Shown here: positions 1-64,000 of the stretch, piece by piece
How positions within the stretch are numbered: position 1 is the stretch's first letter
How the letters are laid out: each line of letters opens with the position of its first letter
Program-made: the position numbers and the translations under genes
NCBI RefSeq assembly: GCF_025558585.1
Contig: NZ_CP094723.1
Coordinates: 1,984,001 to 2,048,000, forward strand
Source of the DNA: Staphylococcus sp. IVB6214
GTDB taxonomy: Bacteria; Bacillota; Bacilli; Staphylococcales; Staphylococcaceae
Direction: 5' to 3'
Length of the DNA stretch: 64,000 nucleotides
Notes under the pieces: model-generated
The model's input: the letters and a program-made list of their open reading frames with translations, nothing else
The model's database searches: none
Told to the model about the DNA's origin: nothing

Positions 1-440
1 CTTTTGGTACGTCTACTGTCCAGTTACCATTTTCATCTACTGTTGCTGTTCCTTCTTCTCCGTTAGGGAATTTAACAGTGATTGTTGATCCTGGTTCACC
101 TTTACCTGTTACAGTTGTATCTCCAGCTTTCACTGGGTCTACTATTGGTGCTTCTGGTGCTACCATGTCTTTTTCAGTATCTGGTACTTTTACTTTTGTA
201 ACGTCTGATGTGTTACCAGCTTCATCTGTCGCTGTTACATCTAATTCGTCACCTGGTTTGATTTCTGTACCTTTTGGTACGTCTACTGTCCAGTTACCAT
301 TTTCATCTACTGTTGCTGTTCCTTCTTCTCCGTTAGGGAATTTAACAGTGATTGTTGATCCTGGTTCACCTTTACCTGTTACAGTTGTATCTCCAGCTTT
401 CACTGGGTCTACTGTTGGTGCTTCTGGTGCTACTGTATCT
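1..440 (-). repeat. 270-bp Ig-like (Big_6-type) repeats at the window edge
   Basis: The same sequence recurs with a period of exactly 270 bases (for example at positions 1 and 271), encoding a 90-residue unit with the motifs [18 protein letters not shown] and [13 protein letters not shown]. One full copy and part of a second are visible; more probably follow outside the window. These form the stalk that lifts the N-terminal region away from the wall. Confidence 0.8.
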
Positions 441-3400
441 TTTACGCTAACTGGTACATCTACTGTTTCTTTTGATCCATCTGGATATGTTACTTCTACT
501 TTACCTGTGTAGTCTCCAGGTTTGTCTGTATCAATCGTACCTTCTGGTAACTTAGTTACATCTACGTTGTCTGTTAAGTCAACTTCTCCACCTTTTTCCA
601 CTTCTTCAGGTGTTACTGTTGGATCATTTTTATCAGCGTCAGTTAACTCATCTTTAACTGTTACTGGTACATCTACTGTTTCTTTTGATCCATCTGGATA
701 TGTTACTTCTACTTTACCTGTGTAATCTCCAGTTTCGTCTGTATTAACATCACCTTCTGGTGTAACATCTTCAACTTTTGTACCTTCTGGTAACTCAGTT
801 AAATCTACGTTGTCTGTTAAATCAACTTTTCCACCTTTTTCTACTACTTCAGGTGTTACTGTTGGATCATTTTTATCAGCGTCAGTTAACTCATCTTTAA
901 CCGTTACTGGTACATCTACTGTTTCTTTTGATCCATCTAGATATGTTACTTCTACTTTACCTGTGTAATCTCCAGTTTTGTCTGTATCAATCGTACCTTC
1001 TGGTGTTACGTCTTTAACTGTTGTACCTTCTGGCAACTTAGTTACATCTACGTTGTCTGTTAAATCAACTTTTCCACCTTTTTCTACTACTTCAGGTGTT
1101 ACTGCTGGATCATTTTCATCTGCTTGTGATGGTTTAACTGTTACTGGTACATCTACTGTTTCTTTTGATCCATCTGGATATGTTACTTCCACTTTACCTG
1201 TGTAGTCTCCAGGTTGGTCTGTATTAATCGTACCTTCTGGTGTTACGTCTTTAACTGTTGTACCTTCTGGCAACTTAGTTACATCTACGTTGTCTTTTAA
1301 GTCAACTTCTCCACCTTTGACTACTTCTTCAGGCGTTACTGTTGGGTCATTTTTATCAGCATCTGTTAATTTTTCTTTAACTGTTACTGGTACATCTACT
1401 GTTTCTTTTGATCCATCTGGATATGTTACTTCTACTTTACCTGTGTAGTCTCCAGGTTGATCTGTATTAATCGTACCTTCTGGTGTAACATCTTCAACTT
1501 TTGTACCTTCTGGTAACTTAGTTAAATCTACGTTGTCTTTTAAGTCAACTTCTCCACCTTTTTCCACTACTTCAGGTGTTACTGCTGGATCATTTTCGTC
1601 TGCTTGTGATGGTTTAACCGTTACTGGTACATCTACTGTTTCTTTTGATCCATCTGGATATGTTACTTCTACTTTACCTGTGTAGTCTCCAGGTTTGTCT
1701 GTATTAATCGTACCTTCTGGTGTTACGTCTTTAACTGTTGTACCTTCTGGTAACTTAGTTAAATCTACGTTGTCTTTTAAGTCAACTTCTCCACCTTTTG
1801 CTACTTCTTCAGGTGTTACTGTTGGATCGTTTTCATCTGCTTGTGATGGTTTAACCGTTACTGGTACATCTACTGTTTCTTTTGATCCATCTGGATATGT
1901 TACTTCTACTTTACCTGTGTAGTCTCCAGGTTGGTCTGTATTAATCGTACCTTCTGGTGTTACGTCTTTAACTGTTGTACCTTCTGGTAACTTAGTTAAA
2001 TCTACGTTGTCTTTTAAGTCAACTTCTCCACCTTTTGCTACTTCTTCAGATGTTACTGCTGGATCATATTTGTCAGCTTGTGATGTAACAGTGAATTTCG
2101 CTTTAACTGTTTCAGTTGTACCGTCTTCATAAGTTACAACAACTGGTACTGTAATTGTTTTACCAATTTGATCTGCTGATGGTTTGAATGTAATTTCACC
2201 TGTTTTTGGATCTACTGTTACGCCTTCAGGAACATCAGTTGCTTCAGGATCAAGAATGAATGGTGCTTCTGATGATAATGGAACATCACTTGTTGCAACT
2301 TCTTCACCATTTTTGTTAGTGAATTTTGGCGTTACTTTTGCTTCTTCTCCTGCTGTAGCGTCTGTATCTTCATAAGCTGGTTCGTTGATAATATCGTCAT
2401 CAACAACTGCTGTAAATGAGTCTACTGCTAACGCATCATATAAGTTAGTTGTAGATTCGTTTGGTTGGAAGATTGCTGATGTGTATGTTGCGTTCTTATC
2501 TAAGTCTGCTGGTACTGTAATAGGTACTGAACCGATTGTACCGTCAACATTAGATGTTTTCGTCACTGGATTACCAATTGGCTCACCATCTTTAAACCAT
2601 TGAATTTGGTATTCACGTGATGGTAATAAACCACCTGATGTTGATTCAACTGTGTCACCAGGAATTGCAAAGTTTTTATCAGAATCATAATCTATAACAT
2701 CGTGCATTGGTTGTGGTGCTAATGCCGCGAAGTTTTGTTTGCTTCCGTTTGAACCTGCTAGCATTTGTGCATCGTGAATATCACGTCCTGCATCTGCAGT
2801 TGTGAACATGTTGTTTTGGTAGTTGTTACTCCAAATTGCATAGTCATCAATAAGTGCAGTGACATACATATAGTCAGAGTTAATATGACTGTGTACTTTA
2901 GCGAGAGGTCCGCCAATCCATTGATTTAATGCACTATGACTAACATCTTCATCCGCAAGAACTTTGCCATATTGTTCATCAGTCGTTTTACCACCTTGTC
3001 GATCAGCACTAATACCATATAAACCTTTGAATGGAATATAGTATGAACCGTCTGATTCAACCGTACCAACAACTGTTTCAGCAATGTGAGAACCTTGACC
3101 GTTTTCTGCTTGGTAAGCATTCACGATTTCTTGTTGTGCTGCTTTGAAATCTTCAACAGTGTATCCTTTGTGTTCTGCTTTCCATGCATCGAATTGACGT
3201 GCGATATCATCATTGACGTATGAAGCAACCACTTTAACGCCTGTTGCATTTACATCATATGAATCTTTTTTCCATGCACGTGCATCTGAACCACTTGGGT
3301 CGCCTGTTTCATACCATACGTTACCTGAAACTTTACCGTAAATTCCTTCATTTGGCCACACGCCGTCTGAAGTAGGCGCTGTTGTCCACTGATCTTCTGA

Positions 3401-4837
3401 TTTCATTAACCAGTCGTTTTGATGTGGAATTTCTTGAATAAGTACTTGACCGTTAACGATACGGTTGATGCCTGCTGTAAAGTCCCAAGATTCATTCGTA
3501 CGGCTTGTACGTGTGTGGAAACCATATTTTTGGTCACCATGTTTAATGACATTGTATTTTGATGGGTCTGGATTTTCTACCCAAGTTCTTACTGCGAACT
3601 TAGAATCGCCCGCTAATTGGAATTGATGCTCTTGACCAGCTGGGTCTGTTAATTTTTGAGATAAATCAAATACGTAAGAACCGTCTGGATTTGTTGTAGT
3701 GTAATAAACAGGTGATACAAAACCTTTACCGTTTACCCATTGTAAATAAACTTTTGCGTTTGCTAATGGTTCTTTGTCATTAAAGTTACTGATGTTACCA
3801 TCTCTGTAAACCCATGCTTTACCAGAGTAGCTTTGTTTTTGACCTTCTGTACCAGGTGCATAGATTGCGCCTGATTGTGCGTCTTTTTGTAATTGACTCT
3901 CATGCGCACGTGGTGCTGTTGCAACTGTGTCTCCTGCTGCACGTGTAGCCGTTGCAGAACGGAACATTGTTGCTGCTACTGGTTCTTCAGTGACAACATC
4001 TTCATTTGTTAATGCTGATTCTTCACGCACTGCTGCCAATGTACCATCAACATTGTATTTATTTTGCTCATTCGCTAAATAATCAACAATTGCTTGTTGC
4101 AATGCTTCAGGTGTTACTTCAGTTAAACTTGCATTTAAGTTACTTGCAATTTTGTTCGCTTCTTCTGTAGAGATGTTCTTTTCAGCTGCTAAATAATCTG
4201 AAGCTGTTGTTTCATCTTGTACAGTTTTGATGTCTGTTGCAGGTACTTCGGCAGGTGTGTTAGAAGTAGTTTCTGGTGTCGTTGCAGGTGCTGTTTCCGT
4301 AGCTGTTGTAGCTGGAGCTTTTTCTGCTGGTGCTACTGCTTCTGTTGCTGCAGCTGGCGTTTCTACTGTATCAGCCGCTTTTACTACGTTAGCTGGTTTA
4401 ACAGGTGTTGTACTTGCTGCATCTTCTGTTGTCGCTTCTTCTGATGTTGCTTCTTCAACAGGTGCTGTCTCTTCAGTAGTTGCTTCTTCTTCAGCAGTCG
4501 CTTCTTCTACTGGTGTCTCAGCTTCTGTCGCCGCTTCTTCTGTTGTTGTTTCTTCGGCAGGTGCTGTTTCTTCAGTAGTTGCTTCTTCTACTGCTGGTGT
4601 CTCAGCTTCTGTTGCTGTTGCTTCATCTAAAGATGCTTCTTCATCTGTTGTAGATGCCGCTTCTGTTGTTGTTCCATCTAATTCTTCAGCTTGTGCATCA
4701 TTATATGCGCCGAATACAAGTGTCGCCCCTACTAAGATTGAGGCTGTGCCAACTGTGAATTTACGAATCGAGTATTTGTTTTGCTTGTTAGGCAAAAAGT
4801 CGAAACGCGTTGAACCTTTTGTTTTTTTGTTAGCCAT
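1..4837 (-). CDS. YSIRK-type repetitive cell-wall surface protein (5' part, truncated by window edge)
   Basis: The reading frame opens at the ATG at 4837 behind a GGGAG ribosome site and has no stop down to base 1, so at least 1612 residues are visible and the C-terminus (expected LPXTG anchor) lies outside. Residues 1-50 are a YSIRK signal peptide ([20 protein letters not shown]) with likely cleavage after AQA. Residues about 51-230 are Glu/Thr/Ala-rich and disordered. About 335-720 is a non-repetitive region, presumably the ligand-binding part; I do not recognise its fold. About 820-917 looks like a putative-Ig (He_PIG) domain. Seven Rib/alpha-like repeats follow (core [15 protein letters not shown]), then Ig-like repeats beginning [19 protein letters not shown]. 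By family knowledge such proteins are sorted to the septal wall and mediate adhesion or biofilm formation. The ligand is unknown. A CdaR-like regulator is divergent next door. Confidence 0.9.
441..2070 (-). repeat. Seven tandem Rib/alpha-like repeats within the surface protein gene
   Basis: Anchoring on the codons for SKETVDVP gives copies at about 453, 666, 909, 1146, 1389, 1626 and 1863. Spacings are 213, 243, 237, 243, 237 and 237 bases, that is 71, 81, 79, 81, 79 and 79 residues. Two linker types occur, one ending KPSQADEN and one ending [10 protein letters not shown] or [10 protein letters not shown]. The C-terminal-most copy is ten residues shorter because the stretch between two PEGT motifs is missing. 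Near-identity at the DNA level implies recent duplication and variable copy number. Confidence 0.85.
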
Positions 4838-5282
4838 TTCATTACTCCCTTAACAATATATAATTTTTCCGCTCAATATATCCTATATTTTAAGTTACAT
4901 TGAGCACTACAATTAAAATTCTAACATACAATTTTTAAACTAATTATGCTTTATATCATTATTTTCTTTTTGAAATTGGAATTATTGATATTTTTTGTGA
5001 TTTCTTTAACAAAAAGTTGCGTCACAAGTGCGTTTCAGCGTTTCACTTTAACAGACTAAAACATCGATACATTTGTTCATATGCACAAGTCAAAATGACA
5101 AAATATAATTAATATTTATATTAAGTTTGTTGTGTGTTATAAATTGGGTATATAAAATGTATGGTCGTATGGCATCAGACATTCATAGATAGCGCAGGCA
5201 TCTAGCAAATCCAACATCACAATACATCATGTGCGAAAGACAATCATAGCGATAACTAATTTCTAGAGGGAGCTAGCTTGTA
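4838..5282. promoter_or_regulatory. Divergent intergenic region between surface protein and regulator
   Basis: The 445 bases between the divergent surface protein and regulator genes are AT-rich and hold no convincing reading frame. They must carry both promoters. I could not pick unambiguous -35/-10 boxes or an operator by eye. Confidence 0.5.
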
Positions 5283-6410
5283 ATGGTAAACCAACATTGG
5301 GCACAAAAAGTAGTAAAAAAAGTAGCAACAATTATTAAAAGGAATGTGCAAGTCACAAATCAAAGCGGGCAAATTATTGCAACATCTAATTCTAAAAGAC
5401 TAGGTGAAATTCATAGTGCAGCGCTGCACTCTATCCAGCGTCATCTGCCAATTGAGATTGAAGAACAAGATCTCAACTTTTGGAAGGTGAAAGCACCCGG
5501 CATTATTTTGCCTTTTGAATATAATGAAGAAACTTACGGTGCGCTCATTATCTCCGGTCCACCTGAAGAAGTTAGAGAGTTCTCTCATATTCTTAAAATT
5601 ACTGCAGAGTTTATTATTGAACAAGAATTCGAGCGTTCTGACCGCTTTAAGAATGAAATGTCTCGAACGCAAACACTTTCTAATCTTCTATTTAATCGTG
5701 ATCATTCTGTACATAGTTATAACCGTAAACAAATTGTAGAAGCGCTCGGTTTGAACAGTCGATTGGCTGTTGCGACCATCTCTATTCATAGTACGAGCAA
5801 ATCAAAAATCAGTGCATTAAAAAGTGTTTTGAGCAATTGGCAGCTACATGATGACGATCTACTCGAACTGACACCGCAGGAGCTCATCTTCATCTTCAAA
5901 GCCAATGCACATCGTGGTAATACACAGGAAGAACTGAAACACTTCATACAAAAGGCGATGGATGATGAATTATTCGAACGCACGGTCATTACTTTAGGTG
6001 ACTTTAACACTGGAATTGACGGCTTAATTCAATCATATAATGAAGCAAAAACACTAAAACACTTAATAGAGTCATTGAATAAAGTAGAAGGTCTTTATAC
6101 TTATAAAGATTATGAATTAGACCTTATCTGTCAAAATATTAAGCGCCACACACCTAATCTGGAAGCGTCACTCATTGCAAATTATCACAAACTCGTCTCT
6201 TTTGGTGGAGACAAGTATTTGAACGATACGGTTGAAGCCTATTTTAAAAATCACGGAAAACTTGTCAAAACAGCGAATGACCTATTTATACACCGTAATA
6301 CTTTGAATTATCGTATTAAGAAAATTCACGAGATCACAGGTTGGGACCCGAACACAATTGATGGTATTGTCCTACTTCGCATTGCACAATATCTCTACAA
6401 AAGACGTTAA
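5283..6410 (+). CDS. CdaR/PucR-type transcriptional regulator (sugar-diacid-recognition family)
   Basis: A 375-residue protein starting at ATG 5283 behind a GGGAGC site. The N-terminal half resembles the putative sugar diacid recognition domain of CdaR. The last 65 residues are a PucR-type helix-turn-helix, with the characteristic string LFIHRNTLNYRIKKI at about residue 338. Length matches the CdaR family (about 385). Family members sense small organic acids and usually sit next to catabolic operons. Here no such operon is adjacent: the divergent neighbour is a large YSIRK adhesin, so control of that adhesin is a reasonable inference. A strong terminator follows at once, so the gene is monocistronic. 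Confidence 0.85.
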   Translation: MVNQHWAQKVVKKVATIIKRNVQVTNQSGQIIATSNSKRLGEIHSAALHSIQRHLPIEIEEQDLNFWKVKAPGIILPFEYNEETYGALIISGPPEEVREFSHILKITAEFIIEQEFERSDRFKNEMSRTQTLSNLLFNRDHSVHSYNRKQIVEALGLNSRLAVATISIHSTSKSKISALKSVLSNWQLHDDDLLELTPQELIFIFKANAHRGNTQEELKHFIQKAMDDELFERTVITLGDFNTGIDGLIQSYNEAKTLKHLIESLNKVEGLYTYKDYELDLICQNIKRHTPNLEASLIANYHKLVSFGGDKYLNDTVEAYFKNHGKLVKTANDLFIHRNTLNYRIKKIHEITGWDPNTIDGIVLLRIAQYLYKRR

Positions 6411-6419
6411 ACACATATA

Positions 6420-6457
6420 ACCCGAGACTACTATAAATGGTCTCGGGTTTTTCTTTT
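6420..6457 (+). terminator. Rho-independent terminator of the CdaR-like regulator
   Basis: Stem ACCCGAGAC / GTCTCGGGT followed by a T-rich tract, starting about 10 bases after the regulator stop codon. Confidence 0.9.
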
Positions 6458-6559
6458 TTTATTACACTTTTCTCTTCCACTCCACTTTTTAAGTTGCACA
6501 ACATATTATTTCTATTCCAAAATAGTATTATGCTGTCTTTAATACAAATCAAATTCTAC

Positions 6560-6649
6560 CTATACTGCGATTAACGAAGTAAAAACAACCAATGATAGAC
6601 AAGATAAAATAATTGATACAAATCCTATAAATCCTTGCATTTTTCTCAT
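6560..6649 (-). CDS. Possible 29-residue hydrophobic peptide
   Basis: On the minus strand an ATG at 6649 opens a short frame whose product begins MRKMQGFIGFV and is a single hydrophobic helix ending SLIAV. An in-frame GTG at 6667 would extend it with KKLSL. No good ribosome site is seen, which keeps confidence low. It lies upstream of and divergent from the Rsp-like regulator gene. In S. aureus the divergent upstream neighbour of rsp is the regulatory RNA SSR42, so this strand may be transcribed. Alternatives: a chance frame, or part of an RNA gene. Confidence 0.25.
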   Translation of the reverse strand: MRKMQGFIGFVSIILSCLSLVVFTSLIAV

Positions 6650-6818
6650 TAAACTCAATTTTTTCACGCGATTGATGGGATTTTTCAAATTTTTATAGAC
6701 AAATTTGAAAAAATATTATATAAATTGTAGTTAATTGCATAAGATTATGCTAATATAGTTTTGCGCAATTTTATTGACTAACAAATAATTATATTTCAAA
6801 TGTAAGGAGGTTATGGCG

Positions 6819-8843
6819 ATGTTTCCAAAAGTCTATCACTTAACAGAACCGATGATAGAACCTGTGAGATGCTTCGATGGGTTAGTACTTGTTTGGCCAG
6901 TTGATAAACATACCACCATTAAGATAGAGGGCCGAACACTTAACAATCAACCACTCTATTTAATTAACGAATCCGATTTATACGAAATCCATTCACATTC
7001 GGCCGTCTTATTTTACTTATCCAGCAATTTGTTCAACACATATGACACAAATATCTTCAAGCAGGATTTCATTATTCAGCAGTATGATATTATCAAGTCT
7101 GACTTATCTCTGTTATTCAAACTACACCTGACAAATCAACAACAAACAGAACAGGCACACAACGTTATACAACATCTTGTTAAAGAACTCACAAGGCTCA
7201 AATATGTGCGTAAACCATCATCCGATGATATGTTCCAACAAATCATTCATTATATTCGCACATACATACATGAACGTATAACACTAGAAAAACTGTCGAA
7301 GCATTTTCACGTATCTATTTCTTATATTTCAACACTCTGCAAACAGAACCTTAATATTAACTTTTATGACTATACGTCTTCTTTAAGAATTGCTAAGACG
7401 TTGGAGAACGTGTCGATTCATGATGACAAGATTAAAACAATTGCAGATCAATGGCTGTATCCGAGTGCGACGAACTATATTATTCATTTCAAAAAATATC
7501 TTGGGATGACTCCTAAGAAGTACAAATCTTTACCCGTTGCTAACAAAGCATTACATATTCCGAATTTGGTATCTGACCCAAGTCAACTTGCTCTATTAAC
7601 ACCAGCGTTGATTGAAGCAGAACAAAAGACAACTGTGTTCCTAAGTGATCGTGCTATCAAAGAAACACCCTTTTCCTTTTTTAACTTAGTGGATATCGGC
7701 CCCTTTGCTAACATTGACACCATCATCAGCGAACCGAACTTCTTTTATAAAAATTTTTCAACGTGCAAACTTGCGTCATACATCTATATCAACGAACCTA
7801 TTGAAAATGTCATCACTGAAAACACACATGAAACGATTGTAAAACTTAGAAAGTTGTTTCAAGTCAAAATACCGATTGCTATGCGGTTGACAGATATTAA
7901 AAGCTATCATTTCATCTTGCAAGCACTAGAGGATTTATATTATTTAGAGAGTGAATATTTACCCATGCCTTCCATTCACGACGAAAAAATACTTTTGTTA
8001 CTTGATTTAAACAACATCAACATACACGATATTCATCATATACAAAGACATGTGTACGGCATACATATTGAAGTAGCACTAGATATGACAGACTATTATT
8101 TAAGTTCTCAGTCCATTGGAGAAGAGATTCGCGCAATTAATCCGGATTTTTACATCATAGATTTTCAAAAAATTAAAAATCATTATCCATCATCACCTAA
8201 GAGTCATCACTCGAAGAAAATACAGTATTCGCTTTGCCGTTTTTTAAAGGAAAACATCGATGCGAACAAAACAATCTTTTTAAATTACGATACATTTTAC
8301 AAACCGGAAATCATGCGCCATACAAGTTTATTTTTAGAAGAAATTTTGAAATGTAGAGGCTATATCGCAGGCGCATCCATTTCATTCACACAAAAAAAGG
8401 TATCAAATCCAACTGTCTCTCTTTTTGATAGTATCGAAAATAAGACAACCTTTTATTTTCTCGGTATGATGCTTCTTAACTTTTCAAAATATCCATGTCA
8501 CTATGGTAAAAACTTCGTCATCACACGGACTTTGCATAATTATCATATCCTTCTATACAATACGAACACATCTGTACAAAACTTTCATATTACATTACAA
8601 GATGTGAGTATGCCTACGACGATGCTTGTTTCTAGCGAAGTATTAAACCATCAACATGGCACTGCTGAAAGTATGATTGCACCTGGGATTAAAGATAAAA
8701 GAAGGTTTCCAAGTTCGTTGAAGTTCAAACTCAATCAATACAACACGCCACTTTTCAACGTGGATGAACATGATTTTGAAGAAGGGGCTTATACGGTGCA
8801 GCTACCACCACAATCTGTCGCAATGATTACACTATATCATTAA
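6819..8843 (+). CDS. rsp: AraC/XylS-family regulator of the Rsp/Rbf type
   Basis: A 674-residue regulator. The AAGGAGG site favours the second ATG (6819) over the one at 6813, which is only two bases from the site. An AraC-type double helix-turn-helix lies at about residues 135-240 (LEKLSKHFHVSISYISTLCK, then FKKYLGMTPKKYK). The long C-terminal part resembles a degenerate glycoside-hydrolase-like barrel, as in staphylococcal Rsp and Rbf (about 700 residues). Rsp controls virulence, biofilm and surface-protein genes in S. aureus. The choice of Rsp over Rbf rests on the downstream neighbours (SDR and dicarboxylate symporter), recalled from S. aureus and not verified here. Confidence 0.75.
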   Translation: MFPKVYHLTEPMIEPVRCFDGLVLVWPVDKHTTIKIEGRTLNNQPLYLINESDLYEIHSHSAVLFYLSSNLFNTYDTNIFKQDFIIQQYDIIKSDLSLLFKLHLTNQQQTEQAHNVIQHLVKELTRLKYVRKPSSDDMFQQIIHYIRTYIHERITLEKLSKHFHVSISYISTLCKQNLNINFYDYTSSLRIAKTLENVSIHDDKIKTIADQWLYPSATNYIIHFKKYLGMTPKKYKSLPVANKALHIPNLVSDPSQLALLTPALIEAEQKTTVFLSDRAIKETPFSFFNLVDIGPFANIDTIISEPNFFYKNFSTCKLASYIYINEPIENVITENTHETIVKLRKLFQVKIPIAMRLTDIKSYHFILQALEDLYYLESEYLPMPSIHDEKILLLLDLNNINIHDIHHIQRHVYGIHIEVALDMTDYYLSSQSIGEEIRAINPDFYIIDFQKIKNHYPSSPKSHHSKKIQYSLCRFLKENIDANKTIFLNYDTFYKPEIMRHTSLFLEEILKCRGYIAGASISFTQKKVSNPTVSLFDSIENKTTFYFLGMMLLNFSKYPCHYGKNFVITRTLHNYHILLYNTNTSVQNFHITLQDVSMPTTMLVSSEVLNHQHGTAESMIAPGIKDKRRFPSSLKFKLNQYNTPLFNVDEHDFEEGAYTVQLPPQSVAMITLYH

Positions 8844-9092
8844 TCATCGTATAAGTTTGGTGTGATTATTTTATAGCGGGCTAAAAATAATAAGCGTTGC
8901 GCAACCTAAACGTTTGAGCACTTTATTATCAATATTTAATAAAGATTCAATGATTTGTGCGTTTTTTCTCATTTTAGTCATCTGCACAAAAGAATTGTAA
9001 AATGTTATATATTACTGTGTTGATGACCCACAGTATCTTTCCTATGATGAATTTCCTTTTTTCGTTATAATACGATTATTAGGAGCGATCAT

Positions 9093-9494
9093 ATGAAAAA
9101 GTTAAACGAATTCTTTTATGCGTTATTTGAACGACTTGGACAACGCATGATGCGGACAATATTTGTTATCTTTGGGTTACTTCTCATTTTGTTCTTGGCT
9201 TTGGGAACAGTCATTCCCGAACTGAATCGTACGGTCTATAAGGGAGAAATCATTGAGAAATATACCGAGAATCATGCGATGACGACTGGCACATCCCATT
9301 ACATTGTTGTTCAACACGGACAAACAAAAACAACCATTGAAAATACCGATATTTTGTTACATGCAAAATTTAACAGTAAAGATATTCATCAATCATTGCG
9401 AGAAGGCCAACAAGTAAAAGTATATACTGTCGGATTTGATTATCCACGTTTTGGTATATACCCAAACTTGTATCGAATTGATATACAACCCTAA
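9093..9494 (+). CDS. Small membrane-anchored protein of unknown function
   Basis: 133 residues, ATG behind AGGAGCG. One strong membrane helix at about residues 23-45 (IFVIFGLLLILFLALGTVI), then an extracytoplasmic domain of about 85 residues rich in beta-forming residues. I recognise no catalytic motif. It follows the Rsp-like gene after a 249-base gap with only a weak hairpin, so an independent promoter is likely. It ends at a strong shared terminator. Confidence 0.75.
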   Translation: MKKLNEFFYALFERLGQRMMRTIFVIFGLLLILFLALGTVIPELNRTVYKGEIIEKYTENHAMTTGTSHYIVVQHGQTKTTIENTDILLHAKFNSKDIHQSLREGQQVKVYTVGFDYPRFGIYPNLYRIDIQP

Positions 9495-9498
9495 CAAT

Positions 9499-9548
9499 TC
9501 AATGACTGATATGAAACAGCCATCATCTAGCTTTCATATCAGTCATTA
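9499..9548. terminator. Bidirectional terminator between convergent genes
   Basis: Perfect inverted repeat AATGACTGATATGAAA / TTTCATATCAGTCATT with T-rich flanks on both sides. It serves the membrane protein on the plus strand and the NUDIX gene on the minus strand. Confidence 0.9.
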
Positions 9549-9551
9549 TTT

Positions 9552-9938
9552 TTATTCTGATTCAAACTTTTCAATCCATCGACAGACTGCTGGTGCAATT
9601 CTGACTGGGTCAGACATTTCTACCCAATCAATGTTTGTAATCTCTGCATCTATCTGAATCTTGGACCAATCGATAGGTTTGTTAGAACGAAAGCCGTTCA
9701 GCTCTGTTAGTTGTCCCTCTTGTGGATATGCAGGTCCTACAACCGTTCCGACATACTCGAGTTGGTTTTCAGTTAATTCTAGTTGTAACTCTTCTTTCAA
9801 TTCTCGAACAAGCGCGGCTTTATGCGACTCGCCTTGTTCTATTTTGCCACCTGGAAAGTACCATTTTTCTCTATTTCGTACTTGAACTAATCGTAAGTAG
9901 TTTTCTTTTCTTTCTACTAAGCATACACAATGAATCAT
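9552..9938 (-). CDS. NUDIX hydrolase
   Basis: 128 residues starting ATG with a GGGATGGG site upstream. The complete NUDIX box is present (GKIEQGE, then RELKEEL with the correct seven-residue spacing) at about residues 32-54, which binds the divalent metal and the diphosphate. MutT-like length. The substrate (oxidised nucleotide, other nucleoside diphosphate derivative) cannot be read from sequence. Confidence 0.9.
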   Translation of the reverse strand: MIHCVCLVERKENYLRLVQVRNREKWYFPGGKIEQGESHKAALVRELKEELQLELTENQLEYVGTVVGPAYPQEGQLTELNGFRSNKPIDWSKIQIDAEITNIDWVEMSDPVRIAPAVCRWIEKFESE

Positions 9939-9992
9939 AATATCCCATCCCGTTCATAATGATATTCCTTTTTACTAAGATAACATATCATT

Positions 9993-11150
9993 TTATATGA
10001 CGTTTTTCATATTTTGTTGATCATTTAAAAAAACTTCGCTAATGCGTTGGGCTGCCATGCGTCCGCCAGTAATACTGCGAGCAAATGGGCCTAATTCAAG
10101 ATCTGCTAACATACCTGTTACATAGAGGTTCGGTACCCATTCAAGTGTTGATGTGATTACAGGGAAACCTGAAACTACATCGGCATCTTCACGATTTAAG
10201 ATGGATTGAATCAATGGCTGCTCCATTAAGTCAAATTTGAAGCCTGTTGCCAAGTAAATACCATCGTATGGAATCACTTGATCTTCGGTATGAATCATAT
10301 GATCAGCTACTTTGACAATAGGTGTTTGATGAATTATCAGCTTTCCTTCTTCTTGTGCATGTCTTAACTTCAAATGCATTTCTTTTGGCATAGACCCTTT
10401 ATGTCTCTCTTGGCGATTAATTTCAGCACGTTTTGCCAAATCCTTTTCACATTGAAAACAACGCATATATTTAGGACCTAACCACCCTGGTTCTGCATCA
10501 AAATCAAAAACTTCTAATGGCTTTTTCAACCATAAATGTATCGGTTCAGAACGTTCTTCGGATAACAACTTAATTACTAAGTGGGCTGCAGATATTCCAT
10601 TTCCTACTACATGAGAAGATGTAATAGATGCATCAAAATCTTTTTGATGAATATGCTGCACGTCTGGTTGTTCAACATAGAGATCAGGAATATTCGGTGT
10701 GTGGTGTGTGCCCATCGCTAATACGACATAATGCCCTTGAACTTGCTCTCCATTATTCAAAGTGACTTCCCAATACTGATCCTTCTGCTGTATATTTACT
10801 GACTCTTGATGAATATGTGCTTTATCTAACGCATAGTGATGAATCCATTTTTCAGTATGGTCTAAAAACATATCTAAGCGTGGGCGTTGAAATTGACCAA
10901 TCATAGCTTGCGTATACTGTTGTTGTTTTGCAAACTTTTTAAGGTCAAACGCTTCAGGATAGCAATGATGTACAAGCGGAGATCTTAGATAAGGCATGCT
11001 TAATCGTGATGTTTGCATCTTAAAATTCCCCATCAGTTCATCATGTGAATCTATAATTGCCAGTTGTTCGCCAGGAAGTCCTGAATATCGTAGTTGTAAT
11101 GCAAGTGTTGTCGCATGGACACCACCGCCTATAATAATCCATTCATACAT
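9993..11150 (-). CDS. FAD/NAD(P)-binding protein resembling SidA/IucD-type monooxygenases
   Basis: A 385-residue protein. The frame is open further upstream, but the GGAGG site sits about ten bases before ATG 11150, giving an N-terminus that starts directly in the FAD-binding motif IIGGGVHATTLAL. A second nucleotide-binding region lies near VVGNGISAAHLVI (about residue 190), and a late FAD-contact motif IYLATGFKFD near 325. This order matches ornithine/lysine N-hydroxylase-like flavoproteins. No siderophore genes are adjacent, so the substrate is open. It could equally be a FAD-dependent oxidoreductase of other use. Confidence 0.8.
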   Translation of the reverse strand: MYEWIIIGGGVHATTLALQLRYSGLPGEQLAIIDSHDELMGNFKMQTSRLSMPYLRSPLVHHCYPEAFDLKKFAKQQQYTQAMIGQFQRPRLDMFLDHTEKWIHHYALDKAHIHQESVNIQQKDQYWEVTLNNGEQVQGHYVVLAMGTHHTPNIPDLYVEQPDVQHIHQKDFDASITSSHVVGNGISAAHLVIKLLSEERSEPIHLWLKKPLEVFDFDAEPGWLGPKYMRCFQCEKDLAKRAEINRQERHKGSMPKEMHLKLRHAQEEGKLIIHQTPIVKVADHMIHTEDQVIPYDGIYLATGFKFDLMEQPLIQSILNREDADVVSGFPVITSTLEWVPNLYVTGMLADLELGPFARSITGGRMAAQRISEVFLNDQQNMKNVI

Positions 11151-11246
11151 AAATGATACGCCTCCACGTAAATCGAAATGATTACGTTTTATAATAATAA
11201 AGATGACTAAAGAATACAAGTAAGAACATGAGAGAAATTTTCCACT

Positions 11247-11285
11247 AAAAAAAGCCACTTACCGACTCATCAGTAAATGACTTCT
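11247..11285 (-). terminator. Terminator downstream of the SDR gene
   Basis: Minus-strand hairpin AGTCATTTAC / GTAAGTGGCT (with G-U pairs) followed by seven T residues, about 25 bases after the SDR stop codon. Confidence 0.8.
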
Positions 11286-11309
11286 TATCGAATCCTTTAT
11301 TGCGTGTGA

Positions 11310-12191
11310 TTAAACGATCGGTGCACCACCTGTAATCCCATATACTTGACCTGTAATGAAACTACCACCTTCAGATGCAAGTAATACATATACATCCGCT
11401 AACTCAACAGGTTGTCCTGCGCGTTGTAACGGTTGATTTTTACCAAAGTTAGGAATTTTTTCTTGTGGTTGTCCGCCGGAAATTTGTAGTGGCGTCCAGA
11501 CAGGTCCTGGTGCAACAGCATTCACACGAATTCCTTTAGGCCCTAACTGTGCAGCCAATCCCTTCGCCAATGATACGTTACAAGATTTTGTCATCGCATA
11601 GTCCAATAATTGTGGACTTGGTTTTACTGCTTGAATAGACGACGTTAAGATAATGCTAGCACCTGCTTCAAGGTAATTTAATGCTTCTTGAATAGAATAG
11701 ACAGTTGAAAATACATTCACTTCAAATGTATCTGTTAGCTGCTTCGGATCTAACTTTTGAATATCGAACTCGAACTGTTGCATACCAGCATTGAGTACTA
11801 AAATATCAAGACCACCCAATTGTTCATAGGCATCTTTAACCATTTGTCGCGCATAGTCTGCATCACGCAAGTCTCCTGGTAACAATACTGCTTTTTGTCC
11901 TGCTGCTTCAATGAATGCTTTCACATCTTCTGCGTCTACTTGTTCGTCAGGGTGGTATGCAATTGCAACATCTGCCCCTTCTCTTGCATAAGCAATAGCT
12001 GCAGCACGGCCAATACCTGAATCACCACCCGTCACAAGTGCCTTCTTACCCACTAATTTTTCAGCACCACGGTAAGATGTTTCACCGCAGTCTGGCACTG
12101 GTGTCATTTCACGTTGAATACCTGGATAAGGTTGGGGTTGTTTTTCGTACGTATCATGGAAATATTGTGTTAATGGATTTTGGCTAGACAT
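11310..12191 (-). CDS. SDR-family oxidoreductase (YhdF/YhxC-like)
   Basis: 293 residues, longer than a classical SDR because of an N-terminal extension of about 45 residues ([20 protein letters not shown]) typical of the general-stress glucose/ribitol-dehydrogenase-like subgroup. The NAD(P) motif [10 protein letters not shown] is at about residue 54, LNAG near 133, and the catalytic Ser plus YxxxK (YAMTK) near 187-201. It is flanked by its own terminator, so it is probably monocistronic. Physiological substrate unknown. Confidence 0.9.
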
Positions 12192-12233
12192 ATTTAAAAC
12201 CTCTCTTCCTATAATGTTCTCCTTAAAAGTAGC

Positions 12234-12274
12234 AAAAAAACTCAGAAAAGCAAAACAAGTTGCCCTTCTGAGTT
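12234..12274 (-). terminator. Terminator of the dicarboxylate symporter gene
   Basis: Minus-strand hairpin AACTCAG / CTGAGTT followed by a run of T, directly after the symporter stop. Confidence 0.8.
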
Positions 12275-12280
12275 CATTGG

Positions 12281-13429
12281 TTATTCTGTATACTTTTTAC
12301 CTAAACGATCGACAATCGCTGAGATTGCGCCGTCACCTGTTACGTTCGTTGCTGTACCAAAGCTATCTTGCGCCATGTACAATGCAATCATCAGGCCAAT
12401 CGCTGCTTCGTTAAAGCCTAAGATTGAACCTAAGATACCACTTGCTGCCATTACAGATCCACCCGGAACGCCCGGTGCTGCGATCATGATAACGCCAAGC
12501 ATAAAGATGAATCCAATCATTGTCGGCACACTTACTAATGATAAGCTTGGTAAAACAATCATCGCCGCAACTGAACAACTCACTAATGTAATTGTAGAAC
12601 CTGATAAGTGAATCGTTGCAAGTAATGGCACACTAAAGTCTGCAACAGCTGGTGTTACATTGTTCTTTTTCGCTTGTTTCAATGTAACTGGAATTGTAGC
12701 TGCACTACTCATTGTACCTAATGCTGTGAAGTAAGATGGTAACATTGTTTTAAGCAACGTAAGCGGACTTTTCTTGCTTAAAATACCTGCAATCACATAG
12801 AGAACTGTCAACCATACCCAGTGCATAACAATCGCAATGATCAATACAATGCCAAATACTTTTAGGATACTGACAACTGTCCCTTGTGCTGTCATTTCAG
12901 CAAAGATTGTTGCGATATAGAATGGTAAGAATGGAATAATAATTTTTTCAATTAATACTTCTACAATGCGCTGACCTTCATCGATTAACTTAATCATCGT
13001 GAATGCTTCAACTTTGTGCGCAATAATACCGAATGCAAATGCTGTAATCAATGCTGTTAATACACCCATTAATGGATCAAATTCAAAAGAGAAGAATGGC
13101 ATAATCTCAGGTGCTTCCCCAGGCACTTTACCACTTGATGCAATCACTGGCATCAAATTATAAGAAACAGTTAACGCCATTAAACCTGCTAAAATCGTTG
13201 ATGTATATGCGACACCTACTGTCATACCAACAAGTCTTCCTGAACCTTTGCCGAGTGATGTAATACCAGAAGCAATAAAGAAAAAGATAATCAACGGAAT
13301 CATGTAGTTGATGATTTGTCCGAAGACGCCCTTCACTGTTACAAGTACTTTATTGAGAATTTCAACATCTAACATCCCAAGTAAAATACCCGCAATAATC
13401 CCTAATAATAACTTTCCAATTAGTTTCAT
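12281..13429 (-). CDS. Dicarboxylate/amino acid:cation symporter (DAACS family)
   Basis: 382 residues, about eight hydrophobic segments plus re-entrant loops. The start is ATG 13429: an upstream in-frame ATG at 13447 overlaps the GGAGGGGG ribosome site and is rejected. The Ser-rich hairpin motif SSAATIPVT (about residue 255) and the C-terminal TNVTGDGA segment are hallmarks of GltP/GltT/DctA transporters, which take up glutamate, aspartate or C4-dicarboxylates with H+ or Na+. The exact substrate cannot be assigned. Confidence 0.9.
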
Positions 13430-13701
13430 CGGTCTGTCCCCCTCCATAATACTATAATCGAATCAAAACTCTCCCCTAATACGAGCGCTTTCATTATATA
13501 TTGCATTAATTAGTTTGAAAAATCAATATATTTTTTAAAATAATTTTATGATACTTTATTTTACATCTCGAATTAAGGTGACTTTTATTACATATCACTT
13601 TTTTTGAACGAAAATACTATTATACAGAAGTAAACGATAACTTTTAAGTCCTTCTTTAGTTTAAACTTGTCGAATGGATGTCTTCAGACTTCTATTAACT
13701 T

Positions 13702-13741
13702 GAAAAAATCTGTGCACCTTGACCTAACAGTCAACATGCAC
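13702..13741 (-). terminator. Terminator of the Bcr/CflA exporter gene
   Basis: Minus-strand stem GTGCATGTTGAC / GTCAAGGTGCAC with six-base loop, then AGATTTTTT. It ends the cyclase-exporter transcript. Confidence 0.85.
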
Positions 13742-13751
13742 GGACTTTTCT

Positions 13752-14966
13752 TTATGCTTTATTCAATGTTGTTCTCAATAAGACACGTGTTAAAAACATC
13801 AATACTAATAGCAAGACAATTGTCGTTCCAAGCACAACACTGTATGGAATGACGCTGTCTGGTCCTTGAATACCAATCAATGGCGCAACCGAACTCCCTA
13901 AGACGAACTGGAATAGCCCCAGTAAACTTGATGCGCTACCACTTCCACCTGTTCTTGCTTGCATTGCGAGTGAATATGCCAACGGTCCAATTGCAGTAAC
14001 TGGCGCCACACAAAGCATAAACCCGATGATTAGGACGACAAGTGGCAAGTGTAATAACAATACGACCATCACAAGTGTCGCACCGATGACTTGCAAAATA
14101 ATGAAGCCTGCTAATACATTCAATTGATTGTAAAAACGTAATAGAATATTTGCCAATTGGCTCGAAATAATCAGACCAATTCCCGTCAATACCATCAACA
14201 TACTAAAGTTTTGCGGCGATAAGCCGTAAACATTCTGTGTTATGAACGGTGCGCCCGCTCCATAACTAAATATCATAATATAAGTAACACCTTGTAAAAA
14301 CATTGGTACGAGAAAGTGTGGTGTTTTCAGCAAACGACCAAAGTCTTTAAAGATTGCTCCAAAGTTATCATGTGCTTCATGCGTTGTATTCAATGTCTTC
14401 ATTTTTGGATGTGTCAATACTACTAAAAACATCACTGCACCGATCACTGCAAGTGCAACGAATATCGCTCTCCATTCAGCCACTGTTAGAATCAACGCAC
14501 TCACTAATGGCGCTAAGATTGAAATGATACCATTCACGACCATTAAAGCAGTGAAAAAACGGCTCAGAATTTCTCCATGATACAATTCAGCTACTGTTGC
14601 ACGAGCAATTACAATCGCTCCACCTCCTGCTAACCCTTGTACCAAACGTGCCATAATGAATAAGCTGACACTACTACTTATTGCACTTGCTAATGATGCA
14701 ACAACAACAAGGGATAAGATCGTCAATACTAAAGTTTTACGCGGCACACGATCCGCAATGACGCCGAATATAAATTGACCGAACGCAATACCAATCATCG
14801 CGATTGATAATGTTAATTGTACTTGTGAAGTAGAAGTACCCAAGTCTTTTTGAACAAGCGGTAAAGCAGGACTGTACATATCTGATAACATCGGTCCAAA
14901 TGCTGTCATTGCCCCTAATAAAATAATGAATGATAAATGTGATAGATCAAGCTTTGTCTTTGTCAT
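13752..14966 (-). CDS. Bcr/CflA-family MFS drug efflux transporter
   Basis: 404 residues with about twelve membrane helices. The N-terminal DMYSPALPLVQKDLGTS segment and the loop GVIADRVPRKTLVL are characteristic of the Bcr/CflA subfamily of proton-driven exporters. The ATG lies behind a GGGG site. It starts 32 bases after the cyclase gene stops, on the same strand, so the two form a small operon. Exported compound unknown. Confidence 0.88.
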   Translation of the reverse strand: MTKTKLDLSHLSFIILLGAMTAFGPMLSDMYSPALPLVQKDLGTSTSQVQLTLSIAMIGIAFGQFIFGVIADRVPRKTLVLTILSLVVVASLASAISSSVSLFIMARLVQGLAGGGAIVIARATVAELYHGEILSRFFTALMVVNGIISILAPLVSALILTVAEWRAIFVALAVIGAVMFLVVLTHPKMKTLNTTHEAHDNFGAIFKDFGRLLKTPHFLVPMFLQGVTYIMIFSYGAGAPFITQNVYGLSPQNFSMLMVLTGIGLIISSQLANILLRFYNQLNVLAGFIILQVIGATLVMVVLLLHLPLVVLIIGFMLCVAPVTAIGPLAYSLAMQARTGGSGSASSLLGLFQFVLGSSVAPLIGIQGPDSVIPYSVVLGTTIVLLLVLMFLTRVLLRTTLNKA

Positions 14967-14998
14967 ATAAAGTTCCCCATATCTCTCTTAATATAATG

Positions 14999-15613
14999 TT
15001 ACTTTTTATCTACGACTGCACGTAAATATGCCGCATCTCCACCTTGAATCTTCAGCGGTAATCCTATAAAACGATATTGCCCTTCCATCACATCATCTAA
15101 ACGTAAGTTCTCAATATGATACATTTGATGTTGTGCAAGCTGATGATGATTATCTAATGTTTCAGAGTCAAGTGCATCTACTGAAGGGACGTCTACACCG
15201 ACGACTTGAATCCCACATGTCGCAAGATAATCAATCGCATCCTTAGTCAACACCGTAATTTCATTTGGAAAGACCGTTGGCTGCGACACCGTTCGTGTTT
15301 TCAACAATAATATCGTACCTTCTATGTGTGAACGTTCCAAATCTTCACGTGTGATATGTGTTTGGTCAGTAAACACCAATATCGTTGCATCTCCAATAAG
15401 ACGTTGAATGTCTATTTCATCAGCAGTCCATCCGTCATCTGAGACGTGCTTGGCTGCATCGATATGCGTACCAATATGATTACTGCCAGAGATATGCGCA
15501 ATGTTCGCACTCCCATTTTCTTTTTTAGTTGTAAAATATTCTAACTTAAAAGCAGGGTCCCCCGGCCACGGTGCAATATCTTCATGTAGTGTATGTGTAA
15601 TATCTATCCACAT
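14999..15613 (-). CDS. Cyclase/kynurenine-formamidase-like metal hydrolase
   Basis: 204 residues from the ATG at 15613, chosen because a GGGGGG site is six bases upstream; in-frame starts at 15619 and 15634 are alternatives. The family motif HxGTHxDxxxH is present (HIGTHIDAAKH, about residue 47), providing the zinc ligands of KynB-like formamidases. The C-terminal GLPLKIQGGDAAYLRAV segment is also typical. No tryptophan-degradation genes are nearby, so the substrate may be a different amide or lactone. It is co-transcribed with the downstream exporter. Confidence 0.85.
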   Translation of the reverse strand: MWIDITHTLHEDIAPWPGDPAFKLEYFTTKKENGSANIAHISGSNHIGTHIDAAKHVSDDGWTADEIDIQRLIGDATILVFTDQTHITREDLERSHIEGTILLLKTRTVSQPTVFPNEITVLTKDAIDYLATCGIQVVGVDVPSVDALDSETLDNHHQLAQHQMYHIENLRLDDVMEGQYRFIGLPLKIQGGDAAYLRAVVDKK

Positions 15614-15702
15614 CGTCATCCCCCCTTGTCCCAAATATCTTATTTAATAAGCGTAAACGTCAACAGACAGATTGACAATACAAATTTTTAAAAATTTAAT
15701 AT

Positions 15703-15767
15703 AAAAAAGATGCACTACACAGGTTGAGCCATCATTTGTCTCTGCTCTAAGAAACCACTCGTGCATC
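15703..15767 (-). terminator. Long hairpin with T tract upstream of the cyclase gene
   Basis: On the minus strand GATGCAC ... GTGCATC closes a hairpin with inner pairings GGTT/AACC and GAGC/GCTC, followed by six T residues. It lies between the hydrolase stop (15882) and the cyclase start, so it can be the hydrolase terminator. The 90 bases from it to the cyclase start, and its internal loops, leave an attenuator role possible. It lacks a T-box consensus. Confidence 0.6.
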
Positions 15768-15881
15768 AATGAAGTCTCCGTGCGATCAATCTCTTGCACA
15801 TCTCTATCGTTCAACTCATTGTCATTTGCGGTATCTAACCTGTTGTAAGTGCATCGCTGTTCTCTATACGCTGAATTGTAT

Positions 15882-16757
15882 TTATATATGTAGCCATTCG
15901 TTAATATTCGATTCAATACTTTTTAACGCACCGTCATGCGTTTTATCGAGTACACGTAAAAAGTCTAAATGTCCAACTTCTGGATATATGACACTTTTCA
16001 CACTTGCACCGAGCGACTCAAACTTTTCGAGTGTTTCTTTAGAGTCTTTGTTCGGAAAGATTACATCATCTTCTCCTAATAAAAACAACACATTTGGCAT
16101 ATCAACAATCTTATCAATGTCCGCAAGATAATCTGATCCGAGCGTATATAACAAATCTGTCACCATTGCATCAACTGGTGCAAAGTAATCTGTAAAGTTT
16201 GTGTTGTTTTCATGCTTCTTAGAGATACCTTGATCTAATACTAACTCTGGAATACTCTTGATCATGCCATCTTGATTGTCCGACTTCATGTCTTTAACGA
16301 GTTCCATTAGTAGCTTAGAAATGCGCAATTCTTTAATATCAATTTTGGCAGCACTATTAAGATAGACCAACTGTTTAATCGGTAACGTGTTATAACCTGC
16401 AAGCTTCGTCGCAATCAGTCCACCCATTGAGTAGCCAATAATCGCTAACTCTTGAAGTTTTGTCTCATTGACAATTGATACCAATGCTTCATTAATACGT
16501 GTGGCATAATCCACTAAGCTGTGGGATGCACGTGCTAGCTCACTACTCTCACCACGCCCAGGGCAATTGATAAAAATCAATCTTACATGATGAATATATT
16601 TGGCAAATACCGTCATTATTTTATAATTCATCACCGCACCGTGTATCAATACGACTGCCTTATCTGATGTCATATCTCCCATTGTCACAATCTCTAACTG
16701 TGCATCGTCATGGTCTTTTAATGTCATAACTGTCTGTTCATAATTGTTTAGTGACAT
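15882..16757 (-). CDS. Alpha/beta-fold hydrolase
   Basis: 291 residues behind an AAGAGGA site. The nucleophile elbow GYSMGG (about residue 108), the oxyanion-hole segment LIHGAVM (about 37), a late acid region LLGEDD and a final GHLDFL containing the catalytic His are all present, so the triad looks intact. Esterase, lipase or lactonase activity cannot be distinguished. Confidence 0.88.
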   Translation of the reverse strand: MSLNNYEQTVMTLKDHDDAQLEIVTMGDMTSDKAVVLIHGAVMNYKIMTVFAKYIHHVRLIFINCPGRGESSELARASHSLVDYATRINEALVSIVNETKLQELAIIGYSMGGLIATKLAGYNTLPIKQLVYLNSAAKIDIKELRISKLLMELVKDMKSDNQDGMIKSIPELVLDQGISKKHENNTNFTDYFAPVDAMVTDLLYTLGSDYLADIDKIVDMPNVLFLLGEDDVIFPNKDSKETLEKFESLGASVKSVIYPEVGHLDFLRVLDKTHDGALKSIESNINEWLHI

Positions 16758-16863
16758 ATTCTATCCTCTTACTATTCTAAATATGATTGTTTTCAATAAT
16801 TATAACACTCATATATTATAGTAGATACACGTCATTTTGAGAATGGTGCGTGAGACGTAATTG

Positions 16864-18282
16864 TTAATATTGTTTGACACCCCAAAGCTTTTCTTCACAT
16901 TTTTGAATGATATATTTCAACACTTGAATACGTGCTGTTTTTTTATGATCAGCTGGTACAACAAGCCAAGGTGCATGTGCCGTGTTCGTCTTGTTGATCA
17001 TGTCATGGCTTGCTTCCAAATACACATCCCACTTCTCACGATTACGCCAATCTTCATCTGTAATCTTCCATTGCTTCGTTGGATCTTTTTGACGATCTTC
17101 AAAGCGTTTTAACTGTTCATCTTTATCAAGTGACAAAAAGAACTTCAACACAATAGCGCCATCATGCGTCCACATCTTCTCAAACTGATTAATCTCATCG
17201 TACGCACGTGACCATTCATCCTTCGTCGCAAAACCTTCTACACGTTCAACAAGGACACGACCATACCAACTGCGATCAAAAATACTAATATGTCCACTCT
17301 TTGGCATCACTTTCGCAAAACGCCATAAATAATGATGATTCAACTCGACATCCGTTGGAGCACTTGTTGTATTCACTTCATATCCTGTTGGATCAAGCAG
17401 TTCACGTACACGCTTAATATTGCCCCCTTTGCCTGCCGCATCCATGCCTTCGTAGACAAGTACGAGCGGAATTTTGCGTTCATAAAGCGCAAATTGCAAC
17501 TCTCTCAAACGTAACTGTAATGATTCTATGATGGACTCGTAAGTCCGTTTTTTTACTTTTGTGTCTATGGGTCCAAACAGATCTGTATGGAAGTTTTCTG
17601 TGAATGCGCCATCTACGGTGCGTTCACGTTTTTCATGATGTGCGATGGCAGTTTCTAAGCGTGTAATGAAATGTTTGTACATCTTTTCAATAGCCACTTC
17701 ACGTTCGGTATAGTCGATTACTTTCCAATCCGAACTTAACAATGATGCAAACTTTTCTTGATATACATCCGTTGGTACAACATTTTCATATTCTTGTGCT
17801 TTCCAACTTGTCAGAGGGTTTTCTTTCATCTGCGCAATATGTTCTTGACGCTTTTCTTCATCTATATTGATGTAGTACTTGATGACTTCATGATGATCGT
17901 CTACAAGCATTTGCTCAAATGACTGTATATCATCATATAAGTGGTCATAGTCTTTCAATACCTTCTGTTTAATGCCATGCACTTTATAGTCAATATATTG
18001 CGCATACCAACTTCGGAAATAGATATTGATATCCCCTTTAGACGGCAACGTATGCCAAAACTTCTGTAAAAATTGATAGCGTAAATCTTCATCGGATGGT
18101 GTCTTGGTCGCAATAAAATGTGTATACTTGGCATCTAATGTTAGTAATAGTTCGTTGGCAAGTCTTGTTTTCCCTGATGCGGGTACACCTTCAAAAACAA
18201 TCATTACCGGAATACCTAATACATGTGTTTTTCGTGTTAACTCAGCTGCTTTCAATTGTAATCTTTCAATCTTTTCGCTCAT
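16864..18282 (-). CDS. Polyphosphate:AMP phosphotransferase (two-domain PPK2)
   Basis: 472 residues with ATG behind GGGTGA. Two PPK2 domains are fused. The first starts near residue 30 (EGVPASGKTRLANELL), the second near 270 (EGMDAAGKGGNIKRVRELLD), each followed by a lid-like RSWY motif (FRSWYAQ and FDRSWYGRVLVERVEG). Two-domain PPK2 enzymes phosphorylate AMP to ADP with polyphosphate. The second domain carries the better-conserved catalytic motifs, while the first has diverged, as in known PAP enzymes. No polyphosphate kinase or exopolyphosphatase gene is adjacent. Confidence 0.88.
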   Translation of the reverse strand: MSEKIERLQLKAAELTRKTHVLGIPVMIVFEGVPASGKTRLANELLLTLDAKYTHFIATKTPSDEDLRYQFLQKFWHTLPSKGDINIYFRSWYAQYIDYKVHGIKQKVLKDYDHLYDDIQSFEQMLVDDHHEVIKYYINIDEEKRQEHIAQMKENPLTSWKAQEYENVVPTDVYQEKFASLLSSDWKVIDYTEREVAIEKMYKHFITRLETAIAHHEKRERTVDGAFTENFHTDLFGPIDTKVKKRTYESIIESLQLRLRELQFALYERKIPLVLVYEGMDAAGKGGNIKRVRELLDPTGYEVNTTSAPTDVELNHHYLWRFAKVMPKSGHISIFDRSWYGRVLVERVEGFATKDEWSRAYDEINQFEKMWTHDGAIVLKFFLSLDKDEQLKRFEDRQKDPTKQWKITDEDWRNREKWDVYLEASHDMINKTNTAHAPWLVVPADHKKTARIQVLKYIIQKCEEKLWGVKQY

Positions 18283-18777
18283 AATTTCACCCCTATTCTT
18301 CTATTATACTGAATTAAAAATCAGCTTAGCAACGACGAATCAAATCCTAACTCCTGTAATTATTTACTTCTTCCATATCAAAATATTCTCCAGTAAAAGG
18401 AAGATTTGTCATGTTATGATTGGGTTATTTTCATTAACTTTTGGCAAATGCCCAATGAATTTCGAACTTTTTTGATGACTTTTTACATTACAATTCCACT
18501 TCTTCTTGTAATATTTGTAATATAACAGATATTTCAGATATCAATCGAAAAACACCTTCATATCAGTCAATTAAACAATCTCTCAAATAATTTTTAATTC
18601 TAAAAATACATGTCGTGCATATTACAAAGGCAGACAATGACATCATACTGTAATTTTTTGTTACTTGCCCGTCATTTACAAAATGGTTCTCGCTTGGTAG
18701 AGTGTGGTTGTTGAATTTTTTACAAGTGATTTTTTGAAAATGAAAATAAGCAACTATTATTGGAGGACTTATTTATT
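18283..18777. promoter_or_regulatory. 495-bp divergent intergenic region upstream of sceD
   Basis: AT-rich with no credible gene. It contains several TGTAA/TTACA elements (for example TGTAATATTTGTAAT at 18507 and TGTAATTTTTTGTTAC at 18649). These resemble WalR half-sites (TGTWAH), but the spacing departs from the N5 consensus, so I do not call an operator. Promoters for the phosphotransferase and sceD must lie here. Confidence 0.4.
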
Positions 18778-19488
18778 ATGAAAAAAACATTATTAGCTTC
18801 ATCATTAGCTTTAGCAATCGGAGCAACAGGCGTTGCTACACATACAACAGACGCAAATGCAGCTGAAGAACAAATCAACAAAGCTGAATTAGCGCAATTA
18901 GCATTAAATAACGATGCATCATTAAATGAAAGTGCGATTCACGCTGGTGCATATGACTACAAATTCTCATTAGACGGCGTAAACTACCACTTCTGGTCAG
19001 ATGGTGTTTACTTCGGTTATGAATACAATGAAAACGGTAGTGTAGAAGCAGCATCTTCAATGGCACAACCAACTGAAATTGCTGATGTGAACAATGTTGC
19101 AATGACTCAATCTGAATCAAACAATGCATCATACGTTCAAACACAACAACAATCATATTCAAACCAACCAGCGGCTCAAGCAGCACCATCATACAACTAC
19201 AACACTGCACAAACTTCAAGCGTAAGATTATCAAACGGTAACACTGCTGGTTCTGTTGGATCACGTGCAGCTCAAGAAATGGCTTCACGTACAGGTGTTG
19301 CGGCATCAACTTGGGAAGCAATCATTGCGCGTGAATCTAACGGTCAATTGAATGCATACAACCCATCAGGTGCTTCTGGTTTATTCCAAACAATGCCAGG
19401 TTGGGGTGCTACAAACACTTATGATCAACAAATCGCTGCTGCAACAAAAGCTTACAATGCACAAGGTTTAAGTGCTTGGGGCTTCTAA
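18778..19488 (+). CDS. sceD: SceD-like secreted lytic transglycosylase
   Basis: 236 residues from ATG 18778 behind TTGGAGGACT. A classical signal peptide (MKKTLLASSLALAIGATGVA) is probably cut near ANA-A. A middle region rich in Gln/Ser/Asn follows. The C-terminal 75 residues form the IsaA/SceD transglycosylase domain with the catalytic Glu in ARESNGQ and the conserved ASGLFQTMPGWG and C-terminal LSAWGF. SceD cleaves the glycan backbone of peptidoglycan and supports wall turnover and cell separation. Monocistronic, with a terminator directly after it. Confidence 0.92.
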   Translation: MKKTLLASSLALAIGATGVATHTTDANAAEEQINKAELAQLALNNDASLNESAIHAGAYDYKFSLDGVNYHFWSDGVYFGYEYNENGSVEAASSMAQPTEIADVNNVAMTQSESNNASYVQTQQQSYSNQPAAQAAPSYNYNTAQTSSVRLSNGNTAGSVGSRAAQEMASRTGVAASTWEAIIARESNGQLNAYNPSGASGLFQTMPGWGATNTYDQQIAAATKAYNAQGLSAWGF

Positions 19489-19511
19489 TCTAAAGAACCA
19501 TTAACAACTTA

Positions 19512-19541
19512 AAAGAGTCTCGTGATAGAGGCTCTTTTTTT
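19512..19541 (+). terminator. Terminator of sceD
   Basis: AAAGAGTCTC / GAGGCTCTTT hairpin followed by T residues, 25 bases after the sceD stop. Confidence 0.9.
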
Positions 19542-19579
19542 ATGGGTTTTATCCCAGTATGAATCAAGCAATCTCATGT

Positions 19580-19616
19580 GGTTGAGACACAAGCAAGATT
19601 TTATGATGTCTCAACC
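19580..19616. repeat. Inverted repeat with 10-bp perfect arms
   Basis: GGTTGAGACA and TGTCTCAACC separated by 17 bases, followed by a weak T-rich stretch. It resembles the short GAGACA/TGTCTC intergenic palindromes common in staphylococci. It may be a second terminator or a repeat element; there is no gene in this 349-base gap. Confidence 0.6.
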
Positions 19617-19837
19617 TTATCTTATTTATTGTAACCCGCCACTTTGACACGACGACATAGAAACATCAAGCAGACAAACATTCCGTATAGAGAATAAGTC
19701 AGTATATTAGCATTTATTTCAATTATGTTACATTCAGACGTAAAAATGTTTACAACTGTTCAATTCGGAAATGTTATGTGCTATGATGCTTTCAGACAAT
19801 ATGAAAAAAAGAAACGACAAGAGGAGACTTTTTAATC

Positions 19838-20698
19838 ATGAAAAAATTAACTACTGCTACAATCGCTACTTTAGGCTTAGTTACATTTGGTGCTGCTACT
19901 GCAGATGACGCATCAGCAGCTGAACAACTTAACGTAAACTCTCAATATACAACTACATACTCTGAAGCTACTGGTGACTACGTAACTGTTGACGTCAATG
20001 GTAACAAACACCACACTTTAGATGGTAACTGGGATCCATCAATGTTCAACAACGAATCATACAAATTCTGGGTTGTTGATGAAAACGGTACTTACAACTA
20101 CTACTACTATTCAAATGATAACGCTGATTACAGCTATGCAACTCAAAATACAGCTGTTGCAACACCTGTTGTAAACAACGCTGACTACAACGTACAATCA
20201 GCTGACTATGTAGAAGCTGTTCCTTACACAACAACTACAGCTAACTACACACAACAACCTGCAGCTGCACCAGCAAACAACAACACTGATTACAACTACA
20301 CAACAACTACAACAAATACTACAACAACTACAACTACAAGTGCTCCTGCAGCAACTGGTTTAACATACGGTAAAGGTGGACAAGGTAACCTTTACACTTC
20401 AGGTCAATGTACTTACTATGCATACGAGCGTTCAGGTGGCCGTGTAGGTTCACTTTGGGGCAATGCAAATAACTGGGCTAGCGCTGCGCGTTCAGCTGGT
20501 TACACAGTAAATAACACACCTGCAGCTGGTGCAATCATGCAAACAACAGCTGGTGGTTATGGTCACGTTGCTTACGTTGAAAACGTAGGTGCTAATGGTT
20601 CAGTTACAGTTTCAGAAATGAACTATACTGGTGTTGGTCAAGTAAGTTCACGTACTTTATCAGCTAGCCAAGCTGCTTCATATAACTACATTCACTAA
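19838..20698 (+). CDS. ssaA: SsaA-like secreted CHAP-domain protein
   Basis: 286 residues behind GAGGAG. A signal peptide is cut near ASA-A (about residue 28). A tyrosine/asparagine-rich middle and a Thr-rich linker (about 135-170) precede a C-terminal CHAP domain. The catalytic Cys is in SGQCTYYAYER and the His in GYGHVAYVE, so the amidase/endopeptidase centre is intact. In S. aureus ssaA is a WalKR target; no exact WalR site is visible upstream here. Several SsaA paralogues exist in staphylococci, so the symbol denotes the family. Confidence 0.88.
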   Translation: MKKLTTATIATLGLVTFGAATADDASAAEQLNVNSQYTTTYSEATGDYVTVDVNGNKHHTLDGNWDPSMFNNESYKFWVVDENGTYNYYYYSNDNADYSYATQNTAVATPVVNNADYNVQSADYVEAVPYTTTTANYTQQPAAAPANNNTDYNYTTTTTNTTTTTTTSAPAATGLTYGKGGQGNLYTSGQCTYYAYERSGGRVGSLWGNANNWASAARSAGYTVNNTPAAGAIMQTTAGGYGHVAYVENVGANGSVTVSEMNYTGVGQVSSRTLSASQAASYNYIH

Positions 20699-20719
20699 TT
20701 TCATAACATAAACGATTCA

Positions 20720-20749
20720 AGAGAGTGATTAACGTCACTCTCTTTTTTT
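20720..20749 (+). terminator. Terminator of the ssaA-like gene
   Basis: AGAGAGTGA / TCACTCTCT stem followed by seven T residues. Confidence 0.92.
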
Positions 20750-20854
20750 GGTTTCTTCTTTCTTATCAAGCGGTTCATTTGTCTTTGCGCTACAATACCG
20801 CTACAATAAAACGCATATTACATTGCTTTCTCAGAATAAATAAAGGAATTCTCT

Positions 20855-21412
20855 ATGAAACGAATCATCATCGTATTTTGTTATATATGTAGCTTTTCTA
20901 TACTTATTTTCTTAACGTATAAATACCAAGAGCAGCTCTTCAAACCTGTGACAGAGTGGTACGAAGAGACAGGACGCCATATGCTGAAGCCTGATCGACA
21001 AACCCAACCATTTGGGCATTATAAAAACGGTCTCTCATTCAACGGTGACAACCGCCATTATGGTGTGGATTATCACCTACCCAAGAATACACCAGTCCTA
21101 GCCGCTTCAGATGGCACGATTACACGAACAATGAATGACCGTTATGGCGGTAAAATGATTGAACTGCAAGAAGCCGGTCACACATACTATCAATGGTATG
21201 GCCATCTCAATACTTTTTCAGTTGAAGAAGGAGATACTGTACGCCAAGGAGATGTCATTGGCATGTCTGGCAATACAGGAGAATTCACCACAGGCCCGCA
21301 TCTGCACTTTCAACGCATGAAAAGCGGAATCGGTAATGCGTATGCCATCGATCCAGAACCTTATGTCGAATCACTTCCAGATAAACAGTATAGTCTCTTT
21401 CATATTAAATAG
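20855..21412 (+). CDS. Membrane-anchored M23 peptidase (LytM/lysostaphin-type)
   Basis: 185 residues, ATG behind AAAGGAA. One N-terminal membrane helix (residues 3-22) without an obvious cleavage site, then an M23 domain with its zinc motifs: HYGVDYHLP (His and Asp) and GPHLHF at the C-terminal side, plus the GNTGEF loop. These peptidases cut peptide cross-bridges in peptidoglycan. It is short for the family, containing little but the catalytic domain. Same direction as the two preceding wall enzymes, each with its own terminator. Confidence 0.88.
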   Translation: MKRIIIVFCYICSFSILIFLTYKYQEQLFKPVTEWYEETGRHMLKPDRQTQPFGHYKNGLSFNGDNRHYGVDYHLPKNTPVLAASDGTITRTMNDRYGGKMIELQEAGHTYYQWYGHLNTFSVEEGDTVRQGDVIGMSGNTGEFTTGPHLHFQRMKSGIGNAYAIDPEPYVESLPDKQYSLFHIK

Positions 21413-21420
21413 TGACATAT

Positions 21421-21459
21421 CAAAGCCCTTATCAACTTTAAACTGATAAGGGCTTTGAT
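21421..21459. terminator. Bidirectional terminator
   Basis: CAAAGCCCTTATCA / TGATAAGGGCTTTG inverted repeat between the convergent M23 peptidase and RelP genes, T-rich on both flanks. Confidence 0.92.
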
Positions 21460-21473
21460 TTATGGACACCATT

Positions 21474-22178
21474 TTAATACTGGTTATCTTCTTGAATTTC
21501 CATATGTACACGTTGCATTTTATCTTCCACACTTGCAATCTCATCAGCGCATTCTTTCAGCAAATGACGATAACTATCTGTGTTTTTATCTGTTTTATAA
21601 TGTAGTTTATGTTCTAAACTTGCCCACATATCCATACCAATTGTTCGCAATTGAATTTCCACAGGCGTTTCTACAACACCATCTGTTAAAAACAACGGAA
21701 CTGTGACAACAAGATGTAAGCTCTTATAGCCATTTTCTTTAGGCGTCTCTACATAATCTTTGCGTTTTAAAAGTTTAATATCTGACTGTTGTAGTAATAG
21801 CTTCTCTACTGTATAAATATCATCCAAGTAATTACAAATCACACGGATACCTGCAATATCATGAATCGTTTCTTTCGCTGTGTCTGCCGTGAGTTCAAGT
21901 CCTTTACGCTTTAGTTTTTGGATGAGACTGGGTAGCTTTTTCACACGACGTTCCATATGATGGATTGGATTGTGTGCGGTTTTTAATTGAAAGTCTTCAT
22001 CGAGAATACGTAGCTTGGTACTGATTTCTTCCAAAGCAGCACCGTATATATGTTCTAACTCCACAAATTGCAAGACTTGTTCAAAGCTATCTGTCATCTC
22101 AAGACTTTGATGAGAATAAGCCGCAATTTCTTTTTTCAAATTTTCAATGTTAAGTGGGACTGTTTTTTCAACAAACAT
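21474..22178 (-). CDS. relP: RelP-type small alarmone synthetase (GTP pyrophosphokinase)
   Basis: 234 residues from ATG 22178 (eight bases after GGAG; a GTG at 22187 is the alternative). A single synthetase domain with the motifs [28 protein letters not shown] and NGYKSLHL, and no hydrolase or TGS domain. The arrangement follows B. subtilis YwaC/RelP and not RelQ, which differs at the N-terminus. It makes (p)ppGpp from ATP and GDP/GTP, typically in response to cell-envelope stress. Monocistronic. Confidence 0.88.
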
Positions 22179-22260
22179 GACATTCACTCCAATCTTTCTT
22201 CTGTTCTATTCTAGATTACTATGTAACGTTCTAAGATGAAAGCGTGTTGATCACACCAAA

Positions 22261-22294
22261 TAAAAAGCCACTAACGTCTCTTACGTTAATGACT
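22261..22294 (-). terminator. Terminator of the nitroreductase gene
   Basis: Minus-strand stem AGTCATTAACGT / ACGTTAGTGGCT followed by TTTTTATT. Confidence 0.85.
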
Positions 22295-22307
22295 CTTATT
22301 GTTTGTA

Positions 22308-22937
22308 TTAGTGATAACTGCGGATCTTGTCGACTGGCAAGCGTGATGTGCGCTTCCCTTCTTCGACACCCTTACCTATTGCTACAATTACAACAGGTAC
22401 GTAACGTTCCGGATCTAATCCGAATGTTTCAGCGATATGTGCATGATCAAAGCCACCGATTGGATTTGTATCATAACCGTATTGACGTGCTACAAGCATC
22501 AATTGCATCGCTGCTAAACTACTATCCACTTTGACAATATCATTCATCTGCGCCGGTGTGAGTTGCTTATACATTTCTACAAAGCGACCTACAAGATCAT
22601 CTTTAATCTCTTGTGGCATATAACCTTGTGCTACTGCCGCACCATAAATATCTTCGGCATATTCATAATTTAACATATCACCAAAAATAACAATCATCGC
22701 TGCAGATGTATCGTTTTGGCGAGTATTAAATTGAACGAGCGGGCGCAACTTATCTTTTCCTTCTTCTGACTCTACAACGACAAAACGCCAAGGTTGCATA
22801 TTGATTGAAGACGGTGCTTTCGTTGCTTTTCGGATGATTTCATCCATTTCTTCATGTGGAATTTTCACTTCTGGATCGAATACTTTTACAGAACGTCGAC
22901 CCATTAATATATCTTCAAAATCATTTTTCACTGTCAT
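22308..22937 (-). CDS. Nitroreductase-family NAD(P)H oxidoreductase
   Basis: 209 residues. The FMN-binding N-terminus GRRSVKVFD (about residue 13), APSSINMQPWRFVVV (about 41) and the C-terminal GGFDHAHIAETFGL plus VPVVIVAIGKG match the YdgI/YodC group of homodimeric flavin reductases. Physiological acceptor unknown. Monocistronic; a terminator follows. Confidence 0.88.
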   Translation of the reverse strand: MTVKNDFEDILMGRRSVKVFDPEVKIPHEEMDEIIRKATKAPSSINMQPWRFVVVESEEGKDKLRPLVQFNTRQNDTSAAMIVIFGDMLNYEYAEDIYGAAVAQGYMPQEIKDDLVGRFVEMYKQLTPAQMNDIVKVDSSLAAMQLMLVARQYGYDTNPIGGFDHAHIAETFGLDPERYVPVVIVAIGKGVEEGKRTSRLPVDKIRSYH

Positions 22938-23042
22938 GATGCTGTCTCCTTTTGTTTATCACAATCTAAGTATGCCCATATTATATTTTATGCAGTACAT
23001 ACATTCAAATATAAAGCTTATATAATAACTCGACATTACATT

Positions 23043-23083
23043 AAAAAAACGTATCAAGATGTGATGATGCATCTCAATACGTT
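23043..23083 (-). terminator. Terminator of the Rossmann-fold protein gene
   Basis: Minus-strand stem AACGTATTGAGATG / CATCTTGATACGTT followed by seven T residues. Confidence 0.9.
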
Positions 23084-23093
23084 ACGATACATT

Positions 23094-23978
23094 TTATTGT
23101 TGAAACTTCTCCCAGTACTTTCCGAACAAAAACGATACGATAACATGTATCGGAGCTTGCGTATATTTGTAAATTCCCCACGGTAGACGTGGCACGAAAT
23201 CATGCAGTCCAATCAAGCATTGTGCTGCGTCTTGTGGACAGCGTCGTATCTCAAACCTTGGTTGACGCTCACTCGCCCCTACCATTAAACCACCAGTAAT
23301 GTTCATCACAACACGATTCACTCGATCACTCTGTTGTGCATGTTGCATTCGAATGAGTGGAAGATTAAATGGCGCCAATAAAATTGTGAAGTTTTCACCA
23401 TCATACACCCCATTGATCAGCCGACCGTTTAAAGTTCTCAAAAAACGCCCATAGAACGATAGTGCGCCTTCCATTGTAATGCCTTCAGGTATCGTGAGAC
23501 TTTGTACGGAACGAACTGTATGGATGTCCCTAGACACTTGTGATAGCACATTGCGACCTTGCTGCAAATAGTTTTTATGTCGTAACGCATATGTGACAGG
23601 TATCTCATATGCTGCAAATATCTCTTTTAAGCACTTCACAGGCTTTGACTGCATGACAAGGACGTGCTGAACATGAGATTGACTGATTGCTTGTGCAAGA
23701 TTGTCATATACCAATTGCTGTCTGTCTTGTTTTCTCACTTGTGTCAAGGCCGTATAAGAACGGATTGGCTCGCCGATGATGGCTACAAACGATACATCTA
23801 CTAACGCTTGTTGTAAGTCAGCTGTATTGAATAAATCAATGACTTTGGTTTTACCTTTTGTTGTTTGTGTAACACCGGGTGCCACTTGGACATACACATC
23901 ATGCCCTTCAGAAAGCAATGCATTGACATAACGATCTGTAAACGCACGACCGTCTGTTAAAACGAGTACTTTTACCAT
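23094..23978 (-). CDS. NAD(P)-binding Rossmann-fold (atypical SDR-like) protein
   Basis: 294 residues from ATG 23978; a GTG three codons upstream is an alternative and the ribosome site is weak. The N-terminus VKVLVLTDGRAFTDRYVNALLSEGHDV forms a beta-alpha-beta unit but lacks the full GxxGxxG signature, so nucleotide binding is inferred. The C-terminal 130 residues show no recognisable motif. Similar to YwnB-like or complex-I-intermediate-like proteins only in outline. Function unknown. Confidence 0.65.
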   Translation of the reverse strand: MVKVLVLTDGRAFTDRYVNALLSEGHDVYVQVAPGVTQTTKGKTKVIDLFNTADLQQALVDVSFVAIIGEPIRSYTALTQVRKQDRQQLVYDNLAQAISQSHVQHVLVMQSKPVKCLKEIFAAYEIPVTYALRHKNYLQQGRNVLSQVSRDIHTVRSVQSLTIPEGITMEGALSFYGRFLRTLNGRLINGVYDGENFTILLAPFNLPLIRMQHAQQSDRVNRVVMNITGGLMVGASERQPRFEIRRCPQDAAQCLIGLHDFVPRLPWGIYKYTQAPIHVIVSFLFGKYWEKFQQ

Positions 23979-24074
23979 TTCTCTCACACTCTCATTTAAT
24001 CAATTAATTGTCTTCATTATAACAAAATTTGTAGACACACTCTTCCATCAGCCATTATAACCTTGGCATCACAT

Positions 24075-24105
24075 AAAAGGCTAGAACGATATCGTCCTAG
24101 CCTTT
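24075..24105. terminator. Terminator of the sst operon
   Basis: AAAGGCTAGAACGAT / ATCGTCCTAGCCTTT perfect-looking hairpin, seven bases beyond the sstD stop. Confidence 0.92.
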
Positions 24106-24111
24106 ATCATC

Positions 24112-25155
24112 TTATTTATCTAAGTTTAGACCTTTTTCAAGTTCATCAACTTGTTTCATTGTTGTTGTTACTGAACCTGATGCGAAGTACCATAACTTCG
24201 GATCAACTTCTACAACTTCATCATTTTTAATTGCTTTAACATCTTTTAAGACATCGTTACCAAGTACTTGTTTTGCAGTTGATTTGCCACCAATTGCTTG
24301 TCCACGGTCCATCGCAAAGATGATATCTGGGTTTTTCTCGCTCACATATTCATTCGTTACGTTTTGGCCATGTCCACTTGATTTAACATTGTTGTCTGCA
24401 GGTTTAAAACCTAACGTGTCATAGATGATACCACCGAAACGGTCACCAGTACCGTATGTTGATAATTCACCTTCGTTCACTAATAAGTACATTGCTTTCT
24501 TGTCTAAGTCTTTTGTTTTCTTTTTCATGTCAGCAATTTTCTTATCCATATCTTCATTTAACTTTTTAACATCGTCTGCTTTGTCATAAATTTTGCCAAG
24601 TGTTTCAGCATTCATTTTCATTGAATCTACATATTTGCTGTAATCTGCACCCATATATACAAGTGCTGCTTTAGGTGCTGCTTTTTTCAACTCATCAATT
24701 GTTTGTTGGTTTGCTGTACGTGATGATAAGAAGATTACGTCTGGTTTTACTTTTGCTACTGCATCGTAGTTCACTTCTTTTAAGCTACCTACATTTTCAT
24801 ATTTTTCGTCTTTGAATTCTGATAAAAAGTCAGGTAATGATGCATTATCTTCACCTTTTGGTAATGCTGCAATACTACTTTGTAAGCCTAATTCTTTCAT
24901 TGTATCTACTGTACCATAGTCAAATACAACTGCTTTTTTAGGTTTCACTGGTACTTTCACTGTATCTTTGTACGCTTTGTCTTCGCTGCCGTCTTCCGCT
25001 TCACCAGCAATCATAAAGTCATTTTTAACTTCGACTGTTTTTGGTTCACTACTTTCTTTACTTTCTGATTTTTCATCACTGTTACTGTTATTGCCACATG
25101 CTACTAAAATAAGCATCATTGCGAATACAACTAATAAACCTAACTTTTTCATCAT
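24112..25155 (-). CDS. sstD: Siderophore-binding lipoprotein SstD
   Basis: 347 residues. Lipobox LVAC at residues 17-20 is preceded by a short hydrophobic signal, so it is a membrane-tethered lipoprotein, followed by a Ser/Lys/Glu linker. The mature part is a class III (FecB-like) iron-complex binding protein with a catecholate-receptor pattern (KKAVVFDYGTVDTMKELG). The start ATG overlaps the sstC stop (ATGA) and a second ATG follows at once. It is the last gene of sstABCD. Family knowledge: SstD binds catechol siderophores and catecholamine-iron. Confidence 0.9.
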   Translation of the reverse strand: MMKKLGLLVVFAMMLILVACGNNSNSDEKSESKESSEPKTVEVKNDFMIAGEAEDGSEDKAYKDTVKVPVKPKKAVVFDYGTVDTMKELGLQSSIAALPKGEDNASLPDFLSEFKDEKYENVGSLKEVNYDAVAKVKPDVIFLSSRTANQQTIDELKKAAPKAALVYMGADYSKYVDSMKMNAETLGKIYDKADDVKKLNEDMDKKIADMKKKTKDLDKKAMYLLVNEGELSTYGTGDRFGGIIYDTLGFKPADNNVKSSGHGQNVTNEYVSEKNPDIIFAMDRGQAIGGKSTAKQVLGNDVLKDVKAIKNDEVVEVDPKLWYFASGSVTTTMKQVDELEKGLNLDK

Positions 25156-25973
25156 TTTCCTCCTGTTAACTCAGCTAAATTTTTATTTTGAATTTGATGA
25201 TACATACATGGTAATTCATCAAAATAAATACAAATTTGTTGTCCTCGAATTGTTTCGATTTTAACATCCATTTCATATAATTCTCTTAAAACAGATGAAT
25301 GAATCACATCTCGTTTATCTGCAGCTTTGACAATTTTACCGTCTTTCAACGCGACAATGTCGTCAGAATAAACAGATGCAAAGTTAATGTCGTGTAAAAC
25401 AACGATAATCGTTTTGTTATGAAAAGCAGCCAACTCACGTAACGTCTGCATGATTTGTACAGAGTGTTTCATATCTAAATTATTCAACGGTTCGTCGAGT
25501 AAGATATAATCCGTATCTTGTGCAATCGTCATTGCGATGTAGGCACGTTGACGCTGTCCGCCTGATAGCGTCTTCAAATATCGATGGCGAATCTCATCTA
25601 ACTTGAGCAACGAAATCGCTTCATTCACTTTTTCTTTATCTTCTTTTTTCATATAACCTTTTGAATAAGGAAAACGTCCAAAGTTCACCAGCTGTTCAAC
25701 CGTAATATTCAATTCTGTATGATTCGTTTGTTTCAAAATTGAAAGTTGTTTCGCTAAAACATTATCACCGTAATCTTCTAAGCGCTTCCCTTCGATTTTG
25801 ATATCACCTGAATCATAATCGTTCAATCGACTGATTGCTGATAACAGTGTACTCTTACCTGCTCCGTTCGGTCCGATGAGTGAAGTGAGTCTACCTTTAT
25901 GTACATCGACATTGATATCCGTCAATATCTGTTTGTTATCAATTGATTGATTCAATCCTCGAATACTAATCAT
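25152..25973 (-). CDS. sstC: Iron-siderophore ABC transporter ATPase SstC
   Basis: 273 residues. Walker A GPNGAGKST (about 33-41), ABC signature LSGGQRQR (about 136), Walker B YILLDEPLNNLD and the H-loop VLHDINFA are all intact. It overlaps sstB by four bases (ATGA), indicating translational coupling. It energises import through SstA-SstB. Confidence 0.92.
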   Translation of the reverse strand: MISIRGLNQSIDNKQILTDINVDVHKGRLTSLIGPNGAGKSTLLSAISRLNDYDSGDIKIEGKRLEDYGDNVLAKQLSILKQTNHTELNITVEQLVNFGRFPYSKGYMKKEDKEKVNEAISLLKLDEIRHRYLKTLSGGQRQRAYIAMTIAQDTDYILLDEPLNNLDMKHSVQIMQTLRELAAFHNKTIIVVLHDINFASVYSDDIVALKDGKIVKAADKRDVIHSSVLRELYEMDVKIETIRGQQICIYFDELPCMYHQIQNKNLAELTGGK

Positions 25974-26929
25974 GTTGTTGTCCTCCTTCTCATCAATAGA
26001 TAAATAAAGTAAATACCACCAATCAAATTAATCAAAATACTAATTTGCGTCGTTGCTTCAAAGAGATTCTCTACGATCCACTGTGCAATAAATAAGCTAA
26101 TCCAGCTAATAAATACTGTCGCTGGTAACATATATTTGTGTTCAAATGTTTTCATCAACTCATGTGCCAAGTTCACAGTCAGCAATCCGAGAAATGTGAT
26201 TGGACCCACTAAAGCAGTCGCAATCGCAACCATCAACGCCACGATAATCAATAAGAAACGTGTCAAATTGCTGTACGAAATACCTAAGTTTATCGCTTGC
26301 GCACGTCCGAGCAGCAATACATCCATGTACGGCATCATAATGACTGTCACAATCAGCAATATAACAAGAATCACTCCACAGATTGTCACAAGTTTCGGAT
26401 TGGATGCATCAAAATTGGCGAACATCGCACTTTGTACGACAAGGAAGTCTTCCGGATTGATTAACAGTTCGAAAAACCCTGTAATGCTGCGGAAGAATGT
26501 CCCAAGTATCACACCAATTAAAAGAATAAAATACACGGAAAATTGTCCTACTCTGAAAATCCCTTCAAATAAAACCAGCGCAAAAATAACCATAGCGACG
26601 AGTGAGATTGAAAAGTTTAAATAGAAGTTTGTAACGAAGATAGAACCTGTGCCAAACACAAATAATATCAAGACTTTACTAAATAGATAAACTGCATCTA
26701 ATCCCATAATCGACGGTGTTAGTAAACGATTGACTGTAATCGCTTGGAAAACGACCGTGGATGCCGCAATTGCAGCGCCTACAAGGATAATCAATATGAA
26801 CTTACGCAGACGACTCGTCAATTGATATTCAAATATTTCAAAATCAATACCGATTAACAAATAGCCTAGTGCAACGACAAGTGTCACCACACCTAAGATG
26901 AGTAGTTTTTGTAATGGCTTATTGGACAT
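25970..26929 (-). CDS. sstB: Iron-siderophore ABC transporter permease SstB
   Basis: 319 residues, FecCD/BtuC-type permease with about nine to ten membrane helices and the cytoplasmic coupling segment GRAQAINLGISYS before GPITFLGLLTVNLAH. It overlaps sstA by 11 bases and sstC by 4 bases, so it is operon-encoded and probably forms a heterodimer with SstA. Confidence 0.92.
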   Translation of the reverse strand: MSNKPLQKLLILGVVTLVVALGYLLIGIDFEIFEYQLTSRLRKFILIILVGAAIAASTVVFQAITVNRLLTPSIMGLDAVYLFSKVLILFVFGTGSIFVTNFYLNFSISLVAMVIFALVLFEGIFRVGQFSVYFILLIGVILGTFFRSITGFFELLINPEDFLVVQSAMFANFDASNPKLVTICGVILVILLIVTVIMMPYMDVLLLGRAQAINLGISYSNLTRFLLIIVALMVAIATALVGPITFLGLLTVNLAHELMKTFEHKYMLPATVFISWISLFIAQWIVENLFEATTQISILINLIGGIYFIYLLMRRRTTT

Positions 26930-27887
26930 AATGACGTCGCCCCCTTATCAACATGATGATAAAGATGAATGTCCCGAAAACACCAATCGTTAAGCCGATG
27001 TTAATCTCATATGGGTATACGATGACACGTCCTAAAATGTCCGAGAACAATACAAATATCGCACCGAGCATTGCTGTATGTGGCAAAGCATTCTTCAAAT
27101 GATCCCCACGAAATATAGACACGACATTCGGAACAATTAACCCTAGAAACGGCAATGTTCCGACCGTTACTACAACTAATGCTGTAATTGTTGCTGTAAT
27201 AAACAAACCGATATTCATGATCAGATCATAATTCAATCCTAAGTTTCTACTGAAGTCACGCCCCATACCTGCAATGGTAAATTGATTGGCAAAAACATAT
27301 GTAAGTATGAGTAGCGGTATGCTGAGATAAAGAATCTCATAACGGCCACTCGTAATCACTGCGAAGTTACCGTTTAACCAGTTCCCAAGACTTTGAACTG
27401 CGTTTGTACGCAATGCCAAAAATGTTGAAAAACTTGAAACGATTCCACCCAACATAATTCCAATCAGTGGAACAAAGATGACATCTTTAAACTTAATGCG
27501 TTGAATCATTTGGACGAATAGGAAAGTGCCACCTACACTACATACAACTGCAAAACCAAGTTTGACAAGAATATGTTGTGATGGGAAAAACAGTAGCGAG
27601 ATCAGTATCCCTAACTTTGCCCATTCCATTGTGCCGGCAGTCGTTGGACTCACAAACTTGTTCTGCATCATCTGTTGCATAATCAAACCTGCAAGTGCCA
27701 ACGTACTTCCTGAGATTAAAATACTCACCGTACGTGGAATTCGACTTGCGAACAAAATATTAAGTTGATGGTCATTGAACGTAAATAGCGCACTAATCGG
27801 CACACTACTCACACCAATAAACAAAGAACACACAGTCAGAACACAGAGTACTGCAAACAACACATAGCCATTCATTAAATTACGCAT
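26919..27887 (-). CDS. sstA: Iron-siderophore ABC transporter permease SstA
   Basis: 322 residues from ATG 27887 behind AAAGGAGA; the longer frame upstream runs through the Fur box and is not credible. FecCD-type permease with a clear helix pattern, RIPRTVSILISGSTLALAGLI near the N-terminus and GTLPFLGLIVPNVV late. First gene of the operon. A Fur-type operator lies 42-56 bases upstream, so the operon is expected to be iron-repressed. Confidence 0.92.
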   Translation of the reverse strand: MRNLMNGYVLFAVLCVLTVCSLFIGVSSVPISALFTFNDHQLNILFASRIPRTVSILISGSTLALAGLIMQQMMQNKFVSPTTAGTMEWAKLGILISLLFFPSQHILVKLGFAVVCSVGGTFLFVQMIQRIKFKDVIFVPLIGIMLGGIVSSFSTFLALRTNAVQSLGNWLNGNFAVITSGRYEILYLSIPLLILTYVFANQFTIAGMGRDFSRNLGLNYDLIMNIGLFITATITALVVVTVGTLPFLGLIVPNVVSIFRGDHLKNALPHTAMLGAIFVLFSDILGRVIVYPYEINIGLTIGVFGTFIFIIMLIRGRRHYVQ

Positions 27888-27928
27888 CACTCTGTCTCCT
27901 TTTAACAAACAATCAATGATAATGTAAA

Positions 27929-27943
27929 TGAAAATCATTATCA
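27929..27943. promoter_or_regulatory. Fur box upstream of sstA
   Basis: TGAAAATCATTATCA matches the 7-1-7 Fur core TGATAATNATTATCA at 14 of the 15 positions, counting N as free. A second, weaker and overlapping half-site array starts with TGATAATG at 27917. Confidence 0.85.
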
Positions 27944-28081
27944 ATTGAATTTTAACATCAATACACTCAAATCGCAATCGTATTTTTTTATTATTTATTG
28001 GGCAATTTCTTATTTTGCCAAAACTTATTTTCAAATTTATCCAAATATAATATTGACTTTTTATGTCTTTTTATAACAATG

Positions 28082-28137
28082 AAAAAAGTGTGAAATCATG
28101 CACATTCCTCATAGTAGGTGTACACAATTTCACACTT
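28082..28137 (-). terminator. Terminator of the small membrane protein gene
   Basis: Minus-strand stem AAGTGTGAAAT / ATTTCACACTT with a partly paired loop, followed by TTTTTT. Confidence 0.88.
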
Positions 28138-28153
28138 CGTTTCTTTTTATTTG

Positions 28154-28330
28154 TTAACCTCTTCCAATAAATAACAACATTAAATATAAAGTTGTCAAGA
28201 TAGCTGCTACTATCACTAAATTTGTTGAATTGTCGCCTTTTGTTGCTGTTACTAAAGAACGTACTGCAATGACCCAGCTGACAATAACAGCAATCGCTAG
28301 GACGATCAATAATACTGTCACGCCATCCAC
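28154..28330 (-). CDS. Small (58-residue) two-helix membrane protein
   Basis: A GTG at 28330 opens a frame whose product begins VDGVTVLLIVLAIAVIV and has two hydrophobic helices (about residues 4-24 and 38-55) joined by a short loop with TATKGDNST, ending FIGRG. A GAGGAG site is just upstream, though close (three bases); the GTG three codons on is the alternative start. A strong terminator follows. Coding character comes from the clean alternation of hydrophobic segments and a polar loop. A longer overlapping frame here (28071-28334) is rich in Cys/Ser/Arg and looks spurious. Function unknown. Confidence 0.65.
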   Translation of the reverse strand: MDGVTVLLIVLAIAVIVSWVIAVRSLVTATKGDNSTNLVIVAAILTTLYLMLLFIGRG

Positions 28331-28483
28331 ACACTCCTCATTCTGAAGATTTTCTTGATTATCTTACCATAAAAACAAAAGAAATGGGACTGATAAAAGC
28401 CTTAGATACATACCCTTTTAAATCATAAAACAAGGTTATTATATCATTAAAATATGTACAAATTGTGACGACTCAATTTGTAT

Positions 28484-28524
28484 AAAAAAATCACCATAGC
28501 AACTTGGGGGATTGCCATGGTGAT
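28484..28524 (-). terminator. Terminator of the cidAB operon
   Basis: Minus-strand stem ATCACCATGGCAA / TTGCTATGGTGAT followed by seven T residues, ten bases after the cidB stop. Confidence 0.92.
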
Positions 28525-28533
28525 ACGAATCAT

Positions 28534-29220
28534 TTAATAAAACAACATTAATAATACGGGAAGCATAACTGAACTCAATACAGCAGAGAGTATCATACCA
28601 ATTGAGCTAAATGCACCAGATTCCAAATCCATCTCTAGGGCTCGGGCAGTCCCAAAGGCATGAGAAGCATTTCCAAAAGTCATACCACGCGCAATGGCAG
28701 ATTTGAAATGTGTCATGCGGATTAGAAAGGCACCTAACATACTTCCGAGTAAGCCAGTGGCGATGATGAACATGATGGTGATGGTATCTTCACCGCCGAG
28801 TTGATGTGACACTTGAATACCGACTGCTGCGGTAATCGAACGGGGTAATAGTGTCACAATCTCTTCACGATGGTAACCGAGTAATTTGAGTGAGAAAAAT
28901 ATCAGGGAAAAGTTCAAAATGACTGCTGTTACTACACTCATGAAGATAGTTTTAAAGTTTTTTACGATCTTATGTCTGTTTACATACAACGGGTATGCTA
29001 AGCATACCACAGTACAGCTCAGTAAATGGTTAATCCATTTACCGCCAACCATGTAGGTATGATAGTCTATTTGGAATAGAAGAAGTATGGCTATCACACC
29101 AAGAGATGCCACCAATGCGGGGTTCAAGATTGGTGACTTGAACTTGTTATAAAGCTTTTTCGCAATGATATACATAACGATTGTGAGTGCAATCATTGTT
29201 ATCGTTTCTAATGTTGTCAT
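28534..29220 (-). CDS. cidB: CidB/LrgB-family membrane protein
   Basis: 228 residues with multiple membrane helices and the family motifs [26 protein letters not shown] and [16 protein letters not shown]. The ATG overlaps the cidA stop (ATGA). With CidA it forms the holin-like system that affects murein hydrolase activity, autolysis and metabolite transport. The LysR neighbour assigns it to cid and not lrg. No cidC (pyruvate oxidase) follows; a terminator ends the operon here. Confidence 0.85.
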
Positions 29221-29609
29221 ATGTTTCGATGGGGTCCTTTATCGAAGACTTTACCCATCGTCATCTTTTCAGCCACTATTCCTGAAGTTAATGCGACGAG
29301 TACTGTACCTACAACAACTAATGCGAAAAAGATAATAAAGTTCATATCAATCTCAGTGATGACGTCCATCACACCTATCACAGACGGAACGAAGAAAAAC
29401 ACCATTGTTGCAAGTAGGAAATTTGCACCATCTTTCACCCACGATACGCGAACAATTTTGAGTTGCAGTAACACATAGAATAGGATTAGTCCTACAATGC
29501 TTCCTGCTAAAGGCACATGGAAGAAAGTTTGAAGCCAACTACCTAGACGTGTGATACCATAAATCAGGGAAATTTGCCATATCACATTTAAGTACTTCAA
29601 TACGTTCAT
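29217..29609 (-). CDS. cidA: CidA-like holin protein
   Basis: 130 residues from ATG 29609 behind GAGGTGAG, matching the usual CidA length (about 131); a longer frame upstream is not supported by a ribosome site. Four hydrophobic segments with the family pattern [17 protein letters not shown] and [24 protein letters not shown]. Predicted to oligomerise in the membrane like a phage holin. Confidence 0.88.
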
Positions 29610-29702
29610 CCAACTCACCTCTCTTCGTTTCGATACATACATTATAGCGTTGATAGATCCATCATAAAAATACATCTTTTTCATATAACCTATTACTTTT
29701 AG

Positions 29703-30617
29703 CTATATATCATCTGTTTGTATTCCTTCTGTTAATGGTAAGTGAATATTTAAATAATCTAAAAATGTCTTTGCCGCATGATTGAGCGGTGTCCCTTTCT
29801 TCCAAATCACACCCATCTCCCAATGCAACATCTCATCTTGCAATTGAATAACGCGCACTTCATCATTTTGGTGAATAATGCGGCAAATCGTTTCGGGTAA
29901 AATGCTGATCCCCATCTTTGCTATCAACAAATGTTCGATAAAATGCCATTGGGAAATACGCGAGACGATATTCGGAACAAATCCAGCTTTACGTGTCGCA
30001 GCGATAATGCGATCATTCAAATAGAAATCTTCATTAAAAAGAATAAAGTCTTCATTTTGCAAGTCAGTGAGTGATACAATTTCTCGTTGTGCGAGACGGT
30101 GTGAGCGATGCACAACGACTTGGAATCGCTCAGCATAGAGCGGGAAGGCATCAAAACGTGTGCTGTCAACAGGTAGCGATGTAACGCCCAAATTGATATC
30201 CCCGTTAAATACTTTTGCTTCTATCGTTTTCCCACCATTCTCTACAAGATTGAATGTTACATTCGGGTATCTTTGGTGGAAGAGCCCTAACACTTCTGTG
30301 AAACGCGGCATATCCATAATGGCAGATAGCGCAATCGAAATATGCCCTGTTTCAACCCCTAATATACTTTGGATTGCACTCGGTAAGTTTTCGTAGAGCA
30401 ACAAAATTTCAGAGGCTTTATCGAAAAAAACACGCCCTACATCCGTCAAACTCAATTGTCGCTTCGTTCGATCAAAGAGCGGCTCACCCAACTCTGTCTC
30501 TAATTCTTTAATCGCCTTACTAATGGTTGGCTGTGCGATATACAAGGTCTCTGCCGCTCGTGTCATGCCGCCTTGCTTTACCACTTCTACAAAATATGTC
30601 ATCTGTTTAATATCCAT
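29703..30617 (-). CDS. cidR: LysR-type regulator CidR
   Basis: 304 residues behind GAGGTG. Canonical N-terminal winged helix (MTRAAETLYIAQPTISKAIKELE) and LysR substrate domain. It lies directly upstream of cidA in the same direction, as for CidR in S. aureus, which activates cid in response to acetate and low pH. The gap to cidA is 93 bases, so cidA may be read through or have its own promoter there. Confidence 0.85.
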   Translation of the reverse strand: MDIKQMTYFVEVVKQGGMTRAAETLYIAQPTISKAIKELETELGEPLFDRTKRQLSLTDVGRVFFDKASEILLLYENLPSAIQSILGVETGHISIALSAIMDMPRFTEVLGLFHQRYPNVTFNLVENGGKTIEAKVFNGDINLGVTSLPVDSTRFDAFPLYAERFQVVVHRSHRLAQREIVSLTDLQNEDFILFNEDFYLNDRIIAATRKAGFVPNIVSRISQWHFIEHLLIAKMGISILPETICRIIHQNDEVRVIQLQDEMLHWEMGVIWKKGTPLNHAAKTFLDYLNIHLPLTEGIQTDDI

Positions 30618-30712
30618 TTTTGCACCTCACTTGTGACTATGATGTCCTAACTATTCTATAATAAAGGTATGTACAGCTTTATGCTATTCATTTTATGAAA
30701 GGAGCCGTTCCA

Positions 30713-31087
30713 ATGACAGTCAAAATCGAACGTATCTACAACAAACAACCGAGTAAAGGTTTGCGCATTTTAGTGGATCGTGTATGGCCACGTGGTGTAT
30801 CGAAAAAAGACGCTCAACTCGATCAATGGCTCAAAGAAGTAGGTCCCACTAAAGCACTCAGACAGTGGTTTGATCATGATCCTGATAAGTTTGAGTCATT
30901 TAAAGACAAGTACATCTCCGAACTTCAACATAATGACAAGCAACATGCCGCATATCAGGAACTTGCAGACATGATTAATGCAACTGACGAAACAGTCATT
31001 CTACTTTATGCTGCAAAAGATACGACATACAATCATGCCATCATCTTACGTGATTGCTTAGAGCATAACACGATAAAAGCGCAATAG
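30713..31087 (+). CDS. DUF488-family protein
   Basis: 124 residues from ATG 30713; the ATG at 30695 overlaps the AAAGGAG site and is rejected. The motif LVDRVWPRGVSK near residue 20, WFDHDP and a C-terminal LLYAAKDTTYNHA are typical of the DUF488/YeaO family. Biochemical function is not established. Divergent from cidR. Confidence 0.88.
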   Translation: MTVKIERIYNKQPSKGLRILVDRVWPRGVSKKDAQLDQWLKEVGPTKALRQWFDHDPDKFESFKDKYISELQHNDKQHAAYQELADMINATDETVILLYAAKDTTYNHAIILRDCLEHNTIKAQ

Positions 31088-31115
31088 ACACTTAATTGTC
31101 TACTGCGCTTCTTTT
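31077..31115 (+). terminator. Terminator of the DUF488 gene
   Basis: AAGCGCAATAGACA / TGTCTACTGCGCTT type hairpin overlapping the stop codon, followed by CTTTT. Confidence 0.85.
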
Positions 31116-31130
31116 GACAGGATTATCTCA

Positions 31131-31553
31131 TTATTTAACAATCAATACTGGGATGTTTACACGTTTCGCAATTTTGTGTGTAACATGTCCTAAAACGTGC
31201 TTGATATCCATTTCTGAACGCTTGTTACTCATCACGACAAGGTCATAATCGCCTTGTTCTACTTCGGTAACAATTTCTTTTGTTGCTGCACCTGTTGTGA
31301 ACTTAACTTTGTAAGCCAAGTTCAATGCTTCGAGCTTATCTAAGAAAGGCTTTAGTTCTTCTTCTTTTTCTTTAACCACATCATCAAAATGCTTGCCTTG
31401 ATAACGTACATAATTTGCTAATTCTGTTTCAGAAATAACATTGAAAATGACAATATTACTTTTGTCATTCGCATGCGTTAAGTTCACGAGTTGTTCTGGT
31501 ACATTTTTGAAGCTATTTCCAAAGTCATATGGTACAAGAATGTTGTTATACAT
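31131..31553 (-). CDS. Universal stress protein (UspA family)
   Basis: 140 residues behind GAGGAGG. The N-terminus YNNILVPYDFGNS and the C-terminal nucleotide-binding pattern GHVTHKIAKRVNIPVLIVK fit the Usp fold. The usual G2xG9G(S/T) loop is partly degenerate (VMSNKRSEMDIKHVLGHV), so ATP binding is uncertain. A cre-like site lies about 105 bases upstream. Confidence 0.88.
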   Translation of the reverse strand: MYNNILVPYDFGNSFKNVPEQLVNLTHANDKSNIVIFNVISETELANYVRYQGKHFDDVVKEKEEELKPFLDKLEALNLAYKVKFTTGAATKEIVTEVEQGDYDLVVMSNKRSEMDIKHVLGHVTHKIAKRVNIPVLIVK

Positions 31554-31657
31554 AGCAATTCCTCCTCAAATATTTCGAACTGATAATCCATGACTCATGA
31601 CTGTGTACGCCATAAGTCTTTGTAATACTTATTCTTCTCACTTCTATTGTAACACTT

Positions 31658-31671
31658 TGAAAACACTTTCA
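31658..31671. promoter_or_regulatory. cre-like (CcpA) site upstream of the usp gene
   Basis: TGAAAACACTTTCA differs from the cre consensus TGWAANCGNTNWCA at one position (A for G at position 8). It is 105-118 bases before the usp start, a plausible promoter location. Functional status unknown. Confidence 0.45.
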
Positions 31672-31713
31672 CAAATGCCACTCGAACCCTACTATCTCGG
31701 ATACATGTCATAA

Positions 31714-31748
31714 TAAAAGAGCGACAGGCGGTTCCTGTCGCTCTTTTA
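31714..31748. terminator. Terminator of the CDF transporter gene
   Basis: AAAAGAGCGACAGG / CCTGTCGCTCTTTT perfect inverted repeat just after the transporter stop. Confidence 0.92.
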
Positions 31749-31750
31749 TG

Positions 31751-32689
31751 CTATTGTCGCATATGTTCAAAGTATTGTGCATCAAGGTGATTGATATCGA
31801 GATGTTCTACTTGTAAGGTCGTATGCGCCAAATGATATTTTTCTTTCAATAACTGCTCAAGCTTATTAATGGTTTCATAAGCATCGATACTATCAAGACT
31901 TTCCAATACTACGTGCGCACTTAACGAATGATGCTCCGTTGTAACAGACCATAGATGAAATTCATGAACATCTAACACACCTTCAACAGAAGTCATCGTA
32001 TCGATAATGTCATCGATATCCAATCCTTCTGGCACGGCTTCCATCAGAATTTGCCATGTATTGTGCATAATTTTATAGCCCCCACGTAGAATAACGAGTG
32101 CGATAACAATACTTAAAATGGGGTCAATCAGTTGAATACCCGTCAAATGAATGAGAATCACAGCTACGATAACCCCTACTGAATTCAACAAGTCTCCTAT
32201 AAAATGCCAAAGTGCACTTTGAATATTGATGTTATTTTCCGTCTTCAGCGAACGTACAAGAATCACTGTTAGAATGATATTCACGAGCAAGCCGATCATT
32301 GCCACAACAAGCATTAACTGACTATCGATTGGCTTCGGATAAATCATTCGAATCACAGCTTCATAAAAAATCCACAGTGAGATTAATACAAGTGCCAGAC
32401 CATTCAGAAAGGCTGCCAAGATCTCTAAACGTAAAAAACCGAATGTGTAACGTGACGTTGGTGGACGACTCGCAAAATAAATGGCGACCATCGATAAGCC
32501 AAGTGCTGCAACGTCACTCAACATATGAAATGAGTCCGACAGTAATGCCAATGAATTAGACACAAGTCCCCCTACAAATTCAACAATTGTAAACACTAGC
32601 GTAATAATCAGTGAGAGCCATAATGTTGACTTAGAATGCGTTTGTTGTTTTCGGTGCTCGACATGATGAAAATATTGATGTCTTGCCAT
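31751..32689 (-). CDS. czcD: Cation diffusion facilitator (CzcD/ZitB-type metal exporter)
   Basis: 312 residues behind AAAGGAGA. Six membrane helices. The zinc-site residues appear in helix II (LLSDSFHMLSD) and helix V (HFIGDLLNSVGV), and the C-terminal cytoplasmic domain has the expected fold with His/Asp ligands (HEFHLWSVTTEHHSLSAHV). An N-terminal His-rich stretch (HQYFHHVEHRKQQTH) may bind metal. It exports Zn2+ and related ions by H+ exchange. Confidence 0.9.
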   Translation of the reverse strand: MARHQYFHHVEHRKQQTHSKSTLWLSLIITLVFTIVEFVGGLVSNSLALLSDSFHMLSDVAALGLSMVAIYFASRPPTSRYTFGFLRLEILAAFLNGLALVLISLWIFYEAVIRMIYPKPIDSQLMLVVAMIGLLVNIILTVILVRSLKTENNINIQSALWHFIGDLLNSVGVIVAVILIHLTGIQLIDPILSIVIALVILRGGYKIMHNTWQILMEAVPEGLDIDDIIDTMTSVEGVLDVHEFHLWSVTTEHHSLSAHVVLESLDSIDAYETINKLEQLLKEKYHLAHTTLQVEHLDINHLDAQYFEHMRQ

Positions 32690-32778
32690 ATCATCATCTC
32701 CTTTTATTACTCTCTACTATACTACAAAAAACAAGAAATCATAGTCATTCTCGTTCTAAAATAGACAGTATCAAAACA

Positions 32779-32809
32779 AAAAAGTGAACCGATGCATCGG
32801 TTCACTTTT
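32779..32809. terminator. Terminator of the YknXYZ-like operon
   Basis: AAAGTGAACCGATG / CATCGGTTCACTTTT hairpin with T-rich flanks, ten bases after the permease stop. Confidence 0.92.
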
Positions 32810-32819
32810 CCACATTGTT

Positions 32820-33995
32820 CTATTTAATAATATCAATTAATTCTTTCTTGGAAGCCGAGCGTGCTGGAATCCAACCAAAAACCACACCGATCAATGTTGA
32901 TACGCCGACTGCTAATAAGATAGAACCGAGACTTACGGCACTCTTAATATATTCCGGTGTGAGTGCATCAACTAACGATGCAAGCAAGATACCAAGCAAT
33001 AGCCCAATGATACCACCGATTAGACAGAGAATCACACTTTCAATTAAGAATTGAAATTCGATATGTCGACTCTTTGCTCCAAACGCACGACGAATCGCAA
33101 TTTCTTCCGTTCGTTCTGCAACAGAAATGTACATCACATTCATTACACCAATACCTGCAATGAAAAGTGAAATACCTGCAACAGCTGCGACGAAATATGT
33201 GATAGAGTCAAAGATTTTACCGATACTCTTCATCATTTCTTCTAAGTCAGTATATTGATATTCACCAAGCCCTGCCGCTGAACCACTTTGATTCAACTTT
33301 TTAGCAACTTGATTGGCAATTTTCTTTTTGTTTTGCTTTTCATCAAATAATATTTCTAGCTGAGGTGCGTCTGGCTTGAGATTGGGTAAATAATGCTTCA
33401 CCGTTCGTGTCGGTATACTTACTGCATTTTGAATTTGTCCGTTATTTTGAATACCGACTACTTCAAATCCCATACCATCAATATAAATCGTCTTGCCTAT
33501 TGCTTTACCTTTAAACAACTCGTCTGCAACATTCGATGATATCGTGGCAACACGATTTTCCATCAGATTGTCATCTTCTGTAAAACCTTCCCCTTCTTCT
33601 GGGCTCGTTACAGATTTTTTCTTCACGACCGCAATGTCTGTTTCCTTCTTCTCAGTGCTCGCTTTAGAAGACAAACCAAACGTATCGTCTTCTTTCACAC
33701 GGGCATCTTTGACACCCTTCACTTGGCGTGCCAACTCCATATCACTTTCCGTAAACGGATCACGGTTCGGCGCATTCGGATCCTTCGCAAAGTAATTGAT
33801 CAGTGCCGCTCCTTTGGATGCACCAGCATTGCTGAACTCTTCGTTCGCCGTCTTCTTGAAACCATTTCCCAAAGACATAATTGTAATAACGGCTGCAATC
33901 CCGATAATAATCCCAATCATCGTGAAAATATTACGCCGCTTATTCTTCATAATCGATAACAGGGATACATGAATGATATTCGCTAAGCTATTCAT
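32820..33995 (-). CDS. MacB-type ABC transporter permease (YknZ-like)
   Basis: 391 residues with one N-terminal helix, a large extracytoplasmic MacB periplasmic-core domain (about 45-260) and three C-terminal helices ending in ARSASKKELIDIIK. The RTEEIAIRRAFGAKSRHI segment is the conserved FtsX/MacB coupling helix. It overlaps the ATPase gene by eight bases. With the ATPase and adaptor it forms an efflux or antimicrobial-peptide-resistance complex. Confidence 0.9.
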   Translation of the reverse strand: MNSLANIIHVSLLSIMKNKRRNIFTMIGIIIGIAAVITIMSLGNGFKKTANEEFSNAGASKGAALINYFAKDPNAPNRDPFTESDMELARQVKGVKDARVKEDDTFGLSSKASTEKKETDIAVVKKKSVTSPEEGEGFTEDDNLMENRVATISSNVADELFKGKAIGKTIYIDGMGFEVVGIQNNGQIQNAVSIPTRTVKHYLPNLKPDAPQLEILFDEKQNKKKIANQVAKKLNQSGSAAGLGEYQYTDLEEMMKSIGKIFDSITYFVAAVAGISLFIAGIGVMNVMYISVAERTEEIAIRRAFGAKSRHIEFQFLIESVILCLIGGIIGLLLGILLASLVDALTPEYIKSAVSLGSILLAVGVSTLIGVVFGWIPARSASKKELIDIIK

Positions 33996-34674
33996 GCTGG
34001 TTCACCTCTTCTCGCTGAATACGGCCATCTAAAATATGAATGACACGATCTGCTTGTTCTGCCACTCTTGGATCATGGGTTACGACAATCATGGTCGTCC
34101 CACGTTCCTTATTCAACTGCAAAAACAAATCCATAATATCTTGAGACGTTTTAGAATCTAATGCCCCCGTCGGTTCATCCGCAATAATAAACTTCGGTTG
34201 ATTAACAATCGCACGAGCAATGGCAACACGTTGTTGTTGTCCTCCTGAAAGTTTGTTCGGAACAAGATTCTCTTTGTCATACAGTCCGACTTGATGCAAC
34301 ACATCAATAACACGCTGCTTTCGCTGACGTGCACCTAACCCCGCATACAACAGCGGGATACTGACATTCTCCAAAATTGTATTGTTTTGAATCAATTTGA
34401 AGTTTTGAAAGACGAAGCCAACAGTTTCATTTCGAATCTCAGCCAGTGCATTGTCTGATTTTTCTTTGTAATTGGCACCACCAAAACGATACTCACCATC
34501 ATAGCCACGATCAATAAAACCTAGAATGTTGATCAAAGTACTCTTACCCGAACCAGATGGCCCCATAATCGCTACAAACTCTCCCGCTTCTATGCGCAAG
34601 TTGATATCCTTTAAAATATGATTCGTTTCGTTACCATTCTTGAAGTGACGATTCACATCTACTAGTTCTATCAT
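33988..34674 (-). CDS. ABC transporter ATPase (YknY/LolD-type)
   Basis: 228 residues. Walker A GPSGSGKST, signature LSGGQQQRVAIARA, Walker B FIIADEPTGALD and H-loop VTHDPRVAEQAD are intact. It overlaps the adaptor gene by four bases and the permease by eight. LolD/MacB-type ATPases pair with permeases of the FtsX fold, consistent with the neighbours. Confidence 0.92.
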   Translation of the reverse strand: MIELVDVNRHFKNGNETNHILKDINLRIEAGEFVAIMGPSGSGKSTLINILGFIDRGYDGEYRFGGANYKEKSDNALAEIRNETVGFVFQNFKLIQNNTILENVSIPLLYAGLGARQRKQRVIDVLHQVGLYDKENLVPNKLSGGQQQRVAIARAIVNQPKFIIADEPTGALDSKTSQDIMDLFLQLNKERGTTMIVVTHDPRVAEQADRVIHILDGRIQREEVNQHE

Positions 34675-35729
34675 TCAGACACCTCAACTTTTTTGCCATC
34701 TTGCACTTTGCTGTCAGGGTTTTTGATGAGCTTGTCACCTTTCTTCACACCTTTTGTTACAATCAGTGTCTCATTTTCTTCATTGTATTCTACTTTTACT
34801 TTATGCGCTTTGCCTTGCTTATCGACTACATACACATGATCATCTTTTGTTAAAACAGACTTTGGTAACTTTAATGTGTCTTGCGGAATACTGGCTTCTA
34901 CTGAATAACCATTGCGCACCTTGAAGTCTAAGTCACCGACTACCACTTCATATTTAGACGTTTCATTCGCATTGCCACCCGATGGGCTGTTCTGAATTGG
35001 ATTGCTCGTCGTTAGTGAAGCACCACCTTCTTCGCCTTCTTCACCACCGAGTTGTGCACCTGCGCCACCTGCTTGTGCAGCACCACTCTCTTGCTGTTGA
35101 TAGCTTGTTGGCAACTGATCAATTTTTACAATTTTACCCATTCCTTTTTTACCTGTACTGTTCACTTCAAAATTCACTTTATCTCCGACCTTGAGCTTAT
35201 CCAAGTCATATTCCGATACCGTTGTTTTAATCTCAGGATTATCAGAAATCAATTGTAAAATCGCCTCACCATCTCCTACGTTCTCTGAATTTTGAAGAGA
35301 TACGGTACCAGGGAACGTTGCATAAATGCTATTATTCACTTGCCCGTCATAACGATTTAACTGGCGCCATGCCTTATCAATCGCATTCTGATCGCCTTGT
35401 GATTGCGCTTGATTCACTTGGTCAACAAGTGACTGACGTTGCGCACCATCAATGGCATAGTTGATCAACGGCGTACCTTGTTGTACGTACTGACCATCTT
35501 CTACTTGTACGCTCACAAAATCTCCTAGCTGACTGTTGTTTTGATATGTTTTAATTGTATGAGGTGACACCTTCCCTGTTACCCGTATCGGTTTCTCCTC
35601 TTTTACTTGATATGTATCATAACCGTCTTTCTCTGTCTTATTATCGCCAAATGCCTTAACTGCCAAAGCAATCCCTAACAGTAGAACAAAACCAGCGACC
35701 GCTAAAATGATCAACGTGCGTTTTTTCAA
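34671..35729 (-). CDS. Membrane-fusion/adaptor protein of the ABC efflux system (YknX-like)
   Basis: 352 residues. The start is a TTG at 35729, eight bases after AGGAGG. An N-terminal helix (residues 4-24), a short lipoyl/barrel-sandwich region, a coiled-coil hairpin (about 85-120, QSLVDQVNQAQSQGDQNAID), and a beta-barrel domain that contains a Gly/Glu-rich insertion (about 205-260). First gene of the three-gene operon. Gram-positive HlyD-like adaptors extend the permease across the wall. Confidence 0.88.
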   Translation of the reverse strand: MKKRTLIILAVAGFVLLLGIALAVKAFGDNKTEKDGYDTYQVKEEKPIRVTGKVSPHTIKTYQNNSQLGDFVSVQVEDGQYVQQGTPLINYAIDGAQRQSLVDQVNQAQSQGDQNAIDKAWRQLNRYDGQVNNSIYATFPGTVSLQNSENVGDGEAILQLISDNPEIKTTVSEYDLDKLKVGDKVNFEVNSTGKKGMGKIVKIDQLPTSYQQQESGAAQAGGAGAQLGGEEGEEGGASLTTSNPIQNSPSGGNANETSKYEVVVGDLDFKVRNGYSVEASIPQDTLKLPKSVLTKDDHVYVVDKQGKAHKVKVEYNEENETLIVTKGVKKGDKLIKNPDSKVQDGKKVEVSE

Positions 35730-35900
35730 TGGAATAACCTCCTGAATATTTTTTGAACATCATTCTAAAACAACTTCTAAAAAATTCTATGTTACACTCC
35801 CATCTCCAGTTATATCGTATATTTGTGTTTGAATACAAATATTTTCGGAATTTTTTCTTATGTTATAATGACATTATTCTTTGAAAGGGGTGTTTATTTT

Positions 35901-36512
35901 ATGGATTTTTTTAAACCATTACATATTGAAAGTTTTGAAAAGCAACGTTCCGAACCTAAAGTAGGAATCAAATTTTTAATCCTTCTTATCATTCTCGCAG
36001 CGAGCACAGTCGTTTCTGGATTTGCGCTGGATTTCAACGCACTCACTGCAGAACAAAGTAACATACAAGGTGTTGATTCCGAACAACTTGCAACCTATAC
36101 AAAATACTTTTCCTTAATTGGCATTGTCATCGGTGCACTTTTCGCACTTGGCTTTATGTTCCTTGTCTTATTCATTATTGATAAAATTTCCAAATCTGAA
36201 ACGCGTCCGAAGAGTATTTTCGCTTCCCTTCTTTTACGTGTCATCATTATTCAACTGATTCAGCTTGTCGCAATTACCATTCAATGGATAGTTGGGATAG
36301 ATGCGACGCAGTATTCAATCACTTCATTGAATGTCTTTGATCCTGATAATGACGCTTTACGTGCAATCAGCCTGACAACTCTTGTTTCTGCATGGTTGTT
36401 TGGCGTAACACTTCATTCAACAATGCATATCAATAAGCGTTGGTCATTGATTTTAACATTCATTTATCTTCTTTTATTTATGGGACTACCACTTATTTTT
36501 GCACTCATTTAA
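35901..36512 (+). CDS. Yip1-like multi-pass membrane protein
   Basis: 203 residues from ATG 35901 behind AAAGGGGTG; a TATAAT-like box lies about 35 bases upstream (TTATAAT near 35865). Five hydrophobic segments (about residues 28-46, 78-103, 112-138, 160-178 and 183-203). Resembles the YIP1-domain proteins of staphylococci. No enzymatic motif; function unknown. Confidence 0.75.
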   Translation: MDFFKPLHIESFEKQRSEPKVGIKFLILLIILAASTVVSGFALDFNALTAEQSNIQGVDSEQLATYTKYFSLIGIVIGALFALGFMFLVLFIIDKISKSETRPKSIFASLLLRVIIIQLIQLVAITIQWIVGIDATQYSITSLNVFDPDNDALRAISLTTLVSAWLFGVTLHSTMHINKRWSLILTFIYLLLFMGLPLIFALI

Positions 36513-36532
36513 TTTATCTAATACAAGATTGG

Positions 36533-36886
36533 AACAAAAGTGGTTAGGATTTTAACAGGACGAGAGCGGCAAGCAAAATCGCTTTTTGATTTTGTAGAGC
36601 CGCGACGTTCTGTCGAAAGCCCTGCTTCTCGAACACTGACATCTCGAGGTTGTGAAAAGTACGTTTAGAATTTAAGCAGAACCCGAGCGGTGAGCAAAAT
36701 TGCTTTTTAATTTTGTAGAGCCGCGAAGTTCTGTCGCAAATTCTGTACTTTGAACACTGACATCTCGAGGTTGTGAGAGAAGCGCTTAGGGGTTGAGCAG
36801 AACCCAAGCAATTCTCAAAATAGCTTTTTTATTTTGGAGAATTGCGACGTTCTGTCGAAAGCCCTGCTTCTCGAACACTGACATCT
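36533..36886. repeat. Three tandem ~120-nt hairpin repeats (unrecognised family), cluster 1
   Basis: Copies at about 36533-36645, 36646-36765 and 36766-36886, each ending in CACTGACATCTC. Copies 2 and 3 fold into one long hairpin: outer GAG/CTC and GTG/CAC, then GAGAAGC/GCTTCTC, then CAGAAC/GTTCTG, then an inner arm. Where copy 2 differs from copy 3 both arms change together (AAAGTAC with GTACTTT; AGAATTT with AAATTCT). Copy 3 has a different inner stem (GCAATTCTC with GAGAATTGC) from the GCGG/CCGC of copies 1 and 2. The 5' arm of copy 1 is degenerate. Frames across these copies are repeat artefacts, not genes. Confidence 0.85.
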
Positions 36887-36930
36887 CGAGCACTAACAAT
36901 TGATTTCGTAGCGTACAAGTTTATTATGTC

Positions 36931-37395
36931 TCAGTCTCTTTTTAAATTTCTTGTACGAATGAGACGCTTCAAAAATAAACCAATGATATAGACTAACAAT
37001 ACAATGAGCACAGCTGTTAATAAATATGGTGGTAAGTAACTCTTACCGTGTGATAAATAATAAACATTCGTCACAAAGAGTAGCCATACACCCACTTCAA
37101 TCATGAATAAAGTGGTAATCATCTCTGTCCCAAGTGTTGCTGTGTTCCTTTCATTCTTTCCTTTAAGGTTGCGTTCTATTTTAGGAAGATAGCGCACCAT
37201 TATCGTAATAATTGTCCAAATCAACATAAAAATCAGTGGAAGACTCCATAACGATGACTTTGCCCCATACTGATCAGGCATCCCATGCGCACCGTAATGT
37301 GTTCCAATTTGACTTGGGATATTCCCGTAAACGTCTGTTAAATAAATCACAGCTCCTAACCATAGTACAGGTATGAATAAATTAACTTTTTTCAT
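36931..37395 (-). CDS. DUF1648-domain membrane protein
   Basis: 154 residues behind GGAGGGG. Four hydrophobic segments. The DUF1648 pattern IPSQIGTHYGAHGMPDQYGAKS (split here: IPSQIGTHYG then HGMPDQYGAKS) follows the first helix. It overlaps the upstream kinase-like gene by 14 bases, so the two are co-transcribed. Such proteins include SdpI-like immunity and signalling factors, but no sdp genes are nearby, and the function is unknown. Confidence 0.85.
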   Translation of the reverse strand: MKKVNLFIPVLWLGAVIYLTDVYGNIPSQIGTHYGAHGMPDQYGAKSSLWSLPLIFMLIWTIITIMVRYLPKIERNLKGKNERNTATLGTEMITTLFMIEVGVWLLFVTNVYYLSHGKSYLPPYLLTAVLIVLLVYIIGLFLKRLIRTRNLKRD

Positions 37396-38245
37396 TGATA
37401 ATCCCCTCCATTTTTTCTCTTACAGTAGGTAGATAAATCGTCCCAAATTTTACAAGATGGACGAGTAGCAGATAAAGTTCGTAAAATTGTATGCGGAATG
37501 TTGCTCCTTCTTTCAATGGATAAGCCTGATGATAAGCACGATAAAAATCTGGCGAAAATCCACCGAACACCTTGGTCGCACCTAAATCAAACTCGCGATC
37601 TCCATACAGTGGAGACGGATCAAAAAGCGCAGGTGTTCCATCTGTTAAAAACATGTAATTCCCCGCCCAGAGATCGCCATGTAGCAACGATGGCTCACTC
37701 TCATGTACTTTTAACGTCTGACTCATTAGGTTGTACACCTGTTCAAATTGTACAGAGTCGTGCTCCGTCCATAGACCTTCTGCTTCAATGCGCTGAACGA
37801 GTGGCTGTATGCGTTGCTGAAGAAACAAGTCATGCCAAGTGGCTCGCCACTGATTGTCGAAGCTGATGGCACTGCCATGATACGGCAAATCAAAACCAAA
37901 CTGATTATTTGGACTCTTAACTTGATGAAGGTGTGCCACGCAACGCCCCAATGCTTCTTGGCTTCCTATCACCCCTTCTTCCAAATAGCTTAACAATAAA
38001 TACGCATCCCCTTCGATGCAACCATTTGCGATAACTTGTGGTGCTGTAATGTTCGCCTGTTCAAAAGCATTTAATCCTGCAATTTCTGCCGCATAAAATT
38101 CTGACGGTTGTTGTGATTGTACAAGTAAAAAATATACATCCTTCGCAGTTTCAACACGGTATGCTTGATTCACATCACCCCCACTGACTGGCGTAATTGT
38201 TTTGATATCTTCAAGCGGCAATTGTTCATACCATTGCTGTTTCAT
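37382..38245 (-). CDS. Fructosamine kinase family protein
   Basis: 287 residues behind GAGGTGATT. Aminoglycoside-phosphotransferase-like kinase fold with the catalytic loop LLHGDLWAGNYMF (about residue 183), the metal-binding LFDPSPLYGDREFDLG (about 205) and a nucleotide-binding N-lobe. Members phosphorylate protein-bound ketosamines (deglycation). Substrate in staphylococci is not established. First of a two-gene unit with the DUF1648 protein. Confidence 0.9.
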   Translation of the reverse strand: MKQQWYEQLPLEDIKTITPVSGGDVNQAYRVETAKDVYFLLVQSQQPSEFYAAEIAGLNAFEQANITAPQVIANGCIEGDAYLLLSYLEEGVIGSQEALGRCVAHLHQVKSPNNQFGFDLPYHGSAISFDNQWRATWHDLFLQQRIQPLVQRIEAEGLWTEHDSVQFEQVYNLMSQTLKVHESEPSLLHGDLWAGNYMFLTDGTPALFDPSPLYGDREFDLGATKVFGGFSPDFYRAYHQAYPLKEGATFRIQFYELYLLLVHLVKFGTIYLPTVREKMEGIINEKS

Positions 38246-38374
38246 AAAATCACCTCATTCACTTCTTATCATAACCATACCCTACTGCCTAGCTAAGCAA
38301 TCAGATTGGTTTGAAACTCCTAGTCAATTCGCTATACTTATTTTGTATCAAATATCGTAAAGGAGTGCGCTATT

Positions 38375-39037
38375 ATGACAAATAAACGTCAACAATTATT
38401 AGACACATTCAACTATCGTTTCGCATCAAAGCGTTTTGATGCTGATAAAAAAATCGACGACAAAGACTTCGAAACAATTTTAGAAACTGGTCGTCTGTCA
38501 CCAAGTTCACTTGGCTTAGAACCTTGGAAATTTCTTGTTGTACAAGACCCTGAGTTACGACAAGCATTAAAGCCTATCAGCTGGGGTGCACAAGGACAAC
38601 TGGATACAGCAAGTCACTTCGTCATACTGTTAGCACGTAAAAACGTTCGTCCTGAATCACCTTACTTCCAATATCATGTCCGTGAGATTAGACATATGTC
38701 AGAAGAAATGGTTTCTGCTATGGTAGAAAAAACAGCGAACTTCCAACGAGACAATCTTCACCTTTATGAGAGCGATCGTGCGTTATGGGACTGGGCAAGC
38801 AAACAAACATATATCCCACTCGGCAACATGATGACTGCCGCAGCCTTCTTAGGTATCGACTCATGCCCAATAGAAGGATTCCAATATGAAGATGTTGCGA
38901 AGGTGTTAGCTGACAAAGGCTACCTTGACACAGACGAGTTCTGGCCATCTGTCATGGTGGCATTTGGTTATCGCGACGCAGAGCCAAAGCGTGCAAAAAC
39001 ACGTCGCCCAGCCGAAGACGTCATACAATGGATCTAA
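38375..39037 (+). CDS. Nitroreductase-family NAD(P)H oxidoreductase (NfsB/YfkO-like)
   Basis: 220 residues behind AAAGGAGTG. The FMN-binding N-terminus FASKRFDADKKI (about 15), RLSPSSLGLEPWKFLVV (about 41) and the C-terminal substrate/dimer segment DSCPIEGFQYEDVAKVL (about 167) mark the oxygen-insensitive nitroreductase group. It differs in subgroup from the nitroreductase at 22308-22937. The hairpin repeat cluster 2 starts five bases after its stop. Confidence 0.9.
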   Translation: MTNKRQQLLDTFNYRFASKRFDADKKIDDKDFETILETGRLSPSSLGLEPWKFLVVQDPELRQALKPISWGAQGQLDTASHFVILLARKNVRPESPYFQYHVREIRHMSEEMVSAMVEKTANFQRDNLHLYESDRALWDWASKQTYIPLGNMMTAAAFLGIDSCPIEGFQYEDVAKVLADKGYLDTDEFWPSVMVAFGYRDAEPKRAKTRRPAEDVIQWI

Positions 39038-39041
39038 CAAC

Positions 39042-39207
39042 GAGGTTGTGAGAGAAGCGCTTAGGGATTGAGCAGAACCCGAGCGGTGAGCAAAATTGCT
39101 TTTTAATTTTGTAGAGCCGCGAAGTTCTGTCGAAAGCCCTGCTTCTCGAACACTGACATCTCAAGGTTGTGAGAGAAGCGTTTAGGGGTTGAGCAGAACC
39201 CAAGCCC
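39042..39207. repeat. Hairpin repeat, cluster 2 (one full copy and one truncated copy)
   Basis: A full copy (39042-39162) has the same arms as cluster 1: GTGAGAGAAGCGCTTAGG with the complementary CCCTGCTTCTCGAACAC, CAGAAC/GTTCTG and GCGGTGAGCAAAAT with ATTTTGTAGAGCCGC. It is followed by the first 45 bases of another copy, cut after CAGAACCCAAGCCC. The unit starts five bases after the nitroreductase stop. Confidence 0.85.
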
Positions 39208-39229
39208 TTTTAACCATCAAAACAATGTT

Positions 39230-39276
39230 CCCCATTCATACTTAGAAGTGATTATATATATGAATGGGGTTATTTT
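39230..39276. terminator. Terminator downstream of lipase / nitroreductase
   Basis: CCCCATTCATA / TATGAATGGGG stem with T-rich sequence on the plus-strand side (GGGGTTATTTTTAT) and a weaker tract on the minus-strand side. Confidence 0.75.
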
Positions 39277-39285
39277 TATAGCTAT

Positions 39286-41085
39286 TTAAGCTGTTTGAGC
39301 TTTGGACTTCTCCGTTTCAATACGCATAAGATACGTTGTAATCTCATCATAAAAATCAGTTAATTGTTTCGTCGTATGCTTTGTATCAATGGCATCATTG
39401 CCTGTAAAATCACTATGATCCCATCCTATCATTGTCGGCATAACCTGCCAGATTCCTTTTCTTATTGGTGAAGTCGCAGTCACATCAACATGCGCCTCTC
39501 CTGTTGGATGTTGTGCTGAAACAACTGATACTAAACCATCATTCGGTCTCCACATATCATCCTTCACTGAGCCAATTAAATTCCCTGTTAGTACGTGGGC
39601 AAAAGCCATACCAAAATCAATCATGTGCTTGCCAGATAGCGTTTTATGTGTCGCTTGACCATTAAATGTTTTGTAGTAAATATCTGGATTTACCGTTGTT
39701 TGTTGATTCAACTTTTCAGCACCTGTCGTTGTCAGATCATAAAGTGCTGTATCCTCAGAATCCCAAAGGTTGCTTTTAGCAACACGTTTTCCGTAATCAA
39801 TCAGCGACTCGCCTTCACGCTGTTTGAATCCCCAATGATACATTCCTAAATCAAGATCGCCTAAATGATTCCCAAATGTACGGGTAAAGCCATATAACAA
39901 GTGACGAATGAATGGTGTATTTCCAAGTTGATCTGCAGCATGTGTGCCATTATGCGGTGTGGCGATTGTTGTAATAGATGTAATCATATCTTCATGACCA
40001 CCTTGATATAGCGGACTTAATGTACCACCATGTTGCTGTTGATACGCCATTTCATCTTGATTACCATTACGCAAATAATGTTCTAATAAGCGAATGGTTT
40101 GTCCCCCCATACTATGACCCACTAAATGAATCGGATGACCAGGTTGCCAGTTAGGTAGAATGCCTTTGTACGTCTTACCATAGCGTTCATGTCCATATTT
40201 CTCCGCATGTGCTGCACCATAATCTGCACGTCCACCTACAATATAGTGGTACAGATCAACCACACGTTCATGATTACTTGCCAAGGCACTCACACTTGCC
40301 TCATATGTTTCATAGCCTTTGTTACGCAAGTACTCTTGTAAGTTTGCTTTTGTCCCACCCCAATAGTTCATTCCTTTAGGCGCAACATCTCCGACCAACC
40401 CCATAAATCCATGTACAAAGACAAATGGGTGTTGGTTTTGTGGTTGTTCTGGATTTGCTGTTTGAACAGGTGTTTCTGCTTTTCTTAATACGCATGCTTG
40501 ATCAATTTGCTTAGTATTTTCTTTAACTTCTGATGTCTTTACCGCATCCAAAGAAGTTACTTTCTCTTGATCCTTTTCTTCCAATCGTGGTACATCCGTC
40601 ACAGTGTTTTTTGCTTGTGTCTCTTTATGTATATCTGCTGAATCATCAACTGGCGCTAGAATAGGTTCTGCTTTATGATCAACTGCTGATTGTTTCTCTT
40701 TGCTCTTAAGACTAGGTACAACTTCACTATCAGATTGCTGAACATTCATATCCGATATTTGCTTGTTTTCTTTTAACATTACGACATTGTTATGTTGCGC
40801 CGTTTCTTCTATATTCTTTTGACTTAGTTGGTCTTTAGATGGACTTTCTTCTATTGATGCCTTTTTTTCTAATACAGGTGATGCTACTCGCTCTTGTATC
40901 TGTTGCGTTTGATCTTGTTGTGAAACATTTTCCACCTGTACGTGTTGTGAAAATGCATCTGCTTGTAATGTTTCTTCAGCTTGCACTTGAGGTGCTTCAA
41001 TGACAAAGAAACACGTTGCGACAACAACAGATACTGCGCCATACACAGACTTTCTAATGGAAAAGCGATTATTTTGTTTTTTCAT
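39286..41085 (-). CDS. Secreted prepro-lipase (glycerol ester hydrolase) with YSIRK-type signal
   Basis: 599 residues from ATG 41085 (eight bases after GGGAG; the frame extends nine codons upstream without support). Signal peptide with the FSIRKSVYGAVSVVVA motif, cut near VQA. A propeptide of about 170 residues rich in Gln/Glu/Lys follows; the mature lipase starts near HPFVFVHGFMGL (about residue 214). The nucleophile elbow GHSMGG is near residue 320, with a zinc/calcium-binding region typical of the I.6 lipase family. The propeptide is removed extracellularly. Paralogues (Sal1/Geh, Sal2, S. hyicus lipase) cannot be separated here. Confidence 0.92.
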   Translation of the reverse strand: MKKQNNRFSIRKSVYGAVSVVVATCFFVIEAPQVQAEETLQADAFSQHVQVENVSQQDQTQQIQERVASPVLEKKASIEESPSKDQLSQKNIEETAQHNNVVMLKENKQISDMNVQQSDSEVVPSLKSKEKQSAVDHKAEPILAPVDDSADIHKETQAKNTVTDVPRLEEKDQEKVTSLDAVKTSEVKENTKQIDQACVLRKAETPVQTANPEQPQNQHPFVFVHGFMGLVGDVAPKGMNYWGGTKANLQEYLRNKGYETYEASVSALASNHERVVDLYHYIVGGRADYGAAHAEKYGHERYGKTYKGILPNWQPGHPIHLVGHSMGGQTIRLLEHYLRNGNQDEMAYQQQHGGTLSPLYQGGHEDMITSITTIATPHNGTHAADQLGNTPFIRHLLYGFTRTFGNHLGDLDLGMYHWGFKQREGESLIDYGKRVAKSNLWDSEDTALYDLTTTGAEKLNQQTTVNPDIYYKTFNGQATHKTLSGKHMIDFGMAFAHVLTGNLIGSVKDDMWRPNDGLVSVVSAQHPTGEAHVDVTATSPIRKGIWQVMPTMIGWDHSDFTGNDAIDTKHTTKQLTDFYDEITTYLMRIETEKSKAQTA

Positions 41086-41294
41086 AAATTCATCTCCCAA
41101 CTTTTGGATCAATCGTTTACTCCTAATATAGCAAATACGCTTTGAAATGCGTGCACCATGTCGTAACTGTTAGATTTCAGTGCCTAGCTGTCGTAGATTC
41201 AACTAAAATATAGCTTACACCCACAGTCGGATGACATACCCAATTCATTCTTTTATACTGAAACTAAGATCAATTTGATAAAGGAGTGTTTTTC

Positions 41295-41480
41295 ATGCGT
41301 TTAAAACATGTAATTCAAAATGCTTTTGATGACTTTTTAAACATGAAAGTTAATGCTAAAAACCTGATCATTACTGGGGTTATTACCTTCTTCGCAAGCT
41401 CAGTTATGACGCCATTGTTAGGCATTCCAGTCGGTCTCTTATTCTCTGGTTGGCTTATTGAAAATAAACTGAATGATTGA
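41295..41480 (+). CDS. Small (61-residue) membrane-associated protein
   Basis: 61 residues from ATG 41295, eight bases after AAAGGAG. An amphipathic N-terminus (RLKHVIQNAFDDFLNMKVN) precedes one or two hydrophobic segments (LIITGVITFFASSVMTPLLG, then IPVGLLFSGWLI). Good ribosome site and its own terminator support it as real. Function unknown. Confidence 0.7.
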   Translation: MRLKHVIQNAFDDFLNMKVNAKNLIITGVITFFASSVMTPLLGIPVGLLFSGWLIENKLND

Positions 41481-41490
41481 TGACATTAAA

Positions 41491-41537
41491 CCTACAAGAA
41501 CCTAAATAATCAAGTTCTTGTAGGCTTTATTTTTTTA
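41491..41537 (+). terminator. Terminator of the 61-residue protein gene
   Basis: CCTACAAGAAC / GTTCTTGTAGG stem followed by TTTATTTTTTT. Confidence 0.9.
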
Positions 41538-41544
41538 CAAAAGG

Positions 41545-41573
41545 CTGTAAGCTCTTACAAAGTATTATATAAT
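41545..41573 (+). promoter_or_regulatory. nagE promoter with overlapping cre-like site
   Basis: A -10 box TATAAT at 41568-41573 is 17 bases from a weak -35 (CTGTAA, 41545-41550). Overlapping the -35 is TGTAAGCTCTTACA (41546-41559), which fits the cre consensus TGWAANCGNTNWCA at all but position 8. CcpA binding here would block the promoter when preferred sugars are present. A GntR-type repressor site is the alternative. Confidence 0.55.
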
Positions 41574-41636
41574 GAGATATGATGTTATTTCACAATAATA
41601 CAAAATAAAAAATATTATATGAAAAGGAGTTTTCTT

Positions 41637-43097
41637 ATGCTTAATTACTTACAACGCATTGGACGATCACTCATGTTGCCGGTTGCCGTTTTACCTGCTG
41701 CAGCAATTCTTGTCGCAATTGCCAATATCATTGATGCAACAATCGGGCAAAATGCAGCTTATGCCTTTTTCTTCAATGCAGGCATGGGCGTTCTTGAAAA
41801 TCTTGGGCTTCTCTTTGCTATTGGTGTCGCAATCGGTATGGCGAAGAAAAATGATGGTGCCACGGCACTCGCAGCAATCGTCGGCTTTTTAGTCGTTGAT
41901 AAGCTGTTGGATCCAGCCAATATTTCAGTCTACTTAGGGATTAGTGAAAAAACGGTTAACCCTGGATTTGCAAATATCGGCTTTGGTAATGTCTTTGTTG
42001 GAATCGCTGTTGGGCTAATCGCCGCACATTCTTATAACAAGTTCTCATCTGTCGAATTACCGGATGCTTTTGCCTTTTTCAGTGGTAAACGTCTCGTTCC
42101 AATCATGACTGCATTGTTCTCAGTTATCTTTGCATTCTTATTGCTCTTCATCTGGCCATTCGTATACAGCGCACTCGTTGCATTTGGTAAGAGCATCATT
42201 GACTTAGGTGCAATTGGTGCGGGTATATATGGTGTTGCGAACCGTCTTCTCATTCCGCTCGGTCTACATCATGCACTTAACGCCGTATTCTGGTTCGATA
42301 TTGCTGGCATCAATGATGTCGCAAACTTCCAATCACAAACGGGTACAAAAGGAATCACAGGACGCTACATGGCTGGATTCTTCCCAATCATGATGTTTGG
42401 TATCCCAGCAGCTGCACTTGCGATGTATCACACTGCACAAACAAAATACCAAAAACAAATTGGTAGTATTATGTTTGCTGGTGCCATCTCCGCATTTATT
42501 GTAGGGATTACTGAACCAATCGAGTTCGTCTTCATGTTCGTTGCGCCATTATTGTATGTCGTACACGCATTGTTGACAGGATTGTCACTCTTTATCGCTG
42601 CATTGTTCCATTGGACAGCAGGATTTGCATTCAGTGCTGGGTTGATTGACTTCGTCTTATCATTGATCAATCCATTCGCTAATCACCCATTTATGCTTAT
42701 CATTCAAGGACTTGTGTTCTTTGTCTTATACTATGTTATTTTCCGTTTTCTTATCATCAAACTTAACTTAAACACACCTGGACGTGGAACAAACATTCCA
42801 ACATCACAAGTAACAGATACAGCCGCAACAACTGAATCACCATCAGTAAGTAGATATACGCAAACTGCAACTACGATTATCGAAGGACTGGGTGGTAAAG
42901 AAAATATTACGTCTCTTACAAATTGTGCCACACGTTTACGCTTAGAAGTAGCAGACAATACAAAGTTAAACGAAGCACAAATTAAATCTGCGGGAGCTGC
43001 AGGTGTCATTAAAAATGGACAACACGCTGCACAAATTATCATTGGTACACATGTGCAACAAGTAGCAGATGAAATGGAACGTCAATTGGAAGAATAA
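41637..43097 (+). CDS. nagE: N-acetylglucosamine-specific PTS transporter, EIICB
   Basis: 486 residues from ATG 41637, seven bases after AAAGGAG. The EIIC membrane domain (about residues 1-385) begins LQRIGRSLMLPVAVLPAAAIL and includes the GITEPIEFVFMFVAPLLY motif. An EIIB domain (about 405-485) has the phosphorylated Cys in SLTNCATRLRLEV. No EIIA is fused, as usual in staphylococci, where the glucose EIIA acts in trans. It imports and phosphorylates GlcNAc to GlcNAc-6-P. Glucose or maltose specificity is less likely but possible. Confidence 0.88.
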   Translation: MLNYLQRIGRSLMLPVAVLPAAAILVAIANIIDATIGQNAAYAFFFNAGMGVLENLGLLFAIGVAIGMAKKNDGATALAAIVGFLVVDKLLDPANISVYLGISEKTVNPGFANIGFGNVFVGIAVGLIAAHSYNKFSSVELPDAFAFFSGKRLVPIMTALFSVIFAFLLLFIWPFVYSALVAFGKSIIDLGAIGAGIYGVANRLLIPLGLHHALNAVFWFDIAGINDVANFQSQTGTKGITGRYMAGFFPIMMFGIPAAALAMYHTAQTKYQKQIGSIMFAGAISAFIVGITEPIEFVFMFVAPLLYVVHALLTGLSLFIAALFHWTAGFAFSAGLIDFVLSLINPFANHPFMLIIQGLVFFVLYYVIFRFLIIKLNLNTPGRGTNIPTSQVTDTAATTESPSVSRYTQTATTIIEGLGGKENITSLTNCATRLRLEVADNTKLNEAQIKSAGAAGVIKNGQHAAQIIIGTHVQQVADEMERQLEE

Positions 43098-43102
43098 ATA
43101 AA

Positions 43103-43149
43103 ATACCAAACTTTTGAAACAACTCTTCAAAAGTTTGGTATTATTGTTT
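43103..43149. terminator. Terminator between nagE and the convergent glycopolymer gene
   Basis: ATACCAAACTTTTGAA / TTCAAAAGTTTGGTAT perfect 16-bp arms with T-rich tails. Confidence 0.92.
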
Positions 43150-43150
43150 T

Positions 43151-45658
43151 TTATTCTAAAACATATTTTTTGAAATCATCGATAACCTTTTCATTATACT
43201 TTTGATAATCAAAATATGGTTTGACTATACCCTTCTCAATAAATTGATTCATGCCATCTGCAATTGACTCCACATTCTTCTCTATTAATAATCCATTTTT
43301 TTCATTAATAATTGAATTGATTCCAGGAACATTTGTACCTATGACTGGAATACCTAGAACTTGTGCTTCTAAAACAACCATTCCTTGCCCTTCATAATTA
43401 GAAGGCAACACAAAACAATCACATTTATTTATAAAAATAAATGGGTTTTCAATGAATCCTAGTAAGAATATATGGTTTTGCATACCCAGTCTTGCAATCA
43501 ACTGTTTTAGCTCTCTTTTCAATGGTCCATCACCTATGATATACAATCGGCTGTTACTATGACGTTGAACAACCTTTACAAAGGCTTTAATTAACTCTTC
43601 GTGATTTTTTTCTGGTGAAAGCCTAGCTACATTCACAAAATTATGGTAATTAGAATCAGGCATTTCAACTGCTTTAATAGCTACTTGACTGTCTTCAATA
43701 TTTTTCTTGAAGATTAAATAGTTCTTTCTATTCTCTTTATCAAAATAATGACTATGGTCTTCCGAAGTTGCCATTTCTATGATTTCATCACCATTTATAA
43801 TATTACTAATTGACACCATTTTACTTTCTGGATGAGTAATATATTTTGCTAAATTCTTCTTATTTGCTTCATTTGCACTTTCAGTCACTGAAACTATTTT
43901 GTCAAAATGGTCATACAAGCTAAAAATAACTTTTAGATTCCATCTGTGTTTATAACGACCATTTATAACTTTATCATATTCACCCTGCATATCATTATGT
44001 AAGAATATAGCTTTTCTTTTTACGGGTGCAAAGGCGAACAAAGCAGTAAACATCTTGTTATAACCACCATAATCAATCATGATATCTGGATTTAAGTTAC
44101 CAAAAATTCTTTTATAATCTAACTTGAAGTATGCTTTCATCATTTTCTTATAAATATATTTTGAGTCGTAACCCTGTCTGTACAATAAATTTTGCGTTAT
44201 TGTATCAATTACATTTCTATTTGTCCTAGAAAATCTGCTTATAACATGAACTCTCTGATCAAGTCTGTTCATATTATTAATCTTATCATCAAACTTTTTA
44301 TCATTTTCGATTAAAATAACTTCATACTTATCATAATCTATTTTTTTACTTAAATTAATAATAGAGTTAGTAATCCCATTATTATAGAACCCTCCACCAT
44401 AAAATACGATTACTTTTTTATTTGATTTGTAACGAGTCAGCTCTTTTCGTTTGCCAATGATAAAGTCTAAAGACTGGCCTGCTGTGATACCATTATCAAA
44501 CAAGCAAAAATCTTCTAAGTATCTGTTAATCTCAGATTTAAAAATCTTAGTATACTCATCTTGATATTTATCGATATTATCCATGAGTTCGTTTAAGGTA
44601 TAAGCTTTGCTCCCTGGTAAGCCTTCAATGTCAAGATAAAATCCACGCGTCTCTTCATATTCTTCTTTATCTGGCATATAAAAATAAATTGGTCTTTGCA
44701 AAGGTAAGTAATCAAAGAATAGACTTGAATAATCTGTAATTAATGTATCAACTGCACATAACAACTCATTTGTATCCACCCAATTCGGTACCATGAGTGA
44801 GTCTAAACCAAGTTCTTTAAACTTTTCATAAATAAAATAGTGTGCTTTAAGATATACTTTATAATCCCCGCCCATTTTTTCTTGAAGTAAGATAACCTCA
44901 TCTACTAAATTTTGAATATCTTCATCTGTTGTATCTTTGAGCGTTTTTTTCCATGTAGGTGCATAAAGTAATATTTTTTTTGATTGATTCAAACCATATT
45001 TATTTATAACATCTTCTCGGTTACTATTTAAGGTTAAGTCCACTCTTGGATTCCCATAAATACCAACTTCCGCATTTAAAATACCCTCTAAGTCATGACT
45101 TTTAATTAATTTATCTGCAGTAAACTTGTTTGGCAAAATCAATTTGTCTGCTGAAAATAAGTTCTTTTGAATGTTTTTATGATCATTAAACCCTCTATCT
45201 TTAATGTCAATCCCTAAAGTTTTAAGAGGTGTACCATGCCATGTATTAACGTATACTTGATTATCTCTCTTTATAAAATAAGGCATAAAAGATGTATCGT
45301 TAATTAGGTACTTACAGGTCGCAAGTAACCTTAAATACTCACGACTTTCATACTTAACAACAAATATATTTTTATTATCTAGCGTTTTTTTAATCCATTT
45401 AATCATTGGATCATTTGTATCTTTAATTGCTATATAAAATTTCATATTGGGGTATACATCAACCATTTTACGAAAAATTGCATATACATTCCCTGTAAAA
45501 TTGACACCATGATATGATTCAAATAATATGGCGTTTTTTTTCACTGGTGAAGTTCTGATTGTATTGATATAAAAAGCATTATCCCTTACTCTTTTATTTT
45601 TTAAGTTTTCTTTCACCGGATTCAATAAAAAATCCTTTATTTCTTTTACTTTGTTCAA
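43151..45658 (-). CDS. CDP-glycerol glycerophosphotransferase (TagF-type) fused to GT4 glycosyltransferase
   Basis: 835 residues. The start is a TTG at 45658, eight bases after GGAG. Residues about 35-405 are a TagF/Glyphos_transf domain: VNTWHGTPLKTLG (catalytic His), GNPRVDL, LLYAPTW and TDYSSLFFDY (Ser/Asp that bind the glycerol-phosphate donor), RGFYLDIEGLPG. Residues about 420-830 are a GT4/GT-B glycosyltransferase with ARLSPEKNHEELI, IIGDGPLKREL and the EX7E motif in YEGQGMVVLEA. The protein can thus transfer both a glycerol phosphate and a sugar to a growing chain, suggesting a sugar-glycerol-phosphate polymer. No membrane helices; probably peripheral at the inner face. It faces away from the paralogue at 46771. 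Confidence 0.88.
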   Translation of the reverse strand: MNKVKEIKDFLLNPVKENLKNKRVRDNAFYINTIRTSPVKKNAILFESYHGVNFTGNVYAIFRKMVDVYPNMKFYIAIKDTNDPMIKWIKKTLDNKNIFVVKYESREYLRLLATCKYLINDTSFMPYFIKRDNQVYVNTWHGTPLKTLGIDIKDRGFNDHKNIQKNLFSADKLILPNKFTADKLIKSHDLEGILNAEVGIYGNPRVDLTLNSNREDVINKYGLNQSKKILLYAPTWKKTLKDTTDEDIQNLVDEVILLQEKMGGDYKVYLKAHYFIYEKFKELGLDSLMVPNWVDTNELLCAVDTLITDYSSLFFDYLPLQRPIYFYMPDKEEYEETRGFYLDIEGLPGSKAYTLNELMDNIDKYQDEYTKIFKSEINRYLEDFCLFDNGITAGQSLDFIIGKRKELTRYKSNKKVIVFYGGGFYNNGITNSIINLSKKIDYDKYEVILIENDKKFDDKINNMNRLDQRVHVISRFSRTNRNVIDTITQNLLYRQGYDSKYIYKKMMKAYFKLDYKRIFGNLNPDIMIDYGGYNKMFTALFAFAPVKRKAIFLHNDMQGEYDKVINGRYKHRWNLKVIFSLYDHFDKIVSVTESANEANKKNLAKYITHPESKMVSISNIINGDEIIEMATSEDHSHYFDKENRKNYLIFKKNIEDSQVAIKAVEMPDSNYHNFVNVARLSPEKNHEELIKAFVKVVQRHSNSRLYIIGDGPLKRELKQLIARLGMQNHIFLLGFIENPFIFINKCDCFVLPSNYEGQGMVVLEAQVLGIPVIGTNVPGINSIINEKNGLLIEKNVESIADGMNQFIEKGIVKPYFDYQKYNEKVIDDFKKYVLE

Positions 45659-46693
45659 AGAGACATCTCCTTTAACTAATTAATCATTATTTTTTACACT
45701 TATCTTTTTGAGATTTGTTTTTGAAATACATGTTAATTTCAGACCATTGCTGGTCACAAATACAGTATATACCATTACTTTATTCTATCATGTAAAATAA
45801 TTATATAAAACCTATACTCTTGGAAAACATCCTGAGAAAATACCTTCAAAAATAAAGAACATCTGCTTACTCAAATACAAAAAAGACTAACTTTGTTCAT
45901 CATTATTATTATCTTTTACTTATAATTGTTAGTTTCACATTGAATTACATCGAATATTCTGATATTAAATCAATCTATTAACTTTAAAATAAGGAAACAC
46001 TTTTAAAAAATAGTAATCATACTTTTTTGACTTATTTAATTTTGGATTTATGTTAAAAATACAGATACAGTAAAAAGAGAATTTTATCACGCTTAGCTTG
46101 TCTCACAATTTATGTGCTTTTTAATTTTTGAAATACCTAAATCATGAAATTGTTTTTATACATTTTTTGTCAATTTTAATTAAGTCCATATAATTTAGGA
46201 TCGAATGAATCTTTTTTAATTTGTAATAATAAGAATGGATCCTATAACACTGAACATTGCTTCATTTCTCATTTTAAAATCACAGAGATAAATTATTTTA
46301 GGATAATATTATACATACATTCTCATTGAGGTTTATTTTTCAACGTCTTCACAATTAACACGTAACCATCTTGTTAATGTCTGAATAGGATATCTATATC
46401 TCTTGAAACTTCCATTACCTTTCTCACCAAACTCTACTAATGAAATGCCTCCATCTTAAAATCATTGTTATATCTTCTTTTAGAATTAACTAACATTCCA
46501 GTGAATTGATTACTTTTATTACAAATTAACCATGCCGTTATTCAGTCTAACATGACTAACCTTCAATAAATTTTATTGCGTCACGAATGGATGTATATAT
46601 ATAAATATTATTTATATTAGTAACTATATATAATCAATTCTATAAATGGCATAACCAATTATAAAAACAAATTAATGTTATATAGAAAATATA
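45659..46693. other. Long AT-rich gap with decayed coding remnants
   Basis: The gap of about 1.1 kb between the two divergent TagF fusion genes has no intact gene. A frameshifted transposase-like remnant lies at 46333-46496 (separate entry). A short open stretch on the minus strand, about 46241-46176, ends in DSFDPKLYGLN and then a stop, and looks like the tail of a lost gene. The rest is too AT-rich to interpret. Confidence 0.5.
46333..46496 (-). pseudogene. Frameshifted remnant resembling an IS transposase OrfA
   Basis: Frame 1 from ATG 46496 gives MLVNSKRRYNNDFKMEA. One base appears lost just after it, and the next frame continues ISLVEFGEKGNGSFKRYRYP then IQTLTRWLRVNCEDVEK and a stop at 46333. 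The joined product has the outline of a helix-turn-helix OrfA (basic start, FKMEAISLVE helix, YPIQTLTRW recognition part) of an IS3-like element. The family match is from memory and not certain. Confidence 0.45.
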
Positions 46694-46721
46694 TTGATTA
46701 TATGCTATTATGTTTTATAAT
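46694..46721 (+). promoter_or_regulatory. Promoter of the plus-strand TagF-GT4 gene
   Basis: TTGATT (-35) and TATAAT (-10) with a 16-base spacer, about 50 bases before the TTG start at 46771. An unusually good sigma-A match for such an AT-rich gap. Confidence 0.6.
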
Positions 46722-46770
46722 GTCAAAAATTTCTTTAAGAGAGTAATAAAGTTATTTAGGAGGGATAAAG

Positions 46771-49296
46771 TTGGCTCTTAATTATAATGAGTTGTCATTA
46801 AAAGGTAAATTTGTAGTACATGCAGATCGCAAGTTACAATTTTTAATGGAACCTTTAAAATCTTATTATGGCATCAATAACATCTCAATTATTATGGATT
46901 ACGCAAAATACTATGAAAAATTACCTGTTCAAGAAAATAGAATTTTATATCAATCAAGAGATGGAAAGAGTATGTCTGATTCTCCTTATGCTATATTTAA
47001 ATATCTTATGTCAAATCCTGAATATAAGGATTTTATACACGTATGGGCATGCGAATCAAATGAAATTAGAAAATATTATAAAAAGAAATACAGTCACTTA
47101 GAGCAAGTTGTTTTTGTAGTTATTCATGGCGATGAGTATTTAAAAGAGCTGGCTCAATGTAAATATTTAATTAACAACTCATCATTCTCAATTTATTTCT
47201 GCTCTAAACCTGAGCAAGTCTATATAAATACTTGGCATGGAACACCATTAAAATATTTGGGATTGGATTTAGATAATAGTATCCTTGCTATACAAAATTT
47301 AACGCGTAACTTTCTACATACCAAATATTTTCTTACACAGAATGAACATACAACTAATGTATTTAAAAAAGGATTCCAACTAGATGGCTTATATCATGGA
47401 GAATTTGTAGAAGACGGTTATCCACGAACTGACTTAACAATAAACACACCATATGATGAAGTTAAAGAAGATCTTATTTCCAATAATAAGAACATTAAAT
47501 TCAAGAAAGAAAAAACACTCTTGTTTGCACCAACATATAGAGGTAACTTCATGGACCCTTCAGACGATATAGATGAATTATTAGACAATGTAAAACTGTT
47601 AGAAAAAAACGCGGACTACAATATTTTATTGAAAGTTCATCCTTTTATGTATTCAAATGTTGTTGAAGATTCAAGGTTTAAAAAATATTTAATACCTGAT
47701 TCATTAGACCCTAATGAAGTATTATGTTTAGCTGACTTATTAGTTACAGACTATTCAAGTATCTTCTTTGACTTTTTAGTTACAGATAAACCTATTATAT
47801 TTTTTACATCCGACTATGAAAAGTATAAAGAAGAACGTGGACTATACATTGATGTTAATACATTACCTGGTCCTACTACAACTAATATTGATGATTTAAT
47901 CACTACTATTAATAATGCTATCTATAAAGAAGAAAAATACTTAGATTTGTATAAGCAATTTAAAAAACAATATGTTCCTCATGATGATGGTAGAGTCACA
48001 GAAAGAGTTGTAAATAAAATTTTTAGTACTCCTGTAAAACAATCAAATAACAAAGAAAGAATACTGATATATGCCGGTGGATTAATGAATAATGGTATTA
48101 CTAGTTCTTTGTTAAATCTTTTACAAAATATAGATTACAATCGATTTGAAGTGACTATTTTCCTTCAAAGAAGAGCAAATAAAATTGCATTAGATAACAT
48201 GTCGAAAGTAAATAAAAATGTTAAAATCCTTTTGAGAAGTGGTGGATTTTTTGCAACGTTTATAGAGAATTATCGAAATAATTATGTTAGAAAAAGAGGT
48301 ATCATTACACTTAAAGAAAGTCTCCTGTATCCTGACAAGGCATATCGGAGAGAATTCAGAAGACTTTTTGGGAATAGTCGATTTGATTATGTAATCGATT
48401 TTAGTGGGTATTCTATGTTTTGGTCTAATTTGATATTAGCAACACCTTCTAAAAAGAAATTTATATACTTACATAGTGATATGATGGAAGATTTACATAA
48501 AGTTGTAGGTAATAAAAAACCACATATCATTAACTTAAAATCCTTGATGACTATTTATCCTAAATTCGATAATTTGATAAATGTTTCAGAAAATATTCAT
48601 CAAATTAACAAAAAGAAATTAAAACGATTTAATATAGACAATAAATTTGTAACAGTAAATAACCTTCTTGATTTAAATAGAATTTATGAAGGTGCCAAAA
48701 AAGAAGAGAATATTATTAAAACATTGGACCCAAACAAACAACTTCTTATTGGAAATTCACCAACAGGTGTCGAAATTATCAACTTTGATAATAATAACTT
48801 CAATATATTTGCAAGTGGCCGATTATCACCAGAAAAAGGGTTTGATAATTTAATTGAAGCATTCTCTTATATAGCTAACGATTATCCTAATGCTATGTTA
48901 TATATATTAGGGGAAGGTAAGGATCGCACAAAATTAGAGACAATGATCCATAGTCGTGGACTGTCAGAAAGAGTTTATTTACTAGGACATCAATCAAATC
49001 CATTTAGTTTAATAAATAAAGCAGATCTCTTTGTCTTATCATCCCACTATGAGGGGCAAGGTCTGGTTGTTTTAGAAGCATTAGCTCTCGGCAAAAATGT
49101 TCTCTCTTCAGAATTAGAGGTTACTAAAGAAATTTTAGAGAACGGTAAATATGGTATGTTAAAAAATAATGATGCTCGATCACTTGCTGATGGAATAGAG
49201 CTATTTTTAAAAGAAGAAACTCCAATATATGAAAAATACAACGTTCAAAAGTATAATGATATTGCTTTGACACAATTCAATAATTTATTCGATTAG
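46771..49296 (+). CDS. CDP-glycerol glycerophosphotransferase (TagF-type) fused to GT4 glycosyltransferase, paralogue
   Basis: 841 residues. The start is TTG 46771, seven bases after TTTAGGAGG; no ATG in frame is equally placed. TagF domain (about residues 60-410) with NTWHGTPLKYLG, GYPRTDL, LFAPTYRG, VTDYSSIFFDF and RGLYIDVNTLPGP. GT4 domain (about 425-835) with GRLSPEKGFDNLI, ILGEGKDRTKLE and the EX7E motif in YEGQGLVVLEA. Same architecture as the gene at 43151-45658 but clearly diverged, so the two probably act on different acceptors or steps. Visibly AT-rich compared with nagE and gtaB. Terminator directly after it. Confidence 0.88.
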   Translation: MALNYNELSLKGKFVVHADRKLQFLMEPLKSYYGINNISIIMDYAKYYEKLPVQENRILYQSRDGKSMSDSPYAIFKYLMSNPEYKDFIHVWACESNEIRKYYKKKYSHLEQVVFVVIHGDEYLKELAQCKYLINNSSFSIYFCSKPEQVYINTWHGTPLKYLGLDLDNSILAIQNLTRNFLHTKYFLTQNEHTTNVFKKGFQLDGLYHGEFVEDGYPRTDLTINTPYDEVKEDLISNNKNIKFKKEKTLLFAPTYRGNFMDPSDDIDELLDNVKLLEKNADYNILLKVHPFMYSNVVEDSRFKKYLIPDSLDPNEVLCLADLLVTDYSSIFFDFLVTDKPIIFFTSDYEKYKEERGLYIDVNTLPGPTTTNIDDLITTINNAIYKEEKYLDLYKQFKKQYVPHDDGRVTERVVNKIFSTPVKQSNNKERILIYAGGLMNNGITSSLLNLLQNIDYNRFEVTIFLQRRANKIALDNMSKVNKNVKILLRSGGFFATFIENYRNNYVRKRGIITLKESLLYPDKAYRREFRRLFGNSRFDYVIDFSGYSMFWSNLILATPSKKKFIYLHSDMMEDLHKVVGNKKPHIINLKSLMTIYPKFDNLINVSENIHQINKKKLKRFNIDNKFVTVNNLLDLNRIYEGAKKEENIIKTLDPNKQLLIGNSPTGVEIINFDNNNFNIFASGRLSPEKGFDNLIEAFSYIANDYPNAMLYILGEGKDRTKLETMIHSRGLSERVYLLGHQSNPFSLINKADLFVLSSHYEGQGLVVLEALALGKNVLSSELEVTKEILENGKYGMLKNNDARSLADGIELFLKEETPIYEKYNVQKYNDIALTQFNNLFD

Positions 49297-49325
49297 ATAA
49301 TACAAAAAACACTTTTAATTTCTTA

Positions 49326-49358
49326 GTGGGATGGCATGAAATGCTGTCCCACTTTTTT
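49326..49358 (+). terminator. Terminator of the plus-strand TagF-GT4 gene
   Basis: GTGGGATGGCAT / ATGCTGTCCCAC hairpin with six T residues. Confidence 0.9.
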
Positions 49359-49407
49359 ATATTTAACCTATTGTAAATGTAAAAAAATGCTCATGATTTA
49401 TTCGACT

Positions 49408-49445
49408 AAAAAAACAGCATAAGGGCATATAACCTTACGCTGTTT
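49408..49445 (-). terminator. Terminator of pgcA
   Basis: Minus-strand stem AACAGCGTAAGG / CCTTATGCTGTT followed by a T tract. Confidence 0.88.
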
Positions 49446-49475
49446 AACTCACATAACTATCAAAAGTAAAAACTT

Positions 49476-51125
49476 TTACATTTTTTCAATATATTTACTG
49501 TGAAAATCTTCTATAATTCGATCTAAATCATCAGTATTTAAAGAAAAATACAATTTCATTTTAGGCTCTGTTCCAGACGGACGTACAGCAATAAATCCTT
49601 CTTCAAAAATAAACTTAATTAAATTTGCCTCAGGTAAGTTAATTGATTCTTCTTGACCTGTTTCAACATTTAATGAAATCCTGCTATTATAATTCTCAAT
49701 AAATAGTGGTGTTAAACCCTCAATCTCAACGGATTTCAGCTGCTTGAGACACGTCATAATACGTTCAATTTTTTGTTGCCCTTCCGCACCAGCAAATGTT
49801 GGGGACAGTGTCTTATCATGATAATATCCATATTGGTGATATATCTCTGTTAAAACATCTTTAAACGTTTTATTATCTTGTGCAAGCTGCTCTTTATATT
49901 TAATTAATAATGGTGCAATTTGTATGGCATCTTTATCTCTAGAAAAGTCTTCTACTAAATATCCATGACTCTCTTCATAAGCCAATAATAACTGAGAAGA
50001 TGATTGCTCCATATTTCTTAATTGTTCTGAAATATATTTAAATCCTGTTAAAACATTAATCACTTCTATGTCTAATGTCTTTGCGAATTTTTCACTTAAA
50101 GCACCAGAGACAACTGATTTAATCATATACAGAGATTGTTTTGTCACTAAGTCATCATGTCTTAACTTAAGTAACAATAGACCAATTTCGTTCCCATTAA
50201 AATAACGAGTTGCTCCATCTTGATATCTCTCAACAATACCTAATCTATCTGCATCTGGATCTGTTGCAATAACTAACTGTGCATTTTCTTTTTCTGCAAG
50301 TCGTCTACCTATTTCAAAAGTATCTTCTACTTCAGGATTAGCAATTGGAACAGTAGGAAAGTCTCCATTTGGTATAGATTGTTCTTGCGCAATAACATAA
50401 TTTGTATAACCAACTTCATCTAAAATATTCGACAATAATGGCAAACTTGTCCCATGTAGACTTGTTAGTACTGTCTTTGTAGAAGCCGTCTTGATTGGAC
50501 CTACTAGATTTCCCACAGCTTTTTTATATAAATTTGTTGTCTCTTCGTCAAAAGATACAATCATATTTTGATGCTTTAATTTTTCAAAATCTTCTACCGT
50601 AATATTTAAAGCATCTTTAACAGAATCAATATATTGACTTAACTCTAAAGATGCTTCTGTTAATAATTGTCCACCATCTGATCCATATACTTTTATGCCA
50701 TTATAATTTTTAGGGTTATGACTTGCTGTAATCATAATGCCAGCCGTTACATTTAATTGTCTCACTGCAAAAGACAATTCAGGTGTGGAGTTGAAACCTT
50801 CTGGTAAAATCACTTTTACACCATTTGTTCCTAATACTTTTGCAATTTCTATCGCAAATTCTTTAGATAAATGTCTTGTATCAAAATGAATTACAACTTT
50901 AGGATTTGTTGTTTTCTTCAATAAATATTTGGAAAATCCCAATGCAAATTTTTGGATGGTAAACTTGTTCAATCGACCTGGACCAATTCCAAAAGTACTT
51001 CTAATACCTGCTGTTCCAAAAGATAAAACGTCTGAGAAACCAGCTTCAATTTCTTTTTCAGATTGAATATTATAGAATGGTTCAATGAGGCTTTCTGAAA
51101 GTTTCTCTTCCCATCGTGTTCTCAA
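49476..51125 (-). CDS. pgcA: Alpha-phosphoglucomutase
   Basis: About 549 residues. GAGGTGAG lies six bases before a TTG at 51125, which is preferred; a GTG at 51134 is the alternative. Active-site phosphoserine in TASHNPKNYNG (about residue 140), metal loop DPDADRLGI (about 292), sugar loop EESHGYLV and phosphate loop RPSGTEPKMKLYF (about 522). It interconverts glucose-6-P and glucose-1-P, feeding GtaB, whose gene ends 16 bases upstream. UDP-glucose is used for the glycolipid anchor of lipoteichoic acid and for glucosylated polymers. Confidence 0.93.
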   Translation of the reverse strand: MRTRWEEKLSESLIEPFYNIQSEKEIEAGFSDVLSFGTAGIRSTFGIGPGRLNKFTIQKFALGFSKYLLKKTTNPKVVIHFDTRHLSKEFAIEIAKVLGTNGVKVILPEGFNSTPELSFAVRQLNVTAGIMITASHNPKNYNGIKVYGSDGGQLLTEASLELSQYIDSVKDALNITVEDFEKLKHQNMIVSFDEETTNLYKKAVGNLVGPIKTASTKTVLTSLHGTSLPLLSNILDEVGYTNYVIAQEQSIPNGDFPTVPIANPEVEDTFEIGRRLAEKENAQLVIATDPDADRLGIVERYQDGATRYFNGNEIGLLLLKLRHDDLVTKQSLYMIKSVVSGALSEKFAKTLDIEVINVLTGFKYISEQLRNMEQSSSQLLLAYEESHGYLVEDFSRDKDAIQIAPLLIKYKEQLAQDNKTFKDVLTEIYHQYGYYHDKTLSPTFAGAEGQQKIERIMTCLKQLKSVEIEGLTPLFIENYNSRISLNVETGQEESINLPEANLIKFIFEEGFIAVRPSGTEPKMKLYFSLNTDDLDRIIEDFHSKYIEKM

Positions 51126-51141
51126 CTTACTCACCTCTTAT

Positions 51142-52023
51142 TTATAAGTTTAGTGAACGAATATAATCTTTAATTTCTTCATTCATTTCTTCATTTTTTA
51201 ATGCATATTCTATCGTAGTTTTTACAAATCCGATTTTTTCACCTACATCATAACGTGTACCTTCAAAGTCATATGCATATACCTTATCATCTTTATTTAA
51301 ACGTTCAATCGCATCTGTTAATTGGATTTCTCCGCCGCTTCCTTCGCTTTGAGTTTCTAAGTATTCAAATATTTCCGGAGACAATACATATCTACCCATA
51401 ATCGCAAGATTTGATGGTGCAGTGCCTTGTTCTGGTTTTTCGACAAATTTCTCCACTTCATATAAGCGATTAGTTTGAGATTTTGGCGAAATAATACCAT
51501 AGCGATGTGTTTCAGATTCTGGTACGGTTTGAACACCAATGACAGATTTTCCAGTTTCTTCATATTTCTCCATTAATTGTTGAATTGCTGGTGTTTCTGA
51601 ATCTACAATATCATCTCCAAGCAATACTGCAAAAGGCTCATTTCCAATAAATTGCTTAGCTGTTGAAATGGCATGACCTAAACCTTTCTGTTCCTTCTGG
51701 CGAACATAAAAAATATTAGCAAGGTCTGTTGAATACTGTACTTTATCAAGCAACTCAAGTTTCCCTTTTTCAGATAATGCTGTTTCTAATTCTTTTTGTG
51801 TGTCAAAATGATCTTCTATCGCACGCTTATGCTTACCAGTTACAATAATAATATCTTCTATACCTGCCTTAGATGCCTCTTCAACAATATATTGAATTGT
51901 CGGTTTATCCAAAATAGGTAACATTTCTTTTGGCATTGCTTTTGTGGCAGGTAAGAAACGTGTACCTAAACCTGCAGCTGGAATAACCGCTTTCTTAACC
52001 TTTACGTTTTGTTCATTTTTCAT
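51142..52023 (-). CDS. gtaB: UTP-glucose-1-phosphate uridylyltransferase
   Basis: 293 residues. Nucleotide-binding N-terminus [28 protein letters not shown] and [11 protein letters not shown] motifs are intact, and the length is as expected. It forms UDP-glucose from UTP and glucose-1-P. Also known as galU. It is first in a two-gene operon with pgcA; its presence between three glycopolymer transferases suggests a UDP-glucose-derived sugar in that polymer, although UDP-glucose also serves lipoteichoic acid anchoring. Confidence 0.93.
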
Positions 52024-52486
52024 TATTTTATAGTCCCTTCAAAAAAGTTTCTCTTAATACCTTCATTATAAGTATAAAGCATCACCTATTTCAAGCAACA
52101 TAAAGTATAACACATTATTCAAAACAGATAGACACACGGTATAAGACTCAATAACCGACATATTAAATTGGTAATTGATTACGTCATACAAAAATAAATC
52201 AGTTTAAGTAGTATTAGCGACGTCAAAAAATATGATCACAACCTTAAGATTTATGTATTTCAACGAGTAGAATCTAATAAAGTATAATCTTTATCCTCCC
52301 AAAGCATTGGATTTAAAAAATGAAAGGTTTTGATATTTTTAGTACATCTTCTATTTCTAGTATGATATTTTAATCGTTAAATAGATTAGCAAATATAGCA
52401 ATCTCTCAATCACTTTATGAAATGGTTACGCAATTAGTGTATGATATATTTGTATATATTTTAATATTAAAAAGTGAGGGGAACTT
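52024..52486. promoter_or_regulatory. Divergent intergenic region gtaB / GT2-TagF gene
   Basis: 463 AT-rich bases with no credible gene. It must hold both promoters and the GTGAGGGG ribosome site of the plus-strand gene. I see no clear operator. Confidence 0.4.
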
Positions 52487-54658
52487 ATGGAACATCAACT
52501 TACAATTATCATTCCATTTTATAATGCTGCTGAATACATAGATAGTTGTATATCGTCAGTCATCAATCAAACAAACCAAAAGTTCGAGTTATTAATTATA
52601 AATGATAAAACAACAGATGGTTCTGATAACACTCTTAAACAATTACTTTCACGATATGGTAGAGACTTTACATGGTTGGATTTAGATAAAAATAGCGGCC
52701 ATGCTCACGCAAGGAATATCGCGTTAAGTTATGTTGAAACACCTTATGTAATGTTTCTAGATGCAGATGATACACTTGCACCATATGCCATAGATGTATA
52801 TTTACAGTATTTAGGAAAATATGATGCTTTGATTGCACCTATTTCTCCATTTACAGTAAATGTGCCTAATCAATTTGAATCATCATCATTAAACGTTGTA
52901 AAAGAATCAATTGCAAATAATCCAACGGCACTTATTGATCAAAAATCGGTGAGTAATATTGTTTTCAAAACAAATATAATAAAACAATACAACATAAAAT
53001 TTAGCACTTCTCAACACATATATAGTGATTTTGCTTTTCTAATTTCGTATTCACAATTAATACAAAATTATATTAGCTTATCTGGAGTTTCTTTTTATTA
53101 TTGTGGGGAAGTTTATAACCCTTTTAATTCGACGCAAATACGTGAACAAGAGTTCAACAGAAAATTTAAAGACTATATTTCATCTTTTTGCCATGCACTT
53201 GATGTTACTAAAAAACCTGTTATACGTAGATATTTATTGAATATGATGCTCGATACAATTTATCATTCATTTGATCCAAGTCATCCAGATATTAAAGAAC
53301 GCTACTATCATCATCACAAATCTATATCTCAAATATTACCTTTATTAAAGCCTGTTATACTCAAAAAAAAGAACTTATTATTTCAACTAGAAATGTTGAT
53401 GTTAAAATATCATTTTGTACCAGCAGCATGGATGATCAACAAACTACGATATCGTAGCCGATTACTAAAAAACATTGTATTAAATAAACCAACAAAACAC
53501 GCTTCATACTATATGCTGTATAACTCCAAGAGAGCAGTTAAAAACAACACTATCGTATTTGAATCCTTTGGTGGGAAAAGTTATAGTGATAACCCTAAGT
53601 GTATTTACGAATATATGAAATTACGATATCCACAGTATAAGTACTATTGGGTCGCCCAAAATTCAGAGACGTTTAAATCACCAAATAACCTAAACATAGT
53701 AGTAAAGAACAGTAGAGCATACTACAACCTTTATAAAAAAGCGCATGTTTGGGTACTAAATTCTCGTTTACCACTGCATATGCAGAAAAAAGAGAATCAG
53801 CTTTATATTCAAACATGGCACGGAACACCATTAAAACGCCTAGCAAACGATATGCATAAAGTACGCATTCCCAATACTACAACAGCACTATATAAAAAGA
53901 ATTTTTACAGAGCAACACGTCGATGGGATTATCTCATTTCACCAAATAAATATTCTACGGAGATTTTTCGTTCTGCATTTTGGATGGATACTGATCGAAT
54001 ATTAGAAGTTGGGTACCCTCGTAATGATCTGCTCGTAAATCATCAAGACGACAAAATATTACAACAAGACATCCGACAGTCTCTAAAAATACCTGATGGT
54101 AAAAAAGTTATACTTTATGCCCCAACATGGCGTGATGATGATTATTTTTATGTCGGCAGCTACAAGTTTGAACTAACTTTAGACCTATCTAAACTTCAAA
54201 AATCATTAGGGGATAATTATGTTATATTATTACGCATGCATTATTTCATCGCTAATCGGCTTGACTTATCAGGTCTAGAAGGATTTGCAATTGATGTATC
54301 TGGTCACCCAGATATTTCTGAGTTATTTTTAATCAGTGACGCACTTATTACAGATTATTCATCAGTGATGTTTGACTACGGCATCTTAAAACGTCCACAA
54401 TTCTTCTTTGCATATGATATTGATAAATATAACCAAGAACTTCGTGGGTTTTACATGAATTACCATAAAGATTTACCAGGTCCTATTTATCAAACGACTG
54501 ATGAATTATTGACAGGATTACAAAATATGTCTGAAGTAGCAATAAACTATCGAGAGCAGATAGAATCATTTCATCAGCGCTTCTGTTCTTTTGAAACAGG
54601 TACCGCTTCAAAATTTATAGGGGACTTTATACATCAACATATAGAGTCTCGTAAATAA
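52487..54658 (+). CDS. GT2 glycosyltransferase fused to TagF-type CDP-glycerol glycerophosphotransferase
   Basis: 723 residues, ATG behind GTGAGGGG. Residues 1-~215 are a GT2 (GT-A) domain: LTIIIPFYNAAEYIDSCI and a DxD-like LDADDTLAPY for metal and nucleotide-sugar binding. Residues about 355-720 are a TagF domain: QTWHGTPLKRLA, GYPRNDLL, LYAPTWRDDD, ITDYSSVMFDYG and RGFYMNYHKDLPGP. The domain order (sugar transferase first, phosphotransferase second) is the reverse of that in the two GT4 fusions. Such bifunctional enzymes make teichoic-acid- or capsule-like polymers. Own terminator after it. Confidence 0.9.
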   Translation: MEHQLTIIIPFYNAAEYIDSCISSVINQTNQKFELLIINDKTTDGSDNTLKQLLSRYGRDFTWLDLDKNSGHAHARNIALSYVETPYVMFLDADDTLAPYAIDVYLQYLGKYDALIAPISPFTVNVPNQFESSSLNVVKESIANNPTALIDQKSVSNIVFKTNIIKQYNIKFSTSQHIYSDFAFLISYSQLIQNYISLSGVSFYYCGEVYNPFNSTQIREQEFNRKFKDYISSFCHALDVTKKPVIRRYLLNMMLDTIYHSFDPSHPDIKERYYHHHKSISQILPLLKPVILKKKNLLFQLEMLMLKYHFVPAAWMINKLRYRSRLLKNIVLNKPTKHASYYMLYNSKRAVKNNTIVFESFGGKSYSDNPKCIYEYMKLRYPQYKYYWVAQNSETFKSPNNLNIVVKNSRAYYNLYKKAHVWVLNSRLPLHMQKKENQLYIQTWHGTPLKRLANDMHKVRIPNTTTALYKKNFYRATRRWDYLISPNKYSTEIFRSAFWMDTDRILEVGYPRNDLLVNHQDDKILQQDIRQSLKIPDGKKVILYAPTWRDDDYFYVGSYKFELTLDLSKLQKSLGDNYVILLRMHYFIANRLDLSGLEGFAIDVSGHPDISELFLISDALITDYSSVMFDYGILKRPQFFFAYDIDKYNQELRGFYMNYHKDLPGPIYQTTDELLTGLQNMSEVAINYREQIESFHQRFCSFETGTASKFIGDFIHQHIESRK

Positions 54659-54660
54659 GT

Positions 54661-54717
54661 AAAAGATGAGAAGTTCTATGCACATATTTCGTGTATAAAA
54701 CCTCTCATCTTTATTTT
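54661..54717 (+). terminator. Terminator of the GT2-TagF gene
   Basis: AAAGATGAGA / TCTCATCTTT outer stem with an inner paired TGCAC/GTG region, followed by ATTTTT. Confidence 0.85.
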
Positions 54718-54739
54718 TAAGAGTTGATATCTTATTCCC

Positions 54740-55378
54740 TTATTCTACTTCTCCAACAACTGTAAAACGTGTATTGATAAATTGACCTTGCTCAGCTTCA
54801 TCTACAATCGCAATCGCATAGTCTGCATAACTAATATAGCTGTCCCCTTTTGCGTTAACGATCACGTTGTCTTTGCCTAATTGATACGTACCTGTACGTT
54901 TTCCTTCATAGTCAAAGTCAGCTGCCGGACTTAAAAATGTCCATGTCATGTCTGTTGTTTTTTCTAAAATCTCTAAGTTACGCAATGAACCGATTGCTGT
55001 CGGTTTGAATATTTCTGGGAACTCAGGTGTCTCAAGTAAACGTGTTGTTTTGTCTTCATCTACAAATAAGCTTCCCGCTCCTCCTACAACAATGACTCTT
55101 ACCTCCGTGCCTTTCGCAGCTTCAATTAATACATTCCCGGCATCTACATGAATTTGTTCTTCACCCAATGGCGCACCAAATGCATTGATAACCACATCAA
55201 AATCTTTAAGGTCACTTTGCGTTAAATCAAAGATGTCTTTCTCAATCACTGCAACGTTATCGTTCGTCACTTTTGCTTTATTACGTACAATCGCTGTGAC
55301 TTCATGCCCTCTGTCTACTGCTTCTTTTGTAATCAACTGACCTAATTTCCCACTTGCTCCAATAATACCTAATTTCAT
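54740..55378 (-). CDS. NAD(P)H-binding SDR-like protein (YwnB type)
   Basis: 212 residues behind GAGGAGA. Rossmann motif IGASGKLGQLITKEA (GxxGxxG) at residues 3-14, VVINAFGAP near 66 and VIVVGGAGSLF near 96 fit the atypical SDR/NmrA-like family. The divergent partner at 55547 is an Rrf2 regulator, the same pairing as ywnA-ywnB in Bacillus. Three operator copies lie between them, so this gene is very probably repressed by its neighbour. Substrate unknown; quinone or reactive-species related reduction is plausible. Confidence 0.88.
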   Translation of the reverse strand: MKLGIIGASGKLGQLITKEAVDRGHEVTAIVRNKAKVTNDNVAVIEKDIFDLTQSDLKDFDVVINAFGAPLGEEQIHVDAGNVLIEAAKGTEVRVIVVGGAGSLFVDEDKTTRLLETPEFPEIFKPTAIGSLRNLEILEKTTDMTWTFLSPAADFDYEGKRTGTYQLGKDNVIVNAKGDSYISYADYAIAIVDEAEQGQFINTRFTVVGEVE

Positions 55379-55403
55379 ATTAATAGTCTCCTCACTTTTA
55401 CCT

Positions 55404-55441
55404 GTAACTATTTTAATTACTTGTAATTATTATAGTTACAG
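55404..55441. promoter_or_regulatory. Two adjacent 19-bp Rrf2-type operators
   Basis: TGTAACTATTTTAATTACT (55404-55422) is followed immediately by TGTAATTATTATAGTTACA (55423-55441). Together they make a 42-base near-perfect palindrome (55402-55443). Each matches the third site near the Rrf2 start. The position just upstream of the SDR start fits repression. Confidence 0.75.
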
Positions 55442-55503
55442 GTGTTCTTGTTGTCAATAATTCTGATGATTTGTTCTTAAGGTCATTTACGTTATACTGT
55501 ACT

Positions 55504-55522
55504 TGTAACTAAAATCATTACA
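55504..55522. promoter_or_regulatory. Third 19-bp operator near the Rrf2 gene start
   Basis: TGTAACTAAAATCATTACA, the same TGTAAY-N7-RTTACA pattern as the tandem pair at 55404-55441, 25 bases before the Rrf2 start. Suggests autoregulation. Confidence 0.7.
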
Positions 55523-55546
55523 TGTCCAAAATAGAAGGAGTTCATC

Positions 55547-55984
55547 ATGTCTATTAGTAGTCGTTTTTCTATCGGAATTCATATTTTAACGCTAATCGAA
55601 ACAACTAAAGATGAAGTCGTCTCATCTGAATATATTGCCGGAAGTGTCAATACGAATCCAGCAATGATACGCAAAATTATGGGGATGTTGAAAAAGTCCG
55701 AACTGATTGATGTGCGTCCGGGTGTTGCTGGCGCACGATTGGCTAAGGAATTGACGGCAATCACGTTGTTAGATGTATACAAGGCGGTCAGTGCAGTTAA
55801 AGATGATGCGTTATTCAATATACATGACAACCCTAATCCAAATTGTGATGTCGGTCGAAATATTCAAGCAACCATCGAACCTATCTTTCACTTAGCACAA
55901 AATGCGTTAGAACAAGTGCTTGAGAACGTCACAATTGATGCGATTGTCAAAGATGTCCAAGCACGTGAAAAGCAGTTAAATTAA
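55547..55984 (+). CDS. Rrf2-family transcriptional repressor (YwnA type)
   Basis: 145 residues behind AGAAGGAG. Winged helix-turn-helix (SSEYIAGSVNTNPAMIRKIM, about 27-46) and wing (GARLAKELTAITLLDVYKAV), then a C-terminal helix for dimerisation. Only one Cys is present (NPNCDVGRNI, about residue 100), not the three-Cys cluster of IscR/NsrR, so iron-sulfur sensing is unlikely; thiol oxidation at the single Cys is possible. Divergent from the SDR gene it probably controls. Confidence 0.9.
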   Translation: MSISSRFSIGIHILTLIETTKDEVVSSEYIAGSVNTNPAMIRKIMGMLKKSELIDVRPGVAGARLAKELTAITLLDVYKAVSAVKDDALFNIHDNPNPNCDVGRNIQATIEPIFHLAQNALEQVLENVTIDAIVKDVQAREKQLN

Positions 55985-55990
55985 ACACTA

Positions 55991-56033
55991 AAAAACCACC
56001 TCTTTTCATATAACAGAAAGGGGTGGCTTCATT
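55991..56033. terminator. Terminator of the Rrf2 gene / convergent queH
   Basis: AACCACCTCTTT / AAAGGGGTGGCTT hairpin with weak T-rich tails in both directions, between convergent genes. Confidence 0.75.
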
Positions 56034-56774
56034 TTAGGATTGCACTTTATTTTTTTCTGCGAGTGCATCTAAAAATGCTTTCGCTTGTTGGTTCACTTCT
56101 TTAAAGTCTATGCCTTGTTGTTGTGCTGCAAATACACAACCACAGTAACATTGACGGAAGATATTGTAGTCATTGCACATCGTGATTGAACGCTCATACC
56201 CTTTGTTCTTTTTAAAGTCACTCGGTAAGTAATTCACATCATAAAGTTGTTGTACATCGAGTCCGATTTCATTGATTAGCTGTGCGTTTTTCTTCGGAGA
56301 TAATGTAATGGCACTACCGAAGTAATCATACCCTAATTCAACTGCTGCTTCTGCCACCATCTCAAGACGCATGCCAAAACATGCTGAACAACGTTCTCCG
56401 CCTTCAGGGGCATCTGTAAGGCCTCGTGTTTTTGCCATTTTCATAAATTCATGCGGCTTATAAGGTGCTTCAATATACTTTACATTTGCGCCTGTACGTT
56501 CATTAAAGTCTTTCACAAACTGTTCTTGTACACGTGCACGACGCAAATATTCATTTTTTGGATGAATATTTGGATTGGCAAAATATATTGCTACATCTGC
56601 ATGTTCTGTTAAAAATTCCAATGTATATGTACTGCATGGCGCACAACAACTATGCAACAAAATGCTTGGGCGTTCTTCATTGCGCGTCCAGTTTACAATC
56701 ATTTTACGCAAAACTTTGTCATAGTTAATCTTTTGATTCTTCATTTTCTCTAATATTGTATCTGCTTGAATCAT
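56034..56774 (-). CDS. queH: Epoxyqueuosine reductase QueH
   Basis: 246 residues from ATG 56774. The frame is open 39 codons further upstream, but that part has no family similarity. DUF208/QueH signatures: LLHSCCAPCSTYTLEFL (paired Cys near residue 45), GGERCSACFGMRLE (about 123) and NIFRQCYCGCVFAAQQQ (about 205), which supply the iron-sulfur and zinc-binding cysteines. It performs the last step of queuosine formation in tRNA. No other queuosine gene and no preQ1 riboswitch is visible nearby. Confidence 0.9.
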   Translation of the reverse strand: MIQADTILEKMKNQKINYDKVLRKMIVNWTRNEERPSILLHSCCAPCSTYTLEFLTEHADVAIYFANPNIHPKNEYLRRARVQEQFVKDFNERTGANVKYIEAPYKPHEFMKMAKTRGLTDAPEGGERCSACFGMRLEMVAEAAVELGYDYFGSAITLSPKKNAQLINEIGLDVQQLYDVNYLPSDFKKNKGYERSITMCNDYNIFRQCYCGCVFAAQQQGIDFKEVNQQAKAFLDALAEKNKVQS

Positions 56775-56887
56775 TGTATCCCTACCTATTAACGAAATAA
56801 TATTAAAATACGACGCCCCCCAACTTGAGTGGTAGGAGACGCCTTGTACAGGTGACACATGCACACTTATGTGATTATGCTGGGTCG

Positions 56888-57106
56888 TCACTTAGCGGCA
56901 CCAAATTGCGTATAAATCGCAATTGCTCGTTTAATGTCCGCTAAATTCAATTGACCGAGACGAGAGCCTTCACGAAACCACGCTAATATCTCATCGGAAT
57001 TATGAAGCTCCTTAGGGAATTCAGAATCTAGATGAATGCATCTCGCCAAATCACCTAATGGGGTATCATCACCAATGTAAATTTGCATATATTCATAAAA
57101 GCTCAA
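56888..57106 (-). CDS. YozE_SAM_like family protein
   Basis: 72 residues if started at the TTG 57106, nine bases after GAGGTG. This gives the usual family N-terminus SFYEYMQIYIGD. A GTG at 57127 would add seven residues but has no ribosome site. The central LARCIHLDSEFPKELHNSDEI (in pieces: LARCIHLDSEFPK, ELHNSDEI) and WFREG are typical of YozE-like small proteins with a SAM-like fold of unknown role. Possibly co-transcribed with queH. Confidence 0.78.
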   Translation of the reverse strand: MSFYEYMQIYIGDDTPLGDLARCIHLDSEFPKELHNSDEILAWFREGSRLGQLNLADIKRAIAIYTQFGAAK

Positions 57107-57261
57107 GTTAAACTTCACCTCATTCACGAGCTATTGAATATTATATCACAATCGTAATCTTTAACTCGTTATTTTTTTGAGTTATTCACACTGACTACAC
57201 TTGTATTTAGCTGATAAAACGCTATACTATGGTTAAACCATACTAGCAAGAGGTGCTCAAT

Positions 57262-57780
57262 ATGCAAAAATTAGTCAACATCCTTGTCATCCTGCTCATT
57301 TTGATTGGCATGGTTTTTTTCGGAGCAAAAGCAATCACTGATAATGATACGGAACCGAAAAAAGAACAGACGCAATCGAAACAAAAAGAAGAAAAAAAGG
57401 AAAAGCCTAACAAGGATAAAGAAAAGAAAGAAAAACCTAAACAGACGAAAAAAGAGCAGACAGCCGAAGAAGAAATACCGGTATATGATGCTGACGTACC
57501 GCAAGAAGACACTTACACAACAGAATCATATGACACACCTACTGAAGATGTAACAGATCCATCTGCACAATCCGGACAAAGTGTTCAACAGCCAGATACA
57601 TCATATGCGCAACCTGTTGAACAAGCACCTGCTTACACAGCACCACAATATCGTGCATCCGCTCAACCGCAGCCATCACAAAATACTAATGATGACACAC
57701 AAGATGCACCACAAACGGATGCATCATCTGATGTATCGACACAACCTAGTGATGATCAAAGTGATACAACTGAGCAATAA
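57262..57780 (+). CDS. Membrane-anchored, intrinsically disordered protein of unknown function
   Basis: 172 residues from ATG 57262 behind AAGAGGTG. A membrane helix at residues 5-24 (VNILVILLILIGMVFFGA), then a very Lys/Glu-rich charged stretch (about 32-72), then an acidic Pro/Gln/Thr/Ser-rich tail to the end. There is no globular domain and no lipobox or sortase motif. The helix could be an uncleaved signal or anchor with the charged tail in the wall. Ends at the terminator now interrupted by the insertion element. Confidence 0.7.
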   Translation: MQKLVNILVILLILIGMVFFGAKAITDNDTEPKKEQTQSKQKEEKKEKPNKDKEKKEKPKQTKKEQTAEEEIPVYDADVPQEDTYTTESYDTPTEDVTDPSAQSGQSVQQPDTSYAQPVEQAPAYTAPQYRASAQPQPSQNTNDDTQDAPQTDASSDVSTQPSDDQSDTTEQ

Positions 57781-57845
57781 CATAACAAACCCTATTGGAC
57801 GTGGCACTGCACCCTTAATATGGGACTCACATAAAAACACTTGAA

Positions 57846-58688
57846 TTAGGCTGCTAATTTTCTGTATTGCACAGGGGATAAGTAGCCTAATTTTTGTTGA
57901 ATTCGATTATTATTATAGTTTTCAATGTACTTTTCGACAATATCCTTTACAATGAAATTAGAGTTATTTAACTCATTGTTAAGATAAAATGTTTCACACT
58001 TTAGCGAGGAATGGAAACATTCTATCGGGGCGTTATCAGCAGGTGTACCTTTGCGAGACATACTTCTGATAATGCCCTTTTCTTCGCATAATTGGTAGTA
58101 AGCATGCGATGTATAGACGCTTCCTTGATCGCTATGAAGTAGACATCCTTCTGGAATATCAATTTGGTTTAAGGTGTCATTTACCAAACTTTGATCTTGT
58201 GTATCGCTAATCTTATAAGCCACAATTTCACCGTTATATAAATCGATGATTGAAGATAAATACAACATTGAATTACCAAAGGGAAGATACGTAATATCAG
58301 TAGTCAGTACTTGTAGAGGTTGATTTGCTCTAAAGTTACCATTCAGTTTATTGCTTGTAAGATAATATGCCTTCCCTCGACGTTTAGATTTCTTAATTCT
58401 AACTCTACAATTCAAATTATTTTCTCTCATAATTCTTTGTACACGTTTATGGTTTATCGGTTGTTTAGAGGCCTGATTCATCAGAGCAGTTATCTTGCGA
58501 TAGCCGTACGTGTAATGATTATCTTCACATAATTCCTTAACCTTTTTAACTGTTGTATCTTCCGTTTTCTTCTTATTTTTCCAACGGTAGTAATTTGATT
58601 TAGGGACATTCAACACTTCCAAAATCAGCTTCACAGGATGCCTGTGCTTTAACTCATCCACTAATTCTATCACTACTTCAGGTACCAC
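57846..58688 (-). CDS. IS3-family transposase OrfB (DDE integrase domain)
   Basis: 280 residues as an independent frame; the functional product is expected to be the OrfAB fusion made by -1 frameshifting. N-terminal HTH_21-like part (YGYRKITALMNQ, about 66) and an rve catalytic domain with Asp in LTTDITYLPFG, Asp in LHSDQGSVYTS and Glu in NAPIECFHSSLK (DDE complete). C-terminal NRIQQKLGYLSPVQYR is the family signature. Confidence 0.92.
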   Translation of the reverse strand: MVPEVVIELVDELKHRHPVKLILEVLNVPKSNYYRWKNKKKTEDTTVKKVKELCEDNHYTYGYRKITALMNQASKQPINHKRVQRIMRENNLNCRVRIKKSKRRGKAYYLTSNKLNGNFRANQPLQVLTTDITYLPFGNSMLYLSSIIDLYNGEIVAYKISDTQDQSLVNDTLNQIDIPEGCLLHSDQGSVYTSHAYYQLCEEKGIIRSMSRKGTPADNAPIECFHSSLKCETFYLNNELNNSNFIVKDIVEKYIENYNNNRIQQKLGYLSPVQYRKLAA

Positions 58689-58987
58689 TTCCTTTCCAAT
58701 TCCTTGTACTTTTTTAAAATATCTATTTCGGCTTGATTTCTTCTATTCTTTAACTTTAATTGTTCCAGTTCAGAAAGTTCCACTAATCCTTTATTATAGG
58801 AGTATTGTTTGCCTACTTGTTGACTAAATCGATATGTTTCACCCTTTCTATACCATCTCCACCATGTTTTTACCTGTGTGCTATTTCTAATATTTAATTC
58901 ACACATAATTTCTTTAGTTGTATAACCTTCTGCTTTCATCTTCACTGCTTTAAACTTTGTTTCAACTGAATACGCCACTCTGCGCAT
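58673..58987 (-). CDS. IS3-family OrfA (transposase DNA-binding subunit)
   Basis: 104 residues. N-terminal helix-turn-helix (VETKFKAVKMKAEGYTTKEI, then NSTQVKTWWRWYRKG) and a C-terminal leucine-zipper-like coiled coil (LVELSELEQLKLKNRRNQAE) for multimerisation. A canonical -1 slippery heptamer A_AAA_AAG sits in its last part (58709-58715). It overlaps orfB by 16 bases. Confidence 0.92.
   Translation of the reverse strand: MRRVAYSVETKFKAVKMKAEGYTTKEIMCELNIRNSTQVKTWWRWYRKGETYRFSQQVGKQYSYNKGLVELSELEQLKLKNRRNQAEIDILKKYKELERKWYLK
58709..58715 (-). other. Programmed -1 frameshift site A_AAA_AAG
   Basis: In the OrfA frame the codons read TTA AAA AAG, placing the heptamer in exact slippery phase. 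Slipping back one base continues as KKVQGIGKEVVPEVV into OrfB without a stop. Confidence 0.85.
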
Positions 58988-59098
58988 AGAAAAAACACCT
59001 CCGTAAATTCATTTTAACTGAATTCAACGAAAGTGTTTTTATAAAGTTCCCACTATATGGGGTCAGCTCAACGTCGATCCAATAGGGTTTTTATAATA

Positions 59099-62000
59099 CT
59101 ATTCAAAAAGATTACTTTTCTCTGCTCTTTCAGCCAGTTTATGTACCACCGGATTTAAATATGGCTTGCCGATGATACCGATTAAGAAGAAGACAATACC
59201 AAAGACTGTCAGCATCGTCAATTTATGCATGAGTATTTCTGGCACAGGTCCACCTACCGCTTCTCTCAGTGCATCAATACTGTAAGAGAATGGGAGGAAT
59301 GGATGTATCTTTTGGAAAAATTCAGGTGTCACTTCGATTGGGAACGTCCCACCGCCCCCTGCAATTTGTAATACTAAAATAACGATCGCTAAAGCTTTAC
59401 CTGGATTTCCTAATACAGATACAAGTGTATAAACAATCGTTGTGAAAATCATCGCCGAATAAACACTCACTGCGATGAAGAGTGATACAGATTCGACAGA
59501 TGCTTTAAGTATCACAATATCACCTACCGAAACGATAAAGGCCTGAATCATATTCATCATCAGGAAGAGTCCCATTTTGCCGAGATATGTTTCACGAATC
59601 GTTAAATATGGTTTTAGTTCTTCATGCTTGTTATGTACGGTTAATAAACTCACGAGTAACAGTGTTCCAACCCATATTGCAAGGGCTGTGTAGAACGGTG
59701 TACTCGCAGAACCGTAATCTTTGACTGGGAAGACATTGTGCTGATCAATTTCGATTGGATGCGCAATGACACCCGCTTGTTTCTTCAAGTCGTTGCGTAA
59801 TAAACTGATCAAGTCTTCTAGTGTATTTTCTTCATCCAACTCTTTAAAAACTTTCTCTGCCTTAATCAGATCTTGTTCCACCGCTGGTAAATCATTTCGT
59901 GCAAAGTCTGCCAAGTTAGACAATATACGTTTTGCTTTTGGTTGATTACGATCTAACAATGCATTCAACGTATCATATTTCTCGAAAGCTTCTGGTAGCT
60001 TTGTGTTCACTGTATCTGTTGCTTTCGCAATGTTAGCTTCTAGTTCTGGTAAGTCATTTCTTATAAAATCAGATGCACGTGCAACACTTTGTTTAAATTC
60101 AGGGAAATAGGCCTGTGCAATAGACATCGCTTTATTGTATTTTGCTTCAACAGTCGGCAATACGTCACGCAACTTCGTCAGTCTTTCATTCGCATCAGAT
60201 AAGATGACTTGTCCTTTGCGCACAATATCTTTCGTTGTTTGTAATTTTTCTTGGACCGTATCTATCGTCGCCGCACCTTGTTCAAGTGAACTGTCTACAC
60301 GTTTTGATACGTCTAACAACGCTTGCGTGATATCGTTTTTAATTGTCGTATTTGCATCTGCCAAACGTTGTCGCAATGCATCCAGTGCATCAATGACATC
60401 TTGCGCTTCTGCCTTACCTGTATTTCCAGAAGTAATCGCATCTTGTAAGTCATTCAAACGCTTCGTCATTGCCTTAATCTCTTGTTGTGTATTTTTCAAC
60501 TTCTCCTGTTCATTGCTTAAATCAATACCTTCCGACTGTTCAATCTCTGTTAACCAATCACGATAATCACGCAACGTCTTGCTCGCATGATTCATACGTG
60601 CAATCAAGTGTGCTAACGGTTGCTCAAATGTATCAGGTCGATTACTTCCTAAAATACCATAGCTTATATTTTTCGCCGCATCAAGATCTTGTTGTGTCGC
60701 TTCTAGTTGTGAAGCAATGGTGTCATTGACGCCATTCAACGCAAGCTCATAGTCACTCCCCATTTGCTGCGCTTCATCTGCAGTTATCACTTGACCGTCA
60801 GGTAACGGTGTGACATCTTGCTCTGCTTGTGTACTCGTCTGAAGTGTATGATAATGTGTCCCTTTGGCACTTTGTTGTGCCGTTTCGACACGACCTGTAT
60901 CATTCGTTTCACTATTTTCTGCTGGTTGCGCTTCAGCACCTGAACTATTTTCGTTTGATGATGGCGCTGATGAAGATGGCTGACTGCCTTCTTGTTGATT
61001 AGTATTTGGTTGAGGTGCTGTTGGATTCGTTTGTCTTTCTGGTTGTGTAGGTGTCTGGTTATTAGAACCATTTCTCTGTGGCGCACCCTGGTTTGCTTGT
61101 CCTTGATGACCGGTAAAGCTGTCTCCGAAGTTTTGTAGGTTGCCACTTCCTGATGGTATATTCCCTTGCGTCCCCTGTTCTTGGCGTTGTGTCAAGTTGT
61201 CCGCAAAGTCACGATTAATTTCTCTTGCTTGATCAATACCCTTTTCATAAACATTGATTCTTTGCTCTATCGTCGGTAACAATTGACTCGCTGTATCCAA
61301 TGTTTTCATGCCTTTTTCCGTACCGGTAATCGCTGTGTCGACACCTTGATTGATCTGTGGGAAATGATCTGGCACACCACTTGCAACTTGTAAAACACGC
61401 TCGATTTCCGGCATATATTCATTGACTTTTAATATCAACTTGGCACGCTCGTTAATCGCAGGAATACTCGCATTCAATTGGTTGAGTTTCTCCGCAGCCG
61501 TCATTGCTTCATCTTTATAACTACCTAAATGGCGGAACTGATCGGCATATTGATCAATCTTACCTTGATTTTCATCAATATATATAATAGCTTTTCGGAA
61601 CTTTTCAATCTTAGGTAAGGCTTGATATGCGGTATCGACACCGTCCCGAATTTTTTCATACGTTGGCACTTGTTCTTCGAGTTTTATACCTAGTCGATTC
61701 GCTTCGTCTAACAACACTTTCGTGACGACCTTATCAAAGCTTTCATTTGCCTTTTTAACAATTTCACTCGTTCCTGCATCTGTCATCTTAGGTGCGATCG
61801 CATTCAGCTTTTGATTCACTTTATAAGTGACCTTTGCTTGTTGCGGATCTTTCCTTAATGTACCTGTAATCTGATGGGAGAATTGCTTAGGAATATACAG
61901 CGCAGCATAATACTTCCCTTTGTATAATCCTTTATCTGCTTCTTCTCGATTGACGAACTGCCAATCAAAATGATCATCTTTATGCAAAGTCTCTTCTATT

Positions 62001-62227
62001 TTATTTCCTACATTGATTTTCTCGTTGCGTACCATATCCCCTTCATCTTCATTGACGACCGCAATCTTAATATTGCCTGTGTTAGAATATGGATCCCATG
62101 TTGCTTCAAGGTTAAACCATGCATAAAATGAAGGTAAAATAGCAAGTCCTGCTAACAATATCAATGCACCCGGTGCTTTCCCAATTCCTTTTAAGTCCGT
62201 TAAAAACAACTTGAATGCTTGTTTCAT
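59099..62227 (-). CDS. YhgE/Pip-family membrane protein
   Basis: 1042 residues. One N-terminal membrane helix (about 18-38), a very long extracytoplasmic coiled-coil region, and five to six C-terminal helices (about 860-1030, including GKALAIVILVLQIAGGGGTF and TFPIEVTPEFFQKIHPFLPF). This is the layout of the Pip/YhgE (ABC-2-like) family, including phage infection protein and EsaA-related proteins. A disordered Gln/Pro/Asn/Ser-rich segment (about 345-470) splits the coil and makes the protein long for the family. It may help secretion or serve as a phage receptor; role unproven. Divergent from the glucosaminidase gene, as remembered for S. aureus. Confidence 0.88.
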   Translation of the reverse strand: MKQAFKLFLTDLKGIGKAPGALILLAGLAILPSFYAWFNLEATWDPYSNTGNIKIAVVNEDEGDMVRNEKINVGNKIEETLHKDDHFDWQFVNREEADKGLYKGKYYAALYIPKQFSHQITGTLRKDPQQAKVTYKVNQKLNAIAPKMTDAGTSEIVKKANESFDKVVTKVLLDEANRLGIKLEEQVPTYEKIRDGVDTAYQALPKIEKFRKAIIYIDENQGKIDQYADQFRHLGSYKDEAMTAAEKLNQLNASIPAINERAKLILKVNEYMPEIERVLQVASGVPDHFPQINQGVDTAITGTEKGMKTLDTASQLLPTIEQRINVYEKGIDQAREINRDFADNLTQRQEQGTQGNIPSGSGNLQNFGDSFTGHQGQANQGAPQRNGSNNQTPTQPERQTNPTAPQPNTNQQEGSQPSSSAPSSNENSSGAEAQPAENSETNDTGRVETAQQSAKGTHYHTLQTSTQAEQDVTPLPDGQVITADEAQQMGSDYELALNGVNDTIASQLEATQQDLDAAKNISYGILGSNRPDTFEQPLAHLIARMNHASKTLRDYRDWLTEIEQSEGIDLSNEQEKLKNTQQEIKAMTKRLNDLQDAITSGNTGKAEAQDVIDALDALRQRLADANTTIKNDITQALLDVSKRVDSSLEQGAATIDTVQEKLQTTKDIVRKGQVILSDANERLTKLRDVLPTVEAKYNKAMSIAQAYFPEFKQSVARASDFIRNDLPELEANIAKATDTVNTKLPEAFEKYDTLNALLDRNQPKAKRILSNLADFARNDLPAVEQDLIKAEKVFKELDEENTLEDLISLLRNDLKKQAGVIAHPIEIDQHNVFPVKDYGSASTPFYTALAIWVGTLLLVSLLTVHNKHEELKPYLTIRETYLGKMGLFLMMNMIQAFIVSVGDIVILKASVESVSLFIAVSVYSAMIFTTIVYTLVSVLGNPGKALAIVILVLQIAGGGGTFPIEVTPEFFQKIHPFLPFSYSIDALREAVGGPVPEILMHKLTMLTVFGIVFFLIGIIGKPYLNPVVHKLAERAEKSNLFE

Positions 62228-62297
62228 CTTCTGACACCTCTATTCAACATTCATCTTATCATCTATTCTAAAAATACGTCTCTTTTTATAGTAATTT

Positions 62298-62319
62298 TTA
62301 GTTGACACTTATCAACTAA
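62298..62319. promoter_or_regulatory. Perfect palindromic operator between yhgE and the glucosaminidase gene
   Basis: TTAGTTGA-CACTTA-TCAACTAA: 8-bp perfect arms with a six-base spacer, 71 bases upstream of the YhgE/Pip start and 100 bases upstream of the glucosaminidase start. The 22-base size suits a TetR-type dimer, and YhgE-like genes are often next to tetR genes, but none is visible here. Confidence 0.6.
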
Positions 62320-62418
62320 CTAGGTAACCTTACATAGTATACAATTTCACATCGCATTTGTACACTCAGACCATTTTTTATATGATGCGAAGTAGTTCAA
62401 TTTAGGAGGCAGTTATAT

Positions 62419-64000
62419 ATGAAAGGCAAAGTATTGTGCACCGCTCTATTATCGACAGCACTTGTTGCAACTCCTACAACAAGTGGTCTTGCAGAAGCTG
62501 TCACGCAAAAGGCACAAACAGCACTTGAACAAGATGAGACACAACGTTTAGATGACACAACCACAGACTCTCCTTTAGATATGCTACCGGATGACGACAA
62601 TAACGATACGTCACATGAAAAAGAGGATCAAGATGCTAAAACCCATAAACGAGAAAAATCATCTGTAACACAAGACGACAACACGACGGATTCGTCACTC
62701 ATGATGGATGCTTTTGATCAATGGCTCTATCAAACAGCATTAGGGCGTCCAAGTCCATCTGCGAATGACACCGATTACCCAGATATACAAAATGAATCAC
62801 CGCAAAATGTTGACGTAGACACAGAACATGCACCATCAATAGGTGTTTCACCTGCACCGACAGAAGGACTTTCTACGGATGAACGTGACTTTTTCGATAA
62901 TCTTAGTGCCATATTGAATGAAGAAACGCCATTTGACGATATTGTCTCAGAAGACGACGACATGACAGACGACATACAAACAGAAGATGAACCGACTGAA
63001 ACAGACCCCGTCGACGATGAGACAAACACAACGCAAGATGAACCGACTGAAACAAACTCCGTCGATGATGAGACAGACACAACGCAAGATGACATTGATG
63101 AAACACTCGAAACGCCTGCTGATGATGAAGGGGAAGAAACAACTGATGACAACACGCAATCAGATGATTCGGATGACATAACAAACGAAGGTGCCGAATC
63201 TGACGATGAGAATGATATAACAGACGCGCCGACTGATGATACGAATACTGTAACTCAGGAAGGCGAGACGTCTAAGAAGGACGATGTCATAATCGAAGCT
63301 TTGTTAGATCAATATAGTGACAAAGCTGAGAAAACGCAGGCAAAACAGCAAAAGACACAAAGTGAGAAACAGAATGTGCAAAATCCACAAATTCCGTCGA
63401 AAGATGCTTACACTGGTTCACGTCAACAAGCACCTGCTCAAACATTCGATGATTTACCGAAGCATTCACCAGCAAGACAAACAACTTGGTTCCAAGAGTA
63501 TGCACCGGCGAAACATGGAGCGGATACAGGCGCAATTTCGGATATTCGTGTAGCACCGAATCAGTCGACACGTGAATTTATTAATGATATTGCTGAAGAT
63601 GCACATCGCATCGGTCAAGAACAAGATTTGTATGCTTCTATTATGATTGCACAAGCTATCTTAGAATCAGATTCTGGGCGTAGCGCCTTAGCACAGTCAC
63701 CGAATCATAATTTGTTTGGGATTAAAGGCACTTATCACGGACAAAAAGCAGGTTTTAACACACTGGAGTCAAATGGGCGCAACATGTATCAAATTCAAGC
63801 AGACTTTCGTAAATATCCGAATAAAAAAGCTTCTCTTGAAGACTATGCGCATTTGATAAAAGGTGGCATCGATGGAAACCCAACGATATATAAAGGTGTC
63901 TGGAAAAGTGAAAGCAGTAGCTATCGTACAGCCGTGACAGAACTTGTCGGAACTTATGCAACAGATCCAAACTATGATACAAAGCTAAAACAACTGATTC
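62419..64000 (+). CDS. Secreted glucosaminidase-domain protein (5' part, truncated by window edge)
   Basis: At least 527 residues are visible from ATG 62419 behind AGGAGG. A signal peptide (VLCTALLSTALVATPTTSGLA) is cut near residue 25. Residues about 30-320 are strongly acidic and disordered (Asp/Glu/Thr-rich) with two near-identical 17-residue repeats. From about residue 390 comes an N-acetylglucosaminidase (GH73-like) domain with the catalytic Glu in AQAILESDSG, NHNLFGIKGTY, and YPNKKASLEDYAHLI. The frame continues off the window; a CHAP or wall-binding domain may follow as in the S. aureus counterpart. It trims peptidoglycan glycan strands. Confidence 0.9.
   Translation, partial: MKGKVLCTALLSTALVATPTTSGLAEAVTQKAQTALEQDETQRLDDTTTDSPLDMLPDDDNNDTSHEKEDQDAKTHKREKSSVTQDDNTTDSSLMMDAFDQWLYQTALGRPSPSANDTDYPDIQNESPQNVDVDTEHAPSIGVSPAPTEGLSTDERDFFDNLSAILNEETPFDDIVSEDDDMTDDIQTEDEPTETDPVDDETNTTQDEPTETNSVDDETDTTQDDIDETLETPADDEGEETTDDNTQSDDSDDITNEGAESDDENDITDAPTDDTNTVTQEGETSKKDDVIIEALLDQYSDKAEKTQAKQQKTQSEKQNVQNPQIPSKDAYTGSRQQAPAQTFDDLPKHSPARQTTWFQEYAPAKHGADTGAISDIRVAPNQSTREFINDIAEDAHRIGQEQDLYASIMIAQAILESDSGRSALAQSPNHNLFGIKGTYHGQKAGFNTLESNGRNMYQIQADFRKYPNKKASLEDYAHLIKGGIDGNPTIYKGVWKSESSSYRTAVTELVGTYATDPNYDTKLKQLI
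62986..63087 (+). repeat. Two 51-bp tandem repeats in the acidic region
   Basis: The 17-residue unit DEPTETDPVDDETNTTQ is followed by DEPTETNSVDDETDTTQ, with only a few base changes. The start points are 62986 and 63037. Typical of slippage-expanded linkers. Confidence 0.85.

Follow-up and report, generated by a model that had tools for sequence, protein, structure and literature searches.

What is the hairpin repeat that lies three times, head to tail, between two genes of Staphylococcus sp. IVB6214, and why do its arms remain matched although its copies differ? Our answer, drawn from comparison of sequences in and around the window (the whole stretch of 64,000 nucleotides that was analysed), is that it is probably an IS1272-type MITE with a hairpin body that has been tandemly amplified in this host, an identity that we favour because of its ends, its targets and the inventory of the host genome. 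Bacterial MITEs are short and non-coding, have terminal inverted repeats in common with an IS and occur in many intergenic copies, and the repeat is like them in each of these respects; it is unlike them in that target duplications do not go beyond chance, in its covarying hairpin body and in the internal tandem amplification of a 121-nt unit. The kind is a known one, that of the MITE or intergenic palindromic repeat, and what is particular to this repeat is that it has a hairpin body, that this body covaries and that units of 121 nt stand in tandem. Among the matches listed in a search of the open-access literature by titles and abstract openings, with subscription papers mostly outside its scope, none dealt with this repeat and none reported an IS1272-type MITE in staphylococci.

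The three head-to-tail copies of the original prediction, and the further 1.4 copies downstream, are indeed present in the window (Table 1): array 1 consists of three units of 121 nt at 36525-36887, spaced by 121 and 121 nt and followed by an end piece to 36938, and array 2 of 1.4 units at 39042-39205. The repeating unit had been recognised correctly but its limits had been drawn too narrowly, the whole element running from about 36525 (AAGATTGGAACA) to 36938 (TATGTCTCAGTCTC). As had been claimed, all four complete units fold, each as a single long hairpin, with a minimum free energy of -37.5 to -45.9 kcal/mol for the + strand and a z of -3.1 to -4.7 against 200 dinucleotide shuffles. The - strand, with a z of -2.0 to -4.0, folds more weakly, by energy in all four units and by z in three of them. 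The claim needs amending for unit 1, whose outer stem is badly paired because a left arm of ancestral type (CAAAAGTG) faces a right arm of GCTTCTC type. Array 1 lies between convergent genes, with its left end 12 nt past the stop codon of the upstream gene; the downstream gene takes its stop codon (36931-36933) and its last codons from the right end of the array, so that the insertion seems to have reset the C-terminus of that protein. Array 2 stands directly 3' of a nitroreductase-family gene (38375-39037), and downstream of it a stem-loop with a T-rich tract can be seen by eye at 39230-39269, which a terminator scan that allowed loops of 3-8 did not report. Elsewhere in the window, the + strand at 57945-58042 gives an Rfam match, in this Staphylococcus genome, to rli23 (RF01458), an RNA of Listeria; it scores 87.6 bits, where the gathering score is 45.

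Table 1. Positions of the two repeat arrays and their parts in the window (CM, covariance model)
Feature	Position	Strand	Remarks
Array 1, left end AAGATTGGAACA	36525..36536	+	Decayed version of the ancestral end GAGGTYGGGACA, by comparison with single-copy elements
Array 1, unit 1	36525..36645	+	Left arm of ancestral type, right arm derived, outer stem badly paired; CM match 36527-36639, 103.8 bits
Array 1, unit 2	36646..36766	+	Hairpin with outer stem AAAGTAC/GTACTTT; CM match 36648-36760, 123.1 bits
Array 1, unit 3	36767..36887	+	Outer stem GAGAAGC/GCTTCTC, inner stem GCAATTCTC/GAGAATTGC; CM match 36769-36881, 126.7 bits
Array 1, tail and right terminal inverted repeat	36888..36938	+	TATGTCTCAGTCTC at 36925-36938
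Array 2, complete unit	39042..39162	+	Begins 4 nt past the stop of the nitroreductase-family gene; CM match 39044-39156, 131.9 bits
Array 2, second unit, left part only, truncated	39163..39205	+	

Copies elsewhere in the genus had been proposed as a check, and they are plentiful. A DNA query of 121 nt gave 38 matches in the host genome, was positive in 4 of 24 congeners and found no match in 15 genomes of other genera, and a search with a covariance model built on 54 units, which scored no more than 44 candidates in any genome and whose counts are therefore lower bounds, found at least 44 units in the host and relatives of the repeat in 36 Staphylococcus genomes, the host's among them, out of 84, each species being represented by one genome; over the host loci, nhmmer E-values were as low as 1e-36. 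More than 30 copies each occur in G071, G079 and G090. The site of array 1 is empty in the close relatives S. rostri (G079), S. microti (G070) and S. americanisciuri (G041) and holds other repeats in G071 and G090, and that of array 2 is empty in S. microti and in the more distant G058 and holds a repeat remnant in G071. The genus also offers two observations in their own right. In G054, all 20 hairpin copies that were fetched (L110-L129) are near-identical and have an extra left-hand sequence in common, and in 17 of the 20 a module of the kind GGGAGCAGTACAGAAATCT...AGATTTCGTCGTACTGCCCCC comes after the hairpin, similar to the start signature of the STAR elements. In related species, another repeat with GGCARTAGTTGACT sits in the loop of the element or in the same intergenic place (L030, L033 and L036 of G003; site 1 of L130 and L131), and at site 1 it has the form GGCAGTAGGTGACT or GGCAGTAGGTGTCT.

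In other species, for example those of G018, G002 and G086, the repeat occurs singly, as an element of about 159 bp. Such single copies, 157-161 bp long, were found at 39 distinct sites, counted after removal of duplicates by flank and including at least one pair (L046 and L185) that seems to be one old insertion in two species, and they carry the terminal inverted repeats GAGGTCGGGACA / TGTCTCAACCTC. In its complete form the single element is gene-free: a left end GAGGTYGGGACA is followed by a long imperfect hairpin of about 100 nt and then a short tail, and the right end is TGTCYCARCCTC. In being short, non-coding and bounded by terminal inverted repeats, the 39 copies answer to the description of a MITE. 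The host still has one single form that is nearly complete (L010), while 17 of its 23 arrays now start with GAGGTTGTGA and have lost GGGACA, so that they may be immobile in their present state.

What might have moved a gene-less element of this kind? The host carries ten near-identical copies of an IS1182-family IS, of which one (L232) codes for a 525-aa IS1182-family transposase (NF033551; 387.7 bits, cut-off 270) and the nine others are 98.2-99.9% identical to it; their ends are GGGGCTGGGACATA / TATGTCTCAGCCCC, the right one missing in copy L249, and IS1182-family elements in seven other genomes have similar ends. When four single-copy examples of the repeat are set against eight IS1182-family IS, which were picked because they have such ends, 10-12 of 14 positions on the left and 9-12 of 14 on the right are alike, these being short matches. 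An IS1182-family locus of G068, with a partial frame of 196 aa, starts with GAGGTCGGGACA, which is also the first 12 nt of the repeat in that genome. On both strands of the window, the only site at least 12/14 identical to the right end of the host IS is 36925-36938 (12/14), the very end of array 1; the left end of array 1 compares poorly with that of the host IS (8 of 14 identical, and 8-9 of 14 when IS1182-family ends are taken together), and the hairpin body has no similarity to the IS sequence (best E 0.27). Across the genus, the PF05598 transposase is found in 16/36 repeat-carrying and 27/48 repeat-free Staphylococcus genomes, which is no association, and it is absent from G071, G079 and G090 despite their many copies, although the test is blunt because PF05598 also catches IS with other ends: the 12 IS loci that were fetched comprise five with both ends of IS1272-like type, two with the left end only (L262 and L265) and five with neither. 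We also observed that in two IS copies of the host, L253 and L254, the loop of the left-end hairpin, which lies within the first 90 bases, is inverted (GTGTTTTTCGACAC against GTGTCGAAAAACAC in other copies); this suggests inversion or template switching at DNA hairpins.

The choice of target can be compared as well. The flanks of the 39 single copies form inverted repeats, with an end-adjacent run of 1.33 nt on average against 0.55 +/- 0.15 when the right flanks are shuffled (0 of 5000 shuffles) and a longest complementary block of 4.2 against 3.7 (p 0.003), and a looser 8-nt score is borderline (p 0.051). Target duplication at the same sites does not stand out: exact direct repeats average 0.51 nt, and 0.44 nt after shuffling (p 0.27), and a single site has one of at least 4 nt. 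For the flanks of ten IS copies, nine from the host (L249 excluded) and one from G070, the run is 2.5 against 1.34 (p 0.005), and the 8-nt score again gives a p of 0.051. One copy of the repeat, L061, was read by eye as lying in the loop of the terminator AACTGCTAGC...GCTAGCAGTTTTTTT, which is thereby split; no relative with that terminator intact was found for this site, and the one readable relative, G002, has another terminator. According to published work on IS1272, that element makes no target duplications, its targets were inverted in 3/3 new and 7/13 older copies (three of the older ones being non-inverted and three unknown), and a form of it, IS1272L, has a tandemly duplicated left end (PMC5678879). 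The repeat is therefore like the IS1272/IS1182 family in its ends of the GRGNYGGGACA type, its inverted-repeat targets and the lack of target duplication, and its tandem units are reminiscent of IS1272L; it is unlike these IS in having no transposase gene, in its long hairpin body without similarity to the IS and in the repetition of whole units of left end plus hairpin.

The second half of our question concerns the arms. The matched changes that the original prediction had quoted are as it gave them, and the covariance-model check that it proposed yields strong covariation among the aligned copies. In 147 units fitted to the model, an alignment that leans towards structure, 95.5% of cells pair and 23 of 28 helix pairs have changed on both sides; the double-change cells number 509 against 167 +/- 19 in shuffles (0/500, a count that, like those below, is not a probability, because related sequences can beat such shuffles without structure), and pairing falls to 36-56% when the partner column is slid by 1-3. 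The sources of this alignment (100 chosen) take in 6 of 15 loci of G086, 4 of 5 of G058, 4 of 11 of G018 and 1 of 5 of G003, and one locus of G054 (L064) was included while the 20 loci L110-L129 of that genome were excluded. In a structure-blind alignment of 33 host units, 18 of 31 pairs show double changes, in 109 cells against 41 +/- 7 (0/500 shuffles), and a measure of further pair types was reached by 4/500. The variants of the outer stem include GAGAAGC/GCTTCTC, AAAGTAC/GTACTTT, AAGGAGC/GCTCCTT, GTAAAGC/GCTTTAC, CAAAAGC/GCTTTTG and AGTGAGC/GCTCACT, among others. That pairing is kept despite change, as had been predicted, holds at most stem positions but not everywhere, since the first units of L005 and L016 in the host are chimeras of left and right arms with a broken outer stem.

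A role specific to one strand predicts that G.U will outnumber A.C as an intermediate in the + strand. This is what is seen in the model-fitted alignment at 24 pairs that are mainly Watson-Crick, where the count is 147 cells against 58 (cells that are not independent) and 17 of 21 informative pairs agree, and again in a structure-blind alignment of 143 of the 147 rows (at least 100 letters, duplicates out), with 218 against 98. Branch counts on the same 143 rows, which are rough in that recombination blurs unit trees, give 117 changes from a Watson-Crick pair to G.U against 85 to A.C (p 0.03; 17 pairs for, 12 against), 21 returns to Watson-Crick from G.U against 3 from A.C, and 128 Watson-Crick to Watson-Crick double changes on single branches against the 117 changes to G.U. 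The asymmetry is thus mild, and it is compatible with RNA or with a single DNA strand. Within arrays, the tandem units of L142 are identical and those of L140 nearly so, and unit 1 of L157 has the outer stem of another unit around the common inner body. The block changes, the identical units, the stem swaps and the inverted loop in the host IS copies point to conversion and template switching as further processes at work.

How should these patterns be read? The pairing claimed by the original prediction stands, and selection on structure behind it is possible, short of proof because gene conversion and template switching in palindromes also give matched block changes. The strongest competitor to a selective account is that the matched changes are a mutational product and need no selection: one arm would be copied onto the other, or nested stems exchanged, when tandem units undergo gene conversion or the template is switched inside the palindrome. 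We regard this as a serious contender, if a less probable one. It is favoured by block changes such as AAAGTAC/GTACTTT for GAGAAGC/GCTTCTC, by double changes that exceed the changes to G.U, by the like units of L142 and L140 and the stem swap of L157, by the inverted loop of L253 and L254 and by the broken-stem chimeras L005 and L016; it does not predict the excess of G.U over A.C or the lopsided returns, and single, non-tandem copies in different species also stay paired, although the branch counts used here are, as noted, rough. It seems rather unlikely, on the other hand, that the repeat is at heart a structured RNA or mRNA 3'-end element, selected in its + strand and co-transcribed with the upstream gene, whose stability at the 3' end or termination it would set, its spread being secondary. 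Such a role would accord with the strong covariation, with the better energy of the + strand in 4/4 units, with G.U being commoner than A.C, and with a left end no more than 25 nt from the upstream gene's stop codon in 22 of 24 convergent settings. However, among 83 arrays from five genomes, with ORFs called mechanically (24 convergent, 25 codirectional sense, 20 codirectional antisense and 14 divergent), there is no orientation bias between codirectional genes, and 14 lie between divergent ones; a hairpin in single-stranded DNA predicts the same G.U bias, which is itself modest and counted in non-independent cells; and orthologous sites in sister species stand without the repeat. The suggestion of an RNA or one-strand role thus retains its mild strand asymmetry and gains nothing from orientation. 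Rfam 15 has no family that matches the arrays at gathering score, the region 36500-36960 giving a chance-level match only (E 0.95), and, as had been supposed, no named element was found that explains the pairing.

The original prediction had also looked to an IS200/IS605-like transposase, and of this the link to a transposase appears likely, while the type does not: ends, targets and host inventory point instead to an IS1182-family DDE transposase of IS1272 type. REP and BIME elements, which go with RAYT transposases, are tandem palindromic units at gene ends, and the repeat is like them in just this way; it is unlike them in its longer unit, its IS1182-type ends and the lack of any Y1 transposase found in the host. 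A search for PF01797 covered 24 genomes (the host and 23 relatives) and 15 repeat-carrying genomes and found none in the host. We therefore consider a REP-like element moved by a Y1 (RAYT) transposase very improbable, for all that the repeat is an intergenic hairpin in many copies and that 7/15 repeat-carrying genomes do have Y1 genes: the gene is missing in the other eight, namely the host and 7/14 of the rest, and the ends and the inverted repeats of the flanks fit IS1182-family elements. Still less credence can be given to a divergent STAR element, which had been discounted from the start. Both are intergenic, at many loci and in tandem units, and the GTGGGACAGAAATGAT signature with which STAR arrays start has GGGACA in it too (PMC3532100). 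But the STAR motif TNTGTTGNGGCCC has no exact occurrence in the host genome and none in the window with one mismatch allowed, the unit is 121 nt against about 55, sequence and species range differ, and the two families co-occur as separate sequences in G018, G086, G002 and G068. The last of these genomes holds 271 exact STAR motifs (142 forward, 129 reverse), and the 62-90 reported per S. aureus genome lie below this number (PMC3532100).

We therefore return to the IS1272-type MITE and to how it might work. That it moves in trans by an IS1182-family transposase, how its arrays arose and why its pairing is kept are matters that we infer. An IS with similar ends, IS1272-like and of the IS1182 family, would supply the DDE transposase that moves the gene-less element, and the element would insert as IS1272 does, into existing inverted repeats, some of them the terminator stem-loops behind genes, without target duplication. 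In the host lineage and its near relatives, the left end and hairpin would then have been copied head to tail inside the element to give arrays of 121-nt units, for which the tandem left end of IS1272L is a precedent on a small scale, and as the copies diverged their arms may have stayed matched through recombination or conversion between units, selection for a foldable strand, or both. A bolder idea, which we put forward as a speculation and think rather doubtful, is that hairpin MITEs of IS1272 type replace or split intrinsic terminators at gene ends throughout the genus and supply + strand 3'-end hairpins that are then selected, and that STAR likewise stems from a GGGACA-ended element.

STAR elements are the best-known intergenic repeats of staphylococci, and what they do, where they came from and how they spread are described as unknown (PMC3532100). 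Tying a further large family of repeats to ends of IS1182 type and to targets that are inverted repeats provides a mover that can be tested, and it offers a reason for such repeats to gather behind genes. In addition, the family, with its 147 aligned units, furnishes a large natural data set on whether changes in the arms of a palindrome reflect selection or conversion.
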